Below are positions 1 through 64,000 of a DNA stretch of 64,000 nt, in pieces (the stretch's first letter is position 1; each line of letters begins with the position of its first letter). The position numbers were made by a program, and so were the translations under genes. The notes under the pieces were generated by a model. That model saw nothing but the letters and a program-made list of their open reading frames with translations. It did not search any database and was not told the origin of the DNA. The stretch is from Nitrospira sp. (GTDB taxonomy: Bacteria; Nitrospirota; Nitrospiria; Nitrospirales; Nitrospiraceae): contig JALHPO010000005.1 in assembly GCA_022842445.1 (NCBI GenBank), positions 1 to 64,000 on the forward strand, read 5' to 3'.

Positions 1-596
1 CCCAATAACGACAGATTAGCCTCGGCGCCAACCCCCGCCAAACTACTCGCGACGGCGCCGGCTCCAAAGATCAGCACCGGAACATAGAGGGGAAGCACTA
101 AGAGGGCGACCAAAAGCCCACTCCCGCGCACGCCAAGTACCAGCGCGGCACCGATCGCTCCAATCATACTCAACGTCGGCGTCCCAAGCAAGAGCGATAA
201 GACCAACACTGTCACCGCCTCGCCATCCAGGCCGAATTGCAAACCCAGCAGCGGCGAGAGCAGGACGACCGGCACCCCGGCAATCACCCAATGCGCAAAG
301 ACCTTCCCGACGACCAACACGGGCAGCGGCTGGGCAATCAGCACCATCTGCTCCAGCACACCATCGAGATAATCGGCGGTAAACACGCGCCCCAGCGACA
401 AGAGACAGGCCAGCAGGGCCGCAACCCACAGCACCCCGGGACCGATCGTCCGCAGCACCGCAGGCTCCGGGCCGACACCAAGCGGAAACAGGCTGGCGAC
501 GATGACCAGAAAAAAGACGGGCATCGCCGCATCCGACCGGCGTCGCATGGCCAGGAGCAGATCCCGCCGCACCACCCCGCACAGCGCATCCCACAT
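1..596 (-). CDS. ccmB: Heme exporter membrane subunit CcmB (partial, runs off window start)
   Basis: Reverse-strand reading from ATG at 594-596 gives MWDALCGVVRRDLLLAMRRRSDAAMPVFFLVIVASLFPLGVGPEP..., typical of CcmB. Directly downstream of ccmA. Missed by the ORF track because it has no stop inside the window. Confidence 0.85.
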   Translation of the reverse strand, partial: MWDALCGVVRRDLLLAMRRRSDAAMPVFFLVIVASLFPLGVGPEPAVLRTIGPGVLWVAALLACLLSLGRVFTADYLDGVLEQMVLIAQPLPVLVVGKVFAHWVIAGVPVVLLSPLLGLQFGLDGEAVTVLVLSLLLGTPTLSMIGAIGAALVLGVRGSGLLVALLVLPLYVPVLIFGAGAVASSLAGVGAEANLSLL

Positions 597-607
597 GCCG
601 AGCCGAG

Positions 608-1240
608 TCATCCGTTCAGCCTCAGACGCTGAATCACATCAGACGGCAACGCCACCTCCTGGTGAGTCACGACCACTGCCAACCCCCCGCCCCGCAAATG
701 CGACTGCACCCGCTCGGTCACCAGAGCGGTGGACGCCGCATCCAACGAAGTGAACGGCTCATCCAACAACCACAAAGGATGGGTCGAGAGCCACAGACGG
801 GCCAGCGCTACACGGCGCCGCTGCCCCTGCGACAACACCTTCGTGGGAAGCCGGTGCACCATTCGCTTGAGACCGACAGACTCCAACGCGTCCTGCACCA
901 ATGGGGCTGAATGGCGATCACCGGTCAAGCCGGCCGAGGCCATGAGATTTTCAACCGGCGTCAGATCATCCTTCACGCCGTTCAGATGCCCGATATAGGT
1001 AAGTTGCGCGTAATACTGTTCCTTCAGCTGACGAATATCCTGCCCCTGCCAGAGGACCTCTCCCGCTTCAGGCGACAAGAGGCTGGTCAGGATGCGGAGG
1101 AAACTGGTCTTCCCGCTCCCGTTCTCCCCCACCACGGTCAGCAACGTCCCCGGCTCTACTGTGACATTCACATCGGAGAACAACCGGCGCTCCCCGCGCA
1201 TGCAACTCAATGCCACTGCTTGCAACATAGCGAACGACAC
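608..1240 (-). CDS. ccmA: Heme ABC exporter ATP-binding protein CcmA
   Basis: Walker A GENGSGKTS, signature LSQGQRRRVALARL, Walker B LWLLDEP; adjacent to ccmB. Confidence 0.92.
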   Translation of the reverse strand: MSFAMLQAVALSCMRGERRLFSDVNVTVEPGTLLTVVGENGSGKTSFLRILTSLLSPEAGEVLWQGQDIRQLKEQYYAQLTYIGHLNGVKDDLTPVENLMASAGLTGDRHSAPLVQDALESVGLKRMVHRLPTKVLSQGQRRRVALARLWLSTHPLWLLDEPFTSLDAASTALVTERVQSHLRGGGLAVVVTHQEVALPSDVIQRLRLNG

Positions 1241-1509
1241 TCCCCCGCAACCGGCGGCAACGCCGCAGTGATTCTGACGAAAACAGGTGAGATTAAAGGG
1301 AATCAGTCGTGGAAAACAAGAGGCGAAGCGCGGCGATGAAGTTGACCAGGTTCAAGCCCAGCGGGTAAAACGCAGCTTGCTCTGAGGACGGTTCTACTGG
1401 TAACTAATGGGAGCGTCGCTTGCGTGACCACCGCAAGTAGACAGCCTCTACACCCAGGTCTATTCACGCGAACCATGTCGACGCACAGACCATTTGAAGG
1501 AGATGAACC

Positions 1510-2043
1510 ATGAACGAACTTATCTGCATCGCGTTTAAGGATTCCGGCACGGCCGATCAGGTGCTCAACGAAATGCGGGCCCTGGAAAGTGAATATGTCC
1601 TGGACCTGGAGGATGCCGTGGTCGTCGTCCGTGATCGGGATGGGAAGGTCCACCTGAAACAGTGTGTCGACATCTTCGGTGGAGCGACGCCCCATGGCGT
1701 GGCGCTGGGCATGTTATGGGGCGGGCTGATCGGCCTGCTCTTCATGAATCCCCTGGCAGGGCTGTTGGGATCACTGGCGGGAGGCGCAGGGGGAGGAGCC
1801 ATGACCGTCGCGGCGAGTGAATCCGGAGTGCTGAACGATTATGGGATCCCCGACAATTTCATTAGGGCCCTCGGCAGCACCATCCGGCCAGGCACCTCGG
1901 CGATCTTCCTGCTGGTTCGGAACTTCAAGGAAGACAAGCTGTTGGCCGGAATCTCCAAATACGAGGGAACCATCCTCAAATCCTCGCTCACGAAGGAGCA
2001 CGAAGAGAAGTTGCGGACCGCCCTTAAACGTAACCAATCTTGA
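1510..2043 (+). CDS. DUF1269-like membrane protein with glycine-rich core
   Basis: MNELICIAFKDSGTADQVLNEMRALE...VVVVRDRDGKVHLKQ...GLLGSLAGGAGGGA; start preceded by AAGGAGATGAACC. Confidence 0.75.
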   Translation: MNELICIAFKDSGTADQVLNEMRALESEYVLDLEDAVVVVRDRDGKVHLKQCVDIFGGATPHGVALGMLWGGLIGLLFMNPLAGLLGSLAGGAGGGAMTVAASESGVLNDYGIPDNFIRALGSTIRPGTSAIFLLVRNFKEDKLLAGISKYEGTILKSSLTKEHEEKLRTALKRNQS

Positions 2044-2105
2044 TCTGCCTGCGGCCTGATGATATAAGCTGAGCTGAGAGACGCGCATTCGGCAGCCAAC
2101 CAACT

Positions 2106-2174
2106 ATGACGACCGTTCGGCAGAGCATCGGGATTAGCATGGCGGCGGCGATGATGATCGCCAGCTCCGCCTAA
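2106..2174 (+). CDS. Possible short leader peptide (22 aa) upstream of threonine ammonia-lyase
   Basis: ATG...TAA encodes MTTVRQSIGISMAAAMMIASSA, followed by a terminator hairpin and then ilvA. No strong Shine-Dalgarno. Confidence 0.25.
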   Translation: MTTVRQSIGISMAAAMMIASSA

Positions 2175-2209
2175 GCCTGCCTGCGACTGGAAACATACGC
2201 GAGCAACGG

Positions 2210-2246
2210 CCCCTGGCGGATTCGGTTCTGCCAGGGGTTTTTTATT
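2210..2246 (+). terminator. Rho-independent terminator (possible attenuator) upstream of ilvA
   Basis: CCCCTGGC-ggattcggttct-GCCAGGGG followed by TTTTTT. Confidence 0.75.
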
Positions 2247-2287
2247 GTCTACGGGCCGGAATGAATCAGAAAAAGGGAGAACGAAGC

Positions 2288-3496
2288 ATGGTCACTCTTG
2301 AATCGATCGAAGCAGCCGCAACCCGCATCGGTCCGTCCATCTATGAATCGCCGTTGGTGCATTCCAAAACCCTGTCCCGGCTGAGTGGGAACGCGATTTT
2401 TCTGAAACTTGAAAATCTGCAGATGACCGGATCGTTCAAGGAGCGCGGCGCGTTGAACCGCATCCTGACGATGACGGACGATGAACGGCGGCAGGGAGTC
2501 ATCGCGGCATCGGCAGGAAACCACGGACAGGGCGTCGCCTATCACGCGACCCAGCGGAGCATTCCCGTGCAAATCTGGATGCCGCGTTCGACGCCGCTCA
2601 TCAAGCTGACGGCGACCCGAGCCTACGGCGCGGATATCGTGTTGCACGGAGACAATTACGACGAGGCCTGCGAGGCAGCCATTGAACGGAGCGTGCAGAG
2701 GAACGCCGTGTTTATCCATCCCTTTGACGACGACGCGGTCATCGCCGGACAAGGAACCGTCGGGCTGGAACTCCTGAAGCAAAACCCCGCACTGGATGTG
2801 ATCCTGGTGCCGGTAGGAGGCGGCGGACTGATCGGCGGGGTCGGCTGTGCGGTCAAGGAACGAAACCCAGCGGTCGAAGTGATCGGCGTTCAAACAAGCC
2901 GACTACCGTCGATGCACCAGGCGCTGCAGCAACAGCACCCCGTCGATCTCCCGGCAAAATCCACATTGGCCGACGGGATCGCCGTTCGAAAAGCAGGCGT
3001 GCGCACGCTGCCGCTGGCCCGCAAATATGTCGATCGGCTCGTCACAGTCGAGGAAGACGAGATTGCGGAGGCGATTCTGATGCTGCTCGAAGGCGAGAAA
3101 ACGGTGGCGGAGGGGGCCGGCGCCGTTGCGCTTGCCGCCGTGCTGCAAGCCAAAACGGGCCATCGCGGGAAAAACATCGCGGTGCTGGTGTCCGGGGGCA
3201 ACCTCGACGTGACACTGCTGGCAAGAATCATCGAGCAAGGTATGGTTCGGGACGGGCGACGGCTGCGTCTGCGAGTGCGTCTCCCGGACTATCCCGGCGC
3301 ATTGGAAGGACTGGCATCGGTAATCGCCAAGGCCCAGGCCAATATCATGGAGACGTCGTATAACCGCGCGCACTACGGAGTGAGCCTGAACGAAGCTACG
3401 ATCGACATCACGATGGAAACCCGCGGGCGCGATCACGCGTCGGATCTCTTGGCCACGCTGACGAGTTCGCGTTATGAATTCAGCGTCGTCGAATGA
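2288..3496 (+). CDS. ilvA: Threonine ammonia-lyase (PLP-dependent, with C-terminal ACT-like region)
   Basis: PLP lysine motif GSFKERGALNR, SAGNHGQGVAYHA, VPVGGGGLIGG. Start 2288 preferred (GGGAGA upstream); the ORF extends to 2261. Confidence 0.9.
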   Translation: MVTLESIEAAATRIGPSIYESPLVHSKTLSRLSGNAIFLKLENLQMTGSFKERGALNRILTMTDDERRQGVIAASAGNHGQGVAYHATQRSIPVQIWMPRSTPLIKLTATRAYGADIVLHGDNYDEACEAAIERSVQRNAVFIHPFDDDAVIAGQGTVGLELLKQNPALDVILVPVGGGGLIGGVGCAVKERNPAVEVIGVQTSRLPSMHQALQQQHPVDLPAKSTLADGIAVRKAGVRTLPLARKYVDRLVTVEEDEIAEAILMLLEGEKTVAEGAGAVALAAVLQAKTGHRGKNIAVLVSGGNLDVTLLARIIEQGMVRDGRRLRLRVRLPDYPGALEGLASVIAKAQANIMETSYNRAHYGVSLNEATIDITMETRGRDHASDLLATLTSSRYEFSVVE

Positions 3497-3576
3497 GCGC
3501 CATGGGGCCGGGAAAGGCAGCGGAAGCCGCGCGTTCCGTCACGCCTTCCTGTGTCTCATGTCGAGCACCCAATCTG

Positions 3577-4065
3577 TCAGATATCCCTTGGGACAGACAC
3601 CTGTGAACGCAGGGTATGATGCTTCAATTGGACGACGAGGTAGAGCACAATGACTAGATTCAGCATCAGCACGCCGACTCGAAACATCGACACCTGCTCG
3701 ATCACTTCATAGAGTTCAAACGGAAGCAGCAGACTCGTCGAGATCACCGTCAGATACGCGGCCCAGGAACGTTCCAGCCACAGTCCAATTCCTTCCAGCA
3801 ACAACATCCCCGCATAGCCGAGACTGACAAGCCCCGCCATCAGCACCGTATGCGGTTGTAAGGCATCGACTTTCAGCACCAGCGCATGAATGATCCGGGA
3901 GTCGGCATTCAAGTGCAGCGCTTCGATGAGCTGTGAAAACAGTGTCGCAATCTCCGCATGCATCAACTGGAGCAGGCCCAACCCGACAAGCAACAACAGC
4001 AGGCCTTTCACGATCTTGAACACAGCAATTACGGCGAGACCGGTCTGGTGAGAGCGAGTCGTCAT
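3577..4065 (-). CDS. DUF2127-like membrane protein
   Basis: Four hydrophobic segments; GLAVIAVFKIVKGLLLLLVGLGLLQLMH... typical of the DUF2127 family. Confidence 0.7.
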   Translation of the reverse strand: MTTRSHQTGLAVIAVFKIVKGLLLLLVGLGLLQLMHAEIATLFSQLIEALHLNADSRIIHALVLKVDALQPHTVLMAGLVSLGYAGMLLLEGIGLWLERSWAAYLTVISTSLLLPFELYEVIEQVSMFRVGVLMLNLVIVLYLVVQLKHHTLRSQVSVPRDI

Positions 4066-4120
4066 CGAGTGAAGAGACTATCACACAGGATCAGAAAGCG
4101 AACGCGGTGAGCAGGACGTT

Positions 4121-4199
4121 CTGAAAGAACCTGTCCAGTTTTTGTGGCTGCAGTCTCGTCATGTACAACTTGAAAGACTTCCAACCCCTGTTCTTTCCC
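4121..4199. repeat. Probable REP/MITE-like end (related to the element at 8356-8463)
   Basis: Contains CTTGAAAGACTTCCAACCCCTGTTCTTTCCC, similar to GAAAAGACTCCCAACCCTTTTTCTTTCAG at the right end of the 8.4 kb element. Confidence 0.4.
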
Positions 4200-4469
4200 T
4201 CAAGCACCGTCAAGCGCAGACCGTTTACACTGGGCAACGTCCGCATCAACCGACGCTTTGGTCACCTCGCCACTGTTGATCAGAAAAGACTCGACAGAGC
4301 CTTGCGGCTTTGGCTGGAGCTGTAGTGCTCCGAATCAATAGCTCCAAGAAAATGAGTCTGGCTTGAGCAGGGACTTATCAATAGTCATGTCAGCTCCCAC
4401 AGATTCGCTTCGATGAACGATTCAGGATTCGACCCTAAATTTTTATTCTCTCTTTTTGCCCCAATTGAT

Positions 4470-6005
4470 CTAACGAGGCATTGGCATCTGTGTGGGTCTG
4501 CTTAATTTCCCCATCGCACCCAGTGCAACTACACCTATCCAATACTCAATGAACGGCTCTTCGTTCTCGCCATCTATCGCCACGGGTTTATGTGCCAAAT
4601 TCATGAGCCCTACGGTGTTAGAAAGAGCCTCATCGATCTCAAAGACATAACGCAAGCAACTTGGATAAGCCTTCAATCGCGGCTGATCCGCGAGAGACCA
4701 AAAGGCCATTTCGAACCATCTATATTCGGCACCGTCATGCGGTCGGCAAAAGACAAGGTTTGCACTACGCACATAGGGACTAGAGGAGTGCTGCACAATC
4801 GACATTTCCCCAAAAGCTACGATATCCCACTTCGACCGCTTTCTATGGACACCCCACGAGCTCATGTCATCGCAACGTCTCATCCCGTTCGAAGAACTGA
4901 AGTGACCATCGGTATCAAAGTTAAACTCCATAGTCCCGAGCACAAGACGACCTGATCCGCCCTGTCCTTTCTCCTTGAACATAACATCACCTGCGTGCTC
5001 AAGAATGCGTGAAAACAACCTTTCCTTTATGCCTCGCAGCTCACGCACGCCTTGTTCGAATAATGCATCGCGCTGCCGCTGCCGCTCCTGTGCAACCTTT
5101 CTTTCGGCCTCTGCCTTGGCCTGTGCCACCGCAACCTGGCTTACAGCTTCGGCCAACTGCACCACCGCTTTGCTAGTCGGTCTGCTCTCGCTCGCCATGC
5201 ATTGTTTCAACACTTCGATGCACCTATCCCTTTTGGGTCGTATCTCAGGAGATTTCCGGAGCATCATTGCCACAATAGCTTTAGCGCCCGGTGGCAGAGC
5301 TTCAAGTAGCGCCGGATCTTTGGTGAGATGCTGATCGCGCAATGCGTCCACGTCGCCTTTGAAGGGAGGCTGACCGGTCAACAGGGCATGCGCAATACAT
5401 CCCACCGCATAGATGTCTGTTGCGGGTGTAGGACGTTGAAGCAACCACTGTTCTGGAGCTGCATAGGGAGGCGTCAGACAGGAACGAAGCGATTCAAGCG
5501 ATGTTGAGTCCTCTACGAACTTGGCAATCCCGAAATCGGCAACTTTCCATACGCTTTCATGCCATAGGATATTCGATGGCTTCATGTCTCGATGTGTGAT
5601 GTCGTTCACTTCTCCCAGTCCCTCCAAAATTTGCATCATAATTCCCATGACCTCTCTGGGTAAAAATGATCCCTTGTCACGGAGCGCATCCTGAAGACTG
5701 CTTTCGCACACAGGCATCACGAGAAAATATCGATCCGAATCGGCGTCCTGTCCCCAATCAAGTACTGGAACCACATGGGAAAGTTGTCGCCCATAAAGGG
5801 CCTGCCCGATGGCAAGTTCTCGATGTGCAGCCTGAGCTACCGTTACTTTGAGACGCTTGATAGCTACCTTGCCGTCTATTCCCTCTCCAAGGAATACCTC
5901 CCCAAACCCGCCAGGAGAACCGAGCGGTTTCTTAAGGTCAATCCGCCATTGATGGTAGTTGAGCTTAATGTTATCCATTGTGTGCGACGCTCCGATACGA
6001 ACCAT
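4470..6005 (-). CDS. Serine/threonine protein kinase with coiled-coil and unrecognised C-terminal domain
   Basis: Gly loop LGSPGGFGEVFLG, VAIK lysine, catalytic loop HRDMKPSN, DFG, APE (PPYAAPEQW). No transmembrane segment seen. C-terminal ~180 aa unassigned. Confidence 0.9.
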   Translation of the reverse strand: MVRIGASHTMDNIKLNYHQWRIDLKKPLGSPGGFGEVFLGEGIDGKVAIKRLKVTVAQAAHRELAIGQALYGRQLSHVVPVLDWGQDADSDRYFLVMPVCESSLQDALRDKGSFLPREVMGIMMQILEGLGEVNDITHRDMKPSNILWHESVWKVADFGIAKFVEDSTSLESLRSCLTPPYAAPEQWLLQRPTPATDIYAVGCIAHALLTGQPPFKGDVDALRDQHLTKDPALLEALPPGAKAIVAMMLRKSPEIRPKRDRCIEVLKQCMASESRPTSKAVVQLAEAVSQVAVAQAKAEAERKVAQERQRQRDALFEQGVRELRGIKERLFSRILEHAGDVMFKEKGQGGSGRLVLGTMEFNFDTDGHFSSSNGMRRCDDMSSWGVHRKRSKWDIVAFGEMSIVQHSSSPYVRSANLVFCRPHDGAEYRWFEMAFWSLADQPRLKAYPSCLRYVFEIDEALSNTVGLMNLAHKPVAIDGENEEPFIEYWIGVVALGAMGKLSRPTQMPMPR

Positions 6006-6052
6006 TTCTGGGTTAAACCGCCAGTTGAGAGAGAGTCAGCGAAGGGACAAAG

Positions 6053-6158
6053 AAACAGGGACATTCTACTTTTTCAGGCCGCGTTGGTCTATGGTTGAGG
6101 GGGCGGCGAGGAAGCACCGGGCGGCCACGTGCCGGAAAATTGAGAATGTCCCCGTTTT
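6053..6158. repeat. MITE/REP-like element with terminal inverted repeats
   Basis: Left AAACAGGGACATTCTACTTTTTCAGG versus reverse complement of right end AAACGGGGACATTCTCAATTTTCCGG; ~106 bp; GC-rich interior. Confidence 0.7.
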
Positions 6159-6200
6159 CCCACTGGCCTCTGATGGCTTCGCGACCGCAGACGTACCGGA

Positions 6201-7319
6201 TTAGTCCTTGTCGAAATGCTCCCTTGCGGCAATACAGCACATGAAACAACCAGTAAAACCAGACTCATCTGGATCGAACCCTACCAAGTGCTCTCCGCAA
6301 AACCCACATTGCTCTGTACAATCAAACCATTCATGACACCAGAAGCAAAAATATCGGTCGCCCAGGATAGTTGCGCTTTGCTCAGGATGTTCGCATGCTG
6401 CACAATAATAAGAAGCTGGATTTTCGTCCTTGGGGTCATACGGCGGAACATATTCTTGCATTACGTCATCCAGTGTAATTTCAACTCCGCAAGTTTCGTC
6501 TTCACACGATCCTGAGCCCACATCGTCGATATCTGACAACTTGCTACATGTAGGGCAAGCCACGCGTAGAAAAGACCCACGAGTACCACAGACCCGACAT
6601 TCGGCCTCATGTACCGGTTCTTGTATTTCACTCACTCTTGCAGAAGGAAATCCACACGCAAAACATGTGCGATATTCACTGCCGACTGAAATTTCCTTAT
6701 CAATCTCCGGCTTAAGGGTTGAGTACTTGGTGTTGAGAAAAACGCGATGAGCATGTAGCGCCTCATTGATCCCTTCAATTGCTTGGCGATGCTTCTGGAA
6801 GTGTTTGGACCAATCCCCTTTAAGTCGTCGGTGCAAATAGCACCACGCCATACATTGCTCTGCGGCAATTTCTTCTAAAAGTTTATGGTCGGGTTTCTTC
6901 GAATAGGCGTCATGACAAAAATGAACCATCTTGTTTCTATGGTCTCTAAGGCGCCCGAAACATTTCGTTTCGTCTGGTGAAAAAGTCTCATTACATATCT
7001 TAGTGAGTCGGTCAATAATCTCCACTACCGTGACAGATAGGAAATCGCCACTCTGAAATTTAATTAGGTCGGCCTTGTCAGGTGATTTTAAGATCATGGA
7101 CCAATGTTCCAAAAGCAGGCGTGCCTTCAGAATCAGTTCAAGACCGGAGCAGAAATTAATAACAGAGTACTTTGGCCTTTTCTCAAAATCCTTGATCGAT
7201 GTGTCGAAAAAGTCGATCGCGTTGCCAACGATCAAGTCAAAAAACTGCTTCGGTTCATTCTTGACCGGATTCGGCGCTTTATGAGGACTCTTCGGCTTGT
7301 GGCTGGCCATGGTTCCCAC
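6201..7319 (-). CDS. HEPN-like domain protein with C-terminal multi-zinc-ribbon region
   Basis: N-terminal helical region with RNKMVH (R-x4-H, HEPN-type). C-terminal half has many CxxC pairs (CFACG, CRVCG, CPTC, YYCAAC, CFWC, CGFCG, CFMCC). Confidence 0.65.
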   Translation of the reverse strand: MGTMASHKPKSPHKAPNPVKNEPKQFFDLIVGNAIDFFDTSIKDFEKRPKYSVINFCSGLELILKARLLLEHWSMILKSPDKADLIKFQSGDFLSVTVVEIIDRLTKICNETFSPDETKCFGRLRDHRNKMVHFCHDAYSKKPDHKLLEEIAAEQCMAWCYLHRRLKGDWSKHFQKHRQAIEGINEALHAHRVFLNTKYSTLKPEIDKEISVGSEYRTCFACGFPSARVSEIQEPVHEAECRVCGTRGSFLRVACPTCSKLSDIDDVGSGSCEDETCGVEITLDDVMQEYVPPYDPKDENPASYYCAACEHPEQSATILGDRYFCFWCHEWFDCTEQCGFCGEHLVGFDPDESGFTGCFMCCIAAREHFDKD

Positions 7320-7478
7320 CTAATACTAGAATTTTGAAACTACCTCGCATCGTGAAGCCTAACTCATTCAGACGCATTATGTCAGAAACGTATCTCGCTA
7401 ACATATTTCTACCGGGGCATGGAGGGCATTTAAGAGGTTGCCCCTCTGCTGTCCAAGACAGGATTGAACCGGGGAGAG

Positions 7479-7545
7479 CTGAAAAAGGGTCGGGAATCTT
7501 TTCTTGGCATTCGGGCCTTGAATCCGATCCGTCTGGATTTGACGG
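7479..7545. repeat. Dispersed repeat copy 1 (REP-like end plus ORF6N 3' tail)
   Basis: CTGAAAAAGGGTCGGGAATCTTTTCTTGGCATTCGGGCCTTGAATCCGATCCGTCTGGATTTGACGG, highly similar to 8356-8422. Confidence 0.75.
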
Positions 7546-7701
7546 GCGGCGGTTCCATGAGTTGGCGAATGGCATCGAAGAGCGACCCAATCTGTCCGTC
7601 ATAACTGTTCGCGGTTCCGCAAAGGCTTTTGGTAATTTTCTCGTCCTGCCCCATTTTGATGTTCCAAATTGGAACTTCAAGTCATTGAACTCCACACACA
7701 C
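7502..7701 (-). pseudogene. Degraded ORF6N-domain protein gene
   Basis: One frame encodes NDLKFQFGTSKWGRTRKLPKAFAE (resembles the LRSQFVTSKWGGRRYLPYAFTE motif). A second frame encodes GQIGSLFDAIRQLMEPPPVKSRRIGFKA (typical ORF6N C-terminus). The frames are disrupted and the middle is missing. Confidence 0.6.
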
Positions 7702-7776
7702 AGCAATGGGGTCTGGCTTACAGTATGGACTGAGCTGAACTGACTCTCGCCCCTCGTTCGAATCGGGGCTCTGTGT

Positions 7777-8259
7777 TTATTTTGCTGGTGGCGGTACAGC
7801 ACGATTCTTAGGAGGGAAGAGTTCGGACTGCTCGCCTGCGCGTCTCGATATGACTGACGCCCCGCTCCACCGAAGGATGTCATTGACCTGATCACTCATG
7901 ATCGGCTTGAGTGCTCCACCGGCAAACCCCGGCTCCGCATCGAGGTACATGGGGATAAACAGCAGCACGAGTTGATTCGATTGGAAGTAGTATTGAATGT
8001 CCAGCGCGGAGTTCTGCCCGTCATAGGACAGATTCGCGCGGGAGACGCTGCGGCCGAGGCTGAAAATGCTGTGGATCGGCCAGGAATCGGTCAGCTGTAA
8101 CGTATTGGCATCCACTCGCTCGACGGACCAATCCTTCTGCGCCTGCTGCGCCACACGATCAAGAGGATTCTCCGTGGCCTTCGCACGAATGTAGGTGGCT
8201 GAAGAGCATCCGAATGTGGCGAGCACCAGCACGACGAGAATGAATCGAGCGAGCATCAT
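7777..8259 (-). CDS. Hypothetical lipoprotein
   Basis: MMLARFILVVLVLATFGCSSA lipobox; GAGGAGGG Shine-Dalgarno. Confidence 0.65.
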   Translation of the reverse strand: MMLARFILVVLVLATFGCSSATYIRAKATENPLDRVAQQAQKDWSVERVDANTLQLTDSWPIHSIFSLGRSVSRANLSYDGQNSALDIQYYFQSNQLVLLFIPMYLDAEPGFAGGALKPIMSDQVNDILRWSGASVISRRAGEQSELFPPKNRAVPPPAK

Positions 8260-8355
8260 GTCCCTCCTCTGTGACAATTCGGTTCACTATGCTGCAGAAC
8301 GACAATCGGCGGCAGGCTAAACTGAAAAGAAGATCGTGTCAATAAAGCGGGGCGG

Positions 8356-8463
8356 CTGAAAAGGGGTCGGAAATCTTTTCTTCACATTCAGGCCTTGAAT
8401 CCGATTCGCCCGGATTTGACGGCCTGTACGATCGGAAAAGACTCCCAACCCTTTTTCTTTCAG
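8356..8463. repeat. REP/MITE-like inverted-repeat element carrying an ORF6N 3' remnant (copy 2)
   Basis: CTGAAAAGGGGTCGGAAATCTTTTC at left; right end reverse complement CTGAAAGAAAAAGGGTTGGGAGTCTTTTCC. Interior minus strand encodes AVKSGRIGFKA-stop. Confidence 0.7.
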
Positions 8464-8482
8464 CCCCTTTTCTTTCCGCTCA

Positions 8483-9793
8483 TCAGAAGTACTGTGTAAT
8501 GCCTACCTGAACGAGCGTGTTCTGGGTCGGCGCGAGGAGTTGGGCCGCATCCACCCGCAAGAGCGTGTTGGATAAAAACGTCGGGATCAGCCTAAATCCC
8601 GCCCCCACACTCACCGCCCCTTTCCAGGGTTGTACGGCACCATCCTCGGCAAATGATTCAAACATGCCGATGTCAGACAACAGGACGCCCTGCAGTGCCC
8701 ATCGAGGAGCCAGTGACATGGCATGCCGCAGTTCCAGATTGGTATAGGTCTGCGCATGGTTCCGATACAGATTGTCCGACAATCCCCGGATGCCCACAAT
8801 ACTGCCGAGGAGCAGGCTATGATTGGGACTCCCGGTGTCGTTGACCGCCTCCGCGACGCTGTTGATCATCAACACCGTCATGGATCCCAACGGGACGCCT
8901 TGAAGGTACCGGAGTTTCGCTTCATGCCGCTGGTGATTGGCTCCGAAGAAAAACCCGGGCTTGAGTTCAAGACTGATGCGGTATCCGCTAGGGACTAGAT
9001 CATCCCAGTGGTATCGGTCCCACATGAACTCAGGAATCACACCCATATAGTACCCATTGGACAGTGCGCGGGACGCCTGTTCCTCGAGGACCACCTCGCG
9101 ATAGACCTCCAAGACCACTTCGTATCGGAAGGGAGAGCCATAGCTGTAGGGCCCGCGTAATTCCAGCTCAGCGCCAAACCGGTTCCGCGTCCAGGAAAAG
9201 TCGGAATCGGCGAACCGGATGTTATTGACGTGGTAAAACCCTTTGACCTCTTTAGCCCATCGGTCCGGCTCAAAGGGGTGCTGTGAAAGCCACAGATCGA
9301 TGTTGGGTCCTCGTTGGCTGTAACTGAACTGACCACCGAGCTGTGTGCCAGTTCCCCACATATTGTATTCAGCGAGCCCCACCGTGGCGTTGAGATCTTT
9401 GGCGGTACTGCCGCTGGTAAAGGTGAGAATCGGGGCCAGTGTCAGTTTTTCTTGCACAGTCACGCGCAGAAGAGATCCCTCCTGCGTCACATGAACGTCG
9501 TCGAAGAGACTTAAGTTTCGGACCCGCCGTTCAAACTCTGCAAGCTCCGCACGGGTAAAGTGATCCGGCACGGAACGAGGCAATAACCGGATGAGCGTCG
9601 TGTCTCGCGTATGAATCGTTCCTTCGATCACCACGCGATCGATCTGGACAGCATCTTCTGCCGTCAGACCGGTCGCCCCGCGAACGTCCGGTACGGACGC
9701 GACCAGCGACAGCATCACAAAGCAAGACGAGATGAGTAACCACAACCGGAATGTAGACCACGCAGTTCGACCAAAATAGAGATAGTGCATCAC
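8483..9793 (-). CDS. Omp85/BamA-TamA-like outer membrane protein with POTRA-like N-terminus
   Basis: Signal peptide, POTRA-like IDRVVIEGTIHTRDTTLIRLLP...FDDVHVTQEGSLLRVTVQEK, then beta-barrel ending in aromatic ...VQVGITQYF. Confidence 0.75.
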   Translation of the reverse strand: MMHYLYFGRTAWSTFRLWLLISSCFVMLSLVASVPDVRGATGLTAEDAVQIDRVVIEGTIHTRDTTLIRLLPRSVPDHFTRAELAEFERRVRNLSLFDDVHVTQEGSLLRVTVQEKLTLAPILTFTSGSTAKDLNATVGLAEYNMWGTGTQLGGQFSYSQRGPNIDLWLSQHPFEPDRWAKEVKGFYHVNNIRFADSDFSWTRNRFGAELELRGPYSYGSPFRYEVVLEVYREVVLEEQASRALSNGYYMGVIPEFMWDRYHWDDLVPSGYRISLELKPGFFFGANHQRHEAKLRYLQGVPLGSMTVLMINSVAEAVNDTGSPNHSLLLGSIVGIRGLSDNLYRNHAQTYTNLELRHAMSLAPRWALQGVLLSDIGMFESFAEDGAVQPWKGAVSVGAGFRLIPTFLSNTLLRVDAAQLLAPTQNTLVQVGITQYF

Positions 9794-9867
9794 AGGCCTC
9801 CATGAGCAAAAGAAGACGCGCGTCGCTCAGGCGAGCGAACGCAGGACGTGGTGGCGCTGCGATGGAA

Positions 9868-10224
9868 TCAAATGCGAAGTGGTGTAATAAACGAAACCGG
9901 GCTGCTACGGGAAGAGGGATAGCGGCACGCCGGCGTGATCCACGCCGATGCCGTTACCGGCTGAAAAGAGAAGGACCTCATGGCACTGTCCGCACTCGGG
10001 GCAAGTGTGACGAGTGTCACAGCGGAGCCATCCGCACGGACCGAACGCAGGAGCAGATGCTCATCCGGATTCTCCACCTCTTCTGAGGTCTGAGTGAGCC
10101 CCTCGACGATGTCCGTGTCCTCGAACGCCAGATCATCGACCCAGTCGATCGTAACGCCCAGACAGAGGACGAGCGCGAACCAACTCATAATGGTGAAGAG
10201 GCGAAGCCGTCGGCGGTGATACAT
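9868..10224 (-). CDS. Hypothetical protein with N-terminal hydrophobic segment
   Basis: ORF only; one TM/signal segment IMSWFALVLCLGVTIDW. Confidence 0.3.
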   Translation of the reverse strand: MYHRRRLRLFTIMSWFALVLCLGVTIDWVDDLAFEDTDIVEGLTQTSEEVENPDEHLLLRSVRADGSAVTLVTLAPSADSAMRSFSFQPVTASAWITPACRYPSSRSSPVSFITPLRI

Positions 10225-10301
10225 GGCTGAAAGTATAGCACGCAGGAAGATGAAGGATCGACGACACGAACTAGTTAATTAATGAGCTCTTTTGCCTTTC
10301 A

Positions 10302-10383
10302 TTTGGTTCGACTGGAAAAAGTATGGAATGTCTCGCGCGGAGTTCTGCCCGTCACAGGAAAGATTCGTGCGAGTATGCTGCGA
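10302..10383 (-). pseudogene. Fragment duplicated from the lipoprotein gene at 7777-8259
   Basis: ~80 bp aligns with 7971-8053 with scattered substitutions (shared GCGCGGAGTTCTGCCCGTCA.AGGA.AGATTCG.GCG). Confidence 0.6.
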
Positions 10384-10391
10384 GTGATTGT

Positions 10392-10694
10392 TTATGATTC
10401 GTCTTGGGAAGACTCTTCGCTCTGTTTGAGCCAGAGTTCAAGCAATCTGGTTTCGCGCTCAGATTGGGAAATGTGCTCCAGCGCGAATGCGCCGGTTAAG
10501 CGATCTTCATAAAAGGCCCGTTGCTTCGCGTAGGTTTTCTTAAACGCGTCCCGCTTCAGGCTTTTCCAATTCGCATCGGAGATTCCCGCCTGGGCACGCA
10601 AGAGATTGATCTCGATGGCTTGGAACGCAAAGACTTTCGCGAGCACCTTGATGACCGTGGCATTGGTCAGAAATCGTGGCTTCTTATCAGCCAT
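10392..10694 (-). CDS. Hypothetical 100-aa protein
   Basis: Charged helical ORF MADKKPRFLTNATVIKVLAKVFAFQAIEINLLRAQAG...; no recognised family. Confidence 0.45.
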   Translation of the reverse strand: MADKKPRFLTNATVIKVLAKVFAFQAIEINLLRAQAGISDANWKSLKRDAFKKTYAKQRAFYEDRLTGAFALEHISQSERETRLLELWLKQSEESSQDES

Positions 10695-10719
10695 GACTCA
10701 TCGTTCCAATTAGGCCAAG

Positions 10720-10843
10720 CAGGATGCTGAAAAAGTCCGCCAGCGGCGTTCTCGCATCGCTCAGAGGCTCACCGTACGGCACGGAGTACGATTCACCTCT
10801 TCGCTCGCTGCGGCCTTGCTGAACGGCCATTTTGAGCATCCTG
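10720..10843. repeat. Long palindromic intergenic repeat, family P copy 1
   Basis: CAGGATGCTGAAAAAGTCCGCCAGC... versus reverse complement of right end CAGGATGCTCAAAATGGCCGTTCAGC...; central CGTAC-N8-GTACG. Confidence 0.75.
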
Positions 10844-10864
10844 TAGAGCTACTTATGGACGCGA

Positions 10865-11212
10865 TCAGTTCCGCACACCGCTCCACACTTTTGCCGGATC
10901 AATAGTCTTGTCCGGATTGAGGGTCTTCGCCCGTTCCAGCAAGACATCGGTGCCTTCCGGATACAACGGGTCGGAAATGCAACAATTATCCACCGGGCAG
11001 ACGGCCGCACATTGCGGTTCGTCGAAATGGCCGACACACTCGGTGCACCGGTCATGCGCGATCACGTAAATGTCGTTCCCCATGCCTTGGCCGTCGCCGA
11101 CATGAAGTCCCTTCTCTTCCGCGCCGCCGCGAGTTTCGAAGATGGCTTCGTTCGGACATTCCGGCAGGCAGGCGCCACAATTGATACATTCAGCGGTAAT
11201 CAGCAATGCCAT
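10865..11212 (-). CDS. 4Fe-4S ferredoxin (YfhL-like, two clusters)
   Basis: CINCGACLPECPNEAI and CTECVGHFDEPQCAAVCPVDNC. Confidence 0.88.
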   Translation of the reverse strand: MALLITAECINCGACLPECPNEAIFETRGGAEEKGLHVGDGQGMGNDIYVIAHDRCTECVGHFDEPQCAAVCPVDNCCISDPLYPEGTDVLLERAKTLNPDKTIDPAKVWSGVRN

Positions 11213-11620
11213 AATTCTGGTCTCCTTATTCTCTAAGATTTACTGCGGCGCCGCACGTCCTCTTGATCGTATTGCCCGCAACACACCCTTAATAATCACG
11301 AAGCGCAATGACGAAGGCCATCACGCTGTGTGATACGCATTTTCCAGGTCAACAGGATACGCATGTTGCACTTTCGTACGCGCCCCTGTCAATCCGGCAG
11401 TTCTACATATGTGGTGTCACATCCTGTAGCGTGACTATCCGGATCAGGGATGGCGAGGTCATGAAGTTGAGAGTCGGAATTTGCACTCCAAGGGACCGCT
11501 GCTCGCACACGCACCGAGCGAATCGCTCGGTGACATTCAGCGGTCGCGCTTCTGGTTTCTCCGGCGATCTTCAGAGCACTCAATCAGCCGCAGGGCGGTC
11601 CCGTGTGAAGGCTGCCTGGC

Positions 11621-11920
11621 TCACCGGCGAGTCTGTTCCCACGCCCGAAAGGCCGCCAGATCCTGGGCCAGGCTCTGGAGCAGCAGCGCCAGCACCACCA
11701 CATCGTCGATCATGCCAATGCCGGGAATGAAGTCCGGCACCAGATCCACCGGACTCAGCACATAGAGGAGCGCCGCCGCCAGCGACACAAGCGTGCGCAG
11801 GGAGAGGCCCCGGTAGCTGCCGTCCTTCCACGCCTTGAGGAGTCGAACCAACAGGGGAAGGTCGGCCCAGAGCCGGCCGATCATGCGAAGCATCTCAAAA
11901 AATCTTGCGGATATCGTCAT
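11621..11920 (-). CDS. YkvA-like DUF1232 membrane protein
   Basis: LLYVLSPVDLVPDFIPGIGMIDDVVVL is the DUF1232 signature. Confidence 0.85.
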   Translation of the reverse strand: MTISARFFEMLRMIGRLWADLPLLVRLLKAWKDGSYRGLSLRTLVSLAAALLYVLSPVDLVPDFIPGIGMIDDVVVLALLLQSLAQDLAAFRAWEQTRR

Positions 11921-12081
11921 CGTTGCCTCCAGGTTGGCTGGGTCTCGCTGTCTTTCTCAAGACAGTACCTTGCGCCTGCTGTCGGTAAGCCTACCAAAGA
12001 CAGAGACCTTTTTGAAGCTGCTCAGGTGAGTTTCTGCCACAACCCCCTCCCCCATCCTTTTTTCTGCTACTCTCCCCTGCC

Positions 12082-12996
12082 ATGCCCTCATCCCTTCATC
12101 TCTTTCTCATTCTCTTCGTCGTCGGCGCGACGCTGCGCCTGTTCGGCGTCCTGGGGAAGCGTCATGCAGAGCGGCTGGGGACGTTCGTCTTTTCGGTCAC
12201 GCTGCCGGCGACCATTCTGGTGTCGCTGGATCGCGTGGTGTTCTCGCCGACGGCCTGGAAGATTCCCCTCGCGGCCTGCTTCGTCACGATTCCACTCGTG
12301 CTCATTGCCTGGGCGCTGGCCCGCAGGCTGACGCTCGACCGCCCGACACAAGGGGGATTCCTGCTCGCGGTCGGCTCCATCAATTCGATCTACTTCGCCT
12401 ATCCCGTTACGCTGGCCACGTTCGGCGAGGAGGGGCTCGCGCAAGCGATCCTCTTCGACCTTGGCCAGACGGCGCTCACCTTCACGATGCTCTATCCGAT
12501 GGCCCTCTGGCATGGCACGAGCGATTCTTCGTCCCATGCGGCGCTCAGGCGTCTGATGACATCCCCGCCGCTTTGGGCCTTGACCGCAATCCTGGCGGTG
12601 AAGGCCGCCGGACTTCATCTGCCGGATGGGCTGCGGACGATCCTGATGCCGGTGCATGGTCTGACGATCCCGCTGGCGAGTCTGGTACTCGGCCTCTCGA
12701 TCAGCGTACATGCCGTGCGGACGACCTGGAAGCTGACAAGCCTTGGCGTGGGGCTGCGCATGGCCGGCGGATTGTTGCTCGGCTGGGTCGCGACCTGGCT
12801 GTTGGGGCTGACAGGATTGGAGCGGGCAGCCGTGCTGTTGATCGCCGGGATGCCCTCGGCGGTGATGGCGGTGATCTTCGCGACCGAAGCCAAACTCGCC
12901 GAAGATCTCGTCGCCTCGATCGTGGCACTCTCGATCTGCCTGGGTATGGTCCTGCTGCCCTGGCTCCCCCGGCTCGCGGCCCTGCTGGTGGACTAG
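12082..12996 (+). CDS. AEC (auxin efflux carrier) family transporter
   Basis: ~10 hydrophobic segments; FVTIPLVLIAWALARR, GMPSAVMAVIFATEAKLAEDLVAS. Confidence 0.8.
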   Translation: MPSSLHLFLILFVVGATLRLFGVLGKRHAERLGTFVFSVTLPATILVSLDRVVFSPTAWKIPLAACFVTIPLVLIAWALARRLTLDRPTQGGFLLAVGSINSIYFAYPVTLATFGEEGLAQAILFDLGQTALTFTMLYPMALWHGTSDSSSHAALRRLMTSPPLWALTAILAVKAAGLHLPDGLRTILMPVHGLTIPLASLVLGLSISVHAVRTTWKLTSLGVGLRMAGGLLLGWVATWLLGLTGLERAAVLLIAGMPSAVMAVIFATEAKLAEDLVASIVALSICLGMVLLPWLPRLAALLVD

Positions 12997-13192
12997 CCGC
13001 GCAGATCTTGTATCGTGTCTATCGGGGTCAGGGGTGACGCGGTCGTGAATGTGGGGACCGGCTTCTGCAATCCGGCATTCACGCTCACTCGTCGTCCGAG
13101 GCTGAGGAAGAGCGGCAGAGACACGGCGATGCGGGGCGGGAGGCTTTTCCAATTGTCACGCGCATCACCGGGGAGCAGCGGATACAGTCGGT

Positions 13193-14458
13193 CTAGGATC
13201 CGCCGGCTTTCGTCGTCCGCCATGCGATCGCGGCGGCGCTGAGAAGCAGAACCGAAGCCAGGATGAACGGTGCGCCGGGAAATGCTCCGGACACGCTGAG
13301 AGTCGAGGGCTGAGTGCTGAGAGCGGAGCCTGACCGGATGAAGTAGGCGAAGGTCTGAGTGAAGAGCATCGGCCCGATCAGGCCGGTCACACCGTTAATA
13401 CTGGCGATTGCGCCCTGCAGCTGGCCCTGTTCCGCGCCGCTGACGCGGCGCGTCATGAGCGATTGTGTCGCCGGACCGGCAAGCCCCCAGAAGGCCATCA
13501 CGGGAATGCCGAGGCAGAAGATCCACCCCTCCGTCGCGATACCGTAGACGAAAAAGCCGACCGACCCGCAGAGCAACCCGATCAACACCGTCCTCCGTTC
13601 GCCGAACCGGTTGGTGATCGGGCCGATCAGCCCGCCCTGCACGATCATCGCCGCGACGCCGACGCCCGCCATCATCAACCCGACGCCGGCCGGTCCCCAC
13701 CCATAGCGATAGCCCATGTACAGAACCGACACGCTCGGGAGCACCGCATGGGCGAGATAGCCGAGAAAGGCAACGGCTGCGAGACCGAAGAGTTCATGGT
13801 GCGAACGGAGCAGCACGAGCGAGCCGACCGGGTTGGCCCGCGACCAGGCGAATGGCGTCCGCTTGTCAGGCGATAGGGATTCGGGAAGCACGAAGAATCC
13901 GTAACAGGCGTTCATGAGACTGAGCGCCGCCGCGCCCCAGAACGGCAGTCGGGGATCGATTGCCCCGAGCCAGCCGCCCAAGGCAGGACCGAAGATGAAA
14001 CCGAGACCGAAAACCATGCCGATCTTTCCGAATGCCGCCGCGCGCTGCGCCGGCGGCGTGACGTCGGCGATGTAGGCGCCGGCCGTGCTGAAGCTGGAGG
14101 AGGCCATCCCGGAGAGGACGCGGCCCACGACGAGCCAGGCGACGTTCGGCGCGAGCGCCATCACGATGTAATCGAGGCCCAGGCCCAGATTCGACAACAA
14201 CACGACCGGCCGCCTGCCGAACCGGTCGGACAGGGCACCCTGGATCGGCGAACAGAAGAACTGCATGAATGCCCAGGCCGTCCCCATCAACCCGTAGAGC
14301 ACGGCGGCCTGCGCGGTATCGCCGGAGAGGAATTCCTCGACGAGTTTCGGCAATACCGGGATGATAATGCCGAACGACAACATGTCGAGCAGCACGGTGA
14401 CGAGAATGAACAGCACCGCCGCTTGGCGCGGCGCGGTCGTGGCTGGCTGGTGACTCAT
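13193..14458 (-). CDS. MFS transporter, TetA/TCR-like
   Basis: SFGIIIPVLPKLVEEF, GALSDRFGRRPVVLLS, GAYIADVTPPAQRAAAFG typical of the TetA/TCR family. Confidence 0.85.
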   Translation of the reverse strand: MSHQPATTAPRQAAVLFILVTVLLDMLSFGIIIPVLPKLVEEFLSGDTAQAAVLYGLMGTAWAFMQFFCSPIQGALSDRFGRRPVVLLSNLGLGLDYIVMALAPNVAWLVVGRVLSGMASSSFSTAGAYIADVTPPAQRAAAFGKIGMVFGLGFIFGPALGGWLGAIDPRLPFWGAAALSLMNACYGFFVLPESLSPDKRTPFAWSRANPVGSLVLLRSHHELFGLAAVAFLGYLAHAVLPSVSVLYMGYRYGWGPAGVGLMMAGVGVAAMIVQGGLIGPITNRFGERRTVLIGLLCGSVGFFVYGIATEGWIFCLGIPVMAFWGLAGPATQSLMTRRVSGAEQGQLQGAIASINGVTGLIGPMLFTQTFAYFIRSGSALSTQPSTLSVSGAFPGAPFILASVLLLSAAAIAWRTTKAGGS

Positions 14459-14665
14459 GGCCGCCGCATCCTACCAGACTTTGCCCCATACCGCGGTTCA
14501 TCGCTTGGCGCGCCGGTCACCTTCATGCTTGCCGGTTTCGCATCTGATCGCTACAGTATCTCGGGAGTCTTGTAGTTCTCAGACCTGCCTCGCCATTGCG
14601 CCACTGGCAGTTATTGCAGCATCTTTGTCATTGTGCCAGGGAAGAAGCCGTGGGAGGATGCCGCC

Positions 14666-15688
14666 ATGCCATCCCGACCTGCGACCCGCAAACCCAAGTC
14701 GACGACCCGCGCAATCCTGCTCCTCGGATTTGAGGGCTGCGCGGCGTTGGATCTCGTCGGACCGCATGAGGTATTCAGCCTCTCGTCCCACCTCACACCC
14801 GGCGGGTCCACTCCCCCTTATCGACTGGTCCTGCTCGCCGATCGCGCGGGCCCCTTTCGCGCCGCACAGGGCTTCGGCCTGATCGCCGACGCCTCCTGGC
14901 GTGATTTCCGCGGACCGGCAGATACCTTGATCGTGGCCGGCGGTCCTGACATGACACCCGTGATTGGGAACCGCAAACTGCTCGCCTGGCTGCAGACTAT
15001 GAGCGGCCGCACCCGCCGCATCGGCTCCATTTGCACCGGAGCGTTCGCCCTCGCCGAAGCGGGCTTGTTGGACCGCCGCCGTGCGACCACCCACTGGATG
15101 GACGTCGAGCGCCTCGCCAAGACCTACCCCCGGGTGAACGTCGACCCGGATGCCATCTATGTCAGAGACGGGAACATCTTCACCTCGGCCGGAATCACGG
15201 CCGGCATGGACCTCGCCCTGGCGCTGGTGGAGGAGGATCTGGGGCGTGAGGCAGCGCTCGCCGTCGCCCGCATGTTGGTGATGTATCTCAAGCGCCCGGG
15301 CGGACAGTCGCAGTTCAGCACGAGCCTGCAAGCCCAAGCGGCAGAGGGACGGCGATTGGCGCCACTCCTCTCATGGCTCGCCGTGCATTATCGGAAGCCG
15401 ATCACTGTGGACACGATGGCGGACCGGGCCGCCATGAGCACCCGCACCTTCGCACGAGTCTTCCTCGCGGAGACCGGCGACACCCCGGCCTATTATCTGG
15501 AAAAGCTGCGGCTCGAACATGCCGCCCGCCTGCTGGAAACGACCGGCACCTCTCTTGATGTGGCAGCGCGAGACTGTGGCTTCACCGGACGTGAACAATT
15601 ACGGCGCGCCTTCCAGCGCCATCGGGGCATCACGCCCCAAGAATATCAACAGCGATTCCGCACGACCGGATCACAGACAAAGGAGTGA
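14666..15688 (+). CDS. GlxA-type transcriptional regulator (DJ-1/PfpI-like domain plus AraC HTH)
   Basis: N-terminal LLGFEGCAALDLVGPHEVF...SICTGAFALAEAGLLDRRRATTHW; C-terminal AraC HTH MSTRTFARVF...ARDCGFTGREQLRRAFQRHRGITPQEYQQRF. Start with GGGAGG upstream. Confidence 0.88.
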   Translation: MPSRPATRKPKSTTRAILLLGFEGCAALDLVGPHEVFSLSSHLTPGGSTPPYRLVLLADRAGPFRAAQGFGLIADASWRDFRGPADTLIVAGGPDMTPVIGNRKLLAWLQTMSGRTRRIGSICTGAFALAEAGLLDRRRATTHWMDVERLAKTYPRVNVDPDAIYVRDGNIFTSAGITAGMDLALALVEEDLGREAALAVARMLVMYLKRPGGQSQFSTSLQAQAAEGRRLAPLLSWLAVHYRKPITVDTMADRAAMSTRTFARVFLAETGDTPAYYLEKLRLEHAARLLETTGTSLDVAARDCGFTGREQLRRAFQRHRGITPQEYQQRFRTTGSQTKE

Positions 15689-15690
15689 AC

Positions 15691-16341
15691 ATGCAACTGG
15701 CAATCTTATTGTATGACGGTGTGACGGCACTTGATGCGATCGGTCCATACGAGGTCCTGCAGGCACCGGGGCTGGGTATCGACGTCCGCTTCGTGGCGCG
15801 TGAAAAAGGCATGAAACGGACGGATTTCGGACGATTGGGCTTGCAGGCTGATTACACCCTTGATGAAGTTCCCAGACCCGACATTCTGCTCGTACCAGGC
15901 ACCGCCTTCCCTCAAGCGGTGATGGGCGACCCCATGGTTCTGGAATGGATCGCGCAGGTACACCAAACAACGAAGTGGACGACCTCTGTCTGCACCGGTG
16001 CATTGGGCCTTGGCGCAGCCGGTGTGTTGACGGGGCTGAGAGCCAGCACCCATTGGCTTGCCCATGATGCCTTGAAGCAATTCGGTGCAATCCCGATCAA
16101 AGAGCGGGTCGTCCGGGACGGGAAAGTCATGACCGCCGCCGGTGTGTCATCCGGAATTGACATGGCCCTGACCCTGGTCGCGGAGGAATTTGGAAGCGAT
16201 GCGGCGCGCCTCACTCAACTGCTGATCGAGTACGATCCACACCCGCCGTTCGATGCCGGCAGCCCGGATAAAGCACCACCGTTGATTGTCAGTACTGCGC
16301 GAGAAGAATTCCGCAAACTGAGTCAGAAATCAGCGCTCTGA
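15691..16341 (+). CDS. DJ-1/PfpI family protein
   Basis: YDGVTALDAIGPYEVLQ, VCTGALGLGAAGVLTG (nucleophile elbow Cys); AAGGAG upstream of ATG, next to the glxA stop. Confidence 0.85.
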   Translation: MQLAILLYDGVTALDAIGPYEVLQAPGLGIDVRFVAREKGMKRTDFGRLGLQADYTLDEVPRPDILLVPGTAFPQAVMGDPMVLEWIAQVHQTTKWTTSVCTGALGLGAAGVLTGLRASTHWLAHDALKQFGAIPIKERVVRDGKVMTAAGVSSGIDMALTLVAEEFGSDAARLTQLLIEYDPHPPFDAGSPDKAPPLIVSTAREEFRKLSQKSAL

Positions 16342-16507
16342 CTCGGCTTACGGGTCGTGAAGGAATCGCGAATACCATGGGGCAGGCTCATGCCTTTCCG
16401 TGGACACCGGCCGCGCGTGATACGAACCTATCAACGCTAGACCAAACGCCTATCGCGATCAGCCGGCAGACAGCCGACATTGAGACCCACTGCCGTCACT
16501 GTGCTGG

Positions 16508-17113
16508 TTAGAAAATCTTGGCGGAAAATCCAACAAACGGAAGCAGGTAATTCACTCCGCTGTTCGGGCTCTCAGTGCCAGAATTAGAGATGTGGCTCAA
16601 ACGGACTCCGGCATTCAGCGCCCATCGTGCAGTCAGATCATAGCTCGCACCCGCGCCGCCCCAGACCAGGAAATTGAAATCCGATCCTTGTTCGGGAATG
16701 CGGCCATCGAAATTCGTCCAGAGTGGGCCGCCTCCACCTTCGACATACGGCTTGAACCGGCCGAACGAGGTCAACGTATAGACCACCTTCGGCGTGACTC
16801 CCACGCCATACGTGCCGGTCGGTTCTGCAATTCCCAAGAATACCGCTTCAAGGCCCAGAGCAACTGAGCCACGCCACCACCCGTCCCCAATCGGATCGGT
16901 CAACGTGATCTGCCATGAGGGATGCACTGCCACCCCATTCAACTTGGACGACTGTGCCTCCATTATGCGAACCGGCAGCATTCCGCCGACTACCACACCA
17001 ACCGTCTGTCTCCCGATCGATGTTGAAGCGATCTCTTCTGCCGACACTGGAAATGACCAGGCCAGACCGGCACAGAGAAATACCGCAGCACATGCTTGAG
17101 TCATGTGTTTCAT
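16508..17113 (-). CDS. PagL-like acyloxyacyl hydrolase / lipid A deacylase
   Basis: Signal peptide; YVEGGGGPLWTNF and VRLSHISNSGTESPNSGVNYLLPFVGFSAKIF (His-Ser motif, C-terminal aromatic). Confidence 0.75.
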   Translation of the reverse strand: MKHMTQACAAVFLCAGLAWSFPVSAEEIASTSIGRQTVGVVVGGMLPVRIMEAQSSKLNGVAVHPSWQITLTDPIGDGWWRGSVALGLEAVFLGIAEPTGTYGVGVTPKVVYTLTSFGRFKPYVEGGGGPLWTNFDGRIPEQGSDFNFLVWGGAGASYDLTARWALNAGVRLSHISNSGTESPNSGVNYLLPFVGFSAKIF

Positions 17114-17280
17114 AAGCCAGATATGCGGCGTGACATCTTTGGTGATCCAGCGAGACGGTAAAAGATGGAACGCTCTACGTATGCGGGCAGGGCGTGATTT
17201 TATGAGAACCGGGAGCAATCAAACCTGTGCGGTGCGGTTCGACGGGCTGTGGGAAAATCACCGGGACAATCCGCGAATCG

Positions 17281-19623
17281 TCACCCCGCTTCGCGGTAGC
17301 CGCAGTCTTCGTTGCGGCATTGGACGCTCCTGCCGGCCTGTTTGCTGACCTTTTCAATCAGGAACGGCGCCTGGCAGGTCGGACAGGTCTTCGGCACGGG
17401 ACGGTCCCAGAGGGCATACTCGCATTTCGGGTAATTGCTGCAGGCAAAGAAGGAGCGGCCCTTGCGCGTCCGCTTCTGGACGAGATCGCCGCCGCAGTCC
17501 GGCTGCGGACACTTGACGCCCAGCGCCAGCGGCTTGGTCGTCTTGCACTGCGGATAGGCGGAACAGGCGATGAACTTGCCGAACCGCCCGGTCTTGACCA
17601 CCATCGGGCTGCCGCACTTGTCGCACTTCTGATCGGTCGTGATCTCCAGCTTCGGCACGATCTTGATGGTGCCGTCCTCCAGCTTCTCAAAATTCTGGGT
17701 GTTCTTGCAGGGCGGATCGTCTTTGTATCCGGGGCAAGCCAGGAATTTTCCGTTGCGCCCCCACTTGATCTCCAGCATCTTCCCGCACTTCTCACAAGGG
17801 ATGTCCGTGGGCGGCTCAACCGTATCTTTCGGTCCTGGAATGGTCTTGGCTCGTTCCAGCTCTTTGGTAAACGGCGTGTAGAAATCGCGCACCGCCGTGA
17901 CCCAGGGCTTGTTCCCCTCTTCCACTTCGTCGAGCTGCTCTTCGAGATGGGAGGTGAAATCGACGTTGATGAGCTCGGGAAATCCCTTCATCAAATAGTC
18001 ATGAACGGTTTTCCCCGTCTCGGTCGGAACCAATCGCCCCTCGGTTTTCTCCACATACTTGCGATCCTGGATCGTGGAGATGATCGCGGCGTAGGTCGAC
18101 GGGCGCCCGATCCCCTTTTCTTCCAGCTCCTTGATCAACAGCGCTTCGTTGTACCGGGGCGGCGGCTGCGTGAAATGCTGCTTCGAGGTCAGGCCCATCA
18201 CCGCCTGCCCCTCTTGCTCGACCAACCGCAGCTGTTCCCCTTCGGACAGCGGCGGCAGCAGGCGTTCATTGTCGTCGTCCGCTTCCTGATCGGCTTTCGG
18301 CTTCTGGGACGGCAGTTCCTTGTCGACGCCCTCCATATAGACGACGGTATGGCCCGGGAATTTCACGATCGTGCCGGTGGAGCGGAAGACGTACCTGTCC
18401 TTCGTGCCAACCGGCGTCGAGTCGATTCTCGTCACGTCCAGGATCGCCGGCACCATCTGCGAGGCGATGAACCGGTTCCAGATCAACTTGTACAGATTGT
18501 ACTGGTCATGGTCCAAATACTGACGGATTGATTCGGGATCGCGCGCAGCTGACGTCGGCCTCACGGCCTCGTGCGCCTCTTGCGCCGCCTTCTGAGTCTT
18601 GTAGACGTTCGGGGTCGCCGGGAGATACTCCACGCCGAACCGCGACTGGATCAGCTCCCGCGCCTCGGTCATCGCCTCGTTCGAGATGCGGGGCGAGTCG
18701 GTTCTCATATAGGTGATGAGACCGGTCGCGCCCTCGGCACCGATTTCGATGCCCTCGTAGAGCTGCTGCGCGAGCGTCATGGTTTTCTTGGGCGAGAAGT
18801 GCAGCTTGCGCGAAGCTTCCTGCTGCAGGCGGCTGGTGATGAACGGCGCAACGGGGTTCCGTTTCTTTTCCCGCCGCTCGACCGACTGCACGACGAACGC
18901 CTTCCCTTGAATCGCATCGACCACATGGCGGGCCTGTTCGCTGTTCTCGATCGACGCCTCTTCCCCGTTGATGCTATGGAGCTTGGCTTCGAACGACGGC
19001 GGATTGGCGCCCGCCAGCAGCGCGGTCAACGACCAGTACTCTTCCGTTCTGAACGCTTCCCGTTCCGCCTCGCGCTCGCAAATCAGCCGCATGGCGACCG
19101 ATTGCACCCGCCCCATGCTGAGCCCGCGCCGAACCTTGTTCCACAACAGCTGGCTGCCCTGATAGCCGACGATGCGGTCCAGCACACGGCGCGCCTGCTG
19201 CGCATTGACCAGTTTCATGTCGATCTCGGTGGGCGACTGAAGTGCGCGCTTGATCGCCGATTCGGTGATCTCGTTGAACCGCACTCGAAAAATCTTGCCG
19301 TCTTTCTTTTTCTTCTTCGACTTTCCCAGCAACTCCTGCTCGATATGCCAGGCAATGGCTTCGCCTTCACGATCGGGGTCCGGCGCCAGGAACACCTTGT
19401 CGGCTTCATCGGCCTTCTTCTTGATATCGGCCAGCACTTTCGACTTGCCTTTGATGGTGACGTACTGGGGCTCGAAATCGTGTTCAAGATCGACGCCCAG
19501 TTTGCTGGTCGGCAGATCCTTGACGTGTCCGACCGACGCCATGACCGTATAGCCGCGCCCTAGATACTTGGTGATTGTTTTCGCCTTGGTCGGCGACTCC
19601 ACAATAATCAACGACTTCGCCAT
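17281..19623 (-). CDS. topA: DNA topoisomerase I
   Basis: MAKSLIIVESPTKAKTITKYLG, TOPRIM DPDREGEAIAWH, GLITYMRTDSPRIS; C-terminal C4 zinc fingers. Confidence 0.97.
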   Translation of the reverse strand: MAKSLIIVESPTKAKTITKYLGRGYTVMASVGHVKDLPTSKLGVDLEHDFEPQYVTIKGKSKVLADIKKKADEADKVFLAPDPDREGEAIAWHIEQELLGKSKKKKKDGKIFRVRFNEITESAIKRALQSPTEIDMKLVNAQQARRVLDRIVGYQGSQLLWNKVRRGLSMGRVQSVAMRLICEREAEREAFRTEEYWSLTALLAGANPPSFEAKLHSINGEEASIENSEQARHVVDAIQGKAFVVQSVERREKKRNPVAPFITSRLQQEASRKLHFSPKKTMTLAQQLYEGIEIGAEGATGLITYMRTDSPRISNEAMTEARELIQSRFGVEYLPATPNVYKTQKAAQEAHEAVRPTSAARDPESIRQYLDHDQYNLYKLIWNRFIASQMVPAILDVTRIDSTPVGTKDRYVFRSTGTIVKFPGHTVVYMEGVDKELPSQKPKADQEADDDNERLLPPLSEGEQLRLVEQEGQAVMGLTSKQHFTQPPPRYNEALLIKELEEKGIGRPSTYAAIISTIQDRKYVEKTEGRLVPTETGKTVHDYLMKGFPELINVDFTSHLEEQLDEVEEGNKPWVTAVRDFYTPFTKELERAKTIPGPKDTVEPPTDIPCEKCGKMLEIKWGRNGKFLACPGYKDDPPCKNTQNFEKLEDGTIKIVPKLEITTDQKCDKCGSPMVVKTGRFGKFIACSAYPQCKTTKPLALGVKCPQPDCGGDLVQKRTRKGRSFFACSNYPKCEYALWDRPVPKTCPTCQAPFLIEKVSKQAGRSVQCRNEDCGYREAG

Positions 19624-19721
19624 GACAACTCCATTTCCCAATGCACAACTGTCACATCCGTATCAAATATCGGAGATTCATGCAACTAGATCGACGGAAG
19701 CCGACGGCCGGCGGGGCGAAT

Positions 19722-19809
19722 GTATCTCGTATCTCGCATCTCGTGAAACGTGTCTCGCAAGCAAAGACGGCCACCCACTCTTTCCGTCCTGCGCTTCACG
19801 AGATACGCC
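19722..19809. repeat. Dispersed repeat family Q copy 1 (TATCTCGTATCTCGCATCTCGTGAAACG ... GTCCTGCGCTTCACGAGATACG)
   Basis: Inverted arms around CTCGTGAA.CG / CGCTTCACGAG; shares GTCCTGCGCTTCACGAGATACG with 43354-43375. Confidence 0.6.
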
Positions 19810-19819
19810 CGACGTACGA

Positions 19820-20947
19820 CTACATCTTCATATATTGCTGGCCGGGCAACTGACGCACATGGCCGGACAATTCGAGCGACAGCAGACTCGCCGATACTTG
19901 CGCAGGGCTCAGTCCCGTCGTTTCGATGATCGCATCGATGGATCTCGCATCGTACGACAGCGTCTCGTACACAACCGCGTCTTCCTCCCTCAACGCCGCG
20001 CGCCGCGCGGACAGCCCCGCGCCGGACGGCAACGCGGCCCGTAGACGCACATCGAGTTGCGGCAGAATTTCGTCAAGAATATCCTGCGCCCGCTCGACCA
20101 GCTTCGCGCCCTCTTTGATCAAGCCGTTCGAACCCCGGCAGGCTTCTTCTTTCACCGGACCCGGCACGGCAAACACATCACGGCCCTGCTCCAACGCGAG
20201 TTTCGCTGTAATCAGCGATCCGCTGTCTTTCGCGGCTTCGCTCACGAGCACGCCGATCGACAGCCCGCTGATGATCCGGTTTCTTCGTGGAAAGTGGTGG
20301 CTCAGCGGAGACGCGCCGATCGGCAACTCTGAAATGACCGCCCCGCGTTCTTCAATCATACTCCTCAACTGCTGATGTTCCGGCGGATAGGTCCGATCGA
20401 TTCCGCAGCCCAACACGGCGATCGTGCGCCCTTTGCCGGCCAACGCGCCCCGATGCGCCGCCGCATCGATCCCGCGTGCCAGGCCGCTCACGATCGTCAC
20501 ACCGCCGCCGGCCAGTTCCTTGGCGATCTCCTCCGTCACGGCACGGCCTGACGGCGTGGCGCGCCGCCCGCCCACGATCGCCACCGCCACATCGTCCTGC
20601 GCCGACAAGACTCCGCTCACATACAGCACCGGAGGAGGGTCGGGAATGGTTCTGAGCCGTGCGGGATAGGACGGGTCAAAGAGGGTGAGGATCCGGAGCT
20701 TGAGCCGCTCGGCGGCTTTGATCTGCCGATCGATCTCCCGGCGTATGCCGGGCTCCGGGTCGCGCCGCACGGATGCGGCCAGCTCGGCGCTGCACCCGGC
20801 TTGGACTAACGCGTCCACATCAGCCGCCAGCACCGCCGTCGGCGAGCCGAAGGTTTGGACCAGCTTGAGCAGCGTGCGATCGCCCACCCCGTCGACCGCT
20901 TGCAGTGTCAGCCAGGAGGTCAGCGCCGCCGCATCCATCACAGGCAC
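19820..20947 (-). CDS. dprA: DNA-processing protein DprA/Smf
   Basis: VAIVGGRRATPSGR, SGLARGIDAAAHRGAL, GSLITAKLALEQGRDVFAVPG. Confidence 0.95.
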   Translation of the reverse strand: MPVMDAAALTSWLTLQAVDGVGDRTLLKLVQTFGSPTAVLAADVDALVQAGCSAELAASVRRDPEPGIRREIDRQIKAAERLKLRILTLFDPSYPARLRTIPDPPPVLYVSGVLSAQDDVAVAIVGGRRATPSGRAVTEEIAKELAGGGVTIVSGLARGIDAAAHRGALAGKGRTIAVLGCGIDRTYPPEHQQLRSMIEERGAVISELPIGASPLSHHFPRRNRIISGLSIGVLVSEAAKDSGSLITAKLALEQGRDVFAVPGPVKEEACRGSNGLIKEGAKLVERAQDILDEILPQLDVRLRAALPSGAGLSARRAALREEDAVVYETLSYDARSIDAIIETTGLSPAQVSASLLSLELSGHVRQLPGQQYMKM

Positions 20948-21037
20948 CGATCACAAGAGGTCCGCTCAATCCCATGGCCGACAGACTCGCCGGGCCGAGC
21001 GTGACCACAACAGGGCGTCTGCCGACGCCGGGCAGAA

Positions 21038-22546
21038 TTACATGACGACAAGGTCGTATTGTTCGAGGTGCAGCTGGCTGTCCGACATCACAACGATTTT
21101 CGCCGAACAATCCCGCTCCAGGGTTTCCACTCCGTGACGCTCTTCATCCTGCAGCAGCTCGGCCACCGTAGGATGAGTCCCGACCACGATCCGTTGATGC
21201 TCCCCGGACGGTTCGATCCGCCGGATCTCGCGAAAGATCTCATAGGCCACCGTCGTCGGAGACTTCGTATACCCGCGGCCTTCACAGTAGCGGCAGGGCT
21301 CCGACAATGAACGCAACAGATCCTCGCGGACACGCTCGCGGGAAATTTCGATCAACCCGAGATCGGAAACCCTGGAAATCCTTGTCCGCGCCTTGTCGGA
21401 CGCCATGGCGTCCACAAGCGCATGGTAAACTTTGTCGCGATTCTTTTCGCGCTCCATGTCGATGAAGTCCACGATGATGATGCCGCCGATCCCGCGCAGC
21501 TTCAGCTGATACGCGACTTCCTTGGCCGCTTCCAGGTTATTCCGGAGGATGGTTTCCTCCTGGTCCCGTTTCCCGACGAAACGCCCCGTGTTGACATCGA
21601 TCACCGTCATCGCTTCCGTGTGGTCGATCACCAGATAGCCGCCCGACTTCAGCCACACCTTTCGGCTCATCGCCCGCGCAATTTCCTGTTCCACGCCCAG
21701 ATGATCGAACAGCGTCTCTTCCTTGTCATAAAAATGAATCCGCGAGGTCTGCTCGGGAGAGAACCGCTGCACGAAGTCGCGGATGGCTTCGTACTCCTCC
21801 CGCGAATCGATCCAGAGCCGGTCCACTTTCTTCCCGAACAGATCCCGCACGACGCGGAAGCTGAGGCTCAAGTCGGTGTGCAAGAGCGCCGGAGCGCCCG
21901 GCCGCTCCCGATTCGTCAAAATGTCCTGCCAGAGCACGTGCAAAAAGTCGACGTCGGATTTCAACTCGTCTTCCTTGACGCCTTCGCTCACCGTCCGGAC
22001 GATGTAGCCGCAACCGGGCCGGCGGACGCGGCGCATGATGTCCTTCAGCCTGGACCGTTCCTCATCGCGCGGAATCCGCCGCGAAACGCCGATATGCTCG
22101 ACGTTCGGCATGAAGACCAGATAGCGTCCCGGCAGGGATACGTAGGTCGTCACTCGCGACCCCTTGGTGCCGATCGGCCCCTTTGAGATCTGCACCATCA
22201 ACTCCTGCCCCTCGCTCAGAAGCTGTTCGATCGGCTTCGCGCTCTGCCGCTTCGGCCGGAGAATGTCCGAATCTTTCTCGTCCTCCTCCGACTCGACCAG
22301 CATGTCGCCCGGCTCGGCGTCCTCAGAAAGGTCAGACACGTGCATAAAGGCGGCCTTCTCCAGACCGATATCCACGAACGCCGCCTGCATGCCGGGCAGA
22401 ACCTTGGCCACTCTGCCTTTATAAATATTGCCGACAAAGTCTTTATGTTTGGCGCGGTCGCCGAACAAATCGGTCACCACCCCGCCGTCAAGAACCGCCA
22501 CGCGGGTTTCTTCCCGCGCAACGCTGATCGCAATCTCGATTCCCAT
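21038..22546 (-). CDS. rng: Ribonuclease E/G family protein
   Basis: S1-like GNIYKGRVAKVLPGMQAAFVDIGLEKAAFMHVSD; GGYLVIDHTEAMTVIDVNTGRF; GLIEISRERVREDL. Confidence 0.93.
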   Translation of the reverse strand: MGIEIAISVAREETRVAVLDGGVVTDLFGDRAKHKDFVGNIYKGRVAKVLPGMQAAFVDIGLEKAAFMHVSDLSEDAEPGDMLVESEEDEKDSDILRPKRQSAKPIEQLLSEGQELMVQISKGPIGTKGSRVTTYVSLPGRYLVFMPNVEHIGVSRRIPRDEERSRLKDIMRRVRRPGCGYIVRTVSEGVKEDELKSDVDFLHVLWQDILTNRERPGAPALLHTDLSLSFRVVRDLFGKKVDRLWIDSREEYEAIRDFVQRFSPEQTSRIHFYDKEETLFDHLGVEQEIARAMSRKVWLKSGGYLVIDHTEAMTVIDVNTGRFVGKRDQEETILRNNLEAAKEVAYQLKLRGIGGIIIVDFIDMEREKNRDKVYHALVDAMASDKARTRISRVSDLGLIEISRERVREDLLRSLSEPCRYCEGRGYTKSPTTVAYEIFREIRRIEPSGEHQRIVVGTHPTVAELLQDEERHGVETLERDCSAKIVVMSDSQLHLEQYDLVVM

Positions 22547-22711
22547 ACATCACCCCTTCTGTCTAAGAACCCCGGTGCGCGGAACGCGCCGGACGCAGGC
22601 CTCTGCCCAGGTCCCTGGCGCGCAATCACCGCTGCCGCCGTATCCGTTCCCGATAATATCCCCGCTCAGGGTCCCGCCGCAGGATAGCGCCGGGGCCCAT
22701 GTTCACGGCAT

Positions 22712-23833
22712 CTAATAGAACAAACTCAACCGTCTTCGTTTCACGTTCAACAGCAATCCAAGCGACGCCATCATCATGATCGTCGCGCTCCCGCCGTAGC
22801 TCACCAGCGGAAGGGGAATCCCGACGATCGGAAACATCCCCGCCGTCATGCCGATATTGACCACGACGCAAAAACACAGCATCGCCACGATCCCGACGGC
22901 CAGCAGCGCCCCCAGCTGATCCTTCGCCTTGGCGGCAATATCGAGCGCCAGCCAGATGAGGGCGACGAACAACCCCAGTAACAGAAGCACGCCGAGAAAC
23001 CCCCATTCTTCCGAATACACCGCAAAGACGAAATCGGTATGCCCCTCAGGCAGGAACTTCAGTTGGCTTTGTGTGCCGCCGAAGAGTCCCTTGCCTGTCA
23101 GTTCCCCCGATCCGATCGCAATTTTCGATTGCAACGCATGATACCCCTTCCCGCCCGGATCATAGTCCGGATCGACGAACGCCATAATGCGCTGTCGCTG
23201 GTAATCATGCAAGGACCCCCACACCCCCTCCCAGACGAAGGGAAAAAGCATGATTGAGAACAATAAGATGACACCCAGCGCCTGGGACCGGACTCCGACC
23301 ATCAACAGCATCGCCGCATAGACCGCGACAAAGCTCAACCCGCTTCCCAAATCTGGCTGTTTCAGAATCAGCACGAGTCCCGGCAGCATCAACAGTCCCG
23401 GCACAATGACGCGCTGCAACCACCCTGCGCGGGGCGCCTTGGAATAGTAATGCGCCAGCACCAGGATGAGCACAAGCTTGGCAAACTCCGACGGCTGGAG
23501 GCTGAACGGTCCCAGCGCAATCCACCGCTGCGCGCCCTTGCTCGCCCGTCCCTCGAACAGCACGAACAGCAGCAGCACCAGCACCAGCCCGTACGCCGGA
23601 TAGGCCAGGCGCGCAATACTGTGATAGTCCCAGGCCCACATCACGATGAAAGCCACCGCGCCCAGGCCGATCCATACCAACTGCTTGACATAATAGGGCG
23701 CAATGCCGCCCTGTTGATCGTGGGTGACGCTATGAATGGAGAGCACTCCGATCCCGAGGATGACGAGGATCAGGCCCATGTAGCGGAGGTCAAAACCGTC
23801 GAACCCGCGTGAGTCCGTCAATCGATCAATCAT
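22712..23833 (-). CDS. rodA: Rod shape-determining protein RodA (SEDS glycosyltransferase)
   Basis: LQPSEFAKL, LKFLPEGHTDFVFAVYSEEWGFLG, GIPLPLVSYGGSA. Confidence 0.95.
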   Translation of the reverse strand: MIDRLTDSRGFDGFDLRYMGLILVILGIGVLSIHSVTHDQQGGIAPYYVKQLVWIGLGAVAFIVMWAWDYHSIARLAYPAYGLVLVLLLFVLFEGRASKGAQRWIALGPFSLQPSEFAKLVLILVLAHYYSKAPRAGWLQRVIVPGLLMLPGLVLILKQPDLGSGLSFVAVYAAMLLMVGVRSQALGVILLFSIMLFPFVWEGVWGSLHDYQRQRIMAFVDPDYDPGGKGYHALQSKIAIGSGELTGKGLFGGTQSQLKFLPEGHTDFVFAVYSEEWGFLGVLLLLGLFVALIWLALDIAAKAKDQLGALLAVGIVAMLCFCVVVNIGMTAGMFPIVGIPLPLVSYGGSATIMMMASLGLLLNVKRRRLSLFY

Positions 23834-25701
23834 GACTGTTCCAACGAACTCCGCACCGGTTCCGCTTTGGATGCATTCGAACTCACCATCGGCACCTGCG
23901 GGGCCAGCTTCATATACGTCTCGATCACTTCTTTCGCCAGAGGAGCCGCAGCGGACCCGCCATGGCCCATATGCTCGGCCAGCACAGCCACTGCGATCTT
24001 CGGAGACTCGACCGGGGCAAAGGCGACAAACCAGGCATGGTCACGGAATTTCTTGGGAATGCTTTCCTCCGGCCCCGTTCGAAGGGCCGCGACCTGCGCC
24101 GTCCCCGTTTTCCCGCCGATGGTGACCAGAGAGGACTTCGCTCTCGTCGCCGTTCCCTTCGTCACGACATCGGCCAGGGCTTCCTTAATGATGCGAAACG
24201 TCTCCGGCTTCGCTTTGACTTTCCCACGCGGAACCGCCGGCAATTCTTGCAGATTGCCGGTGACTCGATCCATCACCGCCTGCACCAGGCGGGGCCGGTA
24301 ATTGACCCCATCATTCGCAACCGTGCCGATCAAACTCGCCATTTGCAGCGGGGTCACCGTCACATACCCTTGACCGATCGCCGCCGAAACTGTTTCTCCC
24401 GGCAACCAGGGTTCGTTTTTCGCCTTCTGTTTCCATGCCGTTGAGGGCATAATCCCGGCCCGCTCGGACGGCAACTCCACACCCGTTCCCTGCCCCAAAC
24501 CGAATTCCTTGCCGAACTCAGCCATGACGTCGATGCCCATGCGCTGGCCCACCGTGTAAAAATACACGTCGCACGAATGCACAAGCGCAGTGTGAAGATC
24601 GACGGCCCCATGCCCGCTCGCTTTCCAATCGTGATAAATCCGTTTCCCGAACTGATAGCCCCCGTTGCAGAACACCGTGCTGGACGGCGCCATCGTTTTC
24701 GTCTCCAACGCGGCTACCGCCATCGGAACCTTGAATGTCGAACCCGGAGGATACTGCCCTTGGGAAGCTCGATTGTTCAGCGGACGTCCTTCATCTTGAA
24801 CGATCTCAACCCACTGCTTAGGCGTCAACTCGCGCGAGAGCACGTTCGGATCGAACCCCGGACGGCTGGCCATGGCGAGAATATCCCCGTTGGTCGGATC
24901 CAACGCCACAATGGCGCCATATTCCTGCCCCAGTAAGTCCTCCGCCACCTTCTGCAGCCGGACATCGATCGTCAGATAGAGATCGTTTCCCGCCTGCGGC
25001 TTCTCTACGACAGCGGCTCTCTTTTCGTGTCCGAGCGCATCGACTTCGACGTTCTTCTGGCCGGCCTGGCCGCGCACATGACGATCGAATGATTTCTCGA
25101 CTCCATATTGGCCCACGATACTGCCTTGATGCAGGCCTGAAAATTCAGGCTTCTCCAGTTGTTCGGGTGAAATTTCTCCGACATATCCCAGGAGATGGGC
25201 TGCCGTCACGCCGCCCGGATAGTTGCGTTGCGACTCGACCTCCACCATGACACCCGGAAGATCCAAGCGATGAGATTCCACCAGCATGGCGTCTCGGAGC
25301 GTCATCCGATCCTTGATCTTACGCGGCAAGAGTTTGCCGCCCTTTCCTCCCAGCTTTTTTCGGATAAGCGCCGGGTCCAGACCAAGCAGATCGGCCAGCT
25401 GTTCAACCAATACCTCGCGATCCTTCACATCTTCCAACGTGACATAGAGGCTGAAGCTCGGCACATTGTTCGCCAAGAGCACCCCATGCCGGTCATAGAT
25501 CAAGCCGCGAGCCGGCTCCAGCAACACCTGCCTGGTACGATTGTTTTCAGACAAGTCCCGGTAGTAGGGACCTTCCCGGATTTGCAAATGCCAGAGCCGA
25601 AGGCCGAGCAGCGCGACCACCAGAAAAAGACCAACCCGAAGAATCAGGAGGCGGCGATAGAAATCGCCGAATTCGGTTTCTGCAGCATGCCCCAACGCCA
25701 T
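23830..25701 (-). CDS. mrdA: Penicillin-binding protein 2
   Basis: PPGSTFKVPMA (SxxK), KTGTAQ, transpeptidase architecture; adjacent to rodA and mreD. Confidence 0.95.
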   Translation of the reverse strand: MALGHAAETEFGDFYRRLLILRVGLFLVVALLGLRLWHLQIREGPYYRDLSENNRTRQVLLEPARGLIYDRHGVLLANNVPSFSLYVTLEDVKDREVLVEQLADLLGLDPALIRKKLGGKGGKLLPRKIKDRMTLRDAMLVESHRLDLPGVMVEVESQRNYPGGVTAAHLLGYVGEISPEQLEKPEFSGLHQGSIVGQYGVEKSFDRHVRGQAGQKNVEVDALGHEKRAAVVEKPQAGNDLYLTIDVRLQKVAEDLLGQEYGAIVALDPTNGDILAMASRPGFDPNVLSRELTPKQWVEIVQDEGRPLNNRASQGQYPPGSTFKVPMAVAALETKTMAPSSTVFCNGGYQFGKRIYHDWKASGHGAVDLHTALVHSCDVYFYTVGQRMGIDVMAEFGKEFGLGQGTGVELPSERAGIMPSTAWKQKAKNEPWLPGETVSAAIGQGYVTVTPLQMASLIGTVANDGVNYRPRLVQAVMDRVTGNLQELPAVPRGKVKAKPETFRIIKEALADVVTKGTATRAKSSLVTIGGKTGTAQVAALRTGPEESIPKKFRDHAWFVAFAPVESPKIAVAVLAEHMGHGGSAAAPLAKEVIETYMKLAPQVPMVSSNASKAEPVRSSLEQS

Positions 25702-25711
25702 ACTAATACGC

Positions 25712-26212
25712 CTATGTCCGGTACTCCGAGACCCATCGCTGGATATTCAATCGACTCCACACCAGCCAATACAGCGCGCCGCCCACCATGGCATCAATCA
25801 CGGCCTGCGGCACGACGACGGTCCTCACCGCCCACCACCAATCTTGCTGGTTGCTGAGATTGAGCAACGCCGCCGTGAGGAGGCCGGATACGCACGATGC
25901 CGCGAGTATCCCCAACAGAAGGACCGCCGGGGCAAGATACACCACATGGCGACCGGCGAGGCCGGCGACATACCCGACAGCCCCCTTCGTGATCATACAG
26001 GTCGCAAGATCGGCGGCGGAAAACAGGCTCATGATCCATCCCAGGGCAAGTCCCAGCAACAACCCTTCGAGTTCTCCCTCGAACAGACCGACCAGGCACA
26101 CCACAATCAATCCGATGTCCGGCATCACCCCCCACACAGTGGCATAGGGCAAGAGAACGGCCTGGACTGAAACCAACCCCGCGATCAAAGTCATCCACAC
26201 CCCTGCCTTCAT
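25712..26212 (-). CDS. mreD: Rod shape-determining protein MreD
   Basis: Five or so TM helices; position between mreC and mrdA. Confidence 0.85.
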   Translation of the reverse strand: MKAGVWMTLIAGLVSVQAVLLPYATVWGVMPDIGLIVVCLVGLFEGELEGLLLGLALGWIMSLFSAADLATCMITKGAVGYVAGLAGRHVVYLAPAVLLLGILAASCVSGLLTAALLNLSNQQDWWWAVRTVVVPQAVIDAMVGGALYWLVWSRLNIQRWVSEYRT

Positions 26213-27087
26213 GATTTTGACTTCACTTTCGGTGCGTCGAGGCGCTCCCCTTCTGACTGAACATTCGGAGACTGGATGACCAAGACCTCTTCAACCCGGC
26301 CGACATCAACATCGGGAGTGAGCTCAGCAGACTGGAACAAGGCTCCTTCATCTTTATCGATTTTCGTGATCGTCCCGATGGCCAGACCGCGGGGAAACCC
26401 GCCCACCAGTCCGGAGGTCACCACCTGATCGCCCGGCCGCGCATTCGACAACAAGGGGATGTATTTCAGCCGGGCCAGCCCCTGCGTAGTTCCTTCGACG
26501 ATTCCCTCGTCTCTCGTTCGCTGAATCAATCCGGCGATCGCGTTATTCGGATCCGTCACCAACAGCACCACCGACGTCGCGGACGTGGTCTTGACGATAC
26601 GGCCGACGACCCCCGCCGGCGTGACCACGCCCATGTCCGGCTTGAATCCATCCGACTGGCCCTTATTCAGAAGAATCGTTCGGTACCAATTTCCGGTGTC
26701 GCGGCCGATCACCTGCGCCGCCACCATCGAGATATTCGCTTGCTTCTTGAACTCCAATAACGCCGTCAGCCGTTCCGTCGCCGCCGCCGCCTCGCGCAGC
26801 TGATCGTTCTGCCCCTTGAGATGCTCCAATTCCCTCCGCAGTTTCTGGTTTTCTTCCGCCACCCCGCGCAACATGATGAATCCGTCCCAAAGCTCGGCTG
26901 TGCCCTCTTGAACACCTGCCACAGCCCGAAGAGGCCAGCTCAATACCCATCCGACCGGACTTCCGATCTGTTGGAATAGGCCTTGAAGCTGGCTAGGTAA
27001 CAGCAAGAAGCCGAGCAGGAAGACGGCGGCCAGCACGAGGGCGATACGCCCCGTATTATAGGGTAGGCGAAAATTGACCATCCGCAT
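26209..27087 (-). CDS. mreC: Rod shape-determining protein MreC
   Basis: TM plus coiled-coil, QVIGRDTGNWYRTILLNKGQSDG, GVVGRIVKTTSATSVVLLVTDPNNAIAGLIQRTRDEGIVEG. Confidence 0.95.
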   Translation of the reverse strand: MRMVNFRLPYNTGRIALVLAAVFLLGFLLLPSQLQGLFQQIGSPVGWVLSWPLRAVAGVQEGTAELWDGFIMLRGVAEENQKLRRELEHLKGQNDQLREAAAATERLTALLEFKKQANISMVAAQVIGRDTGNWYRTILLNKGQSDGFKPDMGVVTPAGVVGRIVKTTSATSVVLLVTDPNNAIAGLIQRTRDEGIVEGTTQGLARLKYIPLLSNARPGDQVVTSGLVGGFPRGLAIGTITKIDKDEGALFQSAELTPDVDVGRVEEVLVIQSPNVQSEGERLDAPKVKSKS

Positions 27088-27101
27088 GAGGGATGGAACC
27101 T

Positions 27102-28669
<1,568 letters not shown>

Positions 28670-28694
28670 GGAATCTCCTTCTAATTACTGGCAA

Positions 28695-28723
28695 AGTATA
28701 ACAAAACCAACCAACCGGCACAA
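28695..28723 (-). promoter_or_regulatory. Predicted sigma70 promoter for RDD gene / shape cluster
   Basis: Minus strand TTGTGC-N17-TATACT, 26 bp upstream of the RDD start codon. Confidence 0.5.
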
Positions 28724-28943
28724 ACAAAGACCGTTCTTTGTACATGACGTTCTTTTTTGATGTCCCGGCAACCTGCCCGGCACCGGAACGACACGAGCAT
28801 TGTGTCACAAACAGATCCATCCTGATACCTCATCCCGTCTCACCCATCGAATTCAGTCCGGTTCGGTCATTTTCCATACCATCTTGCCTTCAGCGTAGTG
28901 CGCAAGTAGAATCGCCGTTCGTTGACACAGATGAGGGGATCGC

Positions 28944-29633
28944 ATGATTAAGATACTCCGCGATGCATCACACAACTATCCATGGCTGATCAAATCCATC
29001 ATGGGCATCTTGGCCCTGGTCTTCGTCGTCACGATGGGATGGTGGGGATTTGACGAAAAAGCGGGCAACGCCGTCGCCGATGTTGGCGATCTCTCGGTGT
29101 CACGCGATGAGTTCAAGCGCGCCTTCGAATTCATGTATCGCAGCTATAGAGAAAAAGGCGCCGGAGAAATCAAGGAAGAAACCTTCAAACAGATCGTGAT
29201 CGATCAATTGATCGAGAGCCGTCTCTGGGTCATCGCCGCGCGCGACATGGGCCTCACCGTCTCCGATACGGACCTGCGCGACACGATCATTCAAATTCCT
29301 GACTTCCAGAAGAACGGCGCGTTCGATCCCGACCTCTACCGCCGCCTGCTCGCCGCCAACCACTGGACCCCCTCTGCATTCGAAGCCATGCAACAGCAGG
29401 AGATTCTGGCGGGCAAGGCGCGGCTGATCGTACGCGACAGCGTAGCCCTGACCCCCTGGGAGATTGCGGAGGGACAGGCGCTCACGCCGAAACCGCAAGA
29501 TCCGGCTGCCGCACCGGCCAAGGACCGTGCGCTGCAGGACATGCTGTTCCAGAAACAACAGCGTGCCCTGGCTGCCTATCAAGAAGCGCTCAAAGCGAAG
29601 ATTCCAACCAAAATCCACCGCGAATTGCTGTAA
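28944..29633 (+). CDS. SurA/PpiD N-terminal-domain membrane-anchored protein lacking a visible PPIase domain
   Basis: Single N-terminal TM (IKSIMGILALVFVVTMGWWGF) then VADVGDLSVSRDEFKRAFEFMYRSYREK...; ends before any parvulin domain. Confidence 0.7.
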   Translation: MIKILRDASHNYPWLIKSIMGILALVFVVTMGWWGFDEKAGNAVADVGDLSVSRDEFKRAFEFMYRSYREKGAGEIKEETFKQIVIDQLIESRLWVIAARDMGLTVSDTDLRDTIIQIPDFQKNGAFDPDLYRRLLAANHWTPSAFEAMQQQEILAGKARLIVRDSVALTPWEIAEGQALTPKPQDPAAAPAKDRALQDMLFQKQQRALAAYQEALKAKIPTKIHRELL

Positions 29634-29753
29634 CGAGATACTGGAAAATCAGCCGGCAGCGCGCCCTGCCTTCGCCGGATCGCTTCGCGCAAGCAGATCC
29701 CATCCCTCCCAGGGCTCAATGTACGGAAGGCCGAGACAAGAACAGCCCGCAGC

Positions 29754-30773
29754 TTACAGAATCAGCATGGCATCGCCGTAGCTGTAGAAGCGATAGCGTT
29801 CACGAACCGCTTCAGCGTAGGCCTTCCGCATCGACTCCGTCCCGGCGAAGGCCGAAACCAGCATTGTCAGCGTGGTACGGGGCAGGTGAAAGTTCGTCAT
29901 AAGGGCATCGACGACTTTGAATTCAAAGCCGGGCGTAATGAAGAGCCGGCTTTCGCCTGACATCGGCGCCACCACACCTGTTTCACGGGCCGCGGTTTCG
30001 AGCGTGCGGACAACTGTGGTGCCCACTGCCACCACGCGTCGGCCCGCCTGCCTGGTCTGCGCAATGGCGCGGGCCGCCTCGCCACCGATCTCGAAATACT
30101 CTGCTCCCATCTCATGGTCCTCGATCCGCTCCACTGTCACCGGCTTGAACGTCGCCGGGCCCACGTGCAGCGTAATCATAGCTACCTGAATAGCTCGCTC
30201 CGCCAGCCGTGAGAGAAGATCCGCGGTAAAGTGGAGTCCGGCAGTCGGTGCGGCGATCGCACCCTCGTGTTTCGCAAAGAGCGTTTGGTACCAGCCATGA
30301 TCGTCCCGGCTAGGCGGACGTTTGATATAGGGCGGCAGCGGCATCTGGCCGCTCTCGCGCAGCAGCTGGACCACGGGAATCGGACTCTCGACTTTCACCT
30401 GCGTGCCGCCGGCATCCCGTTTTACAATGATCGCGCAAGACTGCCGATCGAATTCGATGACCTGGCCGGCATGGAAGGAGCCCTTGACCATAATCTCCCA
30501 GATGCCGTCTCCCAGATCCTTCACGAACAATACTTCGACCACTGTTCCCGATGGCTGCTTTCTCCCCGCGATCCTTGCAGCCATGACCCGCGTATCGTTG
30601 ACGACCAACAAATCGCCCGGGTCGAGCAGGGACGAAAGATCGGCGACATGGCGATGGCCGAGTGTCTGTGCTGTGCGATCCAGACACAATAATCGCGCAC
30701 GGTCACGAGGGATCACCGGCTGGGTGGCCACGAGTAATGGATCGAACGGAAAATCAAAGTCGGAGAGTTGCAT
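29754..30773 (-). CDS. queA: S-adenosylmethionine:tRNA ribosyltransferase-isomerase
   Basis: LSDFDFPFDPLLVATQP, LLVVNDTRVMAARI, APTAGLHFT, TNFHLPRTTLTMLVSAFAG. Confidence 0.96.
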   Translation of the reverse strand: MQLSDFDFPFDPLLVATQPVIPRDRARLLCLDRTAQTLGHRHVADLSSLLDPGDLLVVNDTRVMAARIAGRKQPSGTVVEVLFVKDLGDGIWEIMVKGSFHAGQVIEFDRQSCAIIVKRDAGGTQVKVESPIPVVQLLRESGQMPLPPYIKRPPSRDDHGWYQTLFAKHEGAIAAPTAGLHFTADLLSRLAERAIQVAMITLHVGPATFKPVTVERIEDHEMGAEYFEIGGEAARAIAQTRQAGRRVVAVGTTVVRTLETAARETGVVAPMSGESRLFITPGFEFKVVDALMTNFHLPRTTLTMLVSAFAGTESMRKAYAEAVRERYRFYSYGDAMLIL

Positions 30774-32011
30774 CAGGAGGCAGGAACCGGAGAAACGGGT
30801 GGAACCGGAGGCGTCTGAGTCTGAGACGCCGGTTGCAAATCCGTGCCCGGATAGTAGTAGCGAAGAATACTGGAAAATGAGTACCCCAATTCGGCCAGCT
30901 CTTTAGCGCCCCATTGGCACAAGCCGACTGCATGGCCTGCGCCATATCCTGTGAGGACGATGTCCTGGCCGAACGACTCAATCGTAAACTGTGTGCTGGG
31001 TACGACCGTATAGCCGACGGCCTTGCGTAGCTCTTCGCCCCGCAGTATCAGCTCCCCTTTGGAGTGCAGGATCCGCAAGGTCGCCACACGGCCCGCGCGG
31101 CTGTGGGAGAGCGGCGTCAGCGTCGCGATCGTCCCGACCGGAAATCCCAACTGCCTGAGATTGTTCTCCAGCACATCGACCCTGAAAGAGGCTTTCCACT
31201 GATAGTACGGAGACTCCAAATCGAACGGACACTCGACGCCTTTCAAGTAGGGCAAGTCTTTTGACCATACGACCATCGCATCTTCCGTGATTCCCGCAGC
31301 GGTCGACGAGAAGGCCGCATAGATCGGCGCGCCCTGATAGGTGATGACCAATCCTCTCGTGGACTCGACTGCCTGCTCCACCCGCGCATCGAGGCCGTGA
31401 CGACCGCGGTACACTTGATCCTGAATGCTCGCCGACACATCGTAATCCCTTGATGCACTGAGCATGTGTTGGTAGAGCGCATAGGTCCTGGCTGCGACTG
31501 CCTGTACCTTGAGCATTTCCGGATGCCATGCCGAATTGACCTCGGACGGCACCACTCCCTTCACATATTCTTCCAGATCGACCTGGTTGACGACCAGCAA
31601 CCCCTTGCCTCGTCGGAGCATCTGAAGCGACCCGCCGATTTGCACCGCCGACTTCTCATCTACCGACTGAACTGACGGGCCATTGCCGTTGCCGTTGCCG
31701 TTCTGCCGCGGCAGCCAGAGTTTCAGATCCTGATCGCCGGCGCGCAACGTCACCTGATCGCCGGCAGCGGGCGACCCGTTCAGCAGTATCGTCGTCCCCC
31801 GCAGTTCGATGCGAAGCACAGACCGGTGGGCCTGCGCCCGACCGTGCGCATCTGTCGCCCACATGACCTGATCGGCTTGTACTTCCAGCCGTTGGACGTC
31901 CATCGCCAGCAGCACACGGATAGCGGGTGCTGCCTGGACCGGAGTCGCAGCCAGACACCCTGCCCCAATGGCCGCAACAAACAGGCCGGCACAATACTGT
32001 CGTATGATCAT
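30773..32011 (-). CDS. SpoIID/LytB domain-containing protein
   Basis: LEEYVKGVVPSEVNSAWHPEMLKVQAVAARTYALY, STAAGITED, GYGAGHAVGLCQWGAKELAELG. Confidence 0.9.
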   Translation of the reverse strand: MIIRQYCAGLFVAAIGAGCLAATPVQAAPAIRVLLAMDVQRLEVQADQVMWATDAHGRAQAHRSVLRIELRGTTILLNGSPAAGDQVTLRAGDQDLKLWLPRQNGNGNGNGPSVQSVDEKSAVQIGGSLQMLRRGKGLLVVNQVDLEEYVKGVVPSEVNSAWHPEMLKVQAVAARTYALYQHMLSASRDYDVSASIQDQVYRGRHGLDARVEQAVESTRGLVITYQGAPIYAAFSSTAAGITEDAMVVWSKDLPYLKGVECPFDLESPYYQWKASFRVDVLENNLRQLGFPVGTIATLTPLSHSRAGRVATLRILHSKGELILRGEELRKAVGYTVVPSTQFTIESFGQDIVLTGYGAGHAVGLCQWGAKELAELGYSFSSILRYYYPGTDLQPASQTQTPPVPPVSPVPAS

Positions 32012-32262
32012 CGGCGAAAGAACCATCCTACGAGATAGAATAGCAGAGTCAGGACGACACTGAGGAGGATGCTGGTACCGATGGGAAAATAAAAACTGAC
32101 GTTGTCCCGCTTGAAGGACAGATCACCGGGCAGCTTTCCCAGCCAACTGAATGCGCCGCCCAGACCGGGAATACGATCCACCGCAAGGAACAGCAGGCCG
32201 AGGAGCATGATCCCGGCCCCAATTCCAATCAGCAGCTTGCCGAGCGCAGTCCATTCCGGCAT
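32008..32262 (-). CDS. DUF2905 family membrane protein
   Basis: LGKLLIGIGAGIMLLGLLFLAVDRIPGLGGAFSWLGKLPGDLSFKRDNVSFYFPIGTSILLSVVLTLL. Confidence 0.9.
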   Translation of the reverse strand: MPEWTALGKLLIGIGAGIMLLGLLFLAVDRIPGLGGAFSWLGKLPGDLSFKRDNVSFYFPIGTSILLSVVLTLLFYLVGWFFRR

Positions 32263-32331
32263 CTGGTTTCATCCCGCGTTACGCCTCTGAACGATTCGAG
32301 AACGCCGCTGCAAGACTGTTTCAGCGCCCTG

Positions 32332-33354
32332 CTAACCCTTCACCAGACATTCGGCGATCTGAATCGCATTCAACGCCGCTCCTTTGCGCAGATTGTCGGA
32401 GACGACCCAAAGATTGAGGCCGTTCGTGATGGATTCGTCCTCGCGCACGCGGCCGATATAGACCTCGTCTTTTCCCGTCGCATCCAGCGGCATCGGATAG
32501 AGCTTCTTCACCGGATCATCATACACGATCACACCCGGCATGGCGGCCAATGCCGCCCTCGCTTCATTCGGCTTCAGCGGCCGTTCCAACTCCACGTTGA
32601 TTGCCTCAGAATGGCAGCGTAACACCGGCACGCGCACGGTCGTCGCCGTCACGCGCAATGCGGGTGTGCCGAGGATCTTTCTGGTCTCCTTCGCAATCTT
32701 CACTTCTTCCGAGCAGTCGCCTCCGTCGTTGAACGAGCCGATGTGCGGCAGCAGGTTGAAGGCGATCTGATAGGGATAGACCTCCGCCTTGACGTCACGG
32801 AACGCCATCAGATCCTTCGTCTGATCCATCAGCTCATCCATCGCCGCTGCGCCGGTTCCCGAGACGGACTGAAACGTGGTTACGACCACGCGCTTTACCC
32901 CGGCCGCATCGAGCAACGGCTTCAAGGCCATGACCAGCGGCGTCGTCGTGCAGTTAGGGATCGATACAATACCTCTCGGCATCGCTTTCAACGCCTGGGC
33001 ATTTACCTCCGGTACCACCAGCGGGACGTCCGGTTCCATCCGAAACACCCCGCTGTCGTCGATCACGATGACACCAGCCGCGCCAAGCCGCCGGCCATAG
33101 TCTCGGCTGATCGCATCGGTCGCCGAAATCAGCGCGAAATCTACGCCCGCGAATGATGTCTCGGGGGTCAGCTCCTCGATCGTCCATTCCTTGCCCTGAC
33201 AGGACAACGTCCCTCCGGCTGAACGCTTCGATGCGAAGAGGCGGAGCGATTCCAGCGGGAATTTCCGTTCTTCCAGAATGTCCAACGTTTCCTTCCCAAC
33301 GGCGCCGGTCGCGCCGAGAATCGCCATGACATATTTCGATTTCTTTTTCAGCAT
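32332..33354 (-). CDS. asd: Aspartate-semialdehyde dehydrogenase
   Basis: MLKKKSKYVMAILGATGAVGKETLDILEERKFPL, SIPNCTTTPLVMALKPL, FQSVSGTGAAAMDEL. True start inside the longer ORF. Confidence 0.95.
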   Translation of the reverse strand: MLKKKSKYVMAILGATGAVGKETLDILEERKFPLESLRLFASKRSAGGTLSCQGKEWTIEELTPETSFAGVDFALISATDAISRDYGRRLGAAGVIVIDDSGVFRMEPDVPLVVPEVNAQALKAMPRGIVSIPNCTTTPLVMALKPLLDAAGVKRVVVTTFQSVSGTGAAAMDELMDQTKDLMAFRDVKAEVYPYQIAFNLLPHIGSFNDGGDCSEEVKIAKETRKILGTPALRVTATTVRVPVLRCHSEAINVELERPLKPNEARAALAAMPGVIVYDDPVKKLYPMPLDATGKDEVYIGRVREDESITNGLNLWVVSDNLRKGAALNAIQIAECLVKG

Positions 33355-33368
33355 TGATCCCTGCCTCT

Positions 33369-34586
33369 TTACAGCGCGATTTCTCGAATCCGGTGATTGA
33401 ATGTATCTGCGATGACAAGATGCCCCGCTCCATCTACGATGATGCCGAAGGGGTAATTGAGACTGGCGCTCAACGCTGCCCCCCCATTTCCACCATACCC
33501 GGTCGTCCCTATCCCTGCCACTCGTTCGAGCAGGCCGGTCGTGCAGTCCCACCGGCGAACCAGGTGGTTGTCGGAATCCGTAATGTAGAGATTCCCCTGC
33601 CGATCCACCGCCACGCCGGACGGTCTGGACAGGCTGGCTGACGGCGATTCTACATCGCCCTGATACCGGTACTCGCCGCCATCCCCCGCGACGGTTCTGA
33701 TACGTCCGCTGACAGGATCGATCGCGCGAATCCTCCCATTAAAGGTATCAGCGATAAAGAGCGTCCCGTCTTCCGCAAGCGCCAGGCTGCTCGGCCCGGA
33801 CAGCGCCGCCTCTGTTGCAGGAATCCCGTCTCCGTTGTATGCGGACGCTCCGGTTCCGGCGACCGTGCGGATAGACCCGGTTTCCAGATCGATCGCCCGC
33901 ACACGGTTGTTGCTCTGATCAGCCACGTATAAGATACCCGCATTACTCACGGCCAGCGCTGTTGGTTCATTCAACGCTGCCGTAGCGGCCGGGCCCCCGT
34001 CGCCGCCATACCGGGGTTGACCGGTACCGGCAATAGTGGCGATGGTTGCTGTGCCGGCTTCGACGCGGCGCACTCGATGGTTCATGGTATCGGCGATATA
34101 GAGATGCCCTTGCCGGTCCACGGCAACCGCAGTTGGAAAATTCAGACAGGCCTCGATAGCCGGCCCGCCATCGCCGCTGAATCTCTTCCTCGCTGCCTCC
34201 CCGTTGATGAGATATCGAACGGTCCCGCTCACATCCGCCTGCTGCCGATACTTCTGCGTGGCCGCCTGGCCGGCATCGGAAAAGGGATCGTCCTCGGTCA
34301 ACGGCAGCGCGTCCGTGTCCTGGCGACCAGGTGCCGGATCGCGCATGCCTCCAGCCATACCGGCGACAGTCGAGATAATCCCTGTCTCCCGATCGATCCT
34401 CCGGATGACGTGATTTTCAGAGTCGGCGATGAGCACGTGACCGTGGGCATCGATTGCCGTTCCCTTCGGTTCATTCAGCGCCGCACGAACAGCAGACCCG
34501 CCGTCGCCTGCATACTCAGGCTCGCCGTTTCCGGCAAGGGTTTCAATGATCCCTATGCGAAGACCCGTCGCCATCATCGACACCAT
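33369..34586 (-). CDS. NHL-repeat beta-propeller protein
   Basis: Multiple repeats of GDGGPA..A.LN.P.A.AVD..G.LYIADT.N.R.R. Confidence 0.9.
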   Translation of the reverse strand: MVSMMATGLRIGIIETLAGNGEPEYAGDGGSAVRAALNEPKGTAIDAHGHVLIADSENHVIRRIDRETGIISTVAGMAGGMRDPAPGRQDTDALPLTEDDPFSDAGQAATQKYRQQADVSGTVRYLINGEAARKRFSGDGGPAIEACLNFPTAVAVDRQGHLYIADTMNHRVRRVEAGTATIATIAGTGQPRYGGDGGPAATAALNEPTALAVSNAGILYVADQSNNRVRAIDLETGSIRTVAGTGASAYNGDGIPATEAALSGPSSLALAEDGTLFIADTFNGRIRAIDPVSGRIRTVAGDGGEYRYQGDVESPSASLSRPSGVAVDRQGNLYITDSDNHLVRRWDCTTGLLERVAGIGTTGYGGNGGAALSASLNYPFGIIVDGAGHLVIADTFNHRIREIAL

Positions 34587-34592
34587 AACTTG

Positions 34593-35666
34593 TTAGCTGA
34601 GATTGCGAAGAATCGCATCCCCCATCTCGGTCGTCCCGACGATCCGGGCACCGGGGCTTTGAATATCTTTGGTCCGATACCCGAGGTCGAGCGTTTTCAC
34701 GATAGCCTGTTCAATGGCCGCCGCTTCCTTCTCCAGCTGAAACGCATAGGACAGCATCATGGCCGCCGACGCAATCGTCGCGATGGGATTCGCGATGTTC
34801 TTCCCCGCAATATCCGGCGCACTGCCATGGATCGGCTCGAACAGGCCGACCTTGGCGCCGACACTGGCGGACGGCAACATCCCGATTGAGCCCGTCAGCA
34901 TCGCCGCCTCGTCGCTGAGAATGTCTCCAAACATGTTGTTGCACAGAAGCACATCAAACTGGCGCGGATTGCGCACCAACTGCATCGCGGCATTGTCCAC
35001 ATAGATATGCCCCAGTTCGACATCGGGATAGGAGGCATGCACCTCGATCACCACCTTGCGCCATAACTCGGACGATTCCAGGACGTTAGCCTTGTCCACC
35101 GACGTGACCTTTTTCCTCCGCTTTCGCGCAGCCTCGAAAGCCACCTTGGCAATCCGCCTGACCTCTTCCGTCGTGTAGACCTCCGTATTGATGCCCCGCT
35201 CTTCGCCGTTTGGTAATTTCTCAATGCCCTTGGGCTTGCCGAAATAAATACCGCCTGTGAGTTCCCTGATCACGAGGATATCGATCCCCTCAATCACCTC
35301 AGGCTTCAGCGTGGAGGCGTCGATGAGATTGGGATACACCTTGGCCGGACGAAGGTTTGCATAGAGCCCCAAGGCCTCCCGGATTCCGAGCAACGCGCGT
35401 TCCGGTCTGAGAGTGTAATCAAGCCCCTCCCACTTGGGGCCTCCCACCGCCCCCAGCAAGACCGCATCGCTTTGTTTCGCAAGCGCTAACGTCTCATTGG
35501 GCAACGGAACCCCCGCCTTGTCGATCGCCTGTCCGCCGATATCGGCAGCCACGAACTGAAACGTATGATGATACAACTCCCCGATCGCTTTCAAAATCTT
35601 CACCGCTTCGGGAACAATTTCTCGCCCCACACCATCACCGGCCAATACCGCAATTTTCGCGTTCAC
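34593..35666 (-). CDS. leuB: 3-isopropylmalate dehydrogenase
   Basis: [56 protein letters not shown]. Confidence 0.96.
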
Positions 35667-35704
35667 GTCACGCGCTCCTTCCTATCGCACAATGAGTCGA
35701 TTCG

Positions 35705-36067
35705 TTACTCCAACACCGTTTCATCTTCGATCCGCCAGGCAGGATCGACCAGACACAGAAACTCAACATCCACAGCTCCACTGTTTTCGAGCGACTGTTG
35801 CCCTCCGGGCGGGACATAGATCGTCGTTCCGGCTTCAATCGCCGTCACACAATCATCGATGGTAAAGCGTCCCTGCCCGGCAATGAAGTAATAGACCTCG
35901 GACGAGGTCAGAATATGCCGTTTCGATCGCTGGCCTGGAGGTAACACCCCGTGCGCAAGGCTATACCCCAGCTTCAGTTGGTGTGTAGTCGGGTGGAAGA
36001 TCTCTCGCAGACGCGTCAGATCACCGGCCAGAAATTCCGGACGATCCGCCAGCGTAACCTTGAACAC
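35705..36067 (-). CDS. Small cupin-domain protein
   Basis: SEVYYFIAGQGRFTIDD...GTTIYVPPGGQQSLENSG. Confidence 0.85.
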   Translation of the reverse strand: MFKVTLADRPEFLAGDLTRLREIFHPTTHQLKLGYSLAHGVLPPGQRSKRHILTSSEVYYFIAGQGRFTIDDCVTAIEAGTTIYVPPGGQQSLENSGAVDVEFLCLVDPAWRIEDETVLE

Positions 36068-36130
36068 GCAGCAACCCCCTTCAGTCGAACAGGCGCCTCG
36101 GAAGCGGAAAATGTACCGTGAGGGTGCGCG

Positions 36131-37678
36131 TCAAATCAAGTTCACCTTCTGCTCACCTTGAGCTTGTTTTGTCGCCAGGTAGGCCAGTTTGTTCAATGCG
36201 CTCAAATAGGCGCGAGCCGAAGCCGTGATGATATCAGTATCGGCTCCATGCCCCGAAACCGTCCGGCCGTCTTCCTGGACCCGCACCGAGACCTCACCCT
36301 GCGCGTCGGTTCCGCCGGTGATCGCCTTCACCACATACATCAGCAACGTGCTCTTTGTCTGCGTGATCGCGGCAATGGTGCGATAGACGGCATCCACCGG
36401 CCCGTCGCCGGTCCCGGTCTGGAGGACGGGCTTCCCGTCGATTTCCAGTTCGACCGTCGCCGTCGGGACTTGATCCGTTCCGCTCGAAATATGCATGGAC
36501 TTCAGGATGATCCGCTCCGCCATCTTAGCCAATTCTTCCGACACAATGACTTCGAGGTCCTCTTCGAAGATTTCCTTCTTTTGATCGGCAAGCTTCTTGA
36601 ACCGTTCGAACGCATGGTTGATCTCGTCTTCGGTCAGCGTGTACCCCAATTCGACCAACCGCTGCCGAAATGCGTGCCGGCCTGACAACTTGCCCATCAC
36701 CATCTTGCTCTCGACGAGGCCGACCGACTCCGGCCTCATAATTTCATAGGTCGTTTTGTCTTTAAGCAGACCATCCTGGTGAATGCCGGAGGTATGCGCA
36801 AACGCGTTGGCGCCCACGATGGCTTTGTTCGGCTGCACGACCATGCCCGTGATCTTGCTGACCAGACGGCTGGCTTTGGCAATCTCTTCGGTCCGGATCT
36901 TGGTGTCGGCGCCATAGAAGTCCTTTCTCGTTCGAAGCCCCATGACGATTTCTTCCAACGAGGTATTGCCCGCGCGCTCTCCGATTCCGTTGATCGTGCA
37001 CTCCACCTGCCCGGCCCCATTGACGATGGCCGCCAGACTGTTGGCCACGGCAACCCCCAAATCGTTGTGGCAATGGACTGAGATGACCGCCTGCTTGGCA
37101 TTGGGCACCTTGTCGCAAATCCCCTTGATCAACGCGCCGAACTCTTGTGGAACCGCATAGCCGACCGTATCGGGGATATTCACGGTGCCGGCCCCGGCCG
37201 CGATAACGGCTTCAATAACCTCGTACAAATAGGCCGGATCGGAACGGCTGGCATCCATCGGCGAGAACTCCACGTCGTCGACATAGCCCCGCGCCCGCTG
37301 GACCATCTCGACCGCGCGCTGCTTGGCCTCCTCGCGGGTCATCCGAAACTGATGTTTCAAGTGGATGTCCGAGGTTGAGAGGAACGTATGGATGCGGACC
37401 TTCGGCGCCCCTTTCAATGCTTCCCAGGCCCGATCGATATCTTCCGGACGAGCCCGCGCCAGGCTGCAAATCGTCGGCCCGTCCACTTCCTGAGCGATAC
37501 GCCGCACGGCCTCAAAATCACCGGGCGAACTGTACGCAAACCCCGCTTCGACGATATCGACGCCGAGACGCGCCAGTTGCTTGGCGACCATGACTTTCTC
37601 TTCTACATTCATACTGGCGCCCGGCGACTGCTCGCCGTCGCGCAGCGTCGTATCGAAAATTCGTATCATGCGTGTCAT
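36131..37678 (-). CDS. leuA: 2-isopropylmalate synthase
   Basis: [42 protein letters not shown]-terminal LeuA allosteric domain. Confidence 0.97.
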
Positions 37679-37698
37679 ATTGTCACCTCTTTTCGATT

Positions 37699-37824
37699 CA
37701 GACTGCTCAAAACGGTCGTCCGGCAAGGCCGCAGGCGCAGAAGGCACCGCAGGCGTACCCGCTGGGGTACGTTGGGGATGCCTTCAAGACGAGAACGCAG
37801 CCGACGGCCGTTTTCAGCAGTCTG
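37699..37824. repeat. Long palindromic intergenic repeat, family P copy 2
   Basis: CAGACTGCTCAAAACGG...CCGTTTTCAGCAGTCTG; central CGTACCCGCTGGGGTACG. Confidence 0.8.
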
Positions 37825-37825
37825 T

Positions 37826-38089
37826 AAAAACACAAAAGCCCTCATCCCTCATAAGTCAGGGACGAAGGCTCGACGCACTTCGTGGTACCACCCTGTTTCA
37901 GCTCCAAACAACCCGACGTTGCTCAGAACCCTTCATTCAGCCCGTCACGTGGGCAACACGGAATCCACGACTCAGCGTTCATGGATTCAGGCTCGGAGGC
38001 GAGTTCGGCAATACCTGGGCTGGTTCGCACCGTCCACCAGCTCTCTCATATCCAGGCGCTTTGCCTACTACTCCTCGTCACAGCCGCTC
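37826..38089 (-). promoter_or_regulatory. T-box leader (tRNA-Leu, CUC specifier) upstream of leuA
   Basis: Minus strand: stem I with GAGGAGTAGTAGGC (AGTA motif), GGTGCGAACC and GAACTCGCC specifier loop; T-box AGGGTGGTACCACG antiterminator; terminator AGCCTTCGTCCCT-gacttatg-AGGGATGAGGGCTTTTGTGTTTTT. Confidence 0.92.
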
Positions 38090-38126
38090 AAAACTCTTCT
38101 CGCGCCCACTCCCATACCGGACGATT

Positions 38127-38933
38127 TTACGGTTTCGGCTCAAGCGACGGCGCTTCTGTTTTCGCCGGGCCCTTCTTCCCCATCGCCTGCGCAACCAGCC
38201 AGAATAAGCGCTCAACCGGCCCCATCAATGCATAGCCGGCAAAGATCACGAATAGCATAACCTGGGGCCACGCCGCCACCATCATCAACGTGAGGATGCC
38301 CCAGACCAGATAGGTAATCTGCTGGTGTCCCTTGAATTTGAGGTCTTTGAAACTGCGGTACTTGATCGTACTGACCATCAGGAACGACAGCGCCAGGGTG
38401 ATGATCAGAACGAAAACCGGCTTGACGTCCGCTCCCATTCGAATGGTGTAGTGATCGAATACGACCAGCGACGCCACGACTCCAGCTGCCGCTGGAATGG
38501 CCAGACCGGTAAAGTACTTGCCGTCTGACTGGGTCACGGTCGAATTGAACCGGGCCAGCCGCACCGCGCCCATTGCCACATAGGCGAACATAACCGCCAC
38601 CCCGAATGATCCCTGCCCGCTCAACGCCCAGGAATAGAGCAGAAGTCCCGGGGCGACCCCGAACGATACGACGTCAGAAAGCGAATCATACTCCAACCCG
38701 AAATGGCTCGTGCTGTTGGTCAATCTGGCCGACTTGCCGTCGAGGACATCAAACACCATCGCGACAAGAATCGCGATGGCCGCCATCAGGTAGTCGCCGT
38801 TGAATACCGAGAGAATCGCATAGACTCCGCACAACAAATTGCCGGTCGTGAAAAGATTGGGGATCAGATGCATGGCGGCCTTGCGCTGCTTACTGTCTTT
38901 GGCGAACGAGTTTTTGAACGCAGCGGTTTTCAT
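38127..38933 (-). CDS. pssA: CDP-diacylglycerol-serine O-phosphatidyltransferase
   Basis: LIPNLFTTGNLLCGVYAI, DVLDGKSARLTNSTSHFGLEYDSLSDVVSFGVAP; start inside the longer ORF. Confidence 0.93.
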   Translation of the reverse strand: MKTAAFKNSFAKDSKQRKAAMHLIPNLFTTGNLLCGVYAILSVFNGDYLMAAIAILVAMVFDVLDGKSARLTNSTSHFGLEYDSLSDVVSFGVAPGLLLYSWALSGQGSFGVAVMFAYVAMGAVRLARFNSTVTQSDGKYFTGLAIPAAAGVVASLVVFDHYTIRMGADVKPVFVLIITLALSFLMVSTIKYRSFKDLKFKGHQQITYLVWGILTLMMVAAWPQVMLFVIFAGYALMGPVERLFWLVAQAMGKKGPAKTEAPSLEPKP

Positions 38934-39580
38934 CGCAGCTCTCCTATGACGGTTTCTCCGCCTTTCACATGATCGCCGATGGCCACGCGCAGGCTCGTGC
39001 CGATCGGAAGGAACGTGTCCATTCGTGACCCGAACCGGATCAATCCGAATCGTTCGCCCCTCACCGCCGGGTCCTTGGGTGACGCCCAACAGACGATGCG
39101 CCGGGCAATCAGCCCAGCCACTTGCACGCACAACACCTTGATACCCTCGGTCGTACGAATCATCAGCGCATTCTGCTCGTTTCGCAGCGTCGCTTCCGGC
39201 CTGCTGGCAACCAAAAACGCCCCCGGCTGATATTGAACATCTTCGACCGTCCCATCGCAAGGCATCCGGTTGATGTGCACATTGAACACGTTCAAAAATA
39301 TCGTCACGCGAACCGCACGATCCTTAAGATACCTGGGCTCGAATTCCTCCTCGATGGCGATGACTTTCCCATCGCCGGAAGCCACGACGAGGTGCGGATC
39401 CCTGGGAATGACCCTGGCTGGATTGCGGAAGAACCACGCGACAAAGATCGTGAGCAGCGCTGCCCCGACTGCCGGGACCACCCAGCCCAGCCAACCTGTC
39501 AACAGTGTAACGCCGGCAGGAACCGCGATGAAAGGAATTCCTTCTTTGGCGAACGGGACGCCAACGGCACGATCGACCAC
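38930..39580 (-). CDS. psd: Phosphatidylserine decarboxylase
   Basis: FFRNPARVIPRDPHLVVASGDGKV, HINRMPCDGTV, RFGSRMDTFLP; overlaps the pssA start. Confidence 0.92.
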   Translation of the reverse strand: MVDRAVGVPFAKEGIPFIAVPAGVTLLTGWLGWVVPAVGAALLTIFVAWFFRNPARVIPRDPHLVVASGDGKVIAIEEEFEPRYLKDRAVRVTIFLNVFNVHINRMPCDGTVEDVQYQPGAFLVASRPEATLRNEQNALMIRTTEGIKVLCVQVAGLIARRIVCWASPKDPAVRGERFGLIRFGSRMDTFLPIGTSLRVAIGDHVKGGETVIGELR

Positions 39581-39716
39581 GATACCTCCTGCGAAAAAGA
39601 AGGCCGGTCGGATGATTCACATGGGAGACCGGCAAGAACCGCAGCTCACGGCGCGACCCACTTCCGCCAGTGTATACGAGAGCTGTCGAACAAACCACTC
39701 AAGATCTATTATGCCG

Positions 39717-41308
<1,592 letters not shown>

Positions 41309-41311
41309 CTC

Positions 41312-41343
41312 TCTCAGCACTGAGCACTGAGCACTCAGCACTT
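41312..41343. repeat. Low-complexity repeat (CTCAGCACTGAGCACTGAGCACTCAGCACTT)
   Basis: Near-tandem CAGCACT/GAGCACT units between ilvH and ilvB. Confidence 0.7.
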
Positions 41344-41348
41344 CCCTT

Positions 41349-43124
41349 CTATGCCGTCAATACCGTGTCTTTGTCTTGCGGCGTGACTTTCGTTCCACCG
41401 GCTTGCTTCTCCTTCAATTCCGGCGGATCCTCGAGAATCATCTCATGGTTGCAGCCGCCGGCCGGGATCATCGGATAACAATTCTCAAACCGATAGGTCG
41501 GGACATCCACAATGACCGGTCCCTCGGTCTCTATGGCCTTTTTCAACACGCTGTCGAGATCGGCCACCTTGTCAGCTCGTAATCCGACCGCGCCGTACGC
41601 TTCCGCCAACTTGACGAAATCCGGCGTGTTTTCGAGATCACTCGACGCATAGCGTCCGTTGTAGAACAGGTCCTGCCACTGCCGCACCATGCCGTGGAAT
41701 CGGTTGTTCAGAATGATGATTTTTACCGGCAGTTTGCTCACAACCGCCGTCGCCATCTCCTGCATATTCATTTGAATACTGCCGTCTCCGGCAATACAGA
41801 GGACGAGTCGATTACGGAAGGCAGCCTGTGCGCCCATGGCCGCGGGAAACCCGAACCCCATAGTCCCGAGACCGCCCGACGTCAACCAACGATTCGGTTT
41901 GGCCAGCTTGAAATACTGGGCCGCCCACATCTGATGCTGGCCCACGTCCGTCGAAACGATCGGGTCGCGATCCTTCGTCAGCTCGTACAGTCGCTTCACC
42001 ACCTGTTGCGGCTTAATCGGCCCATCTTTATCCTGTTGATAGGTCAGCGGATGCGCTTGCCGCCATGCCTGAATCTGATCCCACCAGGGCTTCCGAAGCT
42101 CTTTCTGTTCGCCGTTTACCGTGGCCCGAAGAATCTGGTTCAACTCCCGAAGCACAGTTTTGCAATCGCCGACGATCGGAACATCGACGTGAATGTTCTT
42201 CCGGATGGATGTCGGATCGATGTCGATATGAATGATCTTGGCATGGGGACAAAATTCCGAGACCTTGCCCGTCACCCGATCGTCGAATCGCGATCCGACA
42301 GCGATCACGAGGTCGGAGTAATGCACCGCCATGTTCGCTTCGTAGGTCCCGTGCATGCCCATCATCCCCAAGGACAGCGGATGTTCGCCGGGAAAGGCGC
42401 CGAGGCCCATCAGCGTCATATCGACGGGGATCTGCGTCATTTCGGCCAATTCAAGCAATTCTTGGGACGCACCGGAGAACACGACCCCGCCGCCCACGTA
42501 GAGGATTGGCTTCCTGGCTTTGGTAATCGCTTCAGCCGCCTGTTTGATTTGCCACTTATTCCCCTCGTATGTCGGGTTATATCCGCGGATCGACACGGAA
42601 TTCGGGTAGCTGAACTCCGCCTCTGCCATCGACACATCTTTGGGAATATCGACCAGGACCGGCCCTGGACGGCCGGTCGTGGCAATATAGAAGGCTTCTT
42701 TGATTGTGGCAGCCAAATCGTTCACATCTTTGACCAGAAAGTTATACTTCGTGCAAGGCCGGCTCAAACCAACGTTGTCCGCCTCCTGAAACGCATCGTT
42801 TCCGATCAAGCTGGTCGGGACTTGCCCGCTGAAGCAGACCAGCGGGACAGAATCCATATAGGCATCAGCCAACGCAGTAATCACGTTGGTCATTCCAGGA
42901 CCGGACGTCACGAGACACACGCCGGCCTTCCCGGTGGCCTTCGCATAGCCTTCGGCCATATGGCCCGCCCCTTGTTCATGGCGTGTCAAAATAATCTCGA
43001 GGTCCTTCTGTTGGTAAAGCGTGTCGAATATCTTCAGGACCACGCCGCCGGGAAGCGCAAACACGGTCTTGACCCCTTCCCGCTTCAGGCATTCGATAAA
43101 GATTTGAGCGCCGGTGAGTTTCAT
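41349..43124 (-). CDS. ilvB: Acetolactate synthase large subunit
   Basis: MKLTGAQIFIECLKREGVKTVFALPGG, TPP-binding GDGSIQMNMQEMATAV. Confidence 0.98.
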   Translation of the reverse strand: MKLTGAQIFIECLKREGVKTVFALPGGVVLKIFDTLYQQKDLEIILTRHEQGAGHMAEGYAKATGKAGVCLVTSGPGMTNVITALADAYMDSVPLVCFSGQVPTSLIGNDAFQEADNVGLSRPCTKYNFLVKDVNDLAATIKEAFYIATTGRPGPVLVDIPKDVSMAEAEFSYPNSVSIRGYNPTYEGNKWQIKQAAEAITKARKPILYVGGGVVFSGASQELLELAEMTQIPVDMTLMGLGAFPGEHPLSLGMMGMHGTYEANMAVHYSDLVIAVGSRFDDRVTGKVSEFCPHAKIIHIDIDPTSIRKNIHVDVPIVGDCKTVLRELNQILRATVNGEQKELRKPWWDQIQAWRQAHPLTYQQDKDGPIKPQQVVKRLYELTKDRDPIVSTDVGQHQMWAAQYFKLAKPNRWLTSGGLGTMGFGFPAAMGAQAAFRNRLVLCIAGDGSIQMNMQEMATAVVSKLPVKIIILNNRFHGMVRQWQDLFYNGRYASSDLENTPDFVKLAEAYGAVGLRADKVADLDSVLKKAIETEGPVIVDVPTYRFENCYPMIPAGGCNHEMILEDPPELKEKQAGGTKVTPQDKDTVLTA

Positions 43125-43311
43125 GACGGCTTCCTCCAACTACAAGATTGGACGTCAGATCCCATGATCGACCGCCCTTCAACACCAGAAACCCTGATCG
43201 CTGCGGCAGTACTACGCGCCGCAATCATTCAGAAGTTCTGAAAAATCAATGGGAAAGATCGGAGATCCTACCATCCTGCTTCCAAAGGGTCAATAGCGAG
43301 GACGGCGCGTG

Positions 43312-43380
43312 CCTCGTGAAGCGAATCTCGCATCTCGCAAAAAATAGGGGCTCCGTCCTGCGCTTCACGAGATACGAGCG
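43312..43380. repeat. Dispersed repeat family Q copy 2
   Basis: CTCGTGAAGCGAATCTCGCATCTCGC ... GTCCTGCGCTTCACGAGATACGAGCG; matches 19722-19809. Confidence 0.6.
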
Positions 43381-43481
43381 ACGGAGCGCGAAACAACGGA
43401 CCAGTAATGTCTCGGCGCACTGAGACGGATGATCGCAGTAGACTTGCGCGCGACTACGGCGGGCAGAAAAGAGCGCAGATG

Positions 43482-43900
43482 TGAAAGCCTATAAGCCGGA
43501 TTCTGTCCCGCGAAGAAGTCGCCCTCCTCGCTTGGATGATCATTTCTCTGGGATTCGAGTCACCTCGAACCTCAAGCGGCCTACCCGAAGACCTCGACCG
43601 GGCCAGTCGGTGTGCAAGACACGCAAGGCGTCTTACAGATGTCTTCCTATTTGGCCTTGCACCGGGCGACGCTTACCATGCCGGTGATGTTGCCACCACC
43701 GCGGTGGGCTCTTACCCCGCCGTTTCACCCTTACCTGAGCCTTGGCGACCAGATGGGATCCCGTCGCGTCGGCCATCGGCGGTTTGATTTCTGTGGTGCT
43801 GGTGTCGGATTGCTCCGCCTGGGAGTTACCCAGCGCCCTGCCCATGGAGTCCGGACTTTCCTCCCGATGCCGAAGCATCGAGCGATCACCCAGCCTTCAC
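43482..43900 (-). ncRNA. rnpB: RNase P RNA (bacterial type A-like)
   Basis: Minus strand 5' GAAGGCTGGGTGATCGCTCGATGC...GGAGGAAAGTCCGGACTCCATGGGCAGGG... to 3' ...ACAGAATCCGGCTTATAGGCTTTC. Confidence 0.93.
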
Positions 43901-43977
43901 ATCCACGCACATACAGTATAAAGAAAAGCGACAGGCCGTGACAAGAACGTACACGGGCGGATCACACGAGCGATGAG

Positions 43978-44847
43978 CTACCGCCCCCCCACCGCCGGCA
44001 AGAGAGCCGCTGGAACGGCCGGCTTTTTCTGATAGATCGCCATCGCTTCAGGCATCCACGACTTCAATTGATCAATTCTGGTGTCATGGCTCGGATGAGT
44101 GGACAAGAACTCCCCGGGTCCCCCGCCACTCGACAGCTGCGCCATCCGCTCCCAAAGCCCGACCGACTCGCGCGGATCGTATCCGGCATCCGCGGCCAAG
44201 AGAATTCCCACATAATCAGCCTCTGATTCATGTTTCCGGCTGAAGGGTAACAACACACCCACCTGCGCCCCGACACCCAGCGCCGCCATCGTGGCCTGGC
44301 CGAGCAGGGGATTGCCGCCGCTTGCGCCGACCGCCGCCCCGGCCACTTGCAGTGCCGCACTCGTCAACTGCCCCTGGCTCATGCGCTCCGCTCCATGGCG
44401 TGCCAACGCATGCACGACTTCATGACCCATCACGGCCGCCAACCCCGCCTCTGTCTTCGCCACAGAGAAGATGCCCGTGTACACGGCCATCTTTCCGCCG
44501 GGAAGCGCGAAGGCATTCGCCGTCTTGTCGTCTTTGATCACCGTCACATCCCACTGAAACTGCTTGGCCATCTCACTGTATTTCGATCGCTTCGCCGCTT
44601 CGATAATCCGCGCCGCCACCCGCCTCACCGGCTCGACTTCCCTGGGGTCCTGGGACAGCCGCGCATTCGGATCTCTCCTGACTTGATCGTAGGCCTGAGC
44701 CCCCATCTGCATTTCCTGATCGACCGACGTGATCAGCAACTGCGAACGTCCCGTGTAGGGATTCGTCTCGCATCCAGCCAATCCCATACCGCCGATCACC
44801 ACACTGAGCAGCGCGATCGAGCGCGTCAGCCATCGTTGAGTTCCCAT
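43978..44847 (-). CDS. M48 family metallopeptidase, lipoprotein
   Basis: Lipobox GMGLAGCETNPYTGRSQLLI; HEVVHALARHGAERMS (HExxH). Confidence 0.9.
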   Translation of the reverse strand: MGTQRWLTRSIALLSVVIGGMGLAGCETNPYTGRSQLLITSVDQEMQMGAQAYDQVRRDPNARLSQDPREVEPVRRVAARIIEAAKRSKYSEMAKQFQWDVTVIKDDKTANAFALPGGKMAVYTGIFSVAKTEAGLAAVMGHEVVHALARHGAERMSQGQLTSAALQVAGAAVGASGGNPLLGQATMAALGVGAQVGVLLPFSRKHESEADYVGILLAADAGYDPRESVGLWERMAQLSSGGGPGEFLSTHPSHDTRIDQLKSWMPEAMAIYQKKPAVPAALLPAVGGR

Positions 44848-44955
44848 CGCTCTCCCTCCCCCGAAACCGATGTTCATCGAATGATGAAGATTTGACCCGC
44901 CGCATCCGATTGAGTAGATTACCCCGCCCGTCGCCCTTTTTCCAGGAGCCATCCG

Positions 44956-45618
44956 GTGGCCGTTCCCCGCCCCAAAAACCACATCGAACGCATCGGCATC
45001 GACGAATCCGGGAAAGGAGACTATTTCGGCCCGCTCGTCATCGCCGCCGTGTTCGTGGATGCAACTACACAAGGTGAATTGAAGTTGATGGCAGTCCGTG
45101 ACAGCAAGAAGATCTCCGATGGGCGGATTTTAGAAATGGCCCCGGATATTAAAACCATCTGCCCCCACAGCATCATCGCAATCGGCCCCCAGAAGTACAA
45201 CGAGCTCTACGCCAGGATCAAAAACCTGAACCGCCTCCTGGCCTGGGGCCACGCCAAGGCGCTGGAGAATTTGCTCGAGCGCGTGCCGTGCGAGCGCGCC
45301 ATCTCGGATCAATTCGGCAATGAACGGCTGATTTTGAATGCCTTGCAGGATAAAGGGCGGACGATCGTCCTGGAGCAGCGGACGAAGGCGGAGTCAGATC
45401 TGGCCGTGGCAGCCGCGTCGATCCTCGCGCGGGCTGAATTCCTCCTGCGCCTTAAACGCCTGTCCAACGAGGTAGGTACCACATTGCCGAAAGGCGCCTC
45501 ACCAACAGTCGAACTCGCCGCCCGCATGGTCATCAAAAAACATGGGCAGGATCGGCTCGGCCACGTGGCCAAACTGCATTTCAAAACCACCCAGGCCGTG
45601 CTGGCGGGAATGACCTAA
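44956..45618 (+). CDS. rnhC: Ribonuclease HIII-type enzyme (short, no N-terminal extension)
   Basis: RIGIDESGKGDYFGPLVIAAVFV, AVRDSKKISDG, LEQRTKAESDLAVAAASILAR. Confidence 0.88.
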   Translation: MAVPRPKNHIERIGIDESGKGDYFGPLVIAAVFVDATTQGELKLMAVRDSKKISDGRILEMAPDIKTICPHSIIAIGPQKYNELYARIKNLNRLLAWGHAKALENLLERVPCERAISDQFGNERLILNALQDKGRTIVLEQRTKAESDLAVAAASILARAEFLLRLKRLSNEVGTTLPKGASPTVELAARMVIKKHGQDRLGHVAKLHFKTTQAVLAGMT

Positions 45619-46388
45619 ACCGACTCTCCGACCTCGAGATCCGATGATTTGCCTTCGAGCGAAGGCGGCGCTTCCACTACCGGCTCTCCTTCCCAGTACA
45701 GCATCCGGCGGCAATAGGGGCAGACAACCAGATCGTCCGACCGTTTGACTTGCGCAATGAGCTGCGGCGGAATCTGCAGACGACAGCCGGCGCACATGCC
45801 GTCGCGCACTGCCGCGAGCGGCTGGTCTTTCCGCGACGCCTTGATCTGGGTATACCGTGCGAGCAGGCTCTTCTCAATCCGCGCGGACGCCGCTTGCTGC
45901 CGGGCTTCAACTGTGGCCAGTTCTGCCGCAAGCTCCTTGTCCTGCGCGTCCGACGCCTGCTTCTCCCGGGTAAAAATGTCCTCCAGCCCTTTCCGCTTCT
46001 CTTCCAACTCTTTGGCGGTCTTCTGGAGCTGGTCGATCTTGTCCATCGCCAGCAAAATCTTTTCTTCGAACTCTCCGCGCTTTTTGTTCGCCAGCTCGAT
46101 CTCGAATAGATGCGCCTGATATTCCTTGTTGGTCTTCAGGCCCGCCGCGTGCGACTTCATCTTCTCCGTCTGCGCCTCGTGCGCTTCCAGATCCTTTTCG
46201 TGCGCGCGCCGCTCTTTGGCCGCAGCATCGGCGGCGGCCTTCGTCTCGTTCAGCATCTGTGTCGCATCTCGCAGGGGGGTTTCTGCAATATGCAGACGTT
46301 CGGGGATTTTTCGGCGGATGTCATTGATCTCCATGATACGGAGATCGAGTTTTTGCAATGCAACGAGCGGAGACAGCTTGTGATTCAA
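45615..46388 (-). CDS. Coiled-coil C4-type zinc ribbon protein
   Basis: Long coiled-coil then CAGCRLQIPPQLIAQVKRSDDLVVCPYCRRMLYW. Confidence 0.85.
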   Translation of the reverse strand: MNHKLSPLVALQKLDLRIMEINDIRRKIPERLHIAETPLRDATQMLNETKAAADAAAKERRAHEKDLEAHEAQTEKMKSHAAGLKTNKEYQAHLFEIELANKKRGEFEEKILLAMDKIDQLQKTAKELEEKRKGLEDIFTREKQASDAQDKELAAELATVEARQQAASARIEKSLLARYTQIKASRKDQPLAAVRDGMCAGCRLQIPPQLIAQVKRSDDLVVCPYCRRMLYWEGEPVVEAPPSLEGKSSDLEVGESV

Positions 46389-46457
46389 TGTGTCCTTTCT
46401 ATCCGTCTGCGCAAAGACACATACGTGGAGAGCCCGTCAGGCTCCCTGGCAGCCTGG

Positions 46458-46531
46458 TGGGCCCACTAGGACTTGAACCTAGGACCAGCTGATTATGAGT
46501 CAGCCGCTCTAACCACCTGAGCTATGGGCCC
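46458..46531 (-). tRNA. tRNA with CAT anticodon (Ile2 or elongator Met)
   Basis: GGGCCCATAGCTCAGGTGGTTAGAGCGGCTGACTCATAATCAGCTGGTCCTAGGTTCAAGTCCTAGTGGGCCCA folds as a cloverleaf. Confidence 0.95.
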
Positions 46532-46612
46532 GATCGGAACGATTCTCATCTCGACCCGCATGAATTCTAGGCCGCCCTCGGAACGGAGTCAAATCACGCC
46601 TATTCCCTGAGC

Positions 46613-48430
46613 CTAGAGGCTTTCCACAAAACTTCGAAGCTTCTTGCTTCGGCTCGGATGCCGCAATTTCCGCAAGGCTTTGGCTTCGATCTGCCGGATG
46701 CGCTCGCGTGTCACCTCGAAATCCTGCCCCACTTCCTCCAGCGTATGGTCGGTGGCTTCCCCGATCCCGAACCGCTTACGCAAGACTTTCTCCTCGCGCG
46801 GCGTCAAGGTCTCCAGCGCGCTGTTGATCTGCCGTTGCAAATCGTAGCGAATGGCGGCTTCCAACGGAGACACGGCCTTCTTGTCTTCGATGAAATCGCC
46901 GAGGTGGCTGTCCTCCTCCTCGCCGATGGGCGTCTCCAGCGAGATCGGCTCGCGCGCGATCTTGAGGATTTTGCGCACCTTGTCCAACGGCAGATCCATG
47001 CGCTCGGCAATTTCCTCCGGCAGCGGCTCACGGCCCAACTTCTGCACAAGATGCCGGGACGTCCGAATGAGTTTATTGATCGTCTCGATCATGTGGACCG
47101 GAATCCGGATGGTCCGGGCTTGGTCGGCGATGGCCCGTGTGATCGCCTGCCTGATCCACCAGGTCGCATAGGTGCTGAACTTGTAACCCCGCTTGTATTC
47201 GAACTTGTCGACTGCCTTCATCAAGCCGATGTTGCCTTCCTGAATCAGATCCAGGAACTGCAAGCCGCGATTGGTGTACTTCTTGGCGATGCTGACCACC
47301 AAACGCAGATTCGCTTCCACCAGTTCAGCTTTGCCTCGCTTGACCTTCTCCTCCGCGACATCGAGATGTTTGACCGCGTCCTTGATCTCCTCGGCCGGAA
47401 CCAGCGCCTCCTCATCTTCCAATTGGCGGATCTTGGCCTTGGCGCCCTGATAAATCCGTTTAATGTCCGTGAGCGTGTCTTCCGAGACGCCCGCTTTCCG
47501 CTTCACGGCCAGAAAGTCTTGCTTGGTTCGGCACATTTTCCGGAGCAGCTCCGCGCCGGCTTCTCCCCCGAACCCGATCCGCCGCTGGCAGCTCATGACC
47601 TCTCGTTCTGCCGCCCGAATCTGAACGGCCAGATCGCGGACGCGCTGCACCATTCGGTCCTTGAGCACCCCATGAAGATTGACCGATTCGATCTTGTCCA
47701 CTACCTGCTGGCGCGCCACGTCGAATTGCTTCTTGAACTTTTTAAGCTTCACCGGATCAGCGCCGATGTGTTTGCCCTTTTCCACCAGCGCCTTCAGCCC
47801 CAGTGATACTTTGCGCACCGCATTCAAGGCATCCAACGTCTTAACGCGCAGCTCTTCATAATCCCGCTCGACCGGCTGCTGATCTTCCTCGAGCTCCTCT
47901 TCCTGCTCCTGCACCGGCACGATTTCACGCACATCGATCGTGGCATCTTTGAGCTGATCCCGCAGAACCAGGACGAATTCGATCGTCATCGGCATGCCGT
48001 AGATCACCGACGCGATATCCTTCTTGCCTTCTTCGATCCGCTTGGCAATCTCGATTTCTCCCTCGCGGCTGAGCAGCGCCACGCTGCCCATTTCCTTGAG
48101 ATAGAGCCGCACGGGATCGTCTGTCCGGCTCAACGCACCCGGCGTCAGATCGATCGGCTTGTCGTTTTCCTCGTCGGACTCCGCCTCGGCATCCTCGCCG
48201 TCATCACGGGCCTCGCCGTTTCCAGAGCGCTTCCGAATCCGCTCCCCTTCCGGGGCATCGATGATCTCGATGTCCATCTCGCTGAACATAGACATAATGC
48301 TGCCGAATTGGCCTGAGGAGACGACTTCGGCCGGCAAGGTATTGTTGAGCTCGTCGTAGGTCAGGAAGCCCTTTTCCTTCCCGATCGCGATCAGCTTTTT
48401 CACCTCGACGAGTAATTCTTGTTTCGCCAT
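46613..48430 (-). CDS. rpoD: RNA polymerase sigma factor RpoD
   Basis: [40 protein letters not shown]; region 4 [18 protein letters not shown]. Confidence 0.98.
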
Positions 48431-48432
48431 GA

Positions 48433-50292
48433 CTACTCCTTCACCAAGGACACCGCTCCGGCGGGTGGTGCGCCGGCTTTTCGGATCCGCAATTCGTTGA
48501 TTTGCACATTCAACAGCCGCGCCTCTTCCACCTGCCCTGCGCGCTCCGCCGTTTTCAACCTGGCAATAAGATCACGAAGAATCTGTTCCGCCCGTTTTCG
48601 GTCGAGACTGTCCAGACAAGCTTTGATGTGCATCGGCACATCGTCGAAATGATCGTCCCGGATCGACAGTTCCGTCGCAAGAGCGCCGCATTCGGGATCG
48701 TCCATCGCAGCATCCAGCACCGCCCGAACGCCGATGCGCCCATCCTGACCCAGATGAGCCATCGCCAACGCCACAAGCCTTCGGCAAGGCGCCACGGTAA
48801 ACGCCTCAGGCCTCAGGCGCCGGATATCCGCAGGCAACAACTTGCCATGCAACAGCAGCAAGAGGAGGTCCCGCTCTTCCGGTACCCCTTTGAACAGAGT
48901 GGAGAGCGACGACGTCGACGCAGGTTGAAGAGCAGCAGCTACCGGCCCCCGCTGCTGTTGCGCCAGAAGCGCCGGATACCGTTGAATCAACTGCGATTCA
49001 TTGATCCCCAATCGTTCTGCTACAATCTTGATACGCTGTTCACGTTCAATCGGATGCTCGCTTCGCTGAAGAATGCGCAGGACTCCATCAACGCTGTGAA
49101 TTCGGCTCTCCAACGAGCCGGCTTCGGCCTGCTTGACCGTGTGGTCCAACGCATAATCCAATAGGCTTGGCGCCGCCGCTTCCAGCCGCGCAAATGCGCC
49201 TGTACCCTCTTTCCGTACAAACGTATCGGGGTCCTCTCCTGCCGGCAAGCTAATGACCTTGACGCCCATTCCGCTGTTCACAAAGAGATCCAACCCGCGC
49301 AGCGCAGCCCGCACGCCCGCCGCATCCGGATCGAACAGCAGGACGACGTTCTCGGCGAACCGCCGCAGAGCCTGAACATGCTCAGGGGTCAAGGCGGTGC
49401 CCAGTGTGGCCACCGTATGCGTAAGCCCCGCTTGGTGCAGCGCTATCGCATCAAAATAGCCTTCGACGACAATGACCGTCTTGGTCCGAACGATCGCCTC
49501 ACGAGCCTGATCGAGCGCAAAGAGTGTCTGTCCCTTCTTAAACAGAAGCGTGTCGGGAGAATTCAGATATTTGGGCATGCCGTCGCCCAACACACGACCG
49601 CCGAATCCCACAACTCGCTTGCGTAAATCGGTGATCGTGAACATGACTCTCGCACGAAACCGATCGTAGAACCCGGCCCCGCTGTCTCGAGCCACCACGA
49701 GTCCGGCTGCAGCCAGATCGCCAGCCGCAAACCCTTGCTTCGCGAGGGCTTTGATCAGGCCATCCCATTCGGCCGGGGCGACACCGATCCCAAACCGGTT
49801 GATCGTGTCCGGATGAATGCCTCGACTCTCCAAATATTGACGCCCGACAGCGCCGGCCCGCACATCATGCAATGTCTGTGTGAACCAGGCCGCAGCAGCG
49901 TGATTGAGTTGCTCAATCCGCTTCGCCTGACCCCCCTGGGACCCGGCGTGGGCGGCGACTTCTTCAACCTCAACCCCCACCTTCCGTCCAAGCTCGCGGA
50001 CAACCTCGGGAAAACTCGCGCCGGTGATACGAGTGACAAATGTAAACACATTCCCACCGGCCCCGCAGCCGAAACAATGAAAAATCTGCTTTGAGGGACT
50101 CACCGTGAACGAGGGACTTTTTTCCTGGTGAAATGGACACAAGCCCTTCAGATTCTGTCCGGCCCTGGTCAAGGAGACGTGGTGGCTCACGATCTCGGTA
50201 ATGTCGACCCGTCCCTTGACTTGATCGATGATGTCGTCGGAAATCAAACCTTGGCCCACGAGAGTCGCAGCTCCTACAGCTCCGTCATGCAC
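48433..50292 (-). CDS. dnaG: DNA primase
   Basis: Zinc finger [48 protein letters not shown]. Confidence 0.97.
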
Positions 50293-50458
50293 GACCTGAC
50301 GAGTCGGTTGATAAGTTGTCGGATTAATTGACCGTACAGATTAACAAACAGAATTGAATGGTGTCAATTGAGGGGACTTCACTCCCTGTGAGACTACGGG
50401 TACGTTGAGTAGGTTGAACGGCTGAGCGCGGGGTTGGGAGACCTGTTGAATATCCTGC

Positions 50459-50803
50459 TCAGCCGGGAGGCCAGCCCATCTGTCGCCCGCCCATCAGGTG
50501 AAAATGCAGATGAAACACCGTCTGGCCGCCATCCCTACCGGTATTAGCGACAAGCCGGTAGCCTGACTCAGCCAGGCCCTTGCCTTTCGCAACCTTCGTG
50601 CAGGCCAGCAGTAATTGCCCGATCAACAATTGATCCTGAGGCCCATATGCCTGCACCGCCGCGACATGCTTCTTGGGAATGACCAGTGTGTGCACCGGCG
50701 CCTGCGGATTGATATCGTCGAAGGCCAGGGTCTCATCGTCTTCATACACGATCTTGGCCGGAATCTTTTTTTCTACGATCTTACAGAACAGACAATCGCT
50801 CAT
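50459..50803 (-). CDS. HIT family (histidine triad) protein
   Basis: CLFCKIVEKKIPAKIVYEDD, HLHFHLMGGRQMGWPPG. Confidence 0.94.
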   Translation of the reverse strand: MSDCLFCKIVEKKIPAKIVYEDDETLAFDDINPQAPVHTLVIPKKHVAAVQAYGPQDQLLIGQLLLACTKVAKGKGLAESGYRLVANTGRDGGQTVFHLHFHLMGGRQMGWPPG

Positions 50804-50813
50804 CGCCGACTCC

Positions 50814-51482
50814 TCACGATTCTCCTCTCAAGCCTGCCTTGCCGAACCGTTTGCCGAGTTCCATATAGATGTCCTGCAGTGCAATCTCGTGATAGCCCAA
50901 AACCATGAGAGTGTGAAACAACAGGTCGGCAATTTCGTAGACAATCTCTTCCCGCTTGCCGCCTTTCGATGCCAGCAGGACTTCACCGGCTTCTTCCGCG
51001 ACTTTCTTGAGAATCTTATCGTGGCCTCCCTCGAACAACTTCGTCGTGTAGGAGCCTGTCCGCGGATGCGCCCGGCGATCTCGTATTGTCTGCAAAACCG
51101 CATTAAGAATACCGCCCGCGGCATCTTGCGTCTTGTCCCCGCCAATCCGGCCCTGCTCGTCGAGTCTTACAAAGAAACAGGCACGCTCACCCGTGTGACA
51201 GGTGGGTCCCACCGCCTGAGCCTTCACCAGTATGGTGTCATGGTCGCAATCGACGAAAAGATCTTTCACATGCAGCGTGTGGCCGGATGTTTCGCCTTTC
51301 TCCCAAAGCTGCCTGCGAGACCGGCTCCAAAAATGGACGCGCTTCGTGGCAAGGGTCCGGGCAATGGCCTCCTGATTCATATAGCCAAGCATGAGGATCG
51401 ATCCGTCCAGCCAGTCCTGAACGACTGCCGGAAGCAAACCCTGCTCATCGAACTTGAATTGATCCGCCGATATCTCACTCAT
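50814..51482 (-). CDS. hisIE: Bifunctional phosphoribosyl-AMP cyclohydrolase / phosphoribosyl-ATP pyrophosphatase
   Basis: LMLGYMNQEAIARTLATKRVHFWSRSRRQLWEKGETSGHT; HisE part EEAGEVLLASKGGKREEIVYEIADLLFH. Confidence 0.95.
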   Translation of the reverse strand: MSEISADQFKFDEQGLLPAVVQDWLDGSILMLGYMNQEAIARTLATKRVHFWSRSRRQLWEKGETSGHTLHVKDLFVDCDHDTILVKAQAVGPTCHTGERACFFVRLDEQGRIGGDKTQDAAGGILNAVLQTIRDRRAHPRTGSYTTKLFEGGHDKILKKVAEEAGEVLLASKGGKREEIVYEIADLLFHTLMVLGYHEIALQDIYMELGKRFGKAGLRGES

Positions 51483-51486
51483 CTGT

Positions 51487-52269
51487 TCATGCCGCCTGCG
51501 CCACTCCATCCGACCGCACGGGAATGCCACGCGTCTTCAGATAAGCCTTGGCCTGTTGAATCGTGTAGGTCCGAAAATGAAAAATCGAGGCGGCCAGCAC
51601 CGCATCGGCCTTCCCTTTGGCAAACCCTTCGTACAGATGATCGAGCGTCCCAACGCCACCCGAGGCAATCACGGGAATCGAAACCGTTCCGGATACGGCA
51701 GCCGTCAGGCCAAGATCGTACCCGCTCTGCTGTCCGTCTTGATCCATGCTCGTCAAAAGGATTTCGCCCGCGCCAAAGCGTTCCATTCTCTTTGCCCATT
51801 CGGCCACATCAAGCCCGGTCGATTTTCGCCCGCCATGTGTAAACACTTCCCAACTGCCCCCGGCGGCGCTCCGTTTGGCATCGATGGCGACCACGATGCA
51901 TTGCGTGCCAAATCGCTGAGCCGCCTCTTTCACAAACTCAGGCCGCTCCACCGCGGCCGTGTTGATACTCACCTTATCCGCTCCGGCATTCAACAGAGTG
52001 CGGACATCCTCGACCGTTCGTACGCCGCCCCCGACCGTGACCGGCATGAATACCCGTGCCGCCGTCCGCTCGACTACATCGATGATGGTCTTCCGGTTTT
52101 CATGCGACGCGGTGATGTCGAGAAAACACAGTTCATCTGCGCCCTCACGATCATAGGCCGCGGCCACTTCCACCGGATCGCCTGCATCCCGGAGCGCCAC
52201 GAAACTGACGCCTTTGACCACGCGGCCATCTTTTACGTCAAGACAGGGAATGATGCGCTTGGTCAACAT
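51487..52269 (-). CDS. hisF: Imidazole glycerol phosphate synthase subunit HisF
   Basis: [36 protein letters not shown]. Confidence 0.98.
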
Positions 52270-52277
52270 CTTTAACC

Positions 52278-52373
52278 AGTTAGGGGTGAGGGGTTAGGGG
52301 TAAGGTGAAAACCTTCTTCTCACCTCTAACCCTTACACGCATTATCCCCGACTCCTCACCCCTTACTCCTTAC
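52278..52373. repeat. Low-complexity (GGGGTTAGGGGT)-type inverted repeat between hisF and hisA
   Basis: GTTAGGGGTGAGGGGTTAGGGGTAAGGTGA ... TCACCTCTAACCCTTAC ... CTCCTCACCCCTTACTCCTTACC. Confidence 0.7.
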
Positions 52374-53088
52374 CGAGCGCCGCAAGTGCGGCGCGAAAAT
52401 CCAATTTGCCGTCGTAGAGGGCCTTGCCCACAATCGCCCCTTCGACACGAGGACCGAGTGATCGCACCGCTAACAGATCCTCAATTCGGCTGATCCCGCC
52501 TGATGCAATGACCGGACAGGATGCATGGGCCACGATTTCTTCCAGGGCCGGAATGTTCGGCCCGTTCAACATGCCGTCACGCGCAATATCCGTGTAGATG
52601 ACCGCTCCCATCGCGCAGCCCGATACCTCTTTCAGCAGATCGACCGCGCGGACATCCGACACCGCCGTCCAACCCTTCACGGCCACTTTACCGCCGCGCG
52701 CATCGAGGCCCAGAAGAATCCGTCCGGGGAACTCCTTGCAAGCCTGTTCCAGAAACGCCCGATCCATGAGCGCCGCCGTACCGAGCACCACACGGGACAC
52801 CCCGGCGTGAAGATACCGTCGAACCGTTTCAATCGTCCTGATCCCTCCGCCCACCTGCACCCTCATACTCACCGTCTTGATGACGGCTTCGATCTGGAAC
52901 AGATTACGGGGTTCACCGTCCACCGCGCCGTTCAGATCCACGACATGGATGAGATCCGCGCCGCCTGCTTGCCATTGTTTTGCCACCGCCTGCACATCGT
53001 CCGAATACACCGTCTCGGCAGCCATATCACCTTGGCGCAATCGGACACAGCGGCCGTCCTTCAAATCGATCGCCGGAATGACCAGCAC
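52363..53088 (-). CDS. hisA: HisA isomerase (GTG start)
   Basis: VLVIPAIDLKDGRCVRLRQGDM, VGGGIRTIETVRRYLHAGVSRVVLGTAA. Confidence 0.95.
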   Translation of the reverse strand: MLVIPAIDLKDGRCVRLRQGDMAAETVYSDDVQAVAKQWQAGGADLIHVVDLNGAVDGEPRNLFQIEAVIKTVSMRVQVGGGIRTIETVRRYLHAGVSRVVLGTAALMDRAFLEQACKEFPGRILLGLDARGGKVAVKGWTAVSDVRAVDLLKEVSGCAMGAVIYTDIARDGMLNGPNIPALEEIVAHASCPVIASGGISRIEDLLAVRSLGPRVEGAIVGKALYDGKLDFRAALAALGKE

Positions 53089-53089
53089 G

Positions 53090-53848
53090 TTACTTCTCTC
53101 TTCCCGCGCCGAACGGAAATTCCTTGAGAATTTCCTCGACGCCGTATTCGGCAAGTTCTTCTGCTGTGACAAACATCCCGTATCGTTTGACGAATCCGAC
53201 AAAATCCTCCGTCAACGGCCGCTGTCGCTCATAGTAGTGGCCGATCCAGAGCACCCGCCCGTCCACCGCCACCACCTTCACCTCAAAACCGACAGAAGCG
53301 GCGGGATTCGCTCCGAGCCGGCTGCCGACCCGTTCCTGATACATGGACACGTAGCCGATCAAGGCTGCATCGGCCTTCAGCTTCTTGGCCAACGACGCCG
53401 CTGCTGCTTCAGGCTTGGCCGCCAAGAGCGTGCCCTCTGCAGCTGCGGCCTTGGCCGAATCGCCGAGCGGCACGATCTGCAGCCCTTCTCTTTCTTGAAG
53501 CTGCTTCCAGAATAATTGCGTGATGCGTTCCGCCGCATGGCCTGGGAGAGAAACAGCTTGCCGGGAAGGCGGTTCCACATCTGAAGGAATCGCCAAGGAC
53601 ATTTCTGACTGGCGGATGCCCTGAGGAGTCGCGAAATGGAGATTGCCCTGATCCCGCACCTGCGGCGTAACAATCGCAGTAAACGGCACCAACGCCATGG
53701 ATCGAACGGTATACCGCGGCAGCTGATCCGACGACTCCGTCCGGACCTTCCATCCACTGCAGCCCGCAACCACAAACGCCAACACCATTAACGTGAGGAC
53801 GTGAGGCATCAGGCGTATCGTGGTGAATCGAAGGTCGTATCTGTTCAT
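53090..53848 (-). CDS. Hypothetical lipoprotein within his cluster
   Basis: Signal/lipobox LMVLAFVVAGCSGWKV; ends next to the hisA start. Confidence 0.65.
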   Translation of the reverse strand: MNRYDLRFTTIRLMPHVLTLMVLAFVVAGCSGWKVRTESSDQLPRYTVRSMALVPFTAIVTPQVRDQGNLHFATPQGIRQSEMSLAIPSDVEPPSRQAVSLPGHAAERITQLFWKQLQEREGLQIVPLGDSAKAAAAEGTLLAAKPEAAAASLAKKLKADAALIGYVSMYQERVGSRLGANPAASVGFEVKVVAVDGRVLWIGHYYERQRPLTEDFVGFVKRYGMFVTAEELAEYGVEEILKEFPFGAGREK

Positions 53849-53866
53849 AGTCGATATTCTAGCCCG

Positions 53867-54046
53867 CATGATTCGTGACAGTTCGTCGCGAAATCGCCAA
53901 GCCGCGTCGTGAGACCGGCGCGCGGAGCCCGGAGAACCTGAGGCGTACTCGTGCAGTACGTCGAAGGCTCGATGGGCGAGCCCGCTGGCCGCAGGCGTGT
54001 CGCAGCAGCGGATCGGCGATTGCAGCAGAAGTGTTCATGAATCATG
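53867..54046. repeat. Long palindromic intergenic repeat, family P copy 3 (more diverged)
   Basis: Ends CATGATTCGTGACAGTTCGTCGCGAAATCGCC versus reverse complement CATGATTCATGAACACTTCTGCTGCAATCGCC; central CGTACTCGTGCAGTACG. Confidence 0.6.
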
Positions 54047-54050
54047 TGGG

Positions 54051-54662
54051 CTAAGCTTTCCACTCTCCAAAATTCTTGATCAACCGCAACCCTACGGTCT
54101 GGCTTTTCTCCGGGTGAAACTGGCAAGCCACGATATTGTCCTTCCACACACTCGATACGAACGGGATGCCGTAGGTCGTTATCGTCGCGGCTAGCTGCTT
54201 GTCGCTGGGATCCACGAAATACGAATGCACAAAATACCAATCAGATCCGTCCGCGACCCCGTCGAACAGTGGACACGCTCGTTGGGCATGGACTTGATTC
54301 CAGCCCATGTGCGGCACTTTCAACGCCTGCCCACCCTCGAATCGCCGGACGGTTCCTTGAATGATATCGAGTCCTTTATGGGGGCCGAATTCTTCGCTCT
54401 CGGAAAACAGGACTTGAAGGCCCAAGCAAATCCCGAGAAACGGCTTGCCCGATTGGATCGCTGTTCGGATCGGTTCCACCAATCCATACTGCTCGATATT
54501 CGCCATGCAATCACCGAACGCGCCGACGCCGGGAAGCACCACATGGCTTGCGTTCCCGATCACCCGCGCATCACGTGTCACGACGACCTGATGCCCCACA
54601 GCCTCGAAGGCCTTAGAGACACTGCGGAGATTCCCCATACCGTAATCGATAATTGCGATCAT
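54051..54662 (-). CDS. hisH: Imidazole glycerol phosphate synthase glutamine amidotransferase subunit
   Basis: MIAIIDYGMGNLRSVSKAFEAVG, GICLGLQVLF. Confidence 0.97.
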   Translation of the reverse strand: MIAIIDYGMGNLRSVSKAFEAVGHQVVVTRDARVIGNASHVVLPGVGAFGDCMANIEQYGLVEPIRTAIQSGKPFLGICLGLQVLFSESEEFGPHKGLDIIQGTVRRFEGGQALKVPHMGWNQVHAQRACPLFDGVADGSDWYFVHSYFVDPSDKQLAATITTYGIPFVSSVWKDNIVACQFHPEKSQTVGLRLIKNFGEWKA

Positions 54663-54741
54663 AGCCCCTAACCACACATGGAAGCGTGTAACAATACCGC
54701 AACTCGCCCTATCCTGCTACTCCCTAATCTGCCAAAATCTG

Positions 54742-54780
54742 CAACAAAAAAGGGGTGGCCCCTGAGAAGGCCACCCCTCC
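54742..54780 (-). terminator. Rho-independent terminator between hisB and hisH
   Basis: Minus strand AGGGGTGGCC-ttctcagg-GGCCACCCCT followed by TTTTT. Confidence 0.8.
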
Positions 54781-54806
54781 GCACTTTACTTTGTAACCGG
54801 CTCTGT

Positions 54807-55415
54807 TTACAGCATTCCCTTCGTCGAGAGGACTTTGCCGGCCAGGCGCTCCTCCGGCATCGTCGCCTGATCGAGGGCTTTGGCCAGCGCCTTGAAAATC
54901 GCTTCCATGATGTGGTGGGGATTACGGCCATAGATAAGATTGACGTGCAGATTGAGCCCGCCATGCGTGACAAAGGCTTGAAAGAAATCTTCGAAGAGCC
55001 CCAAATCAAACGCCTTGATCTTCCTGTCCGGCAGATTCACGTTGTACACGAGGAACGGCCGGCCGCTGAGATCCACCGTCACCTGGGCCAAGGTTTCATC
55101 CAGCGGTGCCGAGGCAAACCCGAATCGCTTGATCCCGGCTTTTTCACCCAACGCCTGATGCAGTGCCTGTCCCATCACGATACCGACATCTTCAACGGTA
55201 TGATGTTCGTCGATGTCGATGTCCCCTTTGGCCCGGACTGTCAAATTGAAAAACCCGTGCTTGGCCAGCAGTTCCAGCATGTGATCAAAGAAACGAATGC
55301 CCGTGTCAATCTTGCCGTGGCCGCGACCATCAAGCGCCCACTCGACGGAAATGTCCGTCTCTTTGGTCGCACGATGGATAGCTCCCTGGCGAGCCGGAGT
55401 TCCGTTCTTCTTCAT
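54807..55415 (-). CDS. hisB: Imidazoleglycerol-phosphate dehydratase
   Basis: TGIRFFDHMLELLAKHGFFNLTVRAKGDIDIDEHHTVEDVGI. Confidence 0.97.
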   Translation of the reverse strand: MKKNGTPARQGAIHRATKETDISVEWALDGRGHGKIDTGIRFFDHMLELLAKHGFFNLTVRAKGDIDIDEHHTVEDVGIVMGQALHQALGEKAGIKRFGFASAPLDETLAQVTVDLSGRPFLVYNVNLPDRKIKAFDLGLFEDFFQAFVTHGGLNLHVNLIYGRNPHHIMEAIFKALAKALDQATMPEERLAGKVLSTKGML

Positions 55416-56695
55416 GAAAACCTGCTTTGGGCCGACTTCGCATGCGCGTCGAACCCTTCGATGTGGGCCAATCGGATCAAGGGATCTTTCACCTTTGCCA
55501 GTTCCTGTTTCGTATAGTGAACGATATTGCTGACCTTGACGTAATCGTTCACGGAAAGCGCCGAGAAAAACCGCGCACTCCCGCCGGTCGGCAACACGTG
55601 GTTCGGGCCTGCCACATAATCCGCCACCGCAGGCGGCGTATACCGGCCCAGAAATAACGCGCCGGCATGACGGATCTGTTCGAGATAGTCGAACGGATTG
55701 TCCACCGAGAGCGTTAGATGTTCGGCGGCAATTTGATTGGCCACGTCGATCGCTTCATCCATGGTCGTCACGACAAACGCCACCGAGTGGCGCGCAATCG
55801 CCTTGGAGGCGATCTTTTCACGTTGGAGTCCCTTCAACTGCTGCTCGATCAATTTGGACACGTCTTTTGCCAGCCGTTCGGATGTCGTGACTAAAAAGAC
55901 CTGCGCGTCTTCATCGTGCTCGGCTTCACACAGCAGGTCAGCGGCCACATGGACCGGATTGGCCTCGTCATCGGCTACCACCAACAACTCGCTGGGCCCC
56001 GCGATCATGTCGATCCCGACGGTCCCATAGAGAAGGCGCTTGGCGGTCGCCACATAAATATTGCCTGGCCCGACGATCTTATCGACCTTGGGAATCGCCT
56101 TCGTTCCATAGGCGAGCGCCGCCACGGCCTGTACTCCACCGATGCGATAAATTTCTGACACCCCTGCGATATCGGCCGCCACCAGCAGATACGGATTGAT
56201 GGGCCCCTTCTGCGGCGGGGTTACCATCACCACTCGCCGTACCCCTGCCACCTTGGCCGGGATCGCGCACATCAGTACCGATGAGGGATATACGGCTTTC
56301 CCGCCGGGCACATAGACCCCGATGGCATCGATCGGTGTGACAACCTGTCCCAACGTGGCATCGTTGTCCTGATACATCCACGTCTTCGTGCGCTGACGCT
56401 CATGAAACGCGGTAATTCGTTTTGCCGCAAGCCGCAAGGCATCGCCTTCATCTTTACGAATGTGGAAGTATGCGTTATTGATCTCCTCCGGCGTCACTCG
56501 CACTGCATCCGGTTTGAGCGAGACTTTGTCGAATTGTTTGGTATAGCGCAACACCGCCTTGTCGCCGCCCCGCTCGACCGCTTGCAGGATGGACCGGACA
56601 GTCTTTTCCACAGAAGCCCCGGCCGCTTGGCCGCGGGATACTACTTTCTTCAGGTTGGGAAGGAAGCTGCGATCTGCTTGCGTGACGATCTTCAT
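55412..56695 (-). CDS. hisD: Histidinol dehydrogenase
   Basis: YVPGGKAVYPSSVLMCAIPAKVAGV, GPGNIYVATAKRLLYGTVGIDMIAGPSELLVVAD. Confidence 0.97.
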   Translation of the reverse strand: MKIVTQADRSFLPNLKKVVSRGQAAGASVEKTVRSILQAVERGGDKAVLRYTKQFDKVSLKPDAVRVTPEEINNAYFHIRKDEGDALRLAAKRITAFHERQRTKTWMYQDNDATLGQVVTPIDAIGVYVPGGKAVYPSSVLMCAIPAKVAGVRRVVMVTPPQKGPINPYLLVAADIAGVSEIYRIGGVQAVAALAYGTKAIPKVDKIVGPGNIYVATAKRLLYGTVGIDMIAGPSELLVVADDEANPVHVAADLLCEAEHDEDAQVFLVTTSERLAKDVSKLIEQQLKGLQREKIASKAIARHSVAFVVTTMDEAIDVANQIAAEHLTLSVDNPFDYLEQIRHAGALFLGRYTPPAVADYVAGPNHVLPTGGSARFFSALSVNDYVKVSNIVHYTKQELAKVKDPLIRLAHIEGFDAHAKSAQSRFS

Positions 56696-57390
56696 ACGCG
56701 CGCCGCCTTTTTCTTGCCCTTTCGCGCGGCCGATGGGCGGCCGTTGCCGGGCACCGACTCTTGGGTCGCCAATACCGCCCGGAGTCTGCGGATCAACTCC
56801 ATGAGCGGCTCATGCTTCAGACGAAGGCTCGCCCGATTGACGATCAACCGCGCCGTCGATTGCGCAATCACGTCCACTTCAACCAGATCGTGGGCCTTGA
56901 GCGTGCTGCCCGTTTCGACCAGATCGACGATCCGATCTGCCAACCCCACCACGGGCGCCAACTCGATCGAACCGTAGAGCTTGATGATCTCGACCGGGAG
57001 GCCTCGCTGATTGAAAAACCGCTCGGTAATCTTGGGATATTTGGTAGCGACGCGGATCTTAGACGACAATCGATCGCGCAGCCCCTCTCCCTTGAGCGCG
57101 GCGACCGAGATTCTACACGCTCCGAATCCTAAATCCAATGGCTCATAGACATCGCTGTCCTGCTCCAACAGCACATCTTTGCCGACAATTCCGGCGTCCG
57201 CCCCCCCATATTCCACGTAGGTCGGCACATCGCTGGGCCGGACGATCAGAAACGTCATGCCGATCTCTTCACAAACAAATACCAACCGTCGGCTTTCACC
57301 GGATAACCCGGCGGTTTCATACCCGGCTCGCCGAAATAAATCCAGCGCCGATTCGATCAATTTTCCTTTAGATAATGCGATGGTCAGCAT
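56692..57390 (-). CDS. hisG: ATP phosphoribosyltransferase, short (HisG-S) form
   Basis: MLTIALSKGKLIESALDLFRRAGYE, YGGADAGIVGKDVLLE, IKLYGSIELAPVVGLADRIVDLVETGSTLKA; 232 aa without a C-terminal regulatory domain. Confidence 0.95.
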   Translation of the reverse strand: MLTIALSKGKLIESALDLFRRAGYETAGLSGESRRLVFVCEEIGMTFLIVRPSDVPTYVEYGGADAGIVGKDVLLEQDSDVYEPLDLGFGACRISVAALKGEGLRDRLSSKIRVATKYPKITERFFNQRGLPVEIIKLYGSIELAPVVGLADRIVDLVETGSTLKAHDLVEVDVIAQSTARLIVNRASLRLKHEPLMELIRRLRAVLATQESVPGNGRPSAARKGKKKAARV

Positions 57391-57398
57391 CCGACCTC

Positions 57399-58670
57399 CT
57401 AGCGCACAGTTGCCGCACTCGGCTTCTGCCGTTCGATCTTCGCTCCCAAGGCTCGCAACTTTTCCTCGATCCGCTCATAACCCCGGTCAAGATGATAAAC
57501 CCGTTGCACCTCGGTCATTCCATCGGCGGCAAGACCGGCAAGTATCAAGCCGGCGCTCGCCCGAAGGTCCGAGGCCATCACCGGCGCACCCGTCAGGCTT
57601 CGGCGCCCCGTCACCACGAGCCGATTGCCTTCGACACGAATGTCCGCCCCCATCCGTCGCAATTCTTCGACATGCATAAAGCGGCTCTCAAACACCGTTT
57701 CAGTCACAATGCTCGTGCCTTCGGCGAGACACATCAACGCCGCCATTTGTGCCTGCATATCGGTAGGAAAACCAGGATAGGGCAAGGTCCTGATATCAGT
57801 TCCCTTCAGCCTCTTCGGCGCGGTGATACGGACTCGCTCTTTTTCGACAGACACCTCCGCCCCAGCTTCTCTCAATTTCATCAGAATGGCTTCCAGATGG
57901 GCAGGCCGGCAATGGGTGATGGTCACATCGCCCCTCGTCATGGCTCCGGCGGCCAAAAAGGTGCCGGCCTCGATGCGATCGGGAATCACCTCATGCTCCC
58001 CGCCCTGCAACTCCCTGACCCCTTCGATCGTAAGGACATCCGTCCCGGCTCCCTCGATACGAGCGCCCCGCTTGCACAGAAAATCAGCCAGATCGACGAT
58101 CTCCGGCTCCTTGGCCGCGTTTTCCAATACCGTCGTCCCTTCAGCAAGCGATGCAGCCATCATCAAGTTCTCGGTTCCCGTCACCGTCGGCGTATCGCAA
58201 TAGATACGCGCGCCTTTCAACCGTTTAGCCTTCGCGGTGATATACCCATGCTCGAGAGAAATGTCAGCCCCTAATTTTGCCAGCCCTGCCAGATGAAGAT
58301 TGACGGGGCGCGACCCGATCGCACACCCGCCGGGCAGCGACACCTTGGCCTCTCCCCAACGGGCGACCAGGGGCCCTAACGTCAGCACGGAAGCCCGCAT
58401 GGTTTTGACAAGATCGTAGGGGGCCTCGGTGGAATTGATGATGTCCGCTTTGATGACAGCCCGATTGCCCTCATGGGAGACCGTTGCCCCGAAAATCCCC
58501 AACAATTTCCCCATGGTCAGCACATCGGCCACACGTGGAACATTCGTAATGACACATTCACCGCCACCCAGTATGGTCGAGGCCAAAATAGGCAGCGCGG
58601 AATTTTTGGCGCCGCTGATGCGGACTTCCCCACGCAACCGATTCCCGCCTGTGATGACGATGCGATCCAT
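57399..58670 (-). CDS. murA: UDP-N-acetylglucosamine 1-carboxyvinyltransferase
   Basis: [28 protein letters not shown]; catalytic-Cys loop [14 protein letters not shown]. Confidence 0.97.
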
Positions 58671-58684
58671 CGCGTCCGCGTTGC

Positions 58685-59560
58685 CTAGTCCGGCCGTCTT
58701 GCGATCACGACCCGCTCGATTCCCGCTTCATCTTCGACGACCCGTAACGGCACATAGCCTCCGATGCGTTCCGCCATCTGCCGCACGGCGGCACATTGCC
58801 CCTGGCCTATTTCCATCACCAGGATTCCGCCCGGCACAAGGAACTCCTTGGACTCGCGCAGCAATCGCTCATGGAACTCGGTACCCGTCGGCCCGCTGAA
58901 CAACGCCGAGCGCGGCTCAAACTCACGTACCTCCGGCTGCAAACCGGCCCAATCTGCCTCCGCGATATACGGGGGGTTGGAGACAATGATATCCACCGTC
59001 CCGGCCATGCCCCGTTCACGCAATGCCGACAGCAGATCGCTCTCCATCCACTCGATCTTCTCGGCCACCGCATGCCGCTCCGCATTCCCCTTTGCAACCA
59101 CCAATGCCTGCGGAGAGCGATCCACCGCAACAATACGCGCGTTCCCAAGGATCGTCGCCAAAGCCACGGCCACACAACCAGAACCTGTGCCCACATCGAC
59201 AAGCACCGACTCTTTATCGAGATCGACGGCCCTCACCGCTTCTTGAACGAGCACCTCGGTCTCCGGGCGTGGGATCAACACAGCCGGGCTTACCTGAAAT
59301 TCAAGGCCGCAAAACTCCTGTGTGCCCAGAATATATTGCAGCGGCTCACGCGCCGCCCGTCTTGATGCCAGCGAAACGGCATGCGCCCACTGTTCGGCTG
59401 AAACCGGCGCTTGCGCTTTGCTTGCCAGATGATGGCTCTCCAATTCCAATACATGCGCTACAAGCCACCGGGATTCCTGCGCCGCGGTCTCCACTCCGGC
59501 CTGCTCCAGTGTGCGCCGAACCCACACGACCAGCGCCTCTATCGTCTTCGATTCAGCCAT
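58685..59560 (-). CDS. prmC: Peptide chain release factor N5-glutamine methyltransferase
   Basis: [38 protein letters not shown]. Confidence 0.96.
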
Positions 59561-59577
59561 GCGGAACACCACTTCTG

Positions 59578-60657
59578 CTACACATGTGCCGTGTCAACTT
59601 GCTGCTGTTGAGCCTTCAACGCTTGGACGATGTCGTCGAGATCGCCTTCCATCACCAATTCGAGCTTGTGCAAGGTCACACCAACCCGATGGTCCGTCAC
59701 CCGGTTCTGCGGGAAGTTGTAGGTCCGAACCTTTTCGCTCCGTTCACCGGTGCCGACCTGCGATTTTCTGTTCTGGGCGATCTCCGCGTCCTGCTTTTCA
59801 CGTTCCGCCTCGACGATGCGAGCCCGTAAGGTCCGCATGGCCTTGGTGCGGTTCTTCAATTGCGACCGCTCGTCCTGACACGATACAACTACACCGGTCG
59901 GAATGTGCGTGATCCGGACGGCAGATTTTGTCGTGTTGACACTCTGGCCTCCGGCCCCGGATGAACAGAACGTATCGATCCGAAGATCCGCGGGATCGAT
60001 CTTCACGTCCACCTCGTCGACGTCCGGCATCACCGCCACGGTCACGGTGGAGGTGTGAATTCGGCCTGAGGCTTCCGTCACCGGCACTCGTTGGACGCGA
60101 TGGACGCCGGCTTCATACTTAAAATAACCGTACGCGCCCTTCCCTTCGATTAGCGCAACAATGTTCTTGTATCCTCCAATGCCGGTTTCAGACGCTTCGA
60201 CCGTATCGACCTTCAAACCTTTTTTCTCCGCATACCTCGTGTACAGGCGAAACAGCTGCCCCGCAAACAAAGCCGCTTCGTCGCCGCCGGTGCCCGCGCG
60301 AATTTCCAAGACCAGACTCTTCTCATCCCTCGGATCTTTGGGAATCAAAAACTCTTTGGCCTGTTCCTCCATGTCCCGTTGCGCCCGCTCCAAGGCGGCG
60401 GATTCGTCTGCCGCCATCCTGTGCAGTTCCTGCCCGGCCGAGGGATCGGCGAGAATCTGCGCGGCATCCTCCAATTGCTTGGCCGCATCGCGGTAGGCCT
60501 CGAACAACTTAACCCCCGGTTCAAGTTCCGCCCGTTCCTTCGTAAGCTTGCGAAGTTGCGTTGGCTGGGATAGGACGGAGGGGTCCATGAGCTGATCCGT
60601 CAACTCATGAAAGCGCGATACGACAGACTCCCATTTCTTGACTAACGCGGCGTCCAT
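59578..60657 (-). CDS. prfA: Peptide chain release factor 1
   Basis: GGQ motif GAGGQSVNTTKSAVRITHIPTG; adjacent to prmC. Confidence 0.97.
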   Translation of the reverse strand: MDAALVKKWESVVSRFHELTDQLMDPSVLSQPTQLRKLTKERAELEPGVKLFEAYRDAAKQLEDAAQILADPSAGQELHRMAADESAALERAQRDMEEQAKEFLIPKDPRDEKSLVLEIRAGTGGDEAALFAGQLFRLYTRYAEKKGLKVDTVEASETGIGGYKNIVALIEGKGAYGYFKYEAGVHRVQRVPVTEASGRIHTSTVTVAVMPDVDEVDVKIDPADLRIDTFCSSGAGGQSVNTTKSAVRITHIPTGVVVSCQDERSQLKNRTKAMRTLRARIVEAEREKQDAEIAQNRKSQVGTGERSEKVRTYNFPQNRVTDHRVGVTLHKLELVMEGDLDDIVQALKAQQQQVDTAHV

Positions 60658-60704
60658 TCGGTTTGTTCCTTCGCTTCGACTGCGTGCCGGGCCTTAAAAA
60701 CAAA

Positions 60705-60735
60705 GAGACCCTGCTTCGGGACGAAGCAGGGTCTC
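60705..60735 (-). terminator. Rho-independent terminator downstream of rpmE
   Basis: AGAGACCCTGCTTCG-TCC-CGAAGCAGGGTCTCT followed by TTGTTTTT on the minus strand. Confidence 0.85.
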
Positions 60736-60756
60736 TTCCTATGACCGTACGGACCG

Positions 60757-60963
60757 CTACTTGTCCTTCTTTGCGTACTTCTTCTTGAACCGCTCGACAC
60801 GCCCCTCGGTATCGACGATCTTCTGTGTGCCGGTAAAAAACGGATGGCAACTAGAGCAGATATCGACGCTGATGTCGCCGACGGTGCTCCGTGTCTTGAA
60901 CGAATTGCCGCACGCGCAATGGACCGTAGCTTCCCGATAGACTGGATGAATACCTTTTTGCAT
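60757..60963 (-). CDS. rpmE: 50S ribosomal protein L31
   Basis: [63 protein letters not shown]. Confidence 0.96.
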
Positions 60964-61058
60964 GATGTGATCACTCCTTACCAAAACCGAACATTCACTC
61001 CGCTCTCCGCAAGAGGAACGTACTCTATCCGAAGCAAGGCGCAAGAAACAAGCACCGT

Positions 61059-62306
61059 CTATCGGTTCATCGACTGCAGAAAATCCTGATTGGTCTTGGA
61101 GCCGCTTATCTTGTCCATCAGGAACTCCATCGCCTCCATCGTGCCCAGCGGGCTCAGCACCTTGCGCAAAATCCACATTTTATTGAGACGGTCCTTGTCC
61201 ACCAGCAATTCTTCCTTACGGGTACCGGACTGGCTGATATCGATCGCCGGGAAAAGACGCTTGTCGGCCAACCGGCGGTCCAGATGGACTTCCATGTTGC
61301 CGGTCCCTTTGAATTCTTCGAAAATGACGTCATCCATACGGCTGCCGGTATCCACCAACGCAGTGGCCATGATGGTCAAGCTCCCGCCGTTTTCAATGTT
61401 TCGAGCTGCGCCAAAGAACCGTTTGGGACGCTGCAGAGCGTTGGAGTCGAGTCCACCCGAGAGCACCTTGCCGCTGGGCGGGGCGATCGTGTTGTAGGCC
61501 CGCGCCAACCGCGTAACACTATCCAGCAGGATGACCACATCTTTCTTATGCTCGACAAGCCGCTTTGCTTTCTCCAACACCATTTCCGCGACTTGTGCGT
61601 GGCGCTGTGCCGGTTCGTCGAAGGTCGAGCTGATGACTTCCGCTTTGACCTGACGCTGCCAGTCCGTTACTTCCTCCGGCCGTTCATCGATCAACAATAC
61701 GATCAGCGTCACCTCTTTATGGTTCTTAATGATGGCGCGTGCGATGGCCTGCAGCAACATCGTCTTTCCGGTGCGAGGAGCAGCCACGATCAGCCCGCGC
61801 TGTCCTTTCCCGATCGGCGTGACGAGTTCCATCACGCGCGTGCAATATTCTTCCCGATCGAATTCCAAATTGATGCGTTCCTCGGGATACAGCGGGGTCA
61901 GGTTATCGAACAGGATCTTGTCCCGCGAAACCTCCGGGTCTTCGTAGTTAACTTTTTCGACTTTCAGAAGCGCGAAGTAGCGTTCGCTTTCCTTCGGGGG
62001 CCGGATCTGTCCTGAGACGATGTCGCCGGTACGCAAATTAAATCGCCTGATCTGCGACGGGGAAATGTAGATGTCGTCGGGACCAGGGAGGTAATTGGAG
62101 TCCGGAGCGCGCAGAAAGCCGAACCCGTCCGGGAGAGTTTCCAGAACGCCCTCTCCGAAGACAACCCCGTTCTTCTCAGTCTGAGCTTGCAGGATTGCAA
62201 AGATCAATTCCTGCTTTCTCAGATTGGCCGCCCCTTCGATTTTGAGCTCACGAGCCACGTCATTGAGATCGGCAATCGACTTTTGTTTCAACTCTGCGAG
62301 ATGCAT
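61059..62306 (-). CDS. rho: Transcription termination factor Rho
   Basis: [59 protein letters not shown]; start preceded by AAGGGGGGAAGTG. Confidence 0.98.
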
Positions 62307-62834
62307 CACTTCCCCCCTTGCTACCGACATAGGACTCCTCTCGATCCCCTGGCTTGGTTACGGATCACGACGACTTGCTTAAACTGATGGGCCATGCGAA
62401 ACGCGCTCAATGTATTATCTTGTCCTGACGGCTATAGATCAGTGCGTATTGGATGGAATAGCTTGTGGAGGACGCTTGCCTACCTATGCAGAAAAGATGT
62501 GGTCTCCGAGATTACCGGGACATAGGGCATAAACAAACTATTGGGTTGGTCTACAAACTCTCTCATCTCCACACTTGCTGGAGCTTGGTCCGAGACAGGT
62601 TCCTGAATTGAGTTCTTTATCGGGGAGAACTGTATTCACACTGGAATGTTGGTGTGAATCATACTGAGCACCCGGCTGGTTGTCAACTGACATCTATTAT
62701 TTTTCTTCTCCCACGATCTCCCCTCCCCCGGGATCCACTCTTTACCCTCATATCGTCCTAATCATCCCAGTCTTTGTCGATATGCCGCTTGTTCCCTGAA
62801 TTCAAAATATGTTACACAGACATACGGATGTTGC

Positions 62835-63248
62835 ATGGCGCACGACGACGACGAAACCACTCCAGACCGAGTCTTTTCCCTCTTTGAAGCCAATCAGCTG
62901 ATCCCTCAGCTTCAGTCGCACTTGACCACGGTCCAAGAGCGAAAAGGGGTCCTGCTTGAAACTCGCGAGGAAGTACAGAAAGCCTCGGCTAATGCCGACC
63001 ACGGAGGTGGGACAACAGTCGGCTCCCATTACGTCAAAAGCCTTCAGGATATCAGCACGAACCTCCGCGCCATCCATGAATTAGGGGTGGTCGTGAAAGA
63101 TATCGATCTTGGACTCTGTGATTTTCCGCATGTCCGCGACGGCCGGGTCGTCTATTTATGCTGGAAACTCGGAGAAAAAGAGATCCGCTGGTGGCATGAA
63201 GTCACAAGCGGGTATAAAGACCGTTGCCCCTTGGAAGACCCTGCCTAA
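62835..63248 (+). CDS. DUF2203 family protein
   Basis: RVFSLFEANQLIPQLQSHL...VVVKDIDLGLCDFPHVRDGRVVYLCWKLGEKEIRWWHE. Confidence 0.85.
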   Translation: MAHDDDETTPDRVFSLFEANQLIPQLQSHLTTVQERKGVLLETREEVQKASANADHGGGTTVGSHYVKSLQDISTNLRAIHELGVVVKDIDLGLCDFPHVRDGRVVYLCWKLGEKEIRWWHEVTSGYKDRCPLEDPA

Positions 63249-63253
63249 CCCAC

Positions 63254-63532
63254 ATGCTATTCGTCATTATCGGTTACGATGGGCCCGAGGGAGAGGCGAA
63301 ACGCAAGATTCACCGCCCCGCTCATTTAGCCAACCTGAAACCACTGGACGAACAAGGGCGGGTTATTCTGGCCGGACCTCTGACCGATAAGGCCGGAAGC
63401 CTGCTGGTCCTGGATTTTGAAACCCAGGAAGAGGCAGAGCGGTTCGCTCACACCGATCCCTATACGGTGCAGGGGATATTCGAGCGGGTTGAAGTCCATC
63501 CGTTTATGCAGGTATTGCCAAAACCCCGCTAG
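63254..63532 (+). CDS. YciI-like protein
   Basis: MLFVIIGYDGPEGEAKRKIHRPAHLANLKPLDEQGRVILAGPLTDKAGSLLVLDFETQEEAERFAHTDPYTVQGIFERVEVHPF. Confidence 0.88.
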   Translation: MLFVIIGYDGPEGEAKRKIHRPAHLANLKPLDEQGRVILAGPLTDKAGSLLVLDFETQEEAERFAHTDPYTVQGIFERVEVHPFMQVLPKPR

Positions 63533-63643
63533 CTGATTTTTCATACCTTTCTGTCCTCCTCACAGTCACCATCCAGAGCAGACGGAATCATTGCCTACGG
63601 CACACCGTTCTCCACCGATTCGAGGGGGTGGTATAGTTGTGAC

Positions 63644-64000
63644 ATGTCTCTGCGCCATAGCGTAGCCCTTCTGGCCGCAACTGCTATAGTCAGTATTCTT
63701 CCTCCATCGGCGTCGGCATTGGATACCACGGTAGTGGCAGAGGCCTATTACCTAATGGCAGACGGCGATACGCTGGCTCAGGCCGAAGAAAAAGTTCTCC
63801 AACGGGCCAAGCGCAAAGCGATCGAAGAAGCAGGAATGTATATCGAGTCTACGCTCCTTGATGTTGAAAAAACTGCTGGCGGCAGAAGCTTTCAAGCCAG
63901 CTCACTGGAGATCCGTACGATTGCGTCAGCCATTACCAAGACCGAAATTCTTGAAGCATCCCGCTCCTTCGAACAGGATCGTCCCAGCTTTTTTGTCCGC
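63644..64000 (+). CDS. Secreted hypothetical protein (partial, runs off window end)
   Basis: MSLRHSVALLAATAIVSILPPSASALDTTVVAEAYYLMADGDTLAQAEEKVLQRAKRKAIEEAG...; signal peptide; open to window edge. Confidence 0.65.
   Translation, partial: MSLRHSVALLAATAIVSILPPSASALDTTVVAEAYYLMADGDTLAQAEEKVLQRAKRKAIEEAGMYIESTLLDVEKTAGGRSFQASSLEIRTIASAITKTEILEASRSFEQDRPSFFVR

Follow-up and report, generated by a model that had tools for sequence, protein, structure and literature searches.

The minus strand of the window (the whole 64,000-nucleotide stretch of DNA analysed) carries a complete class I, transcription-type leucine T-box leader upstream of leuA, at 38090..37826. It is highly probable that this leader is a class I transcriptional leucine T-box riboswitch that serves as the leuA attenuator and that, by position, lies inside an ilvBNC-psd-pssA-leuA-leuB unit. 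Sequence and covariation establish the structure, the two competing hairpins, the specifier, the target gene, and the family-wide conservation. The first-pass annotation, made from the letters alone, had proposed a leucine T-box here and a comparison with the Rfam T-box model RF00230. In a focused scan, the model matches 38090..37855 over its full length (model positions 1-219) with 92.2 bits and an E-value of 8.4e-21. The leader is absent from the default whole-window Rfam scan, which applies curated cut-offs, only because its score is 0.8 bit lower than the gathering cut-off of 93 bits; its relatives in the genus score 93-102 bits with the same model. The identity of the T-box is beyond doubt, because matches are present in 75 of the 79 genus genomes and the covariation is strong.

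Architecture of the leader

The leader, including the terminator and the U-rich tail, spans 37826..38090 on the minus strand (RF00230; covariation of 43 leaders), and all elements quoted in the first-pass annotation (the AGTA motif of Stem I, the loops, the specifier, the T-box, the terminator, and the U-rich tail) are present there. Stem I (37990..38085, assigned by covariation) is composed of a GGC/GCC base, K-turn GA pairs, the specifier loop, and a distal stem, and contains the loop strand AGTAGTA. The specifier codon CUC (leucine) is located at 38001..38003, within GAA-CUC-GCC. The tRNA-elbow-binding module (38025..38046) is made up of the AG bulge AGAGA (38046-38042) and the distal loop GGTGCGA (38031-38025; GGUGCGA in the RNA), and is defined by invariant positions: A45-A49, G60-G63, and A66 are invariant in alignment A1 of the leaders. 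Stem II (37961..37988) presents an S-turn-like GAA/AGU internal loop, and its helices 6-7 are 94-98% paired. It is followed by the Stem IIA/B pseudoknot (37940..37960; CGTG/CACG and GCC/GGC, helices 8-9) and by Stem III (37900..37930), which is taken from the predicted fold in a region where the alignment is gappy.

The antiterminator, CAGGG-UGGUACC-ACGAAG...CUUCGUCCCUG, occupies 37857..37895 and has helices 10-11 that are 98-99% paired; its T-box bulge UGGUACC (37890-37884) is invariant in the leaders. The terminator hairpin AGCCTTCGTCCCT/AGGGATGAGGGCT (37837..37870) is supported by terminator prediction, folding, and covariation. Its stem in the terminator prediction, 37871..37836, is followed by the U-rich tail TTGTGTTTTT, and the tail as a feature, TTTGTGTTTTT at 37825..37836, is identified by sequence and terminator prediction. 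The hairpin is found on the correct strand, as the first-pass annotation had it, and its helix is kept across the leaders (93.0% paired). The segment CTTCGTCCCT is common to the antiterminator and the terminator, indicating that the two are mutually exclusive. Computed separately, the antiterminator has a free energy of -15.2 kcal/mol versus -23.3 kcal/mol for the terminator, indicating that the terminator is the default state.

The leader region is more stable than 200 of 200 dinucleotide shuffles (z -3.5). In the covariation sample of 43 leaders from the phylum, standard pairs fill 92.4% of the cells at the proposed pairings, and changes on both sides of a pair are observed in 240 cells versus 73 in shuffles. 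As a control, sliding the partner by 1-3 columns gives a pairing of 35-47%. Helices 1-5 of Stem I are 84-100% paired, with both-sided changes at every pair of helices 3-5. Within the pseudoknot, helix 9 is 96.1% paired, and each of its three pairs shows changes on both sides; helix 8 is 57% paired, its inner pairs being poorly kept.

From these elements we infer a response to tRNA charging. The CUC specifier of Stem I would read the GAG anticodon of tRNA-Leu. When tRNA-Leu is uncharged, its ACCA end would pair with UGGU of the T-box bulge and hold the antiterminator, so that the polymerase would continue into leuA, the cupin gene, and leuB. When tRNA-Leu is charged, the stronger terminator would form and transcription would stop.

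Distribution and the cognate tRNA

The window genome has one T-box only. In the 4 of 79 genus genomes that have none, a proper leuA is missing or leuA is broken at a contig start. Many named Nitrospira LeuA proteins share 91-94% identity with that of the window, in agreement with the Nitrospira-like origin suggested earlier. Among 80 named leuA loci, the motif is found by pattern in 78 and by Rfam in the other two. L066 and L099 were considered as loci without a T-box and rejected as such, since both carry one; L132 has the T-box motif but no Rfam match at 0.01. The specifier is CTC in all inspected named Nitrospira leaders where the pattern gave a codon, in accordance with the proposed leucine specificity. 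CUG is found instead of CUC only in L043 and L046, which are small-genome relatives, pointing to tRNA-Leu(CAG) as the putative ligand there. Nine loci of one Nitrospira subgroup (L009, L014, L017, L019, L021, L023, L024, L026, and L030) contain a hairpin-like insertion of ~18 nt beside the AG bulge of Stem I. In L099, ~1.2 kb including a lipoprotein-like reading frame (1839-3001) separates the T-box from leuA.

The survey across Nitrospirota that had been proposed finds T-boxes in 125 of 396 genomes and 24 of 169 genera of the phylum sample. They are present also in families f6, f9, f15, f16, and f19 of other branches (f1, f2, f9, and so on are anonymous family labels; f1 includes N. moscoviensis and N. 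defluvii). Wherever the downstream DNA was read and the gene identified, the gene behind the T-box is leuA. A limited search of the open literature found no paper describing a leucine T-box of the Nitrospira lineage.

The CUC specifier calls for a tRNA-Leu(GAG), and the expectation that the genome encodes one holds for the relatives and not for the draft. A census of the draft genome (3.46 Mb, 90% complete), based on RF00005 matches and sequence stretches, gives 39 tRNAs and no tRNA-Leu(GAG); the leucine anticodons of the draft are TAA, TAG, CAG, and CAA. Complete relatives carry tRNA-Leu(GAG) with discriminator A and the 3' end GGCACCA, and the 5'-UGGU-3' of the T-box bulge is complementary to its ACCA end. 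In the relatives the gene is located ~17-18 kb downstream of tRNA-Leu(TAG). Two relatives are collinear with contig C10 of the window genome over the stretch that runs from tRNA-Leu(TAG) to the contig's final base, and the contig ends short of the position of the GAG gene. Because of this collinearity, the absence very likely reflects an assembly gap. A true loss of the gene was considered and rejected, since synteny puts it past the end of the contig.

Three other readings of the leader can be weighed against these data. Its score of 92.2 bits against a cut-off of 93 and the lack of tRNA-Leu(GAG) in the draft would both fit a decayed, non-functional T-box. However, all functional motifs are intact, the close relatives at 93-102 bits show conservation through many species, and the tRNA gene is placed beyond the end of a contig that is collinear to its last base; decay is therefore very unlikely. 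Translational (class II) T-boxes that hide the ribosome-binding site exist in Actinobacteria (PMC1262725), but here the antiterminator has a competing terminator with a U-tail, placed ~150 nt ahead of the start of leuA and leaving the ribosome-binding site unsequestered, so that this class has a negligible chance. A putative ribosome-mediated leucine leader-peptide attenuator occurs in the same slot in the sister family f2, as described below. The small frames of the window leader, however, contain three leucines at most and no leucine run, and the T-box match and the covariation account for the sequence, making a leader peptide in place of the T-box extremely improbable.

Position of the T-box in the gene cluster

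The genes around the T-box lie on the minus strand in the order ilvB (41349-43139; Pfam PF02775), ilvN (40790-41341; PF10369), ilvC (39717-40781; PF07991/PF01450), psd (phosphatidylserine decarboxylase; 38930..39580; PF02666), pssA (CDP-alcohol phosphatidyltransferase; 38127..38933; PF01066), T-box, leuA (36131..37678), a cupin-domain protein (35705..36067; PF07883), and leuB (isopropylmalate dehydrogenase; 34593..35666; PF00180). The leuA product is a 2-isopropylmalate synthase of 515 residues whose HMGL-like domain (PF00682) and LeuA_dimer regulatory domain (PF08502) confirm the predicted target. At its ilvB end, the cluster is directly preceded by a class A RNase P RNA (43476-43901, minus strand).

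In the window, Stem I follows the pssA stop codon by 37 nt. In a set of 125 loci, the distance from the pssA stop to the T-box start ranges from -4 to 146 nt, with a median of 10, and in many relatives pssA ends inside the T-box or at its first base. The order psd-pssA-leuA is found in 76 of the 80 named loci. Because the T-box abuts the pssA stop in nearly all relatives and has no conserved promoter, it probably serves as an attenuator within ilvBNC-psd-pssA-[T-box]-leuA-leuB rather than as the leader of a free-standing leuA transcript.

Alternatively, the T-box could head a separate leuA transcript that starts from a dedicated promoter in the final part of pssA, its closeness to pssA being a matter of compact packing. 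T-boxes usually lie near a promoter, and in the window genome the hexamer TAAAAT is located 40 nt upstream of Stem I. However, no sigma-70-like promoter was found near the T-box on the minus strand, and a -10-like hexamer is present in only 5 of 104 T-box upstream regions, matching the frequency in a control stretch. The many relatives in which pssA runs into the T-box or up to its first base also argue against a separate transcript, which we consider rather unlikely. A non-consensus promoter within the pssA end is possible, and transcription could also restart in the gap of 136 nt between ilvC and psd.

With the T-box as an internal attenuator, transcription would arrive from upstream, and when leucine is plentiful the ilvBNC-psd-pssA mRNA would have the T-box terminator as its 3' end. 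The valine/isoleucine genes would then stay on while leuA tracks leucine alone. The internal position would thus explain how leucine is tuned apart from valine and isoleucine within one gene cluster.

An imperfect palindrome of ~128 nt (37696..37824, minus strand; 124.8 bits with model R1) separates the terminator from the ribosome-binding site of leuA. Model R1 was built from leuA-associated copies. Most Nitrospira leuA leaders have the palindrome at the same site, and about 15 lack it. It was considered as a leuA-specific regulatory element and rejected, since R1 matches number in the tens per genome, both in this family and in related ones, with counts that are inflated by hits on both strands. 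One further copy is located in the window at 10720-10846 (plus strand). The ends of the palindrome covary, and copies occur across Nitrospira relatives and in one class-level relative. By these sequence comparisons, the palindrome is a dispersed repeat outside the T-box. Of the copies compared, the one most similar to the window palindrome is the leuA copy of N. moscoviensis (87%) rather than any from the window genome itself, which weakens the notion of a fresh insertion in each species. Copies also precede tRNA-Leu(GAG) and tRNA-Leu(CAG) genes by a few bases (L182, 1542-1665; G000 contig C10, 60244-60371).

The leuA slot in related families and in known systems

In ten loci of the sister family f2 (L262, L263, L298, L303, L306, L268, L291, L295, L300, and L265), the region between pssA and leuA gives no T-box match even at E 1. 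The f2 leuA is 74-77% identical and again lies behind psd and pssA. In several f2 genera, a conserved leucine-rich leader peptide and a terminator are present instead of the T-box. In g16, the frame starts a few nucleotides past the pssA stop, is preceded by AAGGA, and encodes MDQWQGKGRGTLLLGDAVLTLAGLLKLSVTP-like peptides, which have 31 residues in seven species and 4-8 leucines. In the species measured, the terminator U-run ends 55 nt past the stop codon of this frame. In g16, dN is smaller than dS in 20 of 21 pairs, with modest ratios. The g17 peptide, MRKLQGKGRATLLLCKNHLTLLGLLETSALI, has the same length as in g16 and contains 10 leucines, and most of the g19 peptides terminate in CLFLLGKV or a similar sequence. 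The genus g20 of f2 has neither a T-box nor a leader-peptide sensor.

The f2 leaders were folded with a simple masking model. In g19, the RNA before the 3' arm of the terminator is predicted to form an antiterminator of the GATCGGG...CCCGATC type (-9.4 to -16.7 kcal/mol), and the terminator is predicted to form when a ribosome is positioned at the stop codon. The antiterminator predicted for g16 is weak (-4 to -6 kcal/mol). The terminators of g18, g19, and g28 contain AGCCTTCGTCCC, the 12-mer of the T-box terminator, which occurs 0-3 times per genome.

Taken together, the f2 leaders suggest that one leucine sensor was replaced in place by another. Because pssA-[T-box]-leuA is found also in other classes, the simpler reading is that f2 lost the T-box and replaced it; a transfer is possible. 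Leader-peptide control of leucine genes (PMC1262725) and T-boxes (PMC2494555) are each known, and we found no report of an exchange between them at the leuA locus in the limited open literature.

Four genomes of family f9 (L307-L310) have leuA T-boxes with the CUC specifier, Stem II, the T-box bulge, and the terminator. Their Stem I closes just above the specifier loop as a hairpin of 4-5 bp, and the AGAGA / GGTGNRA tRNA-elbow module is absent from all four. In TBDB, transcriptional T-boxes have a longer Stem I than translational ones, and hits with a truncated Stem I are assigned to the class II model (PMC7778990). The f9 T-boxes keep the terminator.

On balance, we lean toward a single history for these loci, in which, within one order, a phylum-ancestral pssA-leuA T-box would have been exchanged in f2 for a leader-peptide attenuator that reuses the T-box terminator, f9 would have kept a transcriptional T-box with a shortened Stem I, and the sensor would throughout be an internal attenuator splitting leuA from ilvBNC-psd-pssA. 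Families f1, f2, and f9 would then form a natural series with two unrelated leucine sensors in the same slot and a common terminator sequence; therefore, the conversion of one attenuation mechanism into another is directly testable. The points that stand out are the internal position, which holds for every intact leuA of the genus, and two apparent changes, one of the sensor in f2 and one of Stem I in f9. Throughout the Nitrospira lineage, which comprises nitrite oxidisers and complete ammonia oxidisers, the window T-box and its relatives extend direct sensing of tRNA to leucine synthesis.

The kind of T-box is itself already known. T-boxes of leuA in Deltaproteobacteria, mentioned in the first-pass annotation, were reported in 2008 for Geobacter sulfurreducens and Pelobacter carbinolicus (Wels et al. 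2008, PMC2494555); the evolutionary context is the interesting part. The Geobacter and Pelobacter T-boxes are likewise located directly upstream of leuA in a Gram-negative lineage, but belong to a different phylum. The B. subtilis ilv-leu T-box (references cited in PMC2494555; PMC12452182) likewise uses a CUC specifier, a leucine tRNA, and transcription antitermination. In B. subtilis, however, one T-box heads the whole ilvBNC-leuABCD (PMC12452182), whereas the Nitrospira T-box stands behind ilvBNC-psd-pssA and before leuA only. The window leader shares Stem I, Stem II, Stem IIA/B, a predicted Stem III, the antiterminator, and the terminator with the class I T-boxes of RF00230 and TBDB (PMC7778990), and scores just below the curated cut-off. 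Leucine leader-peptide attenuators, of which f2 has putative members in the same slot before the same gene, sense charging via the ribosome and not by direct tRNA binding.
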